Assembly: GCA_021775935.1 (NCBI GenBank)
Contig: JAJFGY010000032.1
Coordinates: 1 to 56,052, forward strand
Direction: 5' to 3'
DNA from: Alphaproteobacteria bacterium
GTDB taxonomy: Bacteria; Pseudomonadota; Alphaproteobacteria; Parvibaculales; Parvibaculaceae
DNA length: 56,052 nt
Under the pieces are notes generated by a model. That model saw nothing but the letters and a program-made list of their open reading frames with translations. It was not told where the DNA came from and made no database searches. Position 1 is the first letter of the stretch. Every line of letters begins with the position of its first letter. A program made the position numbers and the translations under genes. Positions 1 through 56,052 of this stretch are shown one piece after another.

Positions 1-3000
1 TGGCAATACGGCTGTCTTTGCTGCGCATTACGGTACAGGTGCTGTGGTGATTAACGCAGCTGCTGTAGATGCCACTGCTGGCGGCAATGGTGTGTTCGCG
101 CGCAGCTATGGCACGGGCTTGAGCGTGACAGCGTCTGGAGCAGTTGCGGGCGCAAATAACGGTGTCTACACGGTGCATCACGGGTCCAGTGATACCAACA
201 TTAATGTCGTGGATGTCTCTGGTGGCACCCAAAGTGCGATCAATGCGCGCCATCAGGCGGCAGTCATCAATGGCGATCTCAACATCACCTCCCTGGGTAC
301 GCTCTCCGGCAATCTCAATGGGATCTATGCTCTGCATAGCGGAACGGGCGCGATCAATATCAATGCAGTGGCGGCCACGGGGGCAGTAGCGTCAGGGATC
401 GTTGCGCGCAGCACGAACGCGGCCAATATGAGCGATATCAGTGTTATCACGACAGGTGCGGTCAGTGGGGATAACGGTGGCATCTCCGTGTCGCACTATG
501 GTGGTGGGGCTGTAACGATCAACACGGCTTCCGTGTCAACTGCCAGCGGAAATGGCGTCTTTGGGCGTACCTTTGGCACTGACCTCTCCGTAACAACATC
601 TGGCGCTGTTGTGGCCGATGGCGTTGGCGTCTATGCGAACAATCAGGGCACCGGTATGTCCACCATCAATGTGACGGATGTGACCAGTGCGGCATCAGAT
701 GGCGTCCTTGCGATAGCAAGTGGCGGAGACCTGAACGTCACCGCTACTGGAACAGTCACTGGCTATACCGGCCTCTCAGCGTTGAGCACAGGTGCTGGAG
801 CGGTCACGATTAATGCGGTGGATGTTACCGGAACAACGGGCGATGGTCTTTTTGCGAATATTGTTGGCACCACGAGCAACGCAAACATCACCGTCACAGG
901 GGAGGTGACGAGTGGGGCCCTTAACGGCATTCGAGTTCGTCACGTTGCGCAAGGTGGCGCGCTGAACGTCAATACGGGGAAGGTGACCGGTGGGGTCACC
1001 GGCATTCGGGTGAATAGTCTCTTTAATCTCGGAACCGATGTGAATATTACATCAACAGGTGCGGTGCAGGGTGGCTCATACGGCATTGCAGCGACCAGTC
1101 TTGGGACCGGCTCTCTTGTGATCAATGCAACATCTGTCGCCGGGACCAGTCGCAACGGGATCCGCGCAATCAGCCAAAATGCGGCCAGCCAGGGCCTGCG
1201 CATCACCGCGACTGGAACGGTGAGCGGCGGCTGGGATGGGATACATGCGCAGCAACGCGGGACAGGCGCGCTTGCCCTCAATGTCGCAGATGTCACCAGT
1301 GCAACCGGGATTGGCGTTTATGGCAGCAGCTATGGCGCGGGGTTCACGATCACAGCGTCGGGAGGTGTAACCGGGGCAACCGACGGTGTTCGTGCAACTC
1401 ACTTGGGGACGGGTGCGCTCACCATTGATGTGGCCTCGGCGACAGGCACAACAGGGACTGGGCTGGTCGTTCAAAATTACAATTACGCGAACATGGGCGA
1501 TGTTTTGATCACCGCTTCCGGTCATGTCAGTGGCGCTAACTTCGGCATTCTTGCGACCAGCCTCGGCAGTGGTTCGATGACGATCGATGCGGCCTCTGTT
1601 ACCGGCCAGTCGCAACACGGCATTTCTGCCCAGACCGTTTTTACCACAAGCACGGGGCTTTCGGTGAGTGCGTCGGGACTCGTGTCCGCTGAGAGTTTTG
1701 GCATCAATGCCCGACATGGCGGTAGCGGCTCCATTAGCATCAATGCAACCGATGTTACCAGCGCGCGGGAGAGCGGTGTTTATGCGTATGGCACCGCCTA
1801 TGTTACTTCTGGTGCAAACATCACCACAACGGGAACCGTTGCAGGGTATGTCAATGGTGTTGAGGCACGCCTTTTGGGTGCGGGCGATCTGATGGTCAAC
1901 GCGGTCAATGCGTCAGCAGATCTCTATGCCGGGGTGCGGACGTTGCAGGGTTATGGGACGGCGGGTCGCACGCGCGTCACTACGTCCGGCGATGTGAGTG
2001 GTGGAAAGTGGGGAATTTTCTCACGGAACAATGGAACTGGTGGAGCGGAGATTGCCGTCAGCGGTGCCGTGAGTTCCCTTGATACCGGCATCAGGGTTTA
2101 TGCTCACGGCAGCAACCAGATCAATATCGCTAACGGCGGGTCTGTGACCGGCGGCGGCCATGCCATTTTTACGAGCGGTACCACTGATCGAAACAGTGAT
2201 GATATCGTCACGAATGCCGGTTTGGTGAGTGGTCTTGTCGACCTCGGTGGTGGGGCGAATGCGTTCAACAATTCCTCCAGTGGTGTCTTTCAGACCCTGG
2301 GGACCGTCATGGTTGGGGCGGGCAATGCGCTCACCAATGCGGGCACCGTGTCACCGGGGGGGTCCGGCACCATCCAGACCACCACGCTGACCGGCAATTT
2401 CGCACAGACCGCTGGCGGGGTTTTCGCGGTTGATGTGGATGGGGGCGCTACGAGTGCCGACCGTCTTAATGTGAGCGGAACAGCGAACCTTGCCGGGAGG
2501 GTTGCTCTCGACTTTACGAACCTGGGGACAGCTCAAGGGGTTGTCACGATCCTGTCCGCTGCAGGAGGTGCGACAGATGATGGTCTTAGCGCGACGGGAA
2601 CCCCTGTTGCTGTCAACGCAACGCTTTCATATCCGAACGCCAATGATGTCGCGCTGACCTATGCAGTGGACTTTACACCGGCGAGTTTGGCGGTGGGGCT
2701 GACTCCTAACCAAGAGACGATTGGCGATGGATTGAATGCGCTCTTCGGAGCAGGAGCAGGTGGTGCCATTGCTACGGGCCTGCTGGGAATTACAGACCCA
2801 GTAGCCTACAAAATGGTGCTCGATCAATTGCAGGGCGAAGCCTTTCTTGACCAGGTTGGTAAGATCCTTGGCGGCAATCATTTCTTTGTTCAAAACCTGC
2901 TCTCCTGCCCATCGAGATTGGACGGCGCTGAAGTTCAGGTGGCAGGTGACGAGTGTATCTGGGGCCGAGTTGAGGGGCGCGCGGTAGATACAGAGCGGAC

Positions 3001-3775
3001 CAGCACAAATGTGGGCGGTCGCGAAACCGTTTGGGGTTTCTCAGGAGGTTTTGAAGCCCCGATTGACGAAGATGTTCGCGCTGGTGTTTCCTTTGCACTT
3101 GAGACAAGTGACGCAGAGACGAATAGCGGTACCTTCTCTGACGGCACGCGGGTGACATTGGGTGCGAAGGTGGAAAAGACGTTTGGTGCCTGGGAAACCA
3201 GTCTGGGCGTCTTTGGAGGGATCGCCTTTTACGATACGACTCGGTTGATTGGACTTGCGGGCGTTAGCCCAGCATTGAGTGATCATGATGTCGGATCGAT
3301 TTCCTCGGTTGCCAGGCTCTCCCACTCTCATGAGATGGGTGGCGTCCGGATCGTGCCGATGCTCGATCTGTCGGCGACCTATGTTTCCTTCGGAGGGATT
3401 AATGAGACGGGCGCGGGGGCGGCAAACCTGATCATTGCAGACTCAGATGAATGGATCTATTCGGCAACCCCAGCCATCGGAGCGCTCGGCACATTATTCA
3501 TAGGCGACGACTATAGCGTGAACGTGAGTGCCAAGGTCGGCGTTAGCCTGTTTTCCAAGAGCGGCTTTTCATCCTCCGCGCGGTTTGCAGGCGCGCCGGC
3601 GGGCGCAGCAGGTTTTTCCACCACAAGCGCGTTTGACGACGTGGTTGGCAACTTTTCCGGTGCGGTTGAGTGGCAGGCGAGCGACAATGCGTCGATCAAG
3701 GTTGGGTATGACGGCCGCGTTGGCGAGACGTCAGAGAGCCATGGTGGATCTGTTCGCGCGGTGCTGCCGTTTTAA
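1..3775 (+). CDS. Autotransporter-type outer membrane protein, 5'-truncated by window edge (degenerate beta-helix passenger repeats plus C-terminal beta-barrel)
   Basis: The frame stays open upstream of the listed GTG at 44 (G N T A V F A A H Y G T G A V V I N...). About 48-52 aa degenerate repeats (GTG-x-x-x-I-N...V-x-G...GV/GI) are followed by an Asp/Gly linker and a C-terminal barrel ending in ...VRAVLPF. Confidence 0.85.
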   Translation, partial: GNTAVFAAHYGTGAVVINAAAVDATAGGNGVFARSYGTGLSVTASGAVAGANNGVYTVHHGSSDTNINVVDVSGGTQSAINARHQAAVINGDLNITSLGTLSGNLNGIYALHSGTGAININAVAATGAVASGIVARSTNAANMSDISVITTGAVSGDNGGISVSHYGGGAVTINTASVSTASGNGVFGRTFGTDLSVTTSGAVVADGVGVYANNQGTGMSTINVTDVTSAASDGVLAIASGGDLNVTATGTVTGYTGLSALSTGAGAVTINAVDVTGTTGDGLFANIVGTTSNANITVTGEVTSGALNGIRVRHVAQGGALNVNTGKVTGGVTGIRVNSLFNLGTDVNITSTGAVQGGSYGIAATSLGTGSLVINATSVAGTSRNGIRAISQNAASQGLRITATGTVSGGWDGIHAQQRGTGALALNVADVTSATGIGVYGSSYGAGFTITASGGVTGATDGVRATHLGTGALTIDVASATGTTGTGLVVQNYNYANMGDVLITASGHVSGANFGILATSLGSGSMTIDAASVTGQSQHGISAQTVFTTSTGLSVSASGLVSAESFGINARHGGSGSISINATDVTSARESGVYAYGTAYVTSGANITTTGTVAGYVNGVEARLLGAGDLMVNAVNASADLYAGVRTLQGYGTAGRTRVTTSGDVSGGKWGIFSRNNGTGGAEIAVSGAVSSLDTGIRVYAHGSNQINIANGGSVTGGGHAIFTSGTTDRNSDDIVTNAGLVSGLVDLGGGANAFNNSSSGVFQTLGTVMVGAGNALTNAGTVSPGGSGTIQTTTLTGNFAQTAGGVFAVDVDGGATSADRLNVSGTANLAGRVALDFTNLGTAQGVVTILSAAGGATDDGLSATGTPVAVNATLSYPNANDVALTYAVDFTPASLAVGLTPNQETIGDGLNALFGAGAGGAIATGLLGITDPVAYKMVLDQLQGEAFLDQVGKILGGNHFFVQNLLSCPSRLDGAEVQVAGDECIWGRVEGRAVDTERTSTNVGGRETVWGFSGGFEAPIDEDVRAGVSFALETSDAETNSGTFSDGTRVTLGAKVEKTFGAWETSLGVFGGIAFYDTTRLIGLAGVSPALSDHDVGSISSVARLSHSHEMGGVRIVPMLDLSATYVSFGGINETGAGAANLIIADSDEWIYSATPAIGALGTLFIGDDYSVNVSAKVGVSLFSKSGFSSSARFAGAPAGAAGFSTTSAFDDVVGNFSGAVEWQASDNASIKVGYDGRVGETSESHGGSVRAVLPF

Positions 3776-3797
3776 GCGTAATCCTATCCCCGCGACC

Positions 3798-5345
3798 TTA
3801 GGGGATATCGTTGCTGGGAACGAGGCGCCAAAGGGAGCCATCGTCATTGTGCTCAAGAGCAATGTAGACAAATCCATCGTCACCCATCTCAACATCGCGA
3901 ATGCGCCCGAAATCTGCAATCAACAGTTCCTGTTCAATCAACATGTTGTTTTCAATTCGCAGCCGGTACAACGAACTGGCTTTGAGGCTTCCAACGAGCA
4001 GATCGTTGTTCCAATTTGGAAACTGAGTGCCGTCATGAAAGGTGAAGTTTGATACGGCCGGAGCCGGGGTGAAGTCGACGATGGGCAGCACGGTATCTTC
4101 AATGGGGAAGTCCAGCCCCAGGTCTCTGCCGATTGATACTTCGTCCCCGTCGTAATCAAGGCCATTGGTGTAGAGCGGCCACCCATAATTCTGTCCGGCC
4201 AGGATCTTGTTGATTTCATCTCCGCCGCGCGGACCCATTTCCGTGTTCCATACCTCTCCAGTATTGGGATGTGCGTCCAGTCCCTGACCTGTGCGATGGC
4301 CATAGCTCCAGACGGTGTGAATGGTAGAAGTTTCCGCACGCTCGTCAGAGGACGCCCAAAATGGGTTGTCTTCAGGAACTGTGCCATCATCCCGGACACG
4401 GTGGATCTTTCCAAAAGGTGTGTCTAACTGATGCAGCTTGTCGTAGGTGTTTTTTCCACCAATGGAGATGTACAAGTGGCCGCGCCCATCGAAGGCTAGT
4501 CGTCCGGCGGCAACGGCGTCTGGAACGGGTGTGTAATGGTCTTTATGAACCGACCAGATAATCTCCTGATCAACCCAACGACCTTCTCGGATACGTCCTC
4601 GAACAACGCGGACCATTGTCGCAGGGATCGGCCAGCCACATGACAGTTGGCACCGATCAGTATGAGAAAGATAGATCCAGCCATTGTCCTCGAAATCCGG
4701 ATGCAGCTCAACATCAAGCACGATACCGTAGTTAAGCCACGCACCTTCCACGCTGAGCAGTGTGTCCCATACTGGCGGTGTGTCTGCGATCAATGAACTT
4801 TGTTTTCCGTCAGGGTCTACAAGCGAAAGTCCTCTCGTCTTCTCTGCTATCAGTATGGTTCCATTGGGCATATACGCCAGGGAGTAAGGCCGGCTTTCCA
4901 ATTTGGCGACGCGCTCAAGCCGAAAATCATGATGTGTTGACCGGATGTTTCTGCTGGTTTGTGGGTCGTTCGTGTAAGAGTCGGCTGTGGTTGGAAAGTT
5001 TTGACGACGTTCGCTGATGAACAGGGCCAACCCCTTGATCAGCTCCGGCGATAGCTCTTCACCCCAACCTGTCATGGGTGTATTGGGAATACCCGTGCCG
5101 ATAACTGCCTCTATTTCGGGAACTGTGTCGCCGTGGTTGAGATTTGAATTGATCAGGGCGGAACCTAACTCCGTTCCTTCCAGCGAAACCCCATGGCAGC
5201 TGGCGCAATGTTCGTTCCAGGCGACAAGCGATGGCTCTCTGCTGTCTCTTGTGATGAAAAATCCATAGCCAAGAACCAGAAGGAAGGCGGTAAGGCCAAA
5301 TAGACTGATCGCAATTTTGTGCCAAAGCTTCATGGGTTCTTCCAT
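3798..5345 (-). CDS. PQQ-dependent sugar (glucose/sorbosone-type) dehydrogenase with N-terminal membrane anchor and cytochrome c domain (CASCHG)
   Basis: 515 aa: N-terminal TM, heme motif CASCHG, then a sorbosone dehydrogenase-like beta-propeller (LAYMPNGTILIAEKTRGL, MGPRGGDEINKILAGQNYGWPLYTNGLDYDG). Start may be the internal Met at 5333. Confidence 0.85.
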   Translation of the reverse strand: MEEPMKLWHKIAISLFGLTAFLLVLGYGFFITRDSREPSLVAWNEHCASCHGVSLEGTELGSALINSNLNHGDTVPEIEAVIGTGIPNTPMTGWGEELSPELIKGLALFISERRQNFPTTADSYTNDPQTSRNIRSTHHDFRLERVAKLESRPYSLAYMPNGTILIAEKTRGLSLVDPDGKQSSLIADTPPVWDTLLSVEGAWLNYGIVLDVELHPDFEDNGWIYLSHTDRCQLSCGWPIPATMVRVVRGRIREGRWVDQEIIWSVHKDHYTPVPDAVAAGRLAFDGRGHLYISIGGKNTYDKLHQLDTPFGKIHRVRDDGTVPEDNPFWASSDERAETSTIHTVWSYGHRTGQGLDAHPNTGEVWNTEMGPRGGDEINKILAGQNYGWPLYTNGLDYDGDEVSIGRDLGLDFPIEDTVLPIVDFTPAPAVSNFTFHDGTQFPNWNNDLLVGSLKASSLYRLRIENNMLIEQELLIADFGRIRDVEMGDDGFVYIALEHNDDGSLWRLVPSNDIP

Positions 5346-5605
5346 TCAATGTCTTGGTCAGATGCTCTAGTCAAAAATTGTAGGCTTGATGTTTGTCTTG
5401 AGCGAGGTTTCTTTGTCTTGCTGTTCCGGTGCAATCGCTGATTTCACGCCCCGTTTTGCGACGTTGTCGTCGAAGTCTTGATTGTTGTTGCAGATGTTCT
5501 GATAGTGTTTTCTGGGTGGCTGATGGTTCGCGCATTGAAATGTTGGGCCCACACAAATTGTCGCGTTCGAGCAAAGGTTTTCAATACCCTAAGAGGAGAC
5601 AGGCG

Positions 5606-6187
5606 ATGGATGGCTTCGGCGGTTACATTTTTCTTGCGTTGGCGATTGGTGCCGGTTTTTGGGCTGTCAGCATTTACAACAATCTGGTCCGGTCGCGGCA
5701 ACGGGTGGCGGAGGGGTGGAGCGGTGTTGATGTGCAGTTGCGCCGTCGCGCCAATCTGATCCCCAATCTTGTGGAAACAGTCAAAACATACGCTGGTCAC
5801 GAGAAAGATACGCTGAACGACATCACCAGATTGCGTCGCCAGAGTGAATCTGCGGAAAGTGCGGGTGATGCGGGGGCTCGGGCTGCAGCGGAAGGGAAGC
5901 TGTCAGGCTCCTTAATGCATTTGTTTGCGGTTGCGGAGAATTACCCAGATCTAAAAGCCAATGAAAATTTTCTGAACCTGCAGAACGACCTCACTGAGAT
6001 TGAAGAACAGATCCAACTTTCTCGACGGTATTTCAATGGCGCTGTTAGGGACCTAAACGTGCTTGTTGAGTCCGTCCCCAGTAATTTTGTTGCAAAGACC
6101 TTTGGCTTTCAAACGGCGGCCTATTTTGAAGTTGAGGATGATAGCGAACGCGCAGTTCCCAAAGTGGACTTCGGGTCCAAGGCATGA
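5606..6187 (+). CDS. LemA family protein
   Basis: From ATG 5606 (AGGAGACAGGCG upstream): N-terminal TM then LemA signature YNNLVRSRQRVAEGWSGVDVQLRRRANLIPNLVETVKTYAGHEK. Confidence 0.9.
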   Translation: MDGFGGYIFLALAIGAGFWAVSIYNNLVRSRQRVAEGWSGVDVQLRRRANLIPNLVETVKTYAGHEKDTLNDITRLRRQSESAESAGDAGARAAAEGKLSGSLMHLFAVAENYPDLKANENFLNLQNDLTEIEEQIQLSRRYFNGAVRDLNVLVESVPSNFVAKTFGFQTAAYFEVEDDSERAVPKVDFGSKA

Positions 6188-8133
6188 AAAGCATGCGCCT
6201 TGTCAGTTTTGTCTTCGGATGTCTGTTCTTGCTCACCGGTGTGGCTTATGCAGCGGAACGCATTACAGCCTTTGATATAAATCTTTTGGTGCAACCTGAC
6301 GGGGACCTCATTGTCACTGAGACCATTCAGGTGGTCGCCGAAGGAGACAAAATCAGGCGGGGGATATTTAGAGATTTCCCTACAGCGTATCGGACGGCGG
6401 CAGGTTTCCACGACTATGTTGACTTTGACGTGCTTGAAGTTACACGCGATGGTCAGCCAGAGCCTCACTTTGTTGACGCGGAGCACGGGTACCACCGGCT
6501 CTATATCGGTGAGGCCAGCCGGTATCTTTCGCGCGGTGTTCATACTTATAGGATTAAGTATCGAACGAGTGAGCAGATTGGGTTTTTCGCCGAGACTGAT
6601 CAACTCTATTGGAATCTGACCGGCAACTTCTGGGATTTTCAGATAGACTCAGTCTCTGCTGAATTGATCTTACCGACAGGCGCGGTGCCTCAGGACATTT
6701 CTGCCTACACTGGAGCTGCAGGAGAGAGCGGTCGTGATTATCAGATTACGGCGGCGCGGGGAAACAGGGTCGCGTTGCAGACGACCCGGGTTCTGCAAAG
6801 CGGTGAAGGACTTACCGTTTCTGTCAGTTGGCAAAAAGGGTTGGTCGTTCCTCTTACTTTCGGCGAGGAGCTAAGTGATTTTATTGGCGACAATTTGGGG
6901 TTCTTCGTTGGGTGTCTCTGTCTGATCCTTGTGTCCGTCTATTTCTACTATATGTGGCATCGGTTTGGGCAGGACCCGGAAAAGGGCGTTATCATTCCTC
7001 TGTTTGCGCCGCCTGCCGATCTATCGCCTGTGGCCCTGGGGTACATTCATGCTCGAGGGTTTGACGGCGGAATGTCAGGCAGTCGCGCACTGACTGTTGC
7101 GCTCACCAGTCTTGCGATTAAGGGGCTCGTCACAATTGAAGATTTGGACAAGCAGTCGGGTGTCAGATACGTCATTCGCCGTACAGACCGAAAGGCGGAG
7201 GGCCTTCCACCAGGAGAACAAGTGCTCCTGGACCGTTTGTTCGATGATAGTGGGCGCGATGAGCTTTCTTTGGGCTCGGCCTACGATTCTATGTTTGATA
7301 AGGCGAAGGACGCCTTTCTTGCTCGGATAAGGCGCGAGTATACGGAAGCCTATTTTCGCAAAAACGGAGGCAAATGGTTTGCAGGTGCAGCGATAGCTGG
7401 GATCATGGCCATTGTCTCCGCCGCCTCTAGCCAGCCAATGGGCGATCCCATGATCCTGGCGGGCGCGCTTGCCTTTTTTGCGAGCGTCATCTTTACGTTC
7501 TTCTTTACGGCGGTACGGTTCGTTTGGCGGGAGGCTCGACGAGATACACCAGGCGGCAATACCTGGCCCTTCATCAAGGCCGTTCTGACTTTGCTTGGCG
7601 TGTCTGTGCCAACCGCGTTTCTAGGGTACGGCGTTTACCTAACGGCCTCTCTTCCCGTACTTGTGCTCATAGCTGCGTTGATTGGTGTCAGCTTTACCTT
7701 CTTTGACCTCATGGAAGCGCCCACTGTGTATGGTCGCCAGATAATGGATAAGATTGATGGGTATCTTCTGTTTCTGACCACCACGGAGTGGGATCGGATG
7801 CAGGCGCAGGGTACAATGCCAACACCAAATTCAGCGATGTTTGAAAAGCACCTGCCCTATTCAATGGCATTGGGTGTCGATGACGCCTGGAGCAAAACGT
7901 TCGCAGAATATGCAAAAGCAGCATCTGTGCCACCGGATGAATATAGAAGTAGCTGGTACAGTTCTCGCGGCGGACATGTTGGTGATTTTTCCACGTTTTC
8001 CACAGGCTTTTCATCGGGCCTGGTTCGCACCATGTCGTCGGCGTCGACACCTCCTCCGTCGAGCAGCAGCGGTTCGAGTGGCGGCGGTTCGTCGGGCGGT
8101 GGCGGAGGCGGCGGCGGCGGAGGGGGCTGGTAG
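6184..8133 (+). CDS. DUF2207 domain-containing membrane protein with Gly/Ser-rich C-terminus
   Basis: 649 aa, overlaps the lemA stop. DUF2207-like N-terminus (ITAFDINLLVQPDGDLIVTETIQV), several TM segments, poly-Gly-Trp tail (GGGGGGGGGGGW). LemA-DUF2207 pairing is common. Confidence 0.85.
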   Translation: MKSMRLVSFVFGCLFLLTGVAYAAERITAFDINLLVQPDGDLIVTETIQVVAEGDKIRRGIFRDFPTAYRTAAGFHDYVDFDVLEVTRDGQPEPHFVDAEHGYHRLYIGEASRYLSRGVHTYRIKYRTSEQIGFFAETDQLYWNLTGNFWDFQIDSVSAELILPTGAVPQDISAYTGAAGESGRDYQITAARGNRVALQTTRVLQSGEGLTVSVSWQKGLVVPLTFGEELSDFIGDNLGFFVGCLCLILVSVYFYYMWHRFGQDPEKGVIIPLFAPPADLSPVALGYIHARGFDGGMSGSRALTVALTSLAIKGLVTIEDLDKQSGVRYVIRRTDRKAEGLPPGEQVLLDRLFDDSGRDELSLGSAYDSMFDKAKDAFLARIRREYTEAYFRKNGGKWFAGAAIAGIMAIVSAASSQPMGDPMILAGALAFFASVIFTFFFTAVRFVWREARRDTPGGNTWPFIKAVLTLLGVSVPTAFLGYGVYLTASLPVLVLIAALIGVSFTFFDLMEAPTVYGRQIMDKIDGYLLFLTTTEWDRMQAQGTMPTPNSAMFEKHLPYSMALGVDDAWSKTFAEYAKAASVPPDEYRSSWYSSRGGHVGDFSTFSTGFSSGLVRTMSSASTPPPSSSSGSSGGGSSGGGGGGGGGGGW

Positions 8134-8319
8134 TCGAACAAACACTCTTGGCTTTCTCGTCTCGGACAATATGGACCGGGTATTCCGCCAAGTTTCAATC
8201 TGACAATGTCGCCAGAAGAAGCGGAGGGGGTCCGTAAAACAGATCCGAGTATATCGACCCTGTTTCTTTAGGCCGCAGAGAGGCTTTTTTTCTTCAGCAA
8301 ATGAGGCTAGGACTTCAGG

Positions 8320-9762
8320 ATGAGTATTTCCATCATCCTGTTTCACAACAATCTTCGGTTGCACGACAATGCAGCTCTCACCGCGGCGCGAGAGACCGGT
8401 GGTGTCGTGCTACCGGTTTTCATTCTCGATGAAAACCTGGGCAGGCCTCTTGGTGCGGCATCACGGTGGTGGCTTCATCACTCACTGGCTTGTCTTGACG
8501 AAAGCCTGCGCGAAATCGGGTCTCCCCTTACACTTCTTCGGGGGGATGCTCTCAAATGCCTTAAAGCGCTTGTCGATGAAACCGGTGCGTCCCAGATATT
8601 TCTTCACCACGGGTATGATGCTGGTGTGCAATTGTTTGAAGAAGACCTGAACCACTGGGCTGTGGAGTGCGATGTTCAGGTGCATCGCTTTGGTGGACAT
8701 GTCCTTTTTCCACCAGAGGTTATAAGAACCAAACAGGGGAAGCCCTACACGGTGTTCTCACCCTATTGGCGCGAATGTTTGAACCACCCGGAACGCGGGT
8801 CCCCTCTTTCTGCACCTACCGAACTGCGTGCGCCAAATAAAGCGCCAAATTCGCTCGCGCTTGAGGAGCTTGATCTGCTGCCAAAGGGTGTGGATTGGAC
8901 AGGAGGGCTGGCCGATAGCTTTGTACCTGGCGAAAAATCCGCACTCAAAGGACTGACTGATTTCATGTCGGAAGGCTTGCTTGGATACAAAGCTCAGCGG
9001 GATCGACCAGATATGGTTCAGGCGACCTCGCGCATGTCGCCGCATCTGCGTTTTGGAGAGATCAGCCCTCGGGCGATTTGGACCCATGTGCATCATGCGA
9101 TGGATGCCAATCCAGCGCTTCAAACCGATGGCGATCACTTTTTGCGCGAAATCGGATGGCGTGATTTCTCCTACCATTTGCTGCACCATTTTCCCACGCT
9201 TCCCCGCGATCCTCTGCGGCCCGCATTTGCCAAATTTCCCTGGCGTGAGGATGACTTTTCCTCGCTTGCTGCGTGGCAGAAAGGAATGACAGGATTTCCG
9301 ATCGTCGATGCTGGAATGCGGCAATTGTGGCAGACCGGGTGGATGCATAACCGTGTGAGGATGATTGTCGCGTCGTTTCTCGTCAAAGAGTTGCTCATTC
9401 ATTGGCACGAGGGGGAAGCTTGGTTCTGGGACACGCTTATCGATGCGGACCCGGCCAGTAATACGGCCAGTTGGCAATGGGTTGCTGGTTGTGGTGCAGA
9501 TGCTGCGCCCTATTTCCGTATCTTCAATCCTGTTTTACAGGGCGAAAAATTTGATCCCGAAGGCACATATGTTCGCGACTACGTTCCGGAACTGCGTGAA
9601 TTGCCAAAGAAATTCGTGCACCACCCCTGGGATGCCCCTGCTGATGTTCTGGAAAGTGCAGGGCTTCGGCTTGGTGAAACCTATCCCAATCCAATCGTCG
9701 ACCGGAAGCTCGCCAGGGCCCGGGCGCTCGAAGCGTTTGAGCAGATAAAGGCGCAAAAATAG
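8320..9762 (+). CDS. phr: Deoxyribodipyrimidine photolyase (cryptochrome/photolyase family)
   Basis: 480 aa; WQKGMTGFPIVDAGMRQLWQTGWMHNRVRMIVASFLVKELLIHW and NTASWQWVAGCGADAAPYFRIFNPVLQGEKFD are photolyase FAD-domain signatures. Confidence 0.95.
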   Translation: MSISIILFHNNLRLHDNAALTAARETGGVVLPVFILDENLGRPLGAASRWWLHHSLACLDESLREIGSPLTLLRGDALKCLKALVDETGASQIFLHHGYDAGVQLFEEDLNHWAVECDVQVHRFGGHVLFPPEVIRTKQGKPYTVFSPYWRECLNHPERGSPLSAPTELRAPNKAPNSLALEELDLLPKGVDWTGGLADSFVPGEKSALKGLTDFMSEGLLGYKAQRDRPDMVQATSRMSPHLRFGEISPRAIWTHVHHAMDANPALQTDGDHFLREIGWRDFSYHLLHHFPTLPRDPLRPAFAKFPWREDDFSSLAAWQKGMTGFPIVDAGMRQLWQTGWMHNRVRMIVASFLVKELLIHWHEGEAWFWDTLIDADPASNTASWQWVAGCGADAAPYFRIFNPVLQGEKFDPEGTYVRDYVPELRELPKKFVHHPWDAPADVLESAGLRLGETYPNPIVDRKLARARALEAFEQIKAQK

Positions 9763-9818
9763 TTGCAGCAAGCCGTCTGGTATCTGATCTAACCAAACAC
9801 ATTGGCCGTAAAAAGGTC

Positions 9819-10544
9819 ATGAAACACAACCTGATACCACGTGCCTCCGGCATCGCCCTGATCGCATCGCTGATCTGTGGCGGGGCATTGGCGGGCGACG
9901 ACAGTGATACAGTAGAACATCCTTCTGTTGAGCTTCTCTATGGAAACAGTATTGAGTTCGACATCATGCGAAATGGTGCGCGAGTCGGCTCGCACAATGT
10001 TGCGTTTGAAAACAAGGGGGACGCTTTATCTGTCGTCACGGATTTCCAGCTGGAAGTGGGCGCTCTCTTTATCACTTTCTTTGAGCTGACATACCGCTCA
10101 GAGGCAGTTTGGCGCGATGGGCAGATGGTCTCGCTTTGGGCCCGGACAGACCAGAATGGTGATGTTGGCACTGTGGAAGCCCAACTCGCCGACGGTGTTC
10201 TCGCTGGAGAGGGGCCGAACGGCGTTTTTGCCGCCCCGCTGGGAACATACCCAACCAATCATTGGAATGCGGGCGTGCAGAACAGTACGCGACTGATCAA
10301 TACCATCACTGGCCGGGTCAGCGACGTACGGCTTGTACCGATGGGCATTGAACAGGTTCAGACGGAACGTGGCCTTATTGAAGCGACGCGGTACAGGTAT
10401 GAAGGCGCTATCGAAAACGAAGTTTGGTATGACTCTCAGGGTCGCTGGGTGCGTATGCAGTTCCCGGGTGGCGACGGCTCGCTTGTAGAATTGCAGTGCC
10501 GGAAGTGTTTTCCGAGTGACAGAGCGGAGGCCGATGATGAGTAA
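9819..10544 (+). CDS. DUF6134-like secreted protein
   Basis: 241 aa, signal peptide (LIASLICGGALA), IEFDIMRNGARVGSHNVAFEN... typical of DUF6134; located in front of SDR and NTF2-like genes. Confidence 0.7.
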   Translation: MKHNLIPRASGIALIASLICGGALAGDDSDTVEHPSVELLYGNSIEFDIMRNGARVGSHNVAFENKGDALSVVTDFQLEVGALFITFFELTYRSEAVWRDGQMVSLWARTDQNGDVGTVEAQLADGVLAGEGPNGVFAAPLGTYPTNHWNAGVQNSTRLINTITGRVSDVRLVPMGIEQVQTERGLIEATRYRYEGAIENEVWYDSQGRWVRMQFPGGDGSLVELQCRKCFPSDRAEADDE

Positions 10545-11283
10545 GATTGTCTGGATCACCGGTGCGGGCAAAGGAATTGGTCGCTCGCTCGCCCTGAGAA
10601 TGGCTTCTGAAGGCTGGGTCGTTGCCGCCAGTGCGCGGACCGTCGCGGATCTCGAAACCCTTGTTTCTGAAAGCGGAGGTGGTCGCGTCCACGCGTTTCC
10701 GCTCGACATCACAGACGTTGAGGCCAATGGACTTGTGTTGGGCGAGATTGAAAGGAAGTTAGGGCCTGTCGATCTCGCGGTCTTGAATGCTGGGACGCAC
10801 AGACCGATGAGCGCCGCTGATTTTGACATTGGGACCGTGCGTGGGCTGGTCGAGACAAATTTGATGGGAACGGTGAACGGCCTTGGCGCTCTCCTTCCGC
10901 TTTTCCGAAGCCGGAAGCAGGGGCGCATTGCTGTCGTATCATCGGTTGCAGGGTATCGGGGACTTCCCACGTCTGCAGCTTATGGTGCGACAAAAGCCGC
11001 TCTTATCAATTTGTGCGAGGCGCTGAAACCAGAACTGGACAGGGATGGTGTTTCCTTGTCTCTCATCAATCCGGGCTTCGTTGAGACACCCCTGACTGAC
11101 GAGAATGAATTCCCGATGCCGTTTCTTGTTACCTCTGAGGCGGCAGCAGACAGCATCTACAAGGGACTTATGGCGGAAAAGTTTGAAATCGTCTTCCCGT
11201 GGAAGTTTGCAATCGTTATGAAGCTTTTGCGCCTCCTGCCTAACCGTCTTCTGTTTGCTCTCACATCTCGCATGGTGACCTGA
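10534..11283 (+). CDS. SDR family oxidoreductase
   Basis: TGAGKGIG nucleotide-binding motif, NAG, YGATKAAL. The true start is probably ATG 10534 or 10537 rather than GTG 10516. Confidence 0.9.
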   Translation: MMSKIVWITGAGKGIGRSLALRMASEGWVVAASARTVADLETLVSESGGGRVHAFPLDITDVEANGLVLGEIERKLGPVDLAVLNAGTHRPMSAADFDIGTVRGLVETNLMGTVNGLGALLPLFRSRKQGRIAVVSSVAGYRGLPTSAAYGATKAALINLCEALKPELDRDGVSLSLINPGFVETPLTDENEFPMPFLVTSEAAADSIYKGLMAEKFEIVFPWKFAIVMKLLRLLPNRLLFALTSRMVT

Positions 11284-11699
11284 TGACAACAGCTGTCAAA
11301 CGCTACGCTACCTTTATGGAAAACCTCAGAGAGGAAACGCTTCCTGAGATCTCCCAATTTGTCGCCCCCGACGTTCTGTTTCGCGATCCGTTTAATGAGG
11401 TGATCGGGATCAAGAAAATGCAGAGCATATTTGCCCATATGTATGAGACGATGGGGGATGTTCGTTTTGACATTCTCCATCATGCCATGGATGGAAAGAC
11501 AGGGCTTCTTTACTGGCGGATTGCCGCAACGCTCAGAGGCAAGCCGTGGGCGTTCGAAGGAATGACAAAGGTTGAGTTCAATGATGAGGGACTTGTGGTC
11601 GCCCATCTGGACCATTGGGATGCAGCGCGGGAATTCTACGAGCATTTCCCGGTCATTGGGTGGTCCCTTAGAGCCATCCGGCGAAAGATAGCGCTATAG
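11283..11699 (+). CDS. Nuclear transport factor 2 / SnoaL-like protein
   Basis: 138 aa; VAPDVLFRDPFNEVIGIKKMQSIFAHMYETMGDVRFDI is a SnoaL-like fold pattern; overlaps the SDR stop codon. Confidence 0.75.
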   Translation: MTTAVKRYATFMENLREETLPEISQFVAPDVLFRDPFNEVIGIKKMQSIFAHMYETMGDVRFDILHHAMDGKTGLLYWRIAATLRGKPWAFEGMTKVEFNDEGLVVAHLDHWDAAREFYEHFPVIGWSLRAIRRKIAL

Positions 11700-11719
11700 G
11701 CTTTTTGGCGGCGTGATGT

Positions 11720-12889
11720 TTACGCATTGGTGATCGTGAATTGGCCCACATTTATGCGGCCAGCCCGGAAGCCCCCTTCGCAGTAGCAAAGATAGAAAAG
11801 CCACATGCGCTTGAACCGCTGGTCAAAGCCCATATCCGCAATATTGGGCCATGCCGCCGTGAATTTCTCACGCCATTGCATGAGCGTGTCTGCATAAGAC
11901 GAGCCGAAGAAATGACTGTCCCCCAGGGTCAGACCTTCTCGGGACATCTCCAGTGCGAGTGCTTCTTTTGACGGCAGCATGCCGCCAGGAAATATGTAGC
12001 GCTGGATGAAATCGATGCGCCGGCGATATTTCTCAAATGCATTCTGATCGATTGTGATGATCTGGAGCGCTGCTCGCCCGCCGGGAGCGAGCCGTTCTTT
12101 CAATACGCGAAAATAGGTTGGCCAGTTCTCCTCACCGACCGCCTCGAACATTTCGATAGAAACGATCTTGTCGAACTTGCCCTCTACATGGCGATAGTCC
12201 TGCAATCGAATATCGACTTTGGCTGATAGCCCCTGCGTGTCCATTCTCTCTCGGGCGAACTGCGCTTGCTCCTGTGAGAGCGTCAGCCCCACGACATCTG
12301 CGCCATAGTCACGGGCCGCGATTTCGGCAAAACCGCCCCAACCGCATCCGATTTCAAGAACCCGATCGCCAGGTGAAAGATCGATGGATTTCGCGAGCTT
12401 GTGGTACTTGCGGTCCTGTGCGGCCTTTATGTCACTTTCGTCTGGGTCGAAGAGGGCTGATGAGTAGGTCATAGAAGGGTCCAGCCAGGCGCTGTAGAAC
12501 TCATTCCCCAAATCATAGTGAAAAGCGATGTTGCGTTTGGACCCTGCAAGCGTGTTGGCGTTTTTTCTGTGTGCCATTCTTCCGATGCGTTCGATGACCG
12601 AAGAAAGAAATCTGTTCGGACGCAGGGCTTCCAGATTGGCGACGCCCAACTCGATGAGCTGGGGAAGTACATCCGTCGACCAATCGCCATCCATGTAGGC
12701 CTCCGCCAATGCCAAATCACCCTTCAAAAGAATTTTTGGAACACAGGCCAGGTTATGGATGTCGACATGCGCAGACGGCCCCGGGTGTGCGCCGGAGACA
12801 GAATGTTTCGATCCGTCAGGAAATCTCACGGTGAGTGAGCCGTGCTGTATCTTATTCAGAAACCGGCAAATCGCGATTTTGGCGAGCAA
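11720..12889 (-). CDS. Cyclopropane-fatty-acyl-phospholipid synthase family SAM-dependent methyltransferase
   Basis: NIAFHYDLGNEFYSAWLDPSMTYSSALF, VLEIGCGWGGFAEIAARDYGADVVGLTLS. Start proposed at TTG 12889 (AGGAG 7 nt upstream) rather than 13012, which lies inside the DUF1365 gene. Confidence 0.9.
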   Translation of the reverse strand: MLAKIAICRFLNKIQHGSLTVRFPDGSKHSVSGAHPGPSAHVDIHNLACVPKILLKGDLALAEAYMDGDWSTDVLPQLIELGVANLEALRPNRFLSSVIERIGRMAHRKNANTLAGSKRNIAFHYDLGNEFYSAWLDPSMTYSSALFDPDESDIKAAQDRKYHKLAKSIDLSPGDRVLEIGCGWGGFAEIAARDYGADVVGLTLSQEQAQFARERMDTQGLSAKVDIRLQDYRHVEGKFDKIVSIEMFEAVGEENWPTYFRVLKERLAPGGRAALQIITIDQNAFEKYRRRIDFIQRYIFPGGMLPSKEALALEMSREGLTLGDSHFFGSSYADTLMQWREKFTAAWPNIADMGFDQRFKRMWLFYLCYCEGGFRAGRINVGQFTITNA

Positions 12890-12912
12890 TGAATTTCTCC
12901 TGGTGCGCAGAG

Positions 12913-13710
12913 TTAGTCCGCAGCTGGATGCAGCGTCGTGCGTGTTTGGTGTGACGCGGTGATGGGCTTTGATGCGGGGGTGCGGGCAACTAGTGGAACG
13001 CCCTTGAGCCAAAGACGAAGCGCTTCGAAATGTATCCCTGCGGTGACTTTCAGCGTCATAAGGGGATACTGAAAAAATGCCTGTGCCAGTTTTCCATCCG
13101 TCAAAGAGTGGCGCACGCCCGCGAAAGACGCGGACATCACTGATCCTTCTTCGTCAAGAAGCGTTATGTGAACATGAATGCTCTCTTCTGGCACGTTCAT
13201 GTCGAATTTGTATCTCGCCTCCATTTCAGTGAAGGGTGAGACGCTCAAGTTTTTCGGTGAGGCTTGTTGGAAATCGTCGCTACCGTGATCTGTTGGGGTG
13301 GGGAGAACGTAAGTGTGTTTCTCTCCAAAGGTGTTGTTCACTTCATGGAGCGTTGCGATAAGGCTTCCGGCGCTGTCATAGCAATAATACACTGACAGTG
13401 GGTTGAAGACGTACCCGAGAATACGCGGATAGCAAAGCAGGCGCACCGACACATCTTCAGGCTCGAAACCTGCCTGGATGAGATGAGCCATAACCCATGC
13501 TTTCAGGCCATTCTCATCGCCATTTCCGTGATCCTTTTCCCAGAAAGAAAAGAGACCGGGCCTATTCACGCGAAACAAGCGGTTGGTTGAGTCAATTTCT
13601 TCCAACTCATCAAGGTCGATGAGAGTGGAAAAGACTCGGTACTGCAGTCGATGGCGCTTGGGGCGCCGCCGCGTGTGAAGAACACTGCCTTTGTATATGC
13701 AGGATTGCAT
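12913..13710 (-). CDS. DUF1365 domain-containing protein
   Basis: From ATG 13710: MQSCIYKGSVLHTRRRPKRHRLQYRVFSTLIDLDEL..., PRILGYVFNPLSVYYCYD is a DUF1365 signature. Confidence 0.9.
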   Translation of the reverse strand: MQSCIYKGSVLHTRRRPKRHRLQYRVFSTLIDLDELEEIDSTNRLFRVNRPGLFSFWEKDHGNGDENGLKAWVMAHLIQAGFEPEDVSVRLLCYPRILGYVFNPLSVYYCYDSAGSLIATLHEVNNTFGEKHTYVLPTPTDHGSDDFQQASPKNLSVSPFTEMEARYKFDMNVPEESIHVHITLLDEEGSVMSASFAGVRHSLTDGKLAQAFFQYPLMTLKVTAGIHFEALRLWLKGVPLVARTPASKPITASHQTRTTLHPAAD

Positions 13711-13712
13711 GA

Positions 13713-15065
13713 TCAATCCGCCGCCAATGGCAGGCTGACACTTGTTGAGATGCGGGAGGGCTGGTCTGTCTGCCCCCATGGACGTTGATCGCCGGAGATT
13801 TGTTCTGCTACGGCAAGGCCAGCCTGAAGGGCGTCTTCGTGAAACCCATAGCCAAAATAGCTGCCGCAGAACCATGTATTGTTGTTGCCCTGCAGATTCC
13901 AGAGATCTTTTTGCGCCGCCATGGCTGCTTTGTCGAAAAGCGGATGCTGATAGGAAAATTTTTGAAGAATGGAACCGTCTTTCGGGGCGACATGCGGGTT
14001 CAATGTTACAAACAAGGGGTGCCTGTCATCGATGCCCTGTAGCTGGTTCATCCAGTACGTTACGGTGAGATTCTTATCTTCAGTGCCCGCGCCGCCTTCG
14101 ATGTAGTTCCAGCTAGACCAGACCCGTCGCTTCTTGGGCATCAATTGTTCGTCGGTATGAAGATAGGTCTCGTTTTCTGTGTATTTGAATGCACCGAGCA
14201 AATTTCGCTCTGCGTTGCTGGGTTTCGACAGCAGCGATAAGGCGTCATCAGCGTGGGTGGCAATCACGACTTCATCAAAGTGATGTCGGTCTCCGGTCTC
14301 CGTCTCGACATAAACACTATCTTGTTGTCGGTGGATTTCTGTCACGGCTGTCTGTCTGATTTTGTCTGCGTATGGGGCGGTAAGACGGCTCACATATTCC
14401 TTTGAGCCTCCGGCAACGGTGCGCCATTGAGGCCGATCAACAAGCTTCAAGAGTCCATGGCTCTCGAAAAACCGCACAAAAGCTGCCAATGGATAGTTCA
14501 GCATGTCTCGAGCGGTGGTTGACCAGATCGCCGCGCCCATTGGGAGAATGTGATCTCGCGTGAAGGCGTCTGAATATTTGTTCGCGTTTAGAAAAGCGCC
14601 AAGGGTCAGATCAAGATTCTCTGATTTTCCGGCCAAAGACGGGGCGGTCCTGTAGAACCGAAGGAGATCGGAGAGCATCGCCCAAAAACGCGGATTGACC
14701 ATGTTGCGCCGTTGCCCAAGGAGACCGTTCAGCCCGGTGCCGGAATACTCAAACTTCCCTGAATCGATAGATGCGGCAAATGTCATATTGGACGCTTTGG
14801 TTGGAACGTTGAGGTGATCAAACAAGGCGACAAGATTTGGGTAGTTCATCTCATTGTAGACGATAAAGCCTGTGTCCACGGGTAATGGCTGTTCTGGGGT
14901 GCCGGCGTTTACCGTATTGGAATGACCGCCAATATGGTCTCCGGCCTCAAAGAGTGTGATGTCATGAGAGCGGTTCAACAGCCATGCTGCAGACATGCCC
15001 GCTATGCCAGAACCGATAATTGCAATTTTCTTTGGAGTTGCTGATAGGGTTGCGTCGTAGGGCAC
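13713..15065 (-). CDS. NAD(P)/FAD-dependent (amine oxidase-like, COG2907-type) oxidoreductase
   Basis: IAIIGSGIAGMSAAWLLNRSHDITLFEAGDHIGGHSNTV dinucleotide-binding motif; followed directly by DUF1365 and CFA-synthase genes. Confidence 0.9.
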   Translation of the reverse strand: MPYDATLSATPKKIAIIGSGIAGMSAAWLLNRSHDITLFEAGDHIGGHSNTVNAGTPEQPLPVDTGFIVYNEMNYPNLVALFDHLNVPTKASNMTFAASIDSGKFEYSGTGLNGLLGQRRNMVNPRFWAMLSDLLRFYRTAPSLAGKSENLDLTLGAFLNANKYSDAFTRDHILPMGAAIWSTTARDMLNYPLAAFVRFFESHGLLKLVDRPQWRTVAGGSKEYVSRLTAPYADKIRQTAVTEIHRQQDSVYVETETGDRHHFDEVVIATHADDALSLLSKPSNAERNLLGAFKYTENETYLHTDEQLMPKKRRVWSSWNYIEGGAGTEDKNLTVTYWMNQLQGIDDRHPLFVTLNPHVAPKDGSILQKFSYQHPLFDKAAMAAQKDLWNLQGNNNTWFCGSYFGYGFHEDALQAGLAVAEQISGDQRPWGQTDQPSRISTSVSLPLAAD

Positions 15066-15116
15066 TGAGTCATTTTCCTTGAGGTTGTGAGCTCAATACG
15101 GGCTAAAATGACGTTT

Positions 15117-15201
15117 GGATCATTGACTGACCAAATTCCGCTGGGATGTGAAATCGGCTGGTTTGGTGGAGTGATCCAAACCCGCAGCTCTTGCGTATCT
15201 A
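15117..15201. promoter_or_regulatory. Divergent pair of RpoE/ChrR-type ECF sigma promoters
   Basis: Plus strand: TGATCC (15172-15177)-N18-TATCTA (15196-15201). Minus strand: TGATCC (15122-15117)-N18-TATTGA (15098-15093). Both begin TGATCCAAAC. TGATCC matches the -35 I recall for alphaproteobacterial RpoE in the ChrR system. Confidence 0.75.
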
Positions 15202-15205
15202 ACGC

Positions 15206-15913
15206 ATGAACTTGAAACGGGAAATTAAACTGTCACCTGCAGCACCCTCATATTTGGCGCTGGTGGTTAACAATATGCACGCACATGCGGGCCAGGGAGG
15301 GCTTGAGCAGTCGATGGCAAAATCCGGTGAGGATGCGTTTAGTGCGGACGACCTTGTGCTGTGCCTGCAGGCTGTAGGCGCACGTCAAGACCGGGCCGCC
15401 TTTCGTGTTCTCTTTGACCATTTTGCGCCTAGAATAAAAGCCTACATTATCAAGCTGGGGTGCTCGCATCAGCAGGCGGAAGAACTTGCGCAAGAGACCA
15501 TGACCAAGGTTTGGAACAAGGCCGGCCAATTCGACGCTGCGAAGGCTGCGCCCTCGACCTGGATGTTTCGGATCGCACGGAACCTTAGAATTGATGCGTT
15601 CCGACGGGAGAACCATCCTGAATTTGACCAGAATGACCCAAGCCTGATTCCGGCGGAAGAACGACCTGCAGACCAGGTTGTGGAGCAAAAACAGTCTGAA
15701 CGTCAGCTGTTGGCCGCAATGGCTGAGTTGCCAGAAGAGCAGATGCACCTGCTTCGTCTTTCCTTTTTTCAGGATATGTCGCATGGGGCGATCGCTGATC
15801 ATCTCAATATTCCGCTCGGGACAGTCAAGTCGAGGCTGAGGTTGGCGATGGTGAAGCTGAGAAAGAAGATTGATGACAATGACCAGATGCAAGCAGACGG
15901 GTTAAGCCGATGA
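15206..15913 (+). CDS. rpoE: ECF RNA polymerase sigma factor (RpoE/ChrR-associated group)
   Basis: Sigma-70 region 2 (LFDHFAPRIKAYIIKLGCSHQQAEELAQETMTKVWNKAGQFDAAKAAPSTWMFRIARNLRIDAFRRE) and region 4. The start is probably downstream (ATG 15275 or 15314) given the promoter position. Confidence 0.92.
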   Translation: MNLKREIKLSPAAPSYLALVVNNMHAHAGQGGLEQSMAKSGEDAFSADDLVLCLQAVGARQDRAAFRVLFDHFAPRIKAYIIKLGCSHQQAEELAQETMTKVWNKAGQFDAAKAAPSTWMFRIARNLRIDAFRRENHPEFDQNDPSLIPAEERPADQVVEQKQSERQLLAAMAELPEEQMHLLRLSFFQDMSHGAIADHLNIPLGTVKSRLRLAMVKLRKKIDDNDQMQADGLSR

Positions 15914-16566
15914 GAACGTCCCATCATATTCCAGATGAAATGTTGCTTGCTTATGCGGCGGGCAGCGCCCCTGAGGCGTGGAGCCTAATTGTTGCGACAC
16001 ATCTTTCGCTCTGTTCGGATTGCAGGGCTGTGGTGGGCAATACCGAGCAGATTGGTGGAGAACTTCTTGATAGTTTGACACCTGAGACGCTTTCTGAGGA
16101 TGCATTTGATCTGCTGATGCGCGAGATTGACAGTCAGGCCGGAAAACAGGAGCTGCCCAAAGCTCCTTCAACGCAAATACCGTCTGTACTTCCAGAGCCT
16201 CTGCGGTCCTATGTGGGTGGAGATCTGCATGCGCTGAAATGGCGGCGTTTGGGCAAAGGCGCTTTTCATATTCCGATCGCGACGAAAGATCAAAGCGCTC
16301 AGGCCAGACTTCTCAAAGTTCCAGCGGGAAACCCTGTGCCTATGCACGGTCACAATGGGGAAGAACTCACCCTTGTGTTGACCGGATCCTTCACGACGCA
16401 TCAAGGTAAGTTTCAGCGCGGTGATATTGAAGCCGCCGATGACAGTGTGGAACATATGCCGGTTGCTGGCCCGGAAGAAGACTGCATATGCCTTGCGGTG
16501 ACAGACGCGCCGTTGAAGTTCAAGAGCCTCGGAGCGAGGCTGGTGCAGCCATTTATCGGGATCTGA
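15910..16566 (+). CDS. chrR: ChrR-family zinc-dependent anti-sigma factor with C-terminal cupin
   Basis: N-terminal HHIPDEMLLAYAAGS and zinc motif H-L-S-L-C-S-D-C; C-terminal cupin VPMHGHNGEELTLVLTGSFTT. ATGA overlap with the sigma gene. Confidence 0.93.
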   Translation: MRTSHHIPDEMLLAYAAGSAPEAWSLIVATHLSLCSDCRAVVGNTEQIGGELLDSLTPETLSEDAFDLLMREIDSQAGKQELPKAPSTQIPSVLPEPLRSYVGGDLHALKWRRLGKGAFHIPIATKDQSAQARLLKVPAGNPVPMHGHNGEELTLVLTGSFTTHQGKFQRGDIEAADDSVEHMPVAGPEEDCICLAVTDAPLKFKSLGARLVQPFIGI

Positions 16567-16595
16567 TCCAGCGCTGTGTGTTCTTCCTGCTCTCC

Positions 16596-17936
16596 TCAGG
16601 TAATTGATCGGATTTTTTTCCCGACGCGTTTGGCTGCAGTAGAAATTACCACGAAAGACACATAGAGCGTGACGGGTATGTTCAGGAGTCCGATCACAAG
16701 AATGATGCCGGGGATAGAGGTTCCTTCGTCAGTAAGCCAGAAGATCAACCCGGACGCTCCGACCATGGCAAGGGCATTCAGCGCATTGTTTGCAGCAATG
16801 AGACGTGAGCGCATTTTGTGTTCGCTGCGGGCCTGCAAGATGGCCATTAGTGGGACGATGTAAAGTCCGCCACAGACGGCGATGCCAAAGAGGTCGCCGA
16901 CGATGCGCCAATTGTCTGCTGCCTGCAGAAATGCCATCACGCCGATGAACTCCCCCTTTGCTGTTGCCAGCATAGGTGCGCTTGCAAAAAAGAGATCAAT
17001 TGAGAAAATCGTAATGCCCAGAGCGCCGACGGGCACGTAATAGTCACGGACTTTACCGCCCAGGAGCTTGTCGCAAATGAGTGAGCCGATGCCGATGCCG
17101 ATGGCAAAAATGGCCAACAGCATCGAAACGATCTGTTCATTGCCACTCAATACATCGCGGGAGAGAACAGGGAAGAGAATGATGAAGACTGATCCGACAA
17201 GCCAGAACCAGGAAATCCCGATGATGGAACGAAAAATCGGCAGGTCTTTGTAGGCCACTGATATCATGCGGAATGTTTCGGCTGGAACATTGTAGTTGAT
17301 TTTCAGATCAGGGCTTGCGGCTGGCTGATCTGGAATCTTTCGGGCAGAGAGCCACCCCATAACGGCGATGCCTATGCCAAGAATGGAGATCGCAACCATT
17401 CCGTTGGCCTTGAGTATGATGAGGCTGCCCAGCACCGTGCCGATCAAGATGACCAAAAAGGTTGCCGCTTCGATCAATGCGTTCCCACCGATAAGTTCTT
17501 CTTCCTCGAGGAGTTCGGGCAGAATTCCGAACTTAACCGGGCCAAAGAAGGCTGACTGCGTGCCAAGCAAGAAGAGAACACCCAGGAGCGTTATTTGGTC
17601 TTCAAGGAAGAAGCCAATGGCTGCGAGCGCCATGATGCCGATTTCCAGAAGTTTTATGGTGCGGACCATTTCCGCTTTGGCATAGCGGTCCGCAAGCTGC
17701 CCGGCGGTTGCCGAGAAGAGAAAGAAGGGCGCAATGAAGATCGCGCCAGCCAGAGCGACGAGCGTTTGAGTGTCGAAACCTTCAAGGCTGGCGGCAGCTG
17801 AATAGGTGAGAAGGATGACGAGTGCATTCTTAAACACATTGTCATTGAAGGCCCCGAGTGCCTGCGTGATGAAGAGCGGCAGGAACCTCTTTGATCCTAA
17901 CAGTCGAAACTGTGATTGATGCTTTTCGGCGCTCAT
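16596..17936 (-). CDS. MFS transporter, lysophospholipid transporter LplT-like
   Basis: 12-TM MFS protein (FLPLFITQALGAFNDNVFKNALVILLTY); overlaps the adjacent PlsC gene. Confidence 0.8.
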   Translation of the reverse strand: MSAEKHQSQFRLLGSKRFLPLFITQALGAFNDNVFKNALVILLTYSAAASLEGFDTQTLVALAGAIFIAPFFLFSATAGQLADRYAKAEMVRTIKLLEIGIMALAAIGFFLEDQITLLGVLFLLGTQSAFFGPVKFGILPELLEEEELIGGNALIEAATFLVILIGTVLGSLIILKANGMVAISILGIGIAVMGWLSARKIPDQPAASPDLKINYNVPAETFRMISVAYKDLPIFRSIIGISWFWLVGSVFIILFPVLSRDVLSGNEQIVSMLLAIFAIGIGIGSLICDKLLGGKVRDYYVPVGALGITIFSIDLFFASAPMLATAKGEFIGVMAFLQAADNWRIVGDLFGIAVCGGLYIVPLMAILQARSEHKMRSRLIAANNALNALAMVGASGLIFWLTDEGTSIPGIILVIGLLNIPVTLYVSFVVISTAAKRVGKKIRSIT

Positions 17937-18643
17937 GCTGCTTCTCCCACAAGTCTGGCTGTCTCAGCCTCAATCGTATCCTCAAGGATGCGCATAAATG
18001 TCTCTTTGTCGAGACCTGTTGGGATGGGTTCCATAAAGGACAAATATACGGTGCCTGGTTCTTTGTGCCACGCGCGGCACTGCCAGCTCTGACCTGCATT
18101 TGTAGCGACAGGAACAACGGGCAAATTCAAATCCGCATAGAGATGGTAGACACCGATCTTGTAGCGCTCGCGGTCGCCGACCGGCACGAGTTGGCCCTCA
18201 GGGTAAATGAGGATGTGCTTTTTGGCGTCATAGGCAACCTGGGCGGCACTTGAGAGCTTGTCGCGGGCGTTGCCGCCGCCGCATGTGTCCACCATGATCA
18301 TGTCGAGTTTGGTGAGAATGCGCCCAATTGCTGGGTATTGCAGAAGGTCTTTCATTGCGACTGTTGAAATGTCTCGGATCAAAGAGAGCACTAGAATGCC
18401 ATCTGAAAAGCTCTGGTGCTTTGAGGCAATCAGGCTAGGGCCTTGGGTTGGGATGTGTTCTCTCCCTCTGATTTCCAGTTTGACCCCGGCGATGACTTTT
18501 AGGAACCAGACGATCATTTTGGCCCACCAGTGCACAATTCCGGCAAGGGGCTTTGCTGATTTCATATAGGTCAGGGGCAGGCAGGCAATCGCTACAAGGG
18601 ACGTGAAACCGTAAAATGCCAGATTGAAGAAGAAAGATCGCAT
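17933..18643 (-). CDS. 1-acyl-sn-glycerol-3-phosphate acyltransferase (PlsC family)
   Basis: ASKHQSFSDG variant of the HX4D motif, and IYPEGQLVPVGD. Confidence 0.88.
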   Translation of the reverse strand: MRSFFFNLAFYGFTSLVAIACLPLTYMKSAKPLAGIVHWWAKMIVWFLKVIAGVKLEIRGREHIPTQGPSLIASKHQSFSDGILVLSLIRDISTVAMKDLLQYPAIGRILTKLDMIMVDTCGGGNARDKLSSAAQVAYDAKKHILIYPEGQLVPVGDRERYKIGVYHLYADLNLPVVPVATNAGQSWQCRAWHKEPGTVYLSFMEPIPTGLDKETFMRILEDTIEAETARLVGEAA

Positions 18644-18654
18644 GGTAATGCCCC

Positions 18655-19236
18655 TCAGGCGTGGGATGGAGTGGATTTCAGCACCGCAATAACGGCCTCT
18701 GAAAAACTGTCGGTGAATGCGGACAGTGGACCTATCAGGCGTCCAAACGACTTAAACGTCACGGCTTGCAGCACAACACCGAGAGCCATGGAGGCGTATA
18801 GCTCCGGATCCCCTTTTGGTACTTCGCCGCGCTGCATGGCCTCTGTGACAACCGTCACGACGACCTCGACGGGGTTTGGCAGGTCGTCCTCAAAGTATCG
18901 CAGCAAAGCGTACTGACTTAGCTGATGATACTGAAAGAGAAGCCAGTCCTGGTCCGCCTCTCCGCAATAGGCTGTAACGATGGCGCGAACCTGATCATCA
19001 ATATGGTCGTGGGCATTGGCCGCTGTGGCGAGAGCCCCAGCCAACGCAATGTGTTGCTTTTTAAACAGATCGCGCGCCAAAGCATCTTTGCTCTCAAAAT
19101 GCCGATAGATGGTGCCTTCGGAAATCTTCACCGCTTCGGCAATTTGCCGTGTACGGGTTTCGGTGATGCCTTGTGACACGAACAGACCCAGTGCGGCGCG
19201 TTCGATTTGGCTCTTTGTGTCTTTGTTGCGTGGCAT
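18655..19236 (-). CDS. TetR family transcriptional regulator
   Basis: ALGLFVSQGITETRTRQIAEAVKISEGTIYRHFESKDALARDLF helix-turn-helix. Start taken at Met 19236 (ORF extends to 19248). Confidence 0.9.
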   Translation of the reverse strand: MPRNKDTKSQIERAALGLFVSQGITETRTRQIAEAVKISEGTIYRHFESKDALARDLFKKQHIALAGALATAANAHDHIDDQVRAIVTAYCGEADQDWLLFQYHQLSQYALLRYFEDDLPNPVEVVVTVVTEAMQRGEVPKGDPELYASMALGVVLQAVTFKSFGRLIGPLSAFTDSFSEAVIAVLKSTPSHA

Positions 19237-19288
19237 GGTGATGATCAACCTATGGATGAATTCTAAAGCTCTTTATGGCGAATTGTCT

Positions 19289-19876
19289 TCACGCAGAAAT
19301 CTGCGCGCCCAACAAATCCAACCGATGCAACATGCTTGGTGAATGGGTGAGCTTTGGCCGACCGTTGTGAACCAGCGCACTTTTGGTCATGAGGTTTGCT
19401 ATCCGGCGGCGTTGCTCTGATACCTCGTGCATCAACCGCATTGTCTGAGCGTGGAGTGTTTTTACCCATGTTGAAGATGAACCACTCAGCCGCTTACGGA
19501 GTCGAGCCTGGATGGTATTGATCTCGATTTCAAGAACTGCCCAATTATTGCGTGTCTTGTTGATCTTCCGACGCACAATGTTCAGTGCCTTCTCGCAGGC
19601 ATCTCGACGCTGGGTCCAACGACCAATACGGGCAAGCGTAAGAAGGGCGTTTTTGTGTCCAACGATGACAGTGATCGAAGACAGTTTTGCATCGATGCGT
19701 GCCAGAGCACGCTTGAAACGGAGCTCGCTTCGTACCTGCTGCCTCAGCGAGGGTGCTGTTGTGTGGAAGTCTGAGCGAATATCTGAAAGCCGTGCGCAGG
19801 TCTGTGCAGCAAGTGCCTTTGTTTCTGTTCTGTAGTTTGGGCTCAGGGATTTCAGGAAGTTCACGACGTTCAACAT
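19289..19876 (-). CDS. Hypothetical protein, basic and helical; no family recognised
   Basis: Starting at MLNVVNFLK (19876) gives about 195 aa, Lys/Arg/Ala-rich. It sits downstream of a perfect palindrome and upstream of a same-strand TetR gene. Confidence 0.5.
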   Translation of the reverse strand: MLNVVNFLKSLSPNYRTETKALAAQTCARLSDIRSDFHTTAPSLRQQVRSELRFKRALARIDAKLSSITVIVGHKNALLTLARIGRWTQRRDACEKALNIVRRKINKTRNNWAVLEIEINTIQARLRKRLSGSSSTWVKTLHAQTMRLMHEVSEQRRRIANLMTKSALVHNGRPKLTHSPSMLHRLDLLGAQISA

Positions 19877-19925
19877 TTTCAGTTCCTTCGTTGTAGGCCA
19901 CCCTGGGGCCGTGTTTCGATGATTG

Positions 19926-19953
19926 GAATGTAAGTGAGCGATCACTTACATTC
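19926..19953. promoter_or_regulatory. Perfect 12-4-12 palindrome, probable TetR-type operator
   Basis: GAATGTAAGTGA-gcga-TCACTTACATTC; arms are exact reverse complements. Confidence 0.75.
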
Positions 19954-20162
19954 AAGGACTAAATGGGTCAATCAGTGTTTTTCTACGAGAAATTCTTTAA
20001 GGCATTGATTTTGATGTACTAATTTGACTGTACGGAGCCACGGAATATTCGGCTCAGCCGGTCAGTGAGGTTACTGAGCTCCGAACGAAAGGTTTTGCCA
20101 GACACGCTCACAAACTTTCCTGGAGACTGATCGCAACGATGCCGTGGACTGCGGCAAAATAG

Positions 20163-20520
20163 GTACGCGCCCTGGCCTTCAACTTCGGCTTGGTCAGAAA
20201 GGGCTCTAACTCCTGCCGGGCGCTGGCGGCAGCAGCCCTGGTTGCTTGGTATATCGGACGGGCTCCTACGAAATCTGTCAATCAGATCGCCTGGGCAACC
20301 GAAGACCTGGCAGTAGCCTCTACTGCTCTGGATCTGGAAAGTCTGGAGCGAGGTGATGAATTGCGGTCGCTGGTTCAATCCCTGTCGACATTCTGAGAGC
20401 GCCAGGTACAAGTGGCACGCCTCCAGGTCAGCCTTTTGTCGTTGAATGCCACGATTGAAGCGGCGCGTACAGGGGAAGTAGGCAACGATTTTCGGCCAGT
20501 GAGACCTCAGGTTCTGGTGC
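20163..20520 (+). pseudogene. Remnant of a methyl-accepting chemotaxis protein (HAMP end plus signalling-tip fragment)
   Basis: One frame encodes ...AAAALVAWYIGR...LERGDELRSLVQSLSTF*ERQVQVARLQVSLLSLNATIEAARTGEVGNDF. LNATIEAAR-GE is the MCP hallmark; the in-frame TGA is at 20394-20396. Confidence 0.6.
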
Positions 20521-20628
20521 CCCTAAACCTTCAGCTGAGTACAATCGTGGGTTGCTGTTTGACCTGTGTTGTCGGAAGCTGACGCCCAATATACCTAACA
20601 CCATGATCGAAAATTCGGGGTAGCTCTG

Positions 20629-21351
20629 ATGATAAAATTGGAACGGGACGGGCCTGTGTTCACGCTCACGATGGATGCGGGCGAAAACAGATGGAACACG
20701 ACTTTCGTCCGTAATGTCGCCAAGGCGCTTGACGAGGTTGAGGCATCAACAGGTGCCGCAGCACTTGTTACGCGATCATCAGATGAAAAGTTTTTCTCAA
20801 ATGGCCTTGATCTGGATTGGGTGCAAGCGCCTGACGCGCACCCTGATGGCGGAGATAGAACTGTCTTTGGTGGTGAGTTTATGGCGCTGATGGGGCGTAT
20901 TATTACACTGCCTGTCCCGACTGTCTGTGCGATCAATGGTCATGCGTTTGGTGCTGGCTTCATGATGGCTCTCTGTCACGATGTGCGTTTGATGCGCGTG
21001 GACCGTGGATTTATCTGTGCCAACGAAGTGCAGTTGGGTATGAAAATTCCTGAACCTGAGCTGGCGCTTTTCCGACATAAGCTACCGGCCAATGCCTTCT
21101 TTGAAACGGTTCAGCTGTCGCGTCGGTGGGCGGGTCCCCACGCGCTGGAAGCGGGCATTGTGCAACAGGTTGCTGAACTCGACGACCTTCTTTCAGCAGC
21201 AACACAAAAGGCACAGGAGCTGGCGCCGTTGGGTGCCAACCGGGACGTTTATGGTGGCCAGAAAGAGCGGCTATTTGGTGAAAACGCTGCGCTGAACACA
21301 CCGCATGGAGCGGCTTACATGCTGAAGAATTCAGATAAGTTCGCGCACTAA
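20629..21351 (+). CDS. Enoyl-CoA hydratase/isomerase family protein
   Basis: 240 aa crotonase fold (FFSNGLDLDWV..., PVPTVCAINGHAFGAGFMMALCHDVRLM). Confidence 0.88.
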   Translation: MIKLERDGPVFTLTMDAGENRWNTTFVRNVAKALDEVEASTGAAALVTRSSDEKFFSNGLDLDWVQAPDAHPDGGDRTVFGGEFMALMGRIITLPVPTVCAINGHAFGAGFMMALCHDVRLMRVDRGFICANEVQLGMKIPEPELALFRHKLPANAFFETVQLSRRWAGPHALEAGIVQQVAELDDLLSAATQKAQELAPLGANRDVYGGQKERLFGENAALNTPHGAAYMLKNSDKFAH

Positions 21352-22346
21352 AGCCTGTATACCCTTTTGGCTGTGCCGGAAAACATGGCGTTTTGTTCCA
21401 TGTCGCTGAACCCGCCAGCGATTTTTTTCAGGCCGTTCCAGAGAACGGGATAGCTGATGGAAAGCCGATCAACCGGGAAGTTGCTTTCAAACATGCACCT
21501 GTCCGGGCCAAAACATGCGATCATGTGGTGATAGTAGCGCGATTGGGCTTCTGCGAATTCATCGGATGAGGGCGGTGTGGCGCGGCTGTTCCACCCAAAA
21601 CCATTGTCTGGCATGGCAAGGCCGCCAATTTTTGCGACCACGTTTTGGCACTCGGCAATTGCTGCGACGTCGTCTTTCCAGGCCGCAAAGATTTCTTCGC
21701 GCCGATCGGCGTAGGGCCCCACACCCAGGGGTGTGCCGAAATGGTCGAGGATCATGGTCGTGCCTGGAACGGCTTTGGCAAGATCAAGAAAGGCTTTGTT
21801 CTGATAGTGGTAGTGCCATGTATCATAGGTGAGGCCGCGTTCGCCCAGTCTTGCAACTCCTTTGCGGAAGTCGTCCTGCTCATAGAGATCCTCTGGTGCA
21901 CTGCCTGGGATTGAGAGTGCTTGTGGGTGATGGGCATGGGCGCCTGCGTGGCGGATGCCTTTGAAGAGACGACCACCTGCATTAGCGTGGGCATCGAGAA
22001 TGTCGGCCAAATCGGGATGATCAAGATCAGCGCGGGCAACAATCCCCGAAATGGTGGCGCGATCAGGTTGCTTGGCGGAGAGGGCTGCACGATCGGCGAC
22101 ATATTCTGTTTCGCCGACGGGCTTTAGATGATCAGGCCCACTCTCGCGATAGCTTGATCCGCATTCAACAAAGACGGTCTGCGTAACTTTGTGCCCGCTT
22201 TCTGTATCGGCCCATAGATTATCGAGGTCATATTGGGTTGCCGCTTGATGCCAGAGATGGTGATGGGGATCGACGATCTCGCGATCGGGATCGATGATCT
22301 CTTCTTTATGTTGATCCGCCCATTCGTCATTCGCCCACATGGACAT
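21348..22346 (-). CDS. Amidohydrolase family protein (COG3618-like metal-dependent hydrolase)
   Basis: REIVDPHHHLWH N-terminal motif, TMILDHFGTPLG, CMFESNFPVDRLSISYPVLWN. Confidence 0.88.
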   Translation of the reverse strand: MSMWANDEWADQHKEEIIDPDREIVDPHHHLWHQAATQYDLDNLWADTESGHKVTQTVFVECGSSYRESGPDHLKPVGETEYVADRAALSAKQPDRATISGIVARADLDHPDLADILDAHANAGGRLFKGIRHAGAHAHHPQALSIPGSAPEDLYEQDDFRKGVARLGERGLTYDTWHYHYQNKAFLDLAKAVPGTTMILDHFGTPLGVGPYADRREEIFAAWKDDVAAIAECQNVVAKIGGLAMPDNGFGWNSRATPPSSDEFAEAQSRYYHHMIACFGPDRCMFESNFPVDRLSISYPVLWNGLKKIAGGFSDMEQNAMFSGTAKRVYRL

Positions 22347-22450
22347 GATGTGTCTCCCTGATTGATGGCCCGCACTAGATTGAATTGGGGCATGTTTTGC
22401 AGAAGAGATTAGGGGGTCGGTCGCCCTACGCCAACTATCTTGCAGGGGCG

Positions 22451-23569
22451 TTAGGAGGCGCCCATTGCAGACCGAAAGCGCGGGTCACTGCTTTTCAGGT
22501 TCACAATGTCTTTTGTGGCCTGGGTCACCATCGGGTGCATATGATTTGCAACACCTGCCACATAGCTGGGGCGGGCTTTCAGTGCTTGCCAATAGGCGTT
22601 CACCCTTGGTCGCTCTTCCACCAGGAATTCCGACAGGAAATCGCCTTCGCGAAGGCGATCAAAGATCACCATAACGCCGACATCTGCCAGGGTGAATTGT
22701 TCACCAGTGATCCAGGGGCCGCCGGTTTTGGTCAATACCTCTTCCAGCTCATCAAAATGGGTGTGCATCGCTTTCTTTGAGGCATGCAACAGGTTGACGA
22801 CGGGCTTCATCTTGGGAAGATTTGTGAGACCAAAGAGTTTTAGGGCAAGAAAGAAGACAGCCCGTATTTTGAGCCGATGAAACAGCAGCCCGGTGAAAAT
22901 ACGTCGTGTGGGGATGTGCTTCACCATTGCGGCAAAGATGGGCGTGGTCAGACCCGGGATGGCATTTCCTGCTGTCTCGTCGATGGCGTCGAGAGGGTTA
23001 TCTCCAATAAGGGACGACTTGTGAACCCAGCGCTCCATGAGCTCCCGCTTATTGGGATCTGTTGGCACAAGAAGGCTCGGCGTCGCTGAGTGGGCGGCAG
23101 CATACTCCAATTGATCATGGGATTCATAAACGGGATGACCCTTGTGGATGAGGACAGGCAGGATGGCTCCGGGATTTACTTTAAGAAAGTGCCTTGAGAG
23201 GGTTTCGTAAGACCCGGTCTCCACAAGATCAATGTGATGCGCTTTATAGGGAATCCCAAGCTCTGCAAGACAGACGCGGATCTTCTTAGAGCAAAGTGAG
23301 AAGTCATTGTGATAAAGCTCCCACTCCTGCTCATGGGGCAGAGATATGTCGGCGTGCAGTCCGCCTGACATGGCGCGGGTTTGACGGTGCTGCAATTCCC
23401 ACAGATACCAGCCGAGTAGGAGTCCTGTTGTGCACAGCACGATTATCCACATGTGATATTCCTTCGCACCTATCTCACTCATCCGTAGCAAGATTTTCCG
23501 ACCGATCAATGCAGACGAATATGTAAGTGTTAGGCTGAAAATCAAGGCGAGACTTGCTGTTCGCTTCAA
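22451..23569 (-). CDS. Glutathione S-transferase family protein with N-terminal TM segment
   Basis: WELYHNDFSLCSKKIRVCLAELGIPYKAHHIDLVETGSYETLSRHFLKVNPGAILPVL is a GST N-domain; WIIVLCTTGLLLGWYLWEL is a probable TM. The exact start is uncertain (listed ORF end used). Confidence 0.8.
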   Translation of the reverse strand: MKRTASLALIFSLTLTYSSALIGRKILLRMSEIGAKEYHMWIIVLCTTGLLLGWYLWELQHRQTRAMSGGLHADISLPHEQEWELYHNDFSLCSKKIRVCLAELGIPYKAHHIDLVETGSYETLSRHFLKVNPGAILPVLIHKGHPVYESHDQLEYAAAHSATPSLLVPTDPNKRELMERWVHKSSLIGDNPLDAIDETAGNAIPGLTTPIFAAMVKHIPTRRIFTGLLFHRLKIRAVFFLALKLFGLTNLPKMKPVVNLLHASKKAMHTHFDELEEVLTKTGGPWITGEQFTLADVGVMVIFDRLREGDFLSEFLVEERPRVNAYWQALKARPSYVAGVANHMHPMVTQATKDIVNLKSSDPRFRSAMGAS

Positions 23570-23615
23570 TCATTTTTGACTGAGCGTGGCAACGCAGGAG
23601 TAGTCGCCATGTGCC

Positions 23616-24809
23616 TTATGACGCGACGTTTAGGGTGGAAGGATACCGGAGATCCTTGGGGAGGCTTTCGCCCATAAGGTCAATGAAATTGGCTCCGTAA
23701 AAACCTTCACGGGCACTTGCTGATGTTCCTTCAAGCGATTGATCAAACCGTTTCAGTGGATTGCGCCCTCCCTCGATATGGGGAAAGTCAGAGGAGAAGA
23801 GACACATTTCTTCGCCTGAGTTCTGGATGATCCATCCCGCATTCTCATGAGGGTAGGGCGTAACACGCAGTTGGCGTCGCGCGATGTTAGAGGGTTTGTC
23901 TGAAAGTTTTTGCAAGCGGTCTTCATTGCGCACGAAAGCATGGGCGGCTGAATCCATGGCCAGCATCCAGCCGGGAAGCCAGGACGCACCCAACTCAATG
24001 GCACCCCATTTTAGCTTCGGAAAGCGATCAAACACACCATCGAAGATCAGTGTTGCAAGGGTCTGCATCACGGCATTGGGGATGGGCAGGTAGCTCACAG
24101 ATGTGAAATTATCATCGCCGCCATGAAAGTCCGGCACTGCTGGCAGTCCGTTTTTTTTGTAGGTGGGGTTGAGCTTTTCTTCGCCACCCACGTGAAAAAG
24201 AACGGGGAGACCGGCTTCTTCTGCCATGGCCCAGACGGGATCGAAGGCTATGTGGCTTGGCGCGTGGTGTTGTGGACAGAGCGATGGCAGCATCAAGGCG
24301 CTCGCCCCTGATTTGATTGCGTCTGCCGTACAGATTCTAGCGCGCTCGAAGTCTTCCATTGGAATATAGGCAGTGCCCAGAAGTCTGCGATCAACCGCGC
24401 AGAAATCCATCATCATTCGGTTGTGGGCATCCGCGGCGGCATAGCAAAGTTCCATGTCGCGACCTTGATCGAGACCGAAGTTCCCGAGACAGAAGGTCGT
24501 GAAGACAAGTTGGCTTGCAAACCCCATGGCGTCCAGCGCTGCGGGGCGGTCTGCTGAGAGAAACGAACCGTGTGCGTCGAAGTCTTTGCGCAACATAATC
24601 TGGTTCTCCATGTCGGCGCGAAACTCCGGGTCGGCGTGTTTTTTGCGGGCGGCTTCTGCCCAGGTTTCTCTTTCAACCTTTTCTTTGTAAGCGGGCAGGT
24701 CGTGGAAGCGCTGCAGGAGATGCTTCTCAAAATAGGGATCGAGGCAATCACTCAGCTCCATTAAGTGGCTGTCAGCGTCGTGAATGAAACGGCCTTGCGC
24801 ATATGTCAT
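23616..24809 (-). CDS. Amidohydrolase family protein (COG2159-like)
   Basis: FIHDADSHLMELSDCLDPYF, LFHVGGEE, CLFSSDFPHIEGGRNPLKRF. Start taken at internal Met 24809 (MTYAQGRFIHDADSH). Confidence 0.85.
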   Translation of the reverse strand: MTYAQGRFIHDADSHLMELSDCLDPYFEKHLLQRFHDLPAYKEKVERETWAEAARKKHADPEFRADMENQIMLRKDFDAHGSFLSADRPAALDAMGFASQLVFTTFCLGNFGLDQGRDMELCYAAADAHNRMMMDFCAVDRRLLGTAYIPMEDFERARICTADAIKSGASALMLPSLCPQHHAPSHIAFDPVWAMAEEAGLPVLFHVGGEEKLNPTYKKNGLPAVPDFHGGDDNFTSVSYLPIPNAVMQTLATLIFDGVFDRFPKLKWGAIELGASWLPGWMLAMDSAAHAFVRNEDRLQKLSDKPSNIARRQLRVTPYPHENAGWIIQNSGEEMCLFSSDFPHIEGGRNPLKRFDQSLEGTSASAREGFYGANFIDLMGESLPKDLRYPSTLNVAS

Positions 24810-24917
24810 CGTCTCTCTCCCCAATCTGAGGAGAAGGTTAGCGTTCAACACACCGCTTGCAAAGAGCCGTGAATAAACGGCATCTCGTCGCGAAATTTTG
24901 GCTTCAAAAGGCCCCAA

Positions 24918-25661
24918 CTAGCTTTCGTCCCTGACGATGCGCCCGTCTTCCATGGTGATGATGCGGTCGGCCAATTCCAGCACCTTATTGTCGTGGGTCA
25001 CCATCAAAGTCGTCGTATTTCGCTCAGTTCCCAGCCGCTTAAGGAGACTCACCACCTGATGGCCACTCTCTTTATCGAGCGCGGCGGTTGGTTCGTCGGC
25101 AAAAACCATGTCTGGATTGCCCACAAGTGCGCGGGCGACGGCAACTCTTTGTTTCTGCCCGCCTGAAAGGTTGCCTGGCAAATAGTCGAGCCTGTCTCCC
25201 AGTCCCAATAAGCTGAGCAGATGGGAAGCGGGGGTTTGCCAATCCTTCCGGGCTTGGGGCCCATGTACCTCTAACCCCATGCGAACGTTCTGCATCGCTG
25301 TAAGGCTTTCGTGGAGATTGTGGGCTTGGAAGATGAAACCAAGGCGTCGCCGGCAGGCAACCAGCAGGTCTTCACTGGCGCCGTTCAGCTCGTCTCCCAA
25401 CAGTTTTGCACTGCCGTCCTGTACGTCTCGCAGACAGCCTGCCAGCGTGAGCAGTGTGGTTTTGCCAGAGCCTGACGCTCCCATAAGAATGACGAGCTTG
25501 CCCCTTTCAATGGTCAGGTCGACATCAAAGAGAGCCTGCTTGCGTGCCTCGCCTCTGCCGAACCAATGGTTCAACCCCTTAATGACGATGGGCGCGTTTT
25601 CTATATCGGCACCAGATGTAGGTGCGGCTTCGGGGGCTGTGTGTTTGAACCAAGATCTCAT
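24918..25661 (-). CDS. ABC transporter ATP-binding protein, DevA family
   Basis: Walker A GASGSGKTT, signature NLSGGQKQRVAVARAL, Walker B MVFADEPTAALD. Start taken at Met 25661. Confidence 0.93.
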   Translation of the reverse strand: MRSWFKHTAPEAAPTSGADIENAPIVIKGLNHWFGRGEARKQALFDVDLTIERGKLVILMGASGSGKTTLLTLAGCLRDVQDGSAKLLGDELNGASEDLLVACRRRLGFIFQAHNLHESLTAMQNVRMGLEVHGPQARKDWQTPASHLLSLLGLGDRLDYLPGNLSGGQKQRVAVARALVGNPDMVFADEPTAALDKESGHQVVSLLKRLGTERNTTTLMVTHDNKVLELADRIITMEDGRIVRDES

Positions 25662-25668
25662 GTGGCCC

Positions 25669-26844
25669 TCAAAACAGGTCGGCAGGGTTAGCGCCCGCAA
25701 GGCGACGGGTTGCGATCGCCCCAGAGGCCAAACACATCAGACTTGTCCCAACAAGAACGCCAACAGGTCTGAGACCGCTCATGACGACCGGGAGGCCCGT
25801 GGCGCCAGACACGATTTCGTAGAGACCAAAGGCAATAAGGACGCCTGGTATAAAGCCAAAGACAGCCAGAATAATTGCTTCCTCAAAGACAATGCTGAGG
25901 AAGAAGCTCTGCCTGTACCCGACCGCTTTGAGGGTCGCATATTCGCCTAAGTGATCGGCAACATCTGTCGAGAGGACTTGATAGACGATGATGAGACCGA
26001 CAAGGACACCGATGATGACACCGAATCCGAAGATCACCCCAACAGGTCGCTCTGTTGTTTGATAGGCTTCATCTGCAGAGGCAGCCTCCTCAATGGTTCG
26101 GATGATCACATCTTTTTCGGGTATTGCCAGGCGTAAGCGGTTCACAATCGTTTGGGGGGTGATCCCGGGTGTGACTGTGACCAGGATGTGAGTTGGGGCC
26201 CCGGCTGAACGCCTTGGGTACATTTTGAGGAACGTCTGGTCAGAGACGATGAGATACCCATCGGCTTCAAAGCCGGCGCCGATGGAGAATGTCTGCACTG
26301 CCTTCAACGTACGACCGTTTGCTTCAAAACGGTGGGGCGTGCCGCCATCGATCGCGGTGGACAGGGCAGGGTCAATGTTGCGTGCTGATCTGTCGAGCAG
26401 TGCTGTGTCCAGCAAGCGCAATTGTGGACGGGCGCTCTCAATGTCCGGGTTGCTGAAAACCTGTGTGCTGGGATCGATCCCGAAAACCTGAAAATTGACG
26501 GTGGTTCCATTGTCGCGCTGCCAATCGAACTTGCTGAGATAGAAGGGGCTGGCGTCTGCAACCCCTGGGACGGTCAGCGCCTGATAAAGACGCTGACGGG
26601 GAACATTGCTGCCGTCAGACAAGGTGTTGGCATCTGAGGCAGAAATGAGAATGTCCGCCATCATGGGTCGGTAGGGGAGTTTGGTCGTTTCCACCAGGGC
26701 GCCTAAGAAGCCCAACTGCATGAAGATAAGAATATTCGCAAATGCGACGCCTGCGATGGCGGCTGCAAAACGGGTTTTATTGTGCTTCAGCTGCAACCAT
26801 CCGATGGGCAGTCTGCCAAGAAGGTAAGTAAGGAGGCCTGTCAT
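25669..26844 (-). CDS. ABC transporter permease, DevC family
   Basis: 391 aa with N-terminal TM, periplasmic domain and FtsX/MacB-like C-terminal TMs (HLGEYATLKAVGYRQSFFLSIVFEEAIILAVFGFIPGV). Confidence 0.9.
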   Translation of the reverse strand: MTGLLTYLLGRLPIGWLQLKHNKTRFAAAIAGVAFANILIFMQLGFLGALVETTKLPYRPMMADILISASDANTLSDGSNVPRQRLYQALTVPGVADASPFYLSKFDWQRDNGTTVNFQVFGIDPSTQVFSNPDIESARPQLRLLDTALLDRSARNIDPALSTAIDGGTPHRFEANGRTLKAVQTFSIGAGFEADGYLIVSDQTFLKMYPRRSAGAPTHILVTVTPGITPQTIVNRLRLAIPEKDVIIRTIEEAASADEAYQTTERPVGVIFGFGVIIGVLVGLIIVYQVLSTDVADHLGEYATLKAVGYRQSFFLSIVFEEAIILAVFGFIPGVLIAFGLYEIVSGATGLPVVMSGLRPVGVLVGTSLMCLASGAIATRRLAGANPADLF

Positions 26845-28082
26845 GAACCGTCGTCCACCATAATCGTGGCAACGACCTGCAGGTTGGTGAAGCGCGCCGC
26901 GATGTCTGACGAGGCTTGATCCAGCATAACAGTGACTTCGACAATACGGGCATCGGTGTTGGCGGCTGGGTCATCATCAATCAAGGTTTGGCGTTCTACC
27001 TCCAGTCCAATTTGAGAGACCGTTCCTTGAAGAGGTGCGGGGAGTGCGTTCGCGGTGATTGCGACAGGGTCTCCCAATTTCACGTCCCCGATCTGGGTTT
27101 GATAGATTTCTACTTCGGCGGTCATGCGCTCAATATTGCCAATGTTCATGACGCCTTCTGCACCGGGTTTCTCTCCAGGGCGCACATGAATTTTCAACAC
27201 TGTGCCGGTGAGCGGTGCGCGCACATAGGCTTTTTCAAGGTCTCTTTGTGCTTGAGTGAGTGCTGCTTTCGCAGCGTCGAAGTTACGGGCAGCAACGACA
27301 ACATCCACTTGTGTATCGATGTCACCGGCATCATAGCGAGAAAGAGTGGCGCGCGCCTGCTCAACCATACGGGCTGCCTGATCGCTCGTCGCACGACGTT
27401 GGTCGAGGACCGCTTCTGATATGGTGCCCCGCTCGATGAGCGACCTGGCACGCTCATAATCTTTTCGGGCATTGCGAGCGGCCGCTTGTGCATTGCCGAG
27501 GCTTGCGCGGGCTTCTTCCAGACTTGCCTGGACAGAGGCGCGGGTCTGTTGAAGGCTTGCCTCGCGCAGCGCCACATTGGCTTCTGCAGCATCAAGTGCT
27601 GCTTTGTAAGGGGCTTCATTGTCCAGCACTGCAAGAGTGGTGCCCGCCGTTACGCTTTCGCCTTCTTCCACCACGAGTGCGGAAACGCGTGCATCACCGG
27701 ACCCAAAAGGTGGCGCGATGGTGGCAACGTCGCCATCAGGAATAAGTGCGCCGAGGCCAATGACCTTGTCTGGTCCTGGAACGATGGCGGGATCAATTTC
27801 TACGATGGCGGTGTGGTTGAGGGGGACGGCAATGGGGCTCGACGTACCGGCACCTGGCTCAAGGCCCAAAGTGCGCATCGCAAACTGTAGTCCCGGCGGC
27901 TGAAAATAAAGACCGGCAATGCCGCCAAAGCCGATGCAGAGAAGAAAGAGTGGGATGATGCGGGCATTTCGAAACCGGCTGGCGAAGGAGGGTTTCTCGC
28001 TCGCCTCTTTTGCTTTGGTGCGGTCGACGGCTTCCAATGGCAAATCTATTTCAGTCGTCGGGTCCTGGGGCGTCGGTGCCAT
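26841..28082 (-). CDS. HlyD/DevB family periplasmic adaptor
   Basis: GDVATIAPPFGSGDARVSALVVEEGESVTAGTTLAVLDNEAPYKAALDAAEANV, APLTGTVLKIHVRPGE; overlaps the devC-like gene. Confidence 0.92.
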   Translation of the reverse strand: MAPTPQDPTTEIDLPLEAVDRTKAKEASEKPSFASRFRNARIIPLFLLCIGFGGIAGLYFQPPGLQFAMRTLGLEPGAGTSSPIAVPLNHTAIVEIDPAIVPGPDKVIGLGALIPDGDVATIAPPFGSGDARVSALVVEEGESVTAGTTLAVLDNEAPYKAALDAAEANVALREASLQQTRASVQASLEEARASLGNAQAAARNARKDYERARSLIERGTISEAVLDQRRATSDQAARMVEQARATLSRYDAGDIDTQVDVVVAARNFDAAKAALTQAQRDLEKAYVRAPLTGTVLKIHVRPGEKPGAEGVMNIGNIERMTAEVEIYQTQIGDVKLGDPVAITANALPAPLQGTVSQIGLEVERQTLIDDDPAANTDARIVEVTVMLDQASSDIAARFTNLQVVATIMVDDGS

Positions 28083-28116
28083 TGTTCATATCCCTTGTTT
28101 TCTGGCCACCTTGACT

Positions 28117-28140
28117 ATTAATGACCAATGGGTCATTAAT
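28117..28140. promoter_or_regulatory. Perfect 10-4-10 palindrome, probable operator of the divergent TetR regulator
   Basis: ATTAATGACC-AATG-GGTCATTAAT, between the DevB-like gene (start 28082, -) and the TetR gene (start 28176, +). Confidence 0.85.
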
Positions 28141-28175
28141 ATATACGCGAAAGATCCAAGAGAATCCAGACCCAA

Positions 28176-28817
28176 ATGACAAAATCAGAAAACAGCTCAT
28201 CTGTTGCGGGCCAGACGCAGAGACGCAGACGCAAAGAGGCGCGCCCTGCAGAAATCATTGAAGCGGGTCTCGTTGAGTTTGCCGAAAAAGGGTATGCGGG
28301 CGCGCGGCTTTCAGATGTGGCGGCGCGCGCAGGCATCGTTAAGGGAACGATCTATCGCTATTTTGAGAATAAGGAAGCGCTCTTCCAGGCAGCTGTGACA
28401 TCGCGGGTTATTTCTACCCTCGACAATGTCGAAGAGCTGGTTGAGGGCTATCCGGGCCCGACAGACGAATTGCTGAGGCAGGTGCTGGCGGTTATCTATG
28501 AGAAGATTGTTGCCTCAGACGCGCGGGTGTTGTTGCGGATTATCATTGCTGAGGGGGTACGGTTTCCCGAAATACCCGCCTATTACTACAAAGAGTCGAT
28601 TTCAAAAGGCGCAGCGATGATCGAAACGATTGTTCAGCGTGGGATTGCGCGGGGCGAATTTCGCGATGGCCCCATGGCAGCCATGCCGACCATCCTTATT
28701 GGGCCAGCGATATTTGCCGCTGTTTGGAAAATGACGTTTGATGAAATTGAGTTGCTCGATCTGGAAAGATTTTTGGATGCTCATGTCGACATGGCATTGA
28801 ACGGGCTGTTGGGGTAG
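28176..28817 (+). CDS. TetR/AcrR family transcriptional regulator
   Basis: GLVEFAEKGYAGARLSDVAARAGIVKGTIYRYFENKEALFQAAV. Confidence 0.93.
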   Translation: MTKSENSSSVAGQTQRRRRKEARPAEIIEAGLVEFAEKGYAGARLSDVAARAGIVKGTIYRYFENKEALFQAAVTSRVISTLDNVEELVEGYPGPTDELLRQVLAVIYEKIVASDARVLLRIIIAEGVRFPEIPAYYYKESISKGAAMIETIVQRGIARGEFRDGPMAAMPTILIGPAIFAAVWKMTFDEIELLDLERFLDAHVDMALNGLLG

Positions 28818-28829
28818 CGTCACGTCAAT

Positions 28830-37404: not shown

Positions 37405-38562
37405 TTACCCCGCTCGCTGTTTTTGTAGTTTTCCGAGGCGATCGGCCAGATACCGATAGAAATAGAGCAAGGCAGTCTCCCGCACGTTGAGCTGTCCGGG
37501 TTCAGCGTATCGGGAGTGTGCGTTTCGTTGGAGGTCAATCATCGCAGAAGCGTCCTCTCGGTTGATCTCGTCGATCATGTCACGGGTGAGGGCCAGTTCT
37601 TCAGGTTCACCCTGTAGCCGTTCATACTCTTCTGGCGGCACCAGAAAGCCGCCAATTGCGCGAGATTTCCCTGGTTCAAGTGGCAAGAATGTCAGCCAGT
37701 TGGCGTTCCCCTGACTACAGGAAATATTCACGGAAGGATAAAGGGAAAGCGTCGGGGCAGAGGTGAGTTCATCGCCACCCATCTTTTCCGCATATTTTTT
37801 GACCGGCTCACCCAGAGGGTGGTTGAAATTGATGTCGAGACGAAAACTGTTCCACAGTTCGTCGGCTGCCTGAAAGTGGCACCCGCGAGATGTCATCATG
37901 CCAGCAAAAGTTGCGGCGTGCAGACCTTCAATGTGATAGCCCTCCAGTCCGGTTTCGATGCCAAGTTTCCAGTTTCCTTCCCACACATCGTCATAAGCAA
38001 CTGCAAGTTTCCAATTCTCGAGTTCATAAGGGGCCATGATGGCGTCCGCGCCTGTCATTTGGGGCGCAAATGGTTTGGGGCTGGGATTAAGGGTGACAAA
38101 GATAAATCCCAACCAGGTCTCGACACCAAATTCCGGCAGCCGACAATCCGACCCGTCCGCGTTGGCGGGTTTGTCCATATGAAGAGCAGAGCGCAGCGAA
38201 CCATCAATTTCATAGACCCAGCGATGATAGGGGCACATGAAGCGTTGCGTATTTCCAGCTCCTTCGACGACGGTCATATAGCGATGGCGGCAGACAGCGG
38301 AGAGGCACCGCAGTGAACCATCCTGGCCTCGAACCACAACAAGAGGTTCGCCTGCCAATGTCAGGGTGAAATAGTCGCCAGGCTTCTCTACCTGGTCAAT
38401 CCGCCCGACACACATCCAATCCTGCCGAAAGATGGCATCCATCTCTAAGTCGAACAAATCTGGCGATGTATACATCTCCATTGGAAGGGCACGCGCATGC
38501 TCAATTGGCGTGTCGAGGTAGGTCTGAAGATGGGAGACGAGGAGATCTGTGCTGGCAGCCAT
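37405..38562 (-). CDS. Rieske aromatic ring-hydroxylating dioxygenase, alpha subunit-like
   Basis: Rieske motif CRHRYMTVVEGAGNTQRFMCPYHRW and catalytic-domain GLEGYHIEGLHAATFAG. Start taken at Met 38562 (ORF extends to 38595, inside the operator repeats). Confidence 0.9.
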   Translation of the reverse strand: MAASTDLLVSHLQTYLDTPIEHARALPMEMYTSPDLFDLEMDAIFRQDWMCVGRIDQVEKPGDYFTLTLAGEPLVVVRGQDGSLRCLSAVCRHRYMTVVEGAGNTQRFMCPYHRWVYEIDGSLRSALHMDKPANADGSDCRLPEFGVETWLGFIFVTLNPSPKPFAPQMTGADAIMAPYELENWKLAVAYDDVWEGNWKLGIETGLEGYHIEGLHAATFAGMMTSRGCHFQAADELWNSFRLDINFNHPLGEPVKKYAEKMGGDELTSAPTLSLYPSVNISCSQGNANWLTFLPLEPGKSRAIGGFLVPPEEYERLQGEPEELALTRDMIDEINREDASAMIDLQRNAHSRYAEPGQLNVRETALLYFYRYLADRLGKLQKQRAG

Positions 38563-38580
38563 TTTGTCCTCCGGACTAAA

Positions 38581-38617
38581 ATAGGTCAAAGACATATTAA
38601 ATAGGTCGATGACCTAT
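38581..38617. promoter_or_regulatory. Two tandem 7-3-7 palindromes, probable TetR operators
   Basis: ATAGGTC-aaa-GACATAT (38581-38597, one mismatch) and ATAGGTC-gat-GACCTAT (38601-38617, perfect), 20 bp apart. Confidence 0.7.
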
Positions 38618-38658
38618 AATGACTTTGTGCTATAGGGTCAAGTTCTATTGGAGGGCAT

Positions 38659-39258
38659 ATGGGCGAGCAGGTATTGAAGGCAAAAGGTACGAAGCGACGG
38701 GAGGAAATTCTCCAACTTGCGCGGGGTGTTCTGATTTCTGACGGCTTCAGCCAGTTTTCGATGCGTGACATAGCCGGTCGCGCAGACATGAAGCTTGGCA
38801 ATCTTCAATATTACTTCCCATCACGGGAGGAATTGTTGGAGGCGGTGGTGCGCGCTGAGTTTGAAGCCAATCTTGCGGCAATCCAATCGATTGGTGACGC
38901 GTCAGGGGAGGGGGCGAAAGCTCTGAGCGATGCGGCGCGATATCTTGTTCGTCAATGGTTGAGTGAGGGAGCATGTATTTATGCGGTGATGTCCTTCCTG
39001 GCGATGCATGAAGAGCGTTTTAGAAACCTGCACCGGGAGGTTTATGAGCAGTTTTATGAAGCACTTGATCCTTTGTTGATGCGGGCAAAGCCAACAATGA
39101 AAAAGGCTGAACGCGTTCGGAAGGTGCGTCTCGTGACATCCCTGATGGATGGTGCCTTACTCCAAAGTAGGGATGTGCTCTCAGGAAAAGGGGGCACCTT
39201 GCCGCCCCGGTTTGTTGATGACGTGGTTGCTGCAATACATTTGATCGCGGAAAGTTAG
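38659..39258 (+). CDS. TetR family transcriptional regulator
   Basis: ILQLARGVLISDGFSQFSMRDIAGRADMKLGNLQYYFPSREELLEAVV. Confidence 0.92.
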   Translation: MGEQVLKAKGTKRREEILQLARGVLISDGFSQFSMRDIAGRADMKLGNLQYYFPSREELLEAVVRAEFEANLAAIQSIGDASGEGAKALSDAARYLVRQWLSEGACIYAVMSFLAMHEERFRNLHREVYEQFYEALDPLLMRAKPTMKKAERVRKVRLVTSLMDGALLQSRDVLSGKGGTLPPRFVDDVVAAIHLIAES

Positions 39259-39267
39259 GGGCGCAGG

Positions 39268-40311
39268 ATGAATTTCATGAGTGATAATGCCAGTAGTGTG
39301 GCGCCGGAAATCATGTCGGCTATGGTGGCTGCAAATGACGGCTCTACGCGCGGATATGGGGATGATGTTTATACGCAGCAGGCGTGTGAGCAGCTCTCGA
39401 AGGTCTTTGAGCGCGAGGTGTCGTCGTTTCTGGTCGCGACCGGGACGGCTGCAAATGCGCTTAATCTTGCAGCGATCACCAAGCCCCATGGGGCCATATT
39501 TGTTCACGAGATGGCCCATGTTCATACAGACGAATGCGGGGCGCCGGAATTTTTTACCCATGGCGCCAAGCTGCTGCCGCTCACCGGCGAGAATGGGAAG
39601 CTGACGCCAGAAGCGATCGAGCGAGGGTTGGAAGATTTTCCGCAAGGCGTTGTGCATCACCCACAAGCGCAGGCCATCAGTCTCTCTCAAGTGAGCGAAT
39701 GCGGGACTGTCTATTCGCTTGCAGAGATTGAGGCACTCTCCAAGGCTGCTCATTCCCACATGCTTCGAGTGCATATGGACGGTGCTCGGTTTGCGAATGC
39801 GCTGGTATCGCTTGGCTGCACCCCTGCAGAGATGACCTGGAAGGCGGGGGTGGATGTTCTCTCCTTCGGGGCGACCAAAAATGGTGCGATGGGTGTTGAG
39901 GCTCTGATTGTCTTTGATGAGGCTTTGGCGGTGGACTTGCAATTCATGCGCAAACGAAGCGGGCAGCTATTGTCGAAAGGCCGCTTCCTCGGTGCTCAGA
40001 TGGGCGCATATCTCAAAGACGGTCTTTGGCTTGATATGGCCTCTCATGCCAACAAGATGGCCGCATTATTAGCTGAGGGGATTGAGAGCCTGCCGGGTGG
40101 GCGTCTTCGGTTCCCAGTTCAGGCCAATCAGATTTTTGCGGTTATTCCGAAACCCGCCCATAAGGCGCTGATGACTGCCGGTGCTGGGTATTATCCATGG
40201 GGCCATGAGCCAGACGGCGTCTCGGTACGTCTGGTGACGTCGTTCAATACAAGTAAAGAGGATGTGGCGGAGTTTCTGGCGATTGCCACCGATGCAGCCG
40301 CCGCTGCCTGA
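39268..40311 (+). CDS. Low-specificity L-threonine aldolase-like PLP enzyme
   Basis: MNFMSDNASSVAPEIMSAMVAANDGSTRGYGDDVYTQQ...HMDGARFANALVSLG...VDVLSFGATKNGAMGVEALIVFD. Confidence 0.92.
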   Translation: MNFMSDNASSVAPEIMSAMVAANDGSTRGYGDDVYTQQACEQLSKVFEREVSSFLVATGTAANALNLAAITKPHGAIFVHEMAHVHTDECGAPEFFTHGAKLLPLTGENGKLTPEAIERGLEDFPQGVVHHPQAQAISLSQVSECGTVYSLAEIEALSKAAHSHMLRVHMDGARFANALVSLGCTPAEMTWKAGVDVLSFGATKNGAMGVEALIVFDEALAVDLQFMRKRSGQLLSKGRFLGAQMGAYLKDGLWLDMASHANKMAALLAEGIESLPGGRLRFPVQANQIFAVIPKPAHKALMTAGAGYYPWGHEPDGVSVRLVTSFNTSKEDVAEFLAIATDAAAAA

Positions 40312-40320
40312 GGCTCCTCC

Positions 40321-41052
40321 TCACCAGTCTTCTTTGAACGGTCTTAAATCAAGCTCATGGGTCCAGGCACTTGGGTGTTGGACGTGCAATTGCCAGAAGG
40401 CTTCGGCAATGGCGCTTGGTTCAAGGGCGCCATTATTGCCTTTGCTTTCCAGGTAGTCTGCGAACCGACCTCGAACCATCTCGCCATTCACAACACCGTC
40501 GATCACGACGTGACCGACATGAATGCCCTTGGGTCCATAGTCGCGGGCAAGAGATTGGGTGAGGTTTCTGAGCGCGCCTTTGGCGGATGAGAAATGGGCA
40601 AAATTTGGCTTGCCGCGCATGGAGGCCGAGGCTCCGGTGACGAGAAACGATCCGGCTTCTTGAGGCACCATGATTTTCAGCGCCTGTTGAGCAACGAGGA
40701 AGGCGCCGTAAGCGCCGGTGCGCCAGAACTGTTCGAACTGTTCTGGTGTTACCTCTTCAAAAGGGATGATGGCGTTGTTGCCGGCGTTGTAGAGAACGGA
40801 CCCAATGGTCCCGAGTTTTTGCGCTTCTTTAAAGAGTGCGTCGACCTGCTCGGGAACAGTGACATCACAAACCTGAGTGTAGGCTGTTCCGCCGTCTGCG
40901 CGTATCTCCTCGGCGACAGCTTCAATCTTTGCAGCCGTGCGGCCGACGATTAAGACGGGCGCACCCCCTTTTGCAAAACGGTGTACCAGCGCGCCACCAA
41001 CGCCGTTTGATGCGCCAACGCCGATAACAATGCTTAGACCCTGTGCTGTCAT
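40321..41052 (-). CDS. SDR family oxidoreductase
   Basis: IVIGVGASNGVGGALVHRFAKGGAPVLIVGR; substrate loop and C-terminal HPSAWTHELDLRPFKE. Confidence 0.88.
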   Translation of the reverse strand: MTAQGLSIVIGVGASNGVGGALVHRFAKGGAPVLIVGRTAAKIEAVAEEIRADGGTAYTQVCDVTVPEQVDALFKEAQKLGTIGSVLYNAGNNAIIPFEEVTPEQFEQFWRTGAYGAFLVAQQALKIMVPQEAGSFLVTGASASMRGKPNFAHFSSAKGALRNLTQSLARDYGPKGIHVGHVVIDGVVNGEMVRGRFADYLESKGNNGALEPSAIAEAFWQLHVQHPSAWTHELDLRPFKEDW

Positions 41053-41128
41053 GAGATCGCCTCGCTGTTTCGTTAATCCTCATGTGGGGCGGGGTTTGCG
41101 CCATACAAGGTGGTGTGGTTGGGTTTTC

Positions 41129-42394
41129 TCAAGCTGCCTTGCGCGACAGGGTGTAACGGATGGGTAGTCGTTTTAATCCGGAGACAAAGTTTGCTGCGAC
41201 CCGGCTTGGTTCACCAGCGAGCTCGATGCTGTCTAACCGAGGCAAAAGCTCATCATAGAGTGCCTTGATTTCCATTTTGGCAAGATGTTGCCCCAGGCAA
41301 ACATGGGCACCATAGCCAAATGCCAGATGTTTGTTCGGCGTCCGGTCAATTCTGAACTGGAAGGGATCATCGAACACTTCTTCGTCTCTGTTGCCTGAAG
41401 GGTAGAACAGAAAGAGGCTGTCCCCCTCTTTTATGGTCTTTCCTCGCAACTCATAGTCGGCAGTTGCGGTGCGCATGAAATGTTTCACCGGCGTCGACCA
41501 GCGGATCATCTCATCAATGGCGGAGGGGAGAAGATCTGGATTGGCCCGTAATTGTGCCAGCTGATCGGGGTTCTCAAGCAGTGCCAGAAGACCGCCCGCC
41601 GTTGACGAGCTCGTTGTGTCATGTCCGGCGGTTGCCACAATGATGTAATAGGACATGGCTTCAAGATGACCGATGGGCTCTCCGTTGATTTCAGCATTGG
41701 CGATGATGGAGGCAACGTCGTCCTGTGGGTTGGCACGGCGGGCTTCCGTGAGCTTTGTGAAATAATCAAAAAACTCCGTGACCGTATTCATATCAATGCT
41801 GGTGTTTTCATCCTCTCGCGAAAGGTCTGCATCGGTTGAGCCGAAGAGTTCCTGGGTGAGACGCAGCATGGTTGGTTCATCTTCTCGGGGTACACCTAGG
41901 ATCATCATGATCACGCGCAGCGGATACCAGACGGCGACATCGGAGACGAAATCACATTCGCCGCCTTGCGCTTCCATCCGATCGACAAACTCTTTGGCCA
42001 ACTCCGCAAGGCCCGTTTGGAGCTTTTTCAGGTTGGGCGGCATGAACCACCCCTGAGTGAGCTTGCGGAAGACCATGTGATCAGGATTATCCATCTGGAC
42101 AAGCGACCGGATCAGGATGTGGCTGCCCCCGGTAAATTTCTTGATGTCTTCTTCCTGCTGGATGGTGGCGAGCGTTGTGCGCGGGTCGTTGATGAAGAGC
42201 TCGTTCTGGCGCTCAATTTCCATAATGTCTGCATGTTTGGAAATGGACCAGAATGGGCGAATTCCTTCTGGCTCGGTCCAGTGGACAGGATCATCCCGGC
42301 GCAAATCTGCCCAAAGGGCGTGTAGGCTAGCCTCGTCTGTGAAAGTGGTGGGATTGACCAGTTGGTCGTCCAATGCCGTCATTTTGCTCTCCAT
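41129..42394 (-). CDS. Cytochrome P450
   Basis: AGHDTTSS I-helix, ExxR region, heme loop LAFGYGAHVCLGQHLAKMEIKAL. Start taken at Met 42394; ORF extends to 42508. Confidence 0.95.
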   Translation of the reverse strand: MESKMTALDDQLVNPTTFTDEASLHALWADLRRDDPVHWTEPEGIRPFWSISKHADIMEIERQNELFINDPRTTLATIQQEEDIKKFTGGSHILIRSLVQMDNPDHMVFRKLTQGWFMPPNLKKLQTGLAELAKEFVDRMEAQGGECDFVSDVAVWYPLRVIMMILGVPREDEPTMLRLTQELFGSTDADLSREDENTSIDMNTVTEFFDYFTKLTEARRANPQDDVASIIANAEINGEPIGHLEAMSYYIIVATAGHDTTSSSTAGGLLALLENPDQLAQLRANPDLLPSAIDEMIRWSTPVKHFMRTATADYELRGKTIKEGDSLFLFYPSGNRDEEVFDDPFQFRIDRTPNKHLAFGYGAHVCLGQHLAKMEIKALYDELLPRLDSIELAGEPSRVAANFVSGLKRLPIRYTLSRKAA

Positions 42395-42556
42395 CCGCTG
42401 TTCGGTTCCGGGATTTTGCGACCTCTTTGAGCTTCTCGCAAGGATGCCTGCATTTGTCAGCGTGCGCCGGCGTTTCAGGTGGGAAGAAATGGGCGCGCGG
42501 TCTTGCAAGGCGCCCGCTGCTATGTCAGCGTCCCAAAAAACTGGAGGCTGAAACTC

Positions 42557-43825
42557 ATGGGGCGACCCCTTCTATTCATTATTGCTGCGCTGACACTGGT
42601 TTCTGGCCTTGTGTGGTTTGCCTTTCAATCGGCTGACGAGGCTGGCGACAGGGGCACTTTCACCAAAGTACATGGGCCGGTGATGACGCTGGACACCCAT
42701 GTTGATATTCCGCCGACCTACACAACGACCCCTGACGTTGATCCGGGTCTCGAGACAAGGCTTCAGGTCGACCTGCCGAAAATGGAAGAGGGTGGGCTCG
42801 ACGCTGCGTTCTTCATTGTCTATGTGGGTCAGACCGCAAGGACTGATGAAAATTATGCAGCGGCGCGTGAAGCAGCACTTGTGAAGTTCAATGCAATCCA
42901 TGCCATGACGGATGCGCTGTATCCCAGCCGCATCGGGCTGGCTGCGACCCCTGCGGATGTTTTGGATATTCATGGGTCGGGCCGCAAGGTCGCCGTCATC
43001 GGGATTGAAAACGGGTACGTGATTGGGAAAGATTTGTCGCTGGTCGCTGAATATTACGCACGTGGTGCGCGGTATATGACGCTGGCCCATGTTGGGCACA
43101 ACGATATTTCAGACAGCTCCATGCCACGTATTGATCTGGGGGATGTGCCTGCAGAACATGGTGGCTTAAGCGCGTTTGGGCGTGACGTGGTGAAGGAGAT
43201 GAACCGGCTCGGCATGATGGTCGACATTTCCCACATCTCCCATGATGCGATGATGCAGGCCGTTGAATTGTCAGAGGCACCGGTGATTGCATCGCATTCA
43301 GCGACGACGGCGCTGGCGGACCATCCACGGAACATGACGGACAATCAGATGCGGGCCCTTGCTGCCAAAGGCGGGGTCGCACAAATCGTTGCGTTTTCAA
43401 CATATGTGAAAGCGGACCCTGGTCGGACAGGTGCGGGCATGGCGCTTCGCAACCGGATTGCCACCGAGGCAGGTGCGCCGCGCTTTAGCTATCTTGCCCA
43501 TGGCAAGCTGCCTGCCTTCATTGAGGGCATGGAAGAGATTAACCGGCTTTATCCGCGTGCGACGCTCGCGCAATTTGTTGATCACATTGACCATGCGGTC
43601 TCTGTCATGGGCATTGACCATGTGGGCATTGCGTCCGACTTTGATGGCGGCGGCGGTGTGGTTGGTTGGGATGATGCGTCTGAGACAGCGAATGTTACGG
43701 CAGAGCTGATCAAGCGTGGCTATACGCGCGACCAGATCGAAAAGATTTGGGGCGGCAATTTTCTGCGGGTCTGGTCAGAAGTAGATGAAGTCGCCAAGCG
43801 ACTCCAGAGTGCTGCAGCGAACTAG
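42557..43825 (+). CDS. Membrane dipeptidase (peptidase family M19)
   Basis: N-terminal TM/signal, LDTHVDIPPTY, MTLAHVGHNDISDSS, VDISHISHDAMMQAVELSEAPVIASHSA, DHVGIASDFDGGGG. Confidence 0.92.
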   Translation: MGRPLLFIIAALTLVSGLVWFAFQSADEAGDRGTFTKVHGPVMTLDTHVDIPPTYTTTPDVDPGLETRLQVDLPKMEEGGLDAAFFIVYVGQTARTDENYAAAREAALVKFNAIHAMTDALYPSRIGLAATPADVLDIHGSGRKVAVIGIENGYVIGKDLSLVAEYYARGARYMTLAHVGHNDISDSSMPRIDLGDVPAEHGGLSAFGRDVVKEMNRLGMMVDISHISHDAMMQAVELSEAPVIASHSATTALADHPRNMTDNQMRALAAKGGVAQIVAFSTYVKADPGRTGAGMALRNRIATEAGAPRFSYLAHGKLPAFIEGMEEINRLYPRATLAQFVDHIDHAVSVMGIDHVGIASDFDGGGGVVGWDDASETANVTAELIKRGYTRDQIEKIWGGNFLRVWSEVDEVAKRLQSAAAN

Positions 43826-43826
43826 G

Positions 43827-45134
43827 TCATCTGTTTCGGGGTTCATCGATCAGAAAGGCGACCATGGCCAGTGCGAGCAGCATGAAAGCCATGGCGCACC
43901 AAAAGACGGCTGTGTAGGAAAACCAGAGCGCGACGAAGCCGCCCATGAGCGGACCCAGTCCCATCATAAAGGAATTGCCTGCGTTAGAGATGGCAATGCG
44001 CATGGGCAGGTCCTGGCGATCGCCAAATTCCAACACCATGTTTTGCGACGAAATCTGGAAGCCACCAAGGCCTGCGCCGAGGCCAGCGAACACGAGCCCC
44101 AGCAGGAGAATGTCACTGGCAAAGAAGAGCAGCACAGTCGATAGGATCCAGGTGATGAGCGTTGCCATGAAGACGAAGCGGTTGCCTGTCTTGTCTGCCA
44201 GCGCGCCCCAGCCCAAATTGGTTGCGGTTTGGCTGAGCAGGAAAGCGAGCGACAGAATGCCCAGATTGGTCCCGCTCAGGCCTACGACTTCCCCGGCATA
44301 AAGCACATAGAAGGGCACGGCGATGGTGCCAAGCGCCCCCAATGATCGCGCCATAAAAAAGCGGGTGAAGCCTGGGTCAGCACGAAGAAGGGCAGGTAGC
44401 TCTTTCATGCGGCCAAAAAAGCTGGCCTGGGCGCGTATCACCGGTGGTACAGGCTCTTTGATAAAGGCTAAGAGCCCAAGACCTACACTGGTCAGAAAAA
44501 AGGCGGTCAGGAACGTCGCTGAATAGCCATTGCCGAGTGCATTGGTTTCGATGAAATATTGGCCGCCCAGGTAGGCAACGCCTGAAGCTGTCAGGCCCGC
44601 CATGAAATTGCGCAGGCCCGTTAAGCGCCCGCGCAGGTTTACCGGAATGACCTTCGACATCATGTAGTTGAAAATCACGGCCTGCATGCCATTGAAAAAG
44701 CCGAAAAGGCATAAGAAGAGGCAGGCGGCGACGAGCGCGACTTCGCCGTCCAGAAAGAGGCCAGCCAGGGCAAGGCCCAGAACCTGGAGACGCATGAGGC
44801 CGCCGACCAGAAACCCGATGGGAATGACTTTCTTGCGATGCTCGATAAGGGTGGCACCCAAAAGGGAGGAACTGGCGGCGCCAAAATGCTGCGCGGCAAG
44901 TGCCAAACCAACTGCGAGTTCTGAGCCTGAGAGGATGTAAATGAAGGCAGGTACGAAGGTAGGTGCCTGAACCAGTCGGAAGCCGGTCTGACCTAAGAGG
45001 CCATGCACCATGTTGACCGCATAGTTCCGCGGCAGGTCGCGACGGACTTGCTCGTCGAACGCCTTTTCTGCGGTGGCCAGGTCTTGGTCGGTGGGGTCTT
45101 GGGGCGTGGTCGTCTGCCGGTCCGTGGTGCTCAA
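43827..45134 (-). CDS. MFS transporter
   Basis: Multi-TM MFS protein (NMVHGLLGQTGFRLVQAPTFVPAFIYILSG...). The listed ORF runs into the adaptor gene; TTG 45134 with GAGAG upstream is proposed as the start but is uncertain. Confidence 0.78.
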   Translation of the reverse strand: MSTTDRQTTTPQDPTDQDLATAEKAFDEQVRRDLPRNYAVNMVHGLLGQTGFRLVQAPTFVPAFIYILSGSELAVGLALAAQHFGAASSSLLGATLIEHRKKVIPIGFLVGGLMRLQVLGLALAGLFLDGEVALVAACLFLCLFGFFNGMQAVIFNYMMSKVIPVNLRGRLTGLRNFMAGLTASGVAYLGGQYFIETNALGNGYSATFLTAFFLTSVGLGLLAFIKEPVPPVIRAQASFFGRMKELPALLRADPGFTRFFMARSLGALGTIAVPFYVLYAGEVVGLSGTNLGILSLAFLLSQTATNLGWGALADKTGNRFVFMATLITWILSTVLLFFASDILLLGLVFAGLGAGLGGFQISSQNMVLEFGDRQDLPMRIAISNAGNSFMMGLGPLMGGFVALWFSYTAVFWCAMAFMLLALAMVAFLIDEPRNR

Positions 45135-45354
45135 AGGATCACTCTCTGCCGCAGATGGTTCGGCAGTAAGAAGAAAAAAAGTGGCTGTGTGGTGGGGACT
45201 ATAAACCCAGATCGCTGAACATAGAAATTTGCTGAATATTTTTCCTAAAACTCTATCCCCGGGTGGTTTGGGTGCTTGTACGCTGATTGGTCCCGAGTCA
45301 CAGTCCTTGAGGTCTACGTCTCGCGGATCTGCGGCCCGAACATGAGGAAATAAT

Positions 45355-46485
45355 ATGCGAAGCTGGTCACTTCTGACTGCAATGGCTCTGTCGATTGCCC
45401 TTGCTGGGTGCGAGGAAGAGGTTGCTGAGGGGCCAGCGGCCCCCCCGCCGGTTGTCAAACTTGAGACTGTGAGCGAGCGCGCAACGGGTCAGGTACGCAG
45501 CATTTCCGGTGTTGTGGAAGCTTCGGACAGATCTATTTTGAGCTTTCAGGTGGGGGGCCGTGTCACCGAGGTGAATGTTTCCGCGGGCGAAACCGTTGTT
45601 GCGGGACAAGTGCTGGCCCTTCTCGATCGCACGAACTATCAGATTGCCGTCGATAGCGCCCGATCTCAGCTTAGCAGTGCGCGGGCAAAACGATCTGAAG
45701 CCAAGGAAGATCTGGACCGGAAACTCGCGCTTATCGATAAGGGGTTTGTGACCCAGGCTGCAGTTGATAGTGCGCGGGCGGCCTTTGATGGCGCAAATGC
45801 CAGTGTCAGCTCGGCAACCAGCGATTTGGAGCGTGCCCAGAAAGACTTGGATCGCACTGTTCTCTCCGCTCCGTTCTCGGGAACGATTTCAAAACGTGAT
45901 GTGGATCCGTTTGTTGAAATCGCCGCTGGGGCAACGCTTTTTGAAATTCAATCAGACGGGAATTTGGAAGTCCGGGTGCTGGTGCCGGAAACCATCATCC
46001 GCGAAGTTGACTACGGACAACCGGTCTCCGTTTCGTTTCCGACGCTCAAAGGTGAGCTTTTTGGCGGTGCTGTTTCGGAAATTGCGTCCCGGGCTGAAGC
46101 TGGCAATGCGTTTGCTGTGAAAGTAGCCCTGGTCGAATTGGGCGCCGCAGACATTCGCACGGGCATGACCGCGAAGGTCACGTTCAATTTTCAGTCTTAC
46201 TTGAATGGACGCGAGGCGTTTCTCATTCCGCTGACCGCTATTTCCATCAAAGATGCTGACCTTAGCGCGCAAGGAGAGCAATCGGGTGACCAGAACAAAG
46301 CGCCGGTCTTTGTTTATGATGCTGAGAAGGAAGCCGTCTTCCAACGGCTGGTGGGTCTTGGTGATATTCGCGGCAACAAGATCGAAATTTTCTCTGGCCT
46401 TGAGGAAGGTGAGCAGATTGTGACGGCAGGGGTGGCTTTCGTCCATGACGGGATGGCGGCGCGTCCCTGGCAGCAGAACCAGTAG
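45355..46485 (+). CDS. RND efflux periplasmic adaptor (membrane fusion) lipoprotein
   Basis: Lipobox-like IALAGCEE; GRVTEVNVSAGETVVAGQVLALLDRTNYQIAVDSARSQLSSA; LDRTVLSAPFSGTISKRDVDPFVEI. Confidence 0.93.
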   Translation: MRSWSLLTAMALSIALAGCEEEVAEGPAAPPPVVKLETVSERATGQVRSISGVVEASDRSILSFQVGGRVTEVNVSAGETVVAGQVLALLDRTNYQIAVDSARSQLSSARAKRSEAKEDLDRKLALIDKGFVTQAAVDSARAAFDGANASVSSATSDLERAQKDLDRTVLSAPFSGTISKRDVDPFVEIAAGATLFEIQSDGNLEVRVLVPETIIREVDYGQPVSVSFPTLKGELFGGAVSEIASRAEAGNAFAVKVALVELGAADIRTGMTAKVTFNFQSYLNGREAFLIPLTAISIKDADLSAQGEQSGDQNKAPVFVYDAEKEAVFQRLVGLGDIRGNKIEIFSGLEEGEQIVTAGVAFVHDGMAARPWQQNQ

Positions 46486-46494
46486 GCCAACATC

Positions 46495-49400
46495 ATGGGA
46501 AACATTGCTGCTTACGCCATCAAGAATGGCCGCTTCACCCTTTTCGCCCTGATTGCCCTCGTGCTCACGGGCATCACGATTTACTTCAGCCATCCCAGCC
46601 AGGAAGACCCCGAGATCACGATCCGGACAGCGGTCGTTACCGCTTTCTTTCCCGGCATGTCGGCTGAACGCATTGAACAGTTGATTGTGAAGCCGATTGA
46701 GGAGACGGCGAAGCAGATCTCTGAAGTTACAGATATCACCTCTACCGCATCGACGGGCCGCGCGACCGTCGAAGTGGCGGTGGGCGACAAATATTTTGAC
46801 CTTGATCCGATATGGACGGATCTCCGAAACAAAATGACCGACCTTTCGCCTGATTTGCCGTCAGGGACGTCGGGCCCCTTTGTGAATGATGATTTTGGAC
46901 GTGTTTCGGTTGCGACGCTGGCTCTCACCGGGCGAGAGTTCTCCATGGCCGAAATCCGTGATGTCGCCCGTGACCTGAGGGATGTGATCGGTGCTTTGCC
47001 GCTTGTGAGCCAGGTGGACCTTTATGGCATTCAGGATGAGCAAGTCTGGCTGACGGCTGACCAGACCTATATGGATCAATTGGGATTATCGCAGCAGTCG
47101 GTCATTGCCGCATTGCAGGGGCAGAACGTCATCCTTCCCGGCGGCTCCATCGCTGCAAATGGGCAACGCATAACGATTGAGCCATCGGGCAGCTTCACCT
47201 CTGTCCAAGAGATTGGCGATGTGCCGCTTGAACTTCCAGATGGCGGGCTGGTTTATCTGCGTGACATTTTCATTGTGGAACGCGGTTATGTTGATCCGCC
47301 AAGCCGTCCCGTTCGATTCAACGGAGACCCTGCTGTGATACTCGGCGTTGCAATGGTGACCGGGTCCAATATCGCAGAATTTGGCATTGCTCTTGAAGCA
47401 TTGCTGGCTGAGCTGGACCAAGGTCTGCCGCTTGGTATGGCGCTTGATTTTGCGACTTACCAACCGCCGCTCGTGGCCGCTTCGGTGAGCGATGCGACGA
47501 ACAATTTGCTGCAGACGATTGCGACAGTGCTGGTTGTCGTCATTTTGTTTTTGGGTGTTCGTACCGGTCTGATTGTTGGGTCCATTGTGCCTCTTGCAAT
47601 CCTGGCGGCACTTGTTGGCATGAGCCTTTGGGAGATTCCGCTCCACCGGATTTCGATTGCGGCGATCATCATTGCTCTTGGACTTCTCGTGGACAATGGC
47701 ATTGTCATTGCGGAAGATATTAAGCGGCGCCTGGAAGAAGGCGAAGACCGATTGCAGGCCTGCATCGGGGCGCCCAAAGAGCTTGGCATGCCGTTGCTTT
47801 CGTCTTCGCTGACAACGATCCTCGCCTTCATGCCGCTCTATCTGGCAGAAGATGTGACCGGTGAATATGTTGGTTCGCTGGCGCAGGTCTTGTTTCTTGC
47901 GCTCATTGCGTCGTGGTTTCTGTCTGTCGCGATCACGCCGACGCTTTGTTATTGGCTGCTGGAAGCTGACACGAAACGAGACGATGGTGCGGATGTCTAT
48001 GACAATGCGCTCTACAGGTTTTACCGGCGCATTCTGTCCTTGATCCTTGCTCAGCGGCTGATTTTTGTTGCGGGGATGGTGGGTCTGCTCGTCCTTGCCC
48101 TATATGGCATGGGATTTGTGACCTCGCGGCTCATGCCGCCGTCTGACCGGGCTCAGTTTGTGGTCCATATTGAGTTGCCCACCGGGGCCGACGTCAACGA
48201 AACCATTCGTATTACAGATGCATTTTTGGGCTGGCTTTCAGACAAAGAGACCAATCCTGATGTCGTACAACACACTGCCTACATAGCTGATGGCGGACCT
48301 CGCTTCTTCCTCGCCATGTCACCTGTGGACCCTGTTGCCCATAAAGCTTTTATTCTGATCGATGTGACTGATCTGGATGTTGTCGGTCCTATGATGGAAA
48401 AATCTTCGGCCTATTTCCGCGACCATGTGCCAGAGGCGCAAGGCCGTCCGGAGACCTTGTTCTTCGGGGCAACACCGCCCGGCACCGTTGACATCCAGAT
48501 CACAGGTCCGGAGGTGGCACAGCTTTACCTGCTTGGAAATGAAGTAGAGGCGGCGTTCCGCGCTGTACCTGGGGCGGCGAACATCAGAACTGACTGGGGG
48601 TCCCCGATCGTGAAGGTTCTGGTTCAAATTGATCAGGAGCGGGCAAGGCGTGCCGGTGTCTCCAGTGAGGATGTCGCGAACTCACTGGCAAGCTATTTTG
48701 ACGGGCTGCACATCACAGATTTTCGCGATGGCGATACAGTGATCCCGATCAAGATGCGCGCTGCGGCTGACCAAAGAGATGAACTGGATAAACTCCGGTC
48801 CATCACCGTCTATTCGTCTGCAAGCAATGTCGCAGTGCCTCTCATTCAAATTGCAGATATTGATGGGGTGCTGGAACCGTTTGAAATTCACCGCTTTAAT
48901 CAGGAGCGGGGATTAAAAGTCTCCGCGATTTTGCCCGGACGTCAGGCAAGTGAGTTTTTTGCAGAGCTTGAACCGTTGCTCAACGCAATTGAGCTGCCGC
49001 GCGGCTACGCGGTCGAAGTGCAAGGAGAGTTGAAAGATTCCGGTGAAGCAACCGGCGCTCTCTTCGCCTATCTGCCGCATTGTGCGGCGGGCATTCTGGT
49101 GTTGCTGATCTGGCAGTTCAATTCTTTCCGCAGGCCTGCTGTGATCTTGTTGACGATCCCGCTGATTATGATTGGTGCGGCGTCGGGCTTGCTGCTGACC
49201 GGTGCGTTCCTCGACTTTAACGCCATGCTGGGGCTCTTGAGCCTCGGGGGCATTATTATCAATAACGGGATCGTGATGATTGAGCGGATTGATCTGGAAC
49301 GGGCTGATGGCAAATCGGTCGATGACGCGGTTGTTGCCTCTGCGCTGGTGCGCGCGCGGCCCATTATCATGACGACGCTGACGACTATTCTCGGTCTCAT

Positions 49401-49572
49401 GCCGCTCATGCTGTTTGGGGGCGAGCTTTGGTACGCCATGACCATCGTTATTATGGCGGGTCTTGCGGCTGGGACGGTGCTCACTTTGGGGGTTGTTCCG
49501 GTGCTTTATTCCCTGTTTTTTGATTTCCGACGGTCAGATGACCAAAGCGCAGCGGTGTCCGCGCCTGCGTGA
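46495..49572 (+). CDS. RND efflux inner-membrane permease
   Basis: 1025 aa; TAFFPGMSAERIEQLIVKPIEETAKQI; LGLLVDNGIVIAEDIKRRLEEG; LSLGGIIINNGIVMIERIDLERADG. Confidence 0.95.
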   Translation: MGNIAAYAIKNGRFTLFALIALVLTGITIYFSHPSQEDPEITIRTAVVTAFFPGMSAERIEQLIVKPIEETAKQISEVTDITSTASTGRATVEVAVGDKYFDLDPIWTDLRNKMTDLSPDLPSGTSGPFVNDDFGRVSVATLALTGREFSMAEIRDVARDLRDVIGALPLVSQVDLYGIQDEQVWLTADQTYMDQLGLSQQSVIAALQGQNVILPGGSIAANGQRITIEPSGSFTSVQEIGDVPLELPDGGLVYLRDIFIVERGYVDPPSRPVRFNGDPAVILGVAMVTGSNIAEFGIALEALLAELDQGLPLGMALDFATYQPPLVAASVSDATNNLLQTIATVLVVVILFLGVRTGLIVGSIVPLAILAALVGMSLWEIPLHRISIAAIIIALGLLVDNGIVIAEDIKRRLEEGEDRLQACIGAPKELGMPLLSSSLTTILAFMPLYLAEDVTGEYVGSLAQVLFLALIASWFLSVAITPTLCYWLLEADTKRDDGADVYDNALYRFYRRILSLILAQRLIFVAGMVGLLVLALYGMGFVTSRLMPPSDRAQFVVHIELPTGADVNETIRITDAFLGWLSDKETNPDVVQHTAYIADGGPRFFLAMSPVDPVAHKAFILIDVTDLDVVGPMMEKSSAYFRDHVPEAQGRPETLFFGATPPGTVDIQITGPEVAQLYLLGNEVEAAFRAVPGAANIRTDWGSPIVKVLVQIDQERARRAGVSSEDVANSLASYFDGLHITDFRDGDTVIPIKMRAAADQRDELDKLRSITVYSSASNVAVPLIQIADIDGVLEPFEIHRFNQERGLKVSAILPGRQASEFFAELEPLLNAIELPRGYAVEVQGELKDSGEATGALFAYLPHCAAGILVLLIWQFNSFRRPAVILLTIPLIMIGAASGLLLTGAFLDFNAMLGLLSLGGIIINNGIVMIERIDLERADGKSVDDAVVASALVRARPIIMTTLTTILGLMPLMLFGGELWYAMTIVIMAGLAAGTVLTLGVVPVLYSLFFDFRRSDDQSAAVSAPA

Positions 49573-49748
49573 GGACCCAATTGGCGTCAAAAACCTGAAA
49601 AATGTCTGTTATTCGGCTGTTCACAAAGCGGCTCAGGCCCTTATGATGGCCGCCAAATGCGAGGACTTACCTCGCTGAAAAAATGTGAAATGGGCTCCGG
49701 ATTTCTGGGGCCTGCCTTAATCTCAGGAAGGCCTCAACGGAGGAAGCC

Positions 49749-51179
49749 ATGAAAGACACAACAAAATTCTACATTAACGGTGAGTGGGTCGACCCAACCA
49801 CGCCGAAGACAATGGACGTGATCAATCCCGCGACCGAAGAAGCATTTGCCACCATTTCTATGGGGAGCTCTGCAGACGTTGATAAAGCAGTTGCTGCGGC
49901 AAAGGCTGCGTTTCCGGCTTTCTCCCGCACGACACGCGAAGAGCGGATTGCGCTCATCGAAAAGATCATGGAGGTCTATCAGGGCCGCTATGCGGAAGTT
50001 GCTGAAACCATCTCCAAGGAAATGGGAGCGCCTGCGTGGCTCTCTCAGGCAGCGCAGGCTGCAACCGGTCTTGGCCACTTCGCAACGACGCTTGAAATTC
50101 TGAAGAAGTATGAGTTTGAAGAAGACCGTGGTGCGACACGGATCGTGAAAGAGCCTGTTGGTGTGTGTGGTTTCATCACGCCGTGGAACTGGCCGGTCAA
50201 TCAGATCGTCTGTAAGGTTGCTCCAGCCCTTGCCGCTGGTTGCACCATGGTTCTAAAGCCTTCAGAAGTTGCACCGCTTAACGCACACCTGTTGGCTGAA
50301 ATCTTCGATGAAGCTGGCGTGCCTGCTGGCGTGTTCAACCTTGTTGATGGGGATGGCCTTGAAGTTGGCGCCCCTCTCTCTTCACATCCTGATGTGGACA
50401 TGATGTCCTTCACCGGATCAACCCGGGCTGGTGTTGAAGTGGCTAAAGCTGCTGCTCCTACCGTGAAACGCGTTGCTCAGGAGCTTGGTGGTAAGTCTGC
50501 CAACATCATTCTTGATGATGCAGACCTGAATGCCGCTGTCGCGGGGGGTGTGCAGAGCGTGATGACCAATTCCGGTCAGTCCTGTAACGCGCCAACACGG
50601 ATGCTTGTACCTGCTGCAAAGCATGGGGAAGCTCTGAAGATCGCTGCAGCGGCTGCTGCGGAAGTCAAAGTTGGCGACCCATTTGCTGAAGACACGAAGA
50701 TCGGCCCTGTGGTCAGCGAAGTGCAGTTCAACAAGATCCAGGATTTGATCCAGAAGGGTATTGATGAAGGCGCTGAGCTTGTTGCTGGCGGTACCGGACG
50801 TCCTGATGGCCTGAACAAAGGCTATTATGTGCGCCCAACTGTCTTTGGTGGTGTCAACAACGACATGACAATTGCTCGTGAAGAAATTTTTGGCCCTGTG
50901 CTGACGATCCTTCCCTACGAGAATGAAGAAGAAGCTGTCGCGATTGCCAATGACACAGTCTACGGCCTGTCTGGCTATGTCTCTTCTGGCTCGATCGACC
51001 ATGCCCGCGATGTGGCCTCACAGCTGCGGACAGGTAACGTCCACCTGAATGGTGCTGGTGCTGACTTCAACGCACCGTTTGGCGGCTATAAGCAGTCTGG
51101 CAATGGCCGTGAATGGGGTGAGTTTGGCTTCGACGAATTCCTCGAAGTGAAGGCAGTGATGGGTTACACCGCTGCTTAA
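49749..51179 (+). CDS. Aldehyde dehydrogenase family protein
   Basis: FITPWNWPVNQIVCKVAPALAAGCTMVLKPSE; VAQELGGKSANIILDDADL; NSGQSCNAPTRMLV catalytic Cys. Confidence 0.95.
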   Translation: MKDTTKFYINGEWVDPTTPKTMDVINPATEEAFATISMGSSADVDKAVAAAKAAFPAFSRTTREERIALIEKIMEVYQGRYAEVAETISKEMGAPAWLSQAAQAATGLGHFATTLEILKKYEFEEDRGATRIVKEPVGVCGFITPWNWPVNQIVCKVAPALAAGCTMVLKPSEVAPLNAHLLAEIFDEAGVPAGVFNLVDGDGLEVGAPLSSHPDVDMMSFTGSTRAGVEVAKAAAPTVKRVAQELGGKSANIILDDADLNAAVAGGVQSVMTNSGQSCNAPTRMLVPAAKHGEALKIAAAAAAEVKVGDPFAEDTKIGPVVSEVQFNKIQDLIQKGIDEGAELVAGGTGRPDGLNKGYYVRPTVFGGVNNDMTIAREEIFGPVLTILPYENEEEAVAIANDTVYGLSGYVSSGSIDHARDVASQLRTGNVHLNGAGADFNAPFGGYKQSGNGREWGEFGFDEFLEVKAVMGYTAA

Positions 51180-51200
51180 ACACTCTTTCCAGAGTTTTGG

Positions 51201-51230
51201 AAAAGGGCGTCCTTCGGGGCGCCCTTTTTT
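51201..51230 (+). terminator. Rho-independent terminator after aldehyde dehydrogenase gene
   Basis: AAAAGGGCG-tccttcgggg-CGCCCTTTTTT hairpin with T run. Confidence 0.85.
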
Positions 51231-51260
51231 GTTTCAGAATGCGTCACGGCGGCTGGCGTC

Positions 51261-51276
51261 TTAAGGTCTTCTTAAC
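51261..51276. promoter_or_regulatory. CtrA-box-like site
   Basis: TTAA-GGTCTTC-TTAAC exactly matches TTAA-N7-TTAAC; located 117-132 bp upstream of ATG 51393. Confidence 0.6.
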
Positions 51277-51392
51277 TCTCGATCCAAATGTCTGCGGCCA
51301 AAGTCCTGGGTGTAACGAAGTTTTAGACGGCATCCTTCAAAACTCACCTGCAGATATTTGAATGCCCAGAAGGTGGCAGGGGAGGACAAGGA

Positions 51393-52379
51393 ATGTCCAG
51401 AATAAGTGGGTTTATCGCTGCCTCTTTAGGACTCTTGTCGGTCTTTGCTCTGAGTGCCTGTTCAGAGGCGCCGAGTGACCCTCTGCGCGTCGGGATTAAT
51501 CCCTGGCCTGGGTATGGGCCGCTTTTCCTGGCTGCTGAAAAAGGATTTTTCGCGGAGGAAGGTGTTGATGTTGAACTTGTTGAGCTCACATCGCTGACCG
51601 ATGTTCGCCGTGCCTTCGAGCGTGGCCAGGTTGATGGGATGACATCAAGTCTCGTTGAGGTTTTGGACGCTGATCGGGCAAGTGACCGGCGCCCGGTCAT
51701 TTCTCTCATGACTGACTATTCAAACGGTGCAGATGTGGTTCTGGCGCGTGACGGCATCCCTGATGTCGCCACGCTTCGGGGAAAACGAATAGGCTTGGAA
51801 GCAAGCTCTCTTAACCGCTTTGTTCTCTCACGCGCCCTTGCGGCGGGCGGGCTGACAATCGCCGATGTACAGGTCGTCGATCTGCCACAGCTGGCAATTC
51901 AGGAAGCTGTCGTGGACGGTACCGTGGATGCTGTTGTGACGTATCCTCCAATGTCGGTGGATATAGAGCGGACAGGAATGGTGAGCCATGTGTTTAGTTC
52001 CGCAGACATCCCTGGCGAAGTCGCCGACATTGTCTCTTTTGATCGAACCATTGTTCAGCACCGCCCGGAAGATGTGGACGCATTTGTGCGCGCATGGGGG
52101 CGGGCTGTGGCATATGTCGAGAACCATCCGGCTGAAGCTCATGAAATCATTGGTCAATATCTTGGCATAAGTGCCGACGACCTCGCGGCAGCCTATGAAG
52201 GTGTGGTGATCATTCCTGCCGACCAGCAGGATGAATTTTTGCGATCAGATGGGCCGCTTGCAGACAGTATTCTCACGCTAACAGCTATTCTCTGGCCGGA
52301 GGAAACCGAGGGAAACGACAAGCCCTTAAGTCGGTTCTTCAGACGCTCTGCTGCTATTGCCTGGACGGGAGCTGAGTAG
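51393..52379 (+). CDS. ABC-type substrate-binding lipoprotein (NMT1/SsuA-like), orphan
   Basis: Lipobox FALSACSEAP; LRVGINPWPGYGPLFLAAEKGFFAEEGVDVELVELTSLTDVRRAFERGQVDGM. No permease or ATPase adjacent. Confidence 0.9.
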   Translation: MSRISGFIAASLGLLSVFALSACSEAPSDPLRVGINPWPGYGPLFLAAEKGFFAEEGVDVELVELTSLTDVRRAFERGQVDGMTSSLVEVLDADRASDRRPVISLMTDYSNGADVVLARDGIPDVATLRGKRIGLEASSLNRFVLSRALAAGGLTIADVQVVDLPQLAIQEAVVDGTVDAVVTYPPMSVDIERTGMVSHVFSSADIPGEVADIVSFDRTIVQHRPEDVDAFVRAWGRAVAYVENHPAEAHEIIGQYLGISADDLAAAYEGVVIIPADQQDEFLRSDGPLADSILTLTAILWPEETEGNDKPLSRFFRRSAAIAWTGAE

Positions 52380-52383
52380 TCCG

Positions 52384-54519
52384 ATGATTTTTGGAAGTAC
52401 CTCCTGGCTCGATAATCTTTCTGTGAAGTGGAAGATCCTAGCCCCCTTTTGCTTCCTGGCTGGTGTTGTTGGGCTCTCTCTCATCACGCTCTTCTTTATT
52501 GCCTTTAGCCGATATCAGGATTCTGTTGTGGAAGGTCGTGCAGAGCATTTGTCCAACAGCATTGTCTATGCTCTTGAGACCATGCAGCATCATAGCGAAC
52601 TCCAGCGATATGTTGCGATCGTCGGCGCTGAACCAGACGTTGATCTACTGCTTGTTGTCGACCCGATCTCTCAGGAGGTTCTGGTCAGCAATCAGGCCAT
52701 TTTTCGCGGTGTGTTGGCCAGCGAGCTCTCTGACCCGGCACTGAGCGCCGAAGTTCTTCAAGGCTTGAAGGATGCTTCAGCCCGCGCAGCGTTGATGTGG
52801 GGTGAGATGACTGCAAGCTATGCGGTCGTTGCGCCTAGCCTGTTGACACAGGAGGCGGATCTCAGTGAGACGCTGGTGTTTGTGCGATTGAGAACGAAGA
52901 GTGTTACGGCTCAGTCCAGCGGAATGGCTCAGCAATTGGTAATTGGCTTATTGGCAGCATTGGCGCTTGCCATGCTGATTGCATCGAAGCTTCTCTATGA
53001 TCTGGTTATCTCGCCTCTCTCGAAGCTTTCATCTATTGCCCATGCACGTAACGTTGATCCTCAGACCATGGCGCCGTTCACGCGTCGCCTTGATGAGTTT
53101 GGTGAGCTGGCGCGTAGCGTGCTGCATTCGTTTACGGAAGCGAGGGAAAATGCAGATCGGTTTGAAATTCAAGCGCAAAGCGACAGCCTGACGGGCCTTG
53201 GCAATCGGGCCCTCTTTAAAGAGCGGCTTCAGATGGCGCTTGCTCATGCAGAAAGATCCGGCAAGCTTGTTGCGCTCATGATCCTTGATCTCGACCATTT
53301 CAAAGATGTGAATGATACGCTTGGACATGATGTTGGTGATCAGCTGCTGCAGCGTGTTGCAACCATTCTTCAAGAGACGTCGCGCCAGGTCGATACCATT
53401 GTTCGGTTGGGCGGCGATGAATTTGCCATCATTGTGGATGAACTTGAACGTGTTGATGGTGTGGTTGTCCATGCAAACCGAATTTTGGAAGCGCTGTCGC
53501 ACCCCCAACTGATCGAGGGGCATGAGGTGCATCCCGGCGTTAGCATTGGCATCACCAGCTATCCTCAAGATGCACGTGACCCGGATGTTCTTTTGAAAAA
53601 TGCCGATCTTGCTCTCTATCGTGCGAAGGCGGAAGGGCGCGGCAATATTCAGCTCTACCGCCATGAACTGCATCTGAAAGTTATTGAGCGCAACGCCATT
53701 GAAAGGGATTTGCGGGCAGCCATCACAAACAATCAGTTTGTTCTCTACTATCAGTTGAAGGTTGACATAGAGACGGGTGGAATAGCCGGTGCTGAAGCGT
53801 TGATCCGTTGGCACCACCCAGAACGCGGATTGATCCCGCCAGATGTCTTCATCCCTGTTGCAGAACAGAATGGTTCAATCTGCAACTTGACGGACTGGGT
53901 CCTGGAGGAAGCGTGTCGTGAAATCCGGCGGGTGGCGGATGCGGGTCTGGAACCGGTCAGCATTGCCGTGAATGTGTCTGCGCTTGATTTACGCCGCCCA
54001 GACTTTACCGATCAGGTTGCTGCAACATTGGTGCACACCGGCGTCTCGCCGAAATATCTGGAGATCGAAGTGACTGAGAGCACCGTGATGCATGACGTCG
54101 ATCATGTAATCGGCACGCTTCGCCGATTGCGCGCACTTGGTGTGAGTATCAGCATTGATGATTTTGGAACCGGGTATTCTTCGCTCTCCTATCTCAAGCA
54201 GTTTCCTGTGCAGACATTGAAAATTGACCGGAGTTTTGTGTCAGATATGACGCAGGACATAAACAGTCATGCCATTCCCAAACTTATTGTCGATCTGGCG
54301 CGTAACCTTGGTGTGAGCGTAATCGCCGAAGGTGTTGAGACAGAGGAACAGAGAGAAATTCTTTTCTCAATGGGATGTACGCGGGCGCAAGGATACCTCT
54401 TCAGCCCGCCGGTTCCTTCTGCAGCCTTTATGGAAATGCTTGAAGACCAGGTTCGCTTCCCCAGGCAGTGCGATGAACTTGAAATCATCGAAGAGCTGAC
54501 GCCCATTTCCGTCGCGTAA
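52384..54519 (+). CDS. Membrane-bound bifunctional diguanylate cyclase/phosphodiesterase (GGDEF-EAL)
   Basis: Two TMs flanking a short periplasmic domain; RQVD-x5-GGDEF I-site and active site; EAL motif AEALIRW, EVTES, DDFGTGYSSLSYL. Start at 52384, 4 nt after the upstream stop. Confidence 0.95.
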   Translation: MIFGSTSWLDNLSVKWKILAPFCFLAGVVGLSLITLFFIAFSRYQDSVVEGRAEHLSNSIVYALETMQHHSELQRYVAIVGAEPDVDLLLVVDPISQEVLVSNQAIFRGVLASELSDPALSAEVLQGLKDASARAALMWGEMTASYAVVAPSLLTQEADLSETLVFVRLRTKSVTAQSSGMAQQLVIGLLAALALAMLIASKLLYDLVISPLSKLSSIAHARNVDPQTMAPFTRRLDEFGELARSVLHSFTEARENADRFEIQAQSDSLTGLGNRALFKERLQMALAHAERSGKLVALMILDLDHFKDVNDTLGHDVGDQLLQRVATILQETSRQVDTIVRLGGDEFAIIVDELERVDGVVVHANRILEALSHPQLIEGHEVHPGVSIGITSYPQDARDPDVLLKNADLALYRAKAEGRGNIQLYRHELHLKVIERNAIERDLRAAITNNQFVLYYQLKVDIETGGIAGAEALIRWHHPERGLIPPDVFIPVAEQNGSICNLTDWVLEEACREIRRVADAGLEPVSIAVNVSALDLRRPDFTDQVAATLVHTGVSPKYLEIEVTESTVMHDVDHVIGTLRRLRALGVSISIDDFGTGYSSLSYLKQFPVQTLKIDRSFVSDMTQDINSHAIPKLIVDLARNLGVSVIAEGVETEEQREILFSMGCTRAQGYLFSPPVPSAAFMEMLEDQVRFPRQCDELEIIEELTPISVA

Positions 54520-54634
54520 TCAGCGGCTGTTTTCAGCGCAGATGACGGCAGCTTTTTAGGCTGCTAGTACACTCTCCAAATTGTCTCAACGATCGCAGCC
54601 TGTCTTCGGCGCTGCGTTGCTTGGAGGGTGGCTT

Positions 54635-55840
54635 ATGGATCTTGCCTATGGTGCGGAATATGAAGCGTTTCGCGAGGATGTGAAGCGGTTCGTTGAAGAA
54701 AACAAGGATGCGTCGCCTCGACAGAGTGGCACTGGGCGCCCTAACGCAGAGCAGCGCAAATGGCAGGATCTGCTGATCAAGAACGGCTATGCCGCGCGGA
54801 CAATTCCTGCCGAATATGGTGGTTATGGCGCTGAGCCTGATATTCTGAAAAGCCGCATCATTGCTGAGGAATTCACCAAGGCGTCTCTCCCGCTCGGTCT
54901 CGCCAGCCAAGGTGTGTCCATGCTGGTCCCCACGCTATTGGAATTGGGGACGGAAGAGCAGAAGAAGCAGTGGATCGAACCAACCATCCGCGGTGATGTT
55001 GTGTGGTGTCAGGGGTATTCTGAGCCGGGCTCTGGTTCTGATCTGGCGAGCCTGCAAACCAAGGCGACAGAAGATGGTGATGATTTCATCATCAATGGTC
55101 AGAAGATCTGGACAAGTACGGCACAAGTTTCCGACATGATCTTTTGCCTTGTGCGCACGGAGCCTGATGCGCGAAAACATGAGGGGATCAGCTATCTGAT
55201 CTTCCCAATGGATACACCTGGTATTGAGGTGCGCCCGCTGATGACCATGACGGGATACGCAGAATTCAATGAAGTGTTTTTCACCGATGTGCGTGTGCCG
55301 AAAAACCAGATCGTCGCTGAACGCGGGCAGGGCTGGTTTGTTGCCAATGCAACGCTGAAGCACGAGCGCGGCATGTTGGGTGATCCCAACCAGGCAGGAA
55401 CAAGGCTTGCCGCTATCATTGACCTGATGCATGACGAAACGGTGTCTGGAGAACGGCTGATCGACAATCCGCTTTTCAGAGACCGTCTGGTTCAGTTGCA
55501 AGCCCGTGTTGCGGCGATGCAGTTCCATGGCATGCGACTATTGACGGCAAGTGCGAAGAAAGAAGATCCGGGTATTGCGCGTCTGGTTGTTAAGCTGATG
55601 GGGTGCGAGCTGAACCATCAGCTCGCGGCGTTGGCGATCGACGCGCTGGGCGAACTAGGTGTGCTCTATGAACGTAGCCCGCACCTGCGCGCCGGGGGGC
55701 GCTGGCAAAGGTCCTATATGTTTGATCTGGGTCTCATTATCGGCGGGGGCACAGCGCAAATTCAAAAGAATATTATTTCTGAACGCGGTCTGGGCATGCC
55801 GCGCGAGCCAAAACCGGCGCGTCAAGAAGGAGCTGCATAA
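54635..55840 (+). CDS. Acyl-CoA dehydrogenase family protein
   Basis: WCQGYSEPGSGSDLASLQTKATEDGDDFIINGQKIWTSTAQVSDMIFCLVRTEPD; start at MDLAYGAEYEAFR (54635). Confidence 0.93.
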   Translation: MDLAYGAEYEAFREDVKRFVEENKDASPRQSGTGRPNAEQRKWQDLLIKNGYAARTIPAEYGGYGAEPDILKSRIIAEEFTKASLPLGLASQGVSMLVPTLLELGTEEQKKQWIEPTIRGDVVWCQGYSEPGSGSDLASLQTKATEDGDDFIINGQKIWTSTAQVSDMIFCLVRTEPDARKHEGISYLIFPMDTPGIEVRPLMTMTGYAEFNEVFFTDVRVPKNQIVAERGQGWFVANATLKHERGMLGDPNQAGTRLAAIIDLMHDETVSGERLIDNPLFRDRLVQLQARVAAMQFHGMRLLTASAKKEDPGIARLVVKLMGCELNHQLAALAIDALGELGVLYERSPHLRAGGRWQRSYMFDLGLIIGGGTAQIQKNIISERGLGMPREPKPARQEGAA

Positions 55841-56052
55841 TGGAATTCGCTCTCTCCGAAGAACAAAGAATGTTGCAGGACACTGTCGGCCGTTTTCTCA
55901 TGGAAGCCTCTGATCTCGATATTGTGCGGAAATCAGCGGAAGCTCATGAGGCTTTTTCCAAAACCGTTTGGGCAGGGTTTGCCGACCTCGGCGTTGCCGG
56001 GATCCTGGTGCCGGAAGAACATGGTGGCTTGGGCCTTGGAATTCTCGAAGCA
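55840..56052 (+). CDS. Acyl-CoA dehydrogenase, 3'-truncated by window edge
   Basis: TAATG overlap with the preceding gene; MEFALSEEQRMLQDTVGRFLMEASDLDIVRKSAEAHEAFSKTVWAGFADLGVAGILVPEEHGGLGLGILEA. Confidence 0.88.
   Translation, partial: MEFALSEEQRMLQDTVGRFLMEASDLDIVRKSAEAHEAFSKTVWAGFADLGVAGILVPEEHGGLGLGILEA

Follow-up and report, generated by a model that had tools for sequence, protein, structure and literature searches.

ECF11 sigma factors recognize the promoter consensus TGATCC-N16-CGTA, which was determined by ChIP-seq in Pseudomonas syringae and by primer extension in Shewanella (PMC5507510, PMC4336711). The P. syringae PSPTO_1043/1042 and Shewanella oneidensis RpoE2-ChrR systems resemble the locus described here in their TGATCC-N16-CGTA promoters, their autoregulation and their cfa/photolyase/SDR targets; unlike it, they belong to Gammaproteobacteria and have their target genes in separate loci (PMC5507510, PMC4336711). 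In Rhodobacter sphaeroides, where the Pos19 promoter reads TGATCC(N15)GCGTA and the photolyase gene is a direct RpoE target, the RSP_1091-1087 operon adjoins rpoE-chrR and both have RpoE-dependent promoters. The UfaD and UfaO proteins of this bacterium are needed for the loss of ChrR under singlet oxygen, which closes a positive loop (PMC3818230, PMC6852236, PMC7380195). The chemistry of UfaD, UfaO and UfaM in furan fatty acid synthesis has been published. A further parallel is offered by Streptomyces SigR'/SigR, which differs in its ECF family and in its anti-sigma factor, RsrA, and in which an autoregulated promoter is combined with an upstream ATG giving an N-terminally extended sigma factor and a downstream start giving the short form (PMC5472188, PMC4921905).

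The locus compared with these systems lies in a stretch of 56,052 nucleotides from an alphaproteobacterium of the family Parvibaculaceae (contig JAJFGY010000032.1), hereafter called the window. The following features are considered.

9785..9810, plus strand: third ECF11 promoter, with one mismatch (TGATCT-N16-CGTA), between the genes for photolyase and DUF6134; ATG 8 nt after CGTA
9819..11699, plus strand: operon behind the third promoter, with genes for DUF6134 (9819-10544), an SDR (10516-11283) and a SnoaL-like protein (11283-11699)
11720..13012 (ORF limits), minus strand: ufaM / cyclopropane-fatty-acid synthase homologue (PF02353, E 1e-89)
12913..13710, minus strand: ufaO homologue (DUF1365; cf. 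RSP1090; PF07103, E 1e-77)
13713..15065, minus strand: ufaD homologue (flavin amine oxidase-like; cf. R. sphaeroides RSP1091), from family and gene order
15097..15122, minus strand: ECF11 promoter of the ufaD-ufaO-ufaM operon, -35 TGATCC 15122-15117, N16, -10 CGTA 15100-15097, exact consensus
15172..15197, plus strand: ECF11 promoter of rpoE-chrR, -35 TGATCC 15172-15177, N16, -10 CGTA 15194-15197, exact consensus
15206..15913, plus strand: rpoE (ECF11 sigma), long frame; ATG 15206, at the predicted +1, follows CGTA by 8 nt
15314..15316, plus strand: second in-frame ATG (M37), with GGGAGGG at 15295-15301 upstream; candidate start of a short RpoE
15910..16566, plus strand: chrR, zinc anti-sigma factor with cupin-like C-terminal domain (TIGR02451, 220.8 bits against a cutoff of 124.5)

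Searches of Pfam and NCBIfam identified an ECF sigma factor followed by a ChrR-family anti-sigma factor. The best PDB matches of the two proteins were R. sphaeroides RpoE (2q1z_A, E 8.5e-40) and R. sphaeroides ChrR (2z2s_B, E 7.3e-53), respectively. The zinc ligands of R. sphaeroides ChrR are His6, His31, Cys35 and Cys38 in one domain and His141, His143, Glu147 and His177 in the other. Ligands were kept in both domains of the window protein, as H6, H31, C35 and C38 and as H146, H148, E152 and H182, the latter four being invariant in a sequence alignment. Judged by its sigma factor, anti-sigma factor, zinc ligands and rpoE promoter, the locus is an ECF11 (RpoE-ChrR) system.

On the minus strand, genes for a FAD-dependent desaturase-like protein, a DUF1365 protein and a CFA-type methylase lie together, the start of the second being placed at an internal ATG directly after the ufaD stop codon. 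Family and gene order would make the products of these genes the counterparts of UfaD, UfaO and UfaM, which act in furan fatty acid synthesis. The locus thus resembles that of R. sphaeroides in its sigma/anti-sigma family, in the divergent ufaD-ufaO operon, in the promoter before each operon and in the predicted control of rpoH by RpoE. It differs in that ufaM is inside the operon of the window, whereas the R. sphaeroides ufaM (RSP2144) is located elsewhere, and in that the SDR and SnoaL genes are grouped with DUF6134 in a separate operon under a promoter of its own. In relatives of the same genus (L062-L065), ufaD-ufaO was present and, unlike in the window, no ufaM homologue was seen in the fetched locus.

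The two main promoters face outward from a gap of 140 nt, bordered on one side by the flavin oxidoreductase gene (13713-15065, minus strand) and on the other by the sigma gene (from 15206, plus strand). An initial annotation had pointed out matched divergent sites at 15093-15201, and both are present there, each as an exact ECF11 consensus: the plus-strand site (15172-15201) reads TGATCC AAACCCGCAGCTCTTG CGTA TCTA and the minus-strand site (15122-15093) TGATCC AAACGTCATTTTAGCC CGTA TTGA. The -35 TGATCC, which the annotation had linked to the R. sphaeroides RpoE regulon, agrees with the published ECF11 consensus. The 18-nt gap to a TAT..A element described in the same annotation is literally correct; the element common to both sites and to the published consensus is CGTA, and TAT..A was discarded as the -10, the third T of TAT occurring in only about one third of homologous rpoE promoters.

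The window contains exactly two copies of TGATCCAAAC, one per strand, and both lie inside the 140-nt gap. Given the base frequencies in the compared promoters, two promoters would share the four bases AAAC after both -35 elements with odds of about 1%. A special role for the shared 10-mer was rejected in view of these odds and of its not being kept by the relatives, and the identity of AAAC is probably a coincidence.

Both exact sites of the window are intergenic and lie in this same short region, facing outward, while 0.03 matches to TGATCC-N16-CGTA per window are expected on both strands of a first-order shuffled sequence. Since this expectation is so far below the two copies found, two outward-facing exact sites in one gap cannot be ascribed to chance. 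In the whole genome, 10 exact copies were found among 69 matches to TGATCC-N18-TA, a pattern which gave 7 matches when read backwards. A genome scan with this looser pattern, as initially proposed for finding the regulon, would mostly return noise, because TGATCC is simply a common hexamer in this genome.

Conservation was examined across Alphaproteobacteria. In a first set of 20 relatives' loci, the rpoE promoter was found in nearly all and the ufaD promoter in most of those with a divergent ufaD neighbour. A larger set comprised 167 scored rpoE loci, after removal of known duplicates, and represented a wide range of families, Rhizobiaceae, Brucellaceae, Rhodobacteraceae and Caulobacteraceae among them; the sampled genomes did not include R. 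sphaeroides, and the best ChrR match in them was 70%. A site upstream of rpoE was present in 157 of these loci (145 exact, 12 with one mismatch), and a second site in 100 of the 126 loci with an adjacent divergent ufaD (55 exact, 45 with one mismatch), a recognisable second promoter being missing in the other 26. The exact consensus, its conservation throughout the class and the publications on R. sphaeroides support both earlier proposals, namely autoregulation through the promoter facing the sigma/ChrR operon and a direct tie between the sigma factor and the FAD-oxidoreductase/DUF1365/CFA operon. By these sequence comparisons the promoter pair is confirmed as real and as ordinary for the ECF11 family, and the divergent rpoE-chrR/ufa arrangement is a new example of the one known from R. 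sphaeroides.

Further sites point to a wider regulon. The third promoter of the window (9785-9810), which was absent from the initial annotation, recurs upstream of DUF6134 in the relatives that have this gene; the DUF6134 operon may be leaderless too, its ATG lying 8 nt after CGTA. A fourth site was found elsewhere in the genome, 68 nt before an rpoH-type sigma gene (L082, 1501-1526; contig C11:4627-4652), and 7 loci from 6 relatives carry an exact consensus at the homologous position. The conservation of this site suggests a cascade from RpoE to RpoH. Other intergenic TGATCY-N16-CGTA candidates (L087, L018 and L096; 1501-1526 in each) precede an SDR gene, a gene for septation protein A and an HpnN-like fragment, while some genomic copies of the pattern fall inside genes. 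Unlike in R. sphaeroides, no ECF11 promoter was found upstream of the photolyase gene, neither in the window (8134-8319) nor in six relatives.

The position of the rpoE start codon was then compared with that of the promoter. In a Sinorhizobium meliloti ECF promoter with a -10 CGTC, the mapped start site lies 9 nt downstream, so that the rpoE ATG is expected at or beside +1; the distance expected from CGTA to the rpoE start site is accordingly 8-9 nt, or about 4-5 nt when counted from the hexamer taken initially as the -10. An in-frame ATG at exactly +8 or +9 after CGTA was present in 132 of the 157 loci with an rpoE promoter (+8 in 68, +9 in 64), and 9 others had it at +10 to +12. Out-of-frame ATGs at offsets +6 to +11 numbered 3. 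Because the loci share common descent, such counts are not independent trials. When the 100 opposite ufaD promoters were taken as a control, a comparable ATG was in frame in 2 and out of frame in 5, and the background rate of in-frame ATGs in the same stretch was 2.7% per codon. No Shine-Dalgarno (SD) sequence accompanies the +1 ATG, the pairing energy with the anti-SD being that of random codons.

All 119 loci kept the rpoE frame open over 34 codons, compared with 21 and 55 for the other two frames; the first of these counts is partly built in, because the loci were chosen for open frames. In addition, the N-terminal extension had a dN/dS ratio of 0.60 when read in frame, compared with 1.11 and 0.97 for the shifted frames (21 independent pairs; Fisher p 4e-5), which points to a weak purifying selection on the extension of about 36 codons, in the rpoE frame only. 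The open frame and this in-frame constraint argue that the extension is translated. The predicted fold of the rpoE 5' region was less stable than those of shuffled sequences (z = +1.5), which gives no support to a structured 5' end. Among Alphaproteobacteria, leaderless genes are frequent: S. meliloti has 171 (all AUG) and Zymomonas 119. Taken together, these comparisons strongly suggest that rpoE is translated from a leaderless autoregulated transcript which adds an N-terminal extension. For the wider proposal that ECF11 rpoE is leaderless across Alphaproteobacteria, with a weakly constrained extension of about 25-40 residues and a stress-specific long isoform beside an SD-led short one, we regard the balance as even. 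The proposed leaderless rpoE is the new part of this work, the promoter layout being already known from Rhodobacter; no report of it was found in the literature searched, which misses most subscription papers.

A different reading of the 140-nt gap would be that at least one of the sites is a chance match and that other promoters drive the operons. The 69 genomic copies of TGATCC-N18-TA and the intragenic TGATCY-N16-CGTA copies lend it some ground, but the full exact consensus occurs twice, divergent and intergenic, the same arrangement is found throughout the class, and no sigma-70-like promoter was seen in the region, including none for a constitutive short RpoE; this reading is hardly credible. 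It is also very improbable that the pair acts as a coupled unit, in which two polymerases would help or exclude each other at a fixed spacing. The -35 elements are indeed just 49 nt apart in the window, and the median in the relatives is 27.5 nt; the distances nevertheless extend from 10 to 138 nt, with one outlier at 917, and the sites never overlap. This range ruled out a fixed spacing between the paired promoters.

A more serious alternative, which we still consider unlikely, accepts that the promoters are real and RpoE-dependent but has translation begin exclusively at M37 (15314), the +1 ATG being incidental and the leader about 108 nt long. The SD preceding M37 is strong (pairing with the anti-SD of -10.9 kcal/mol), and it is the shorter form that the RpoE chain crystallised from R. 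sphaeroides matches. In L061, the closest relative outside the genus (site 2882-2907, minus strand), the promoter is kept, the +1 ATG is lost and only the short start is open, so that the extension would be dispensable there. An Aminobacter rpoE record is annotated with the short start, 146 nt after CGTA, despite an in-frame ATG at offset 8. There is also a precedent in the ECF16 sigma gene of Bradyrhizobium japonicum, whose transcription start site overlapped the annotated ATG and whose authors moved the start codon downstream. Against such a relocation in ECF11 stands the selection on the extension, confined to the rpoE frame; moreover, 132 of 157 loci have an in-frame ATG at exactly +8/+9, out-of-frame ATGs are nearly absent there, and nothing comparable is seen at the opposite ufaD promoter. 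The data did not support an SD common to all second starts, this signal being strong in the window and not in every relative, in a comparison biased by picking the minimum as the best internal start. Alongside the leaderless start, M37 could give a short RpoE form in the window. In Streptomyces, where the short form is made from a promoter of its own, the long form has been demonstrated and is an unstable Clp substrate, whereas in the window the two in-frame starts are known from sequence alone.

With the leaderless reading retained, the region is very probably the control centre of an ECF11 RpoE-ChrR stress switch with an autoregulated, probably leaderless rpoE. This view is built on the promoter matches and their conservation, the gene identities, the placement of the ATG and the selection on the extension. 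By analogy with R. sphaeroides, ChrR would hold RpoE until singlet oxygen or organic peroxide frees it. Free RpoE would then fire the two outward promoters of identical consensus, one amplifying rpoE-chrR and the other yielding UfaD, UfaO and UfaM, so that furan fatty acids could feed back on ChrR turnover; further targets of the same RpoE would be DUF6134-SDR-SnoaL in the window and rpoH in another part of the genome. The rpoE transcript is predicted to start at ATG 15206 or within a base or two. From this promoter placement at the ATG, the RpoE made under stress would most likely come from a leaderless mRNA and carry about 36 additional N-terminal residues; the short RpoE could be supplied by the SD-led ATG 15314. 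Transcription, the inducing signal, leaderless translation and the existence of two isoforms are predictions of this scheme.

The promoter pair adds another lineage to those with a well-studied singlet-oxygen switch, whose feedback wiring is confirmed here by sequence evidence; the placement of the start codon outweighs the pair in importance. If the leaderless reading is true, many annotated RpoE proteins of the group begin at the wrong codon, and structures and purified RpoE may represent just one isoform. In this model stress response, the leader of the sigma mRNA would then offer a point of control open to testing. RpoE output could be maintained even if the usual SD-led initiation were impaired, or the long form could be removed quickly. 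Public rpoE records already disagree on the start, which is downstream in Aminobacter and at or upstream of the promoter in Ensifer, where the annotated start is an ATG 1 nt before the -35.
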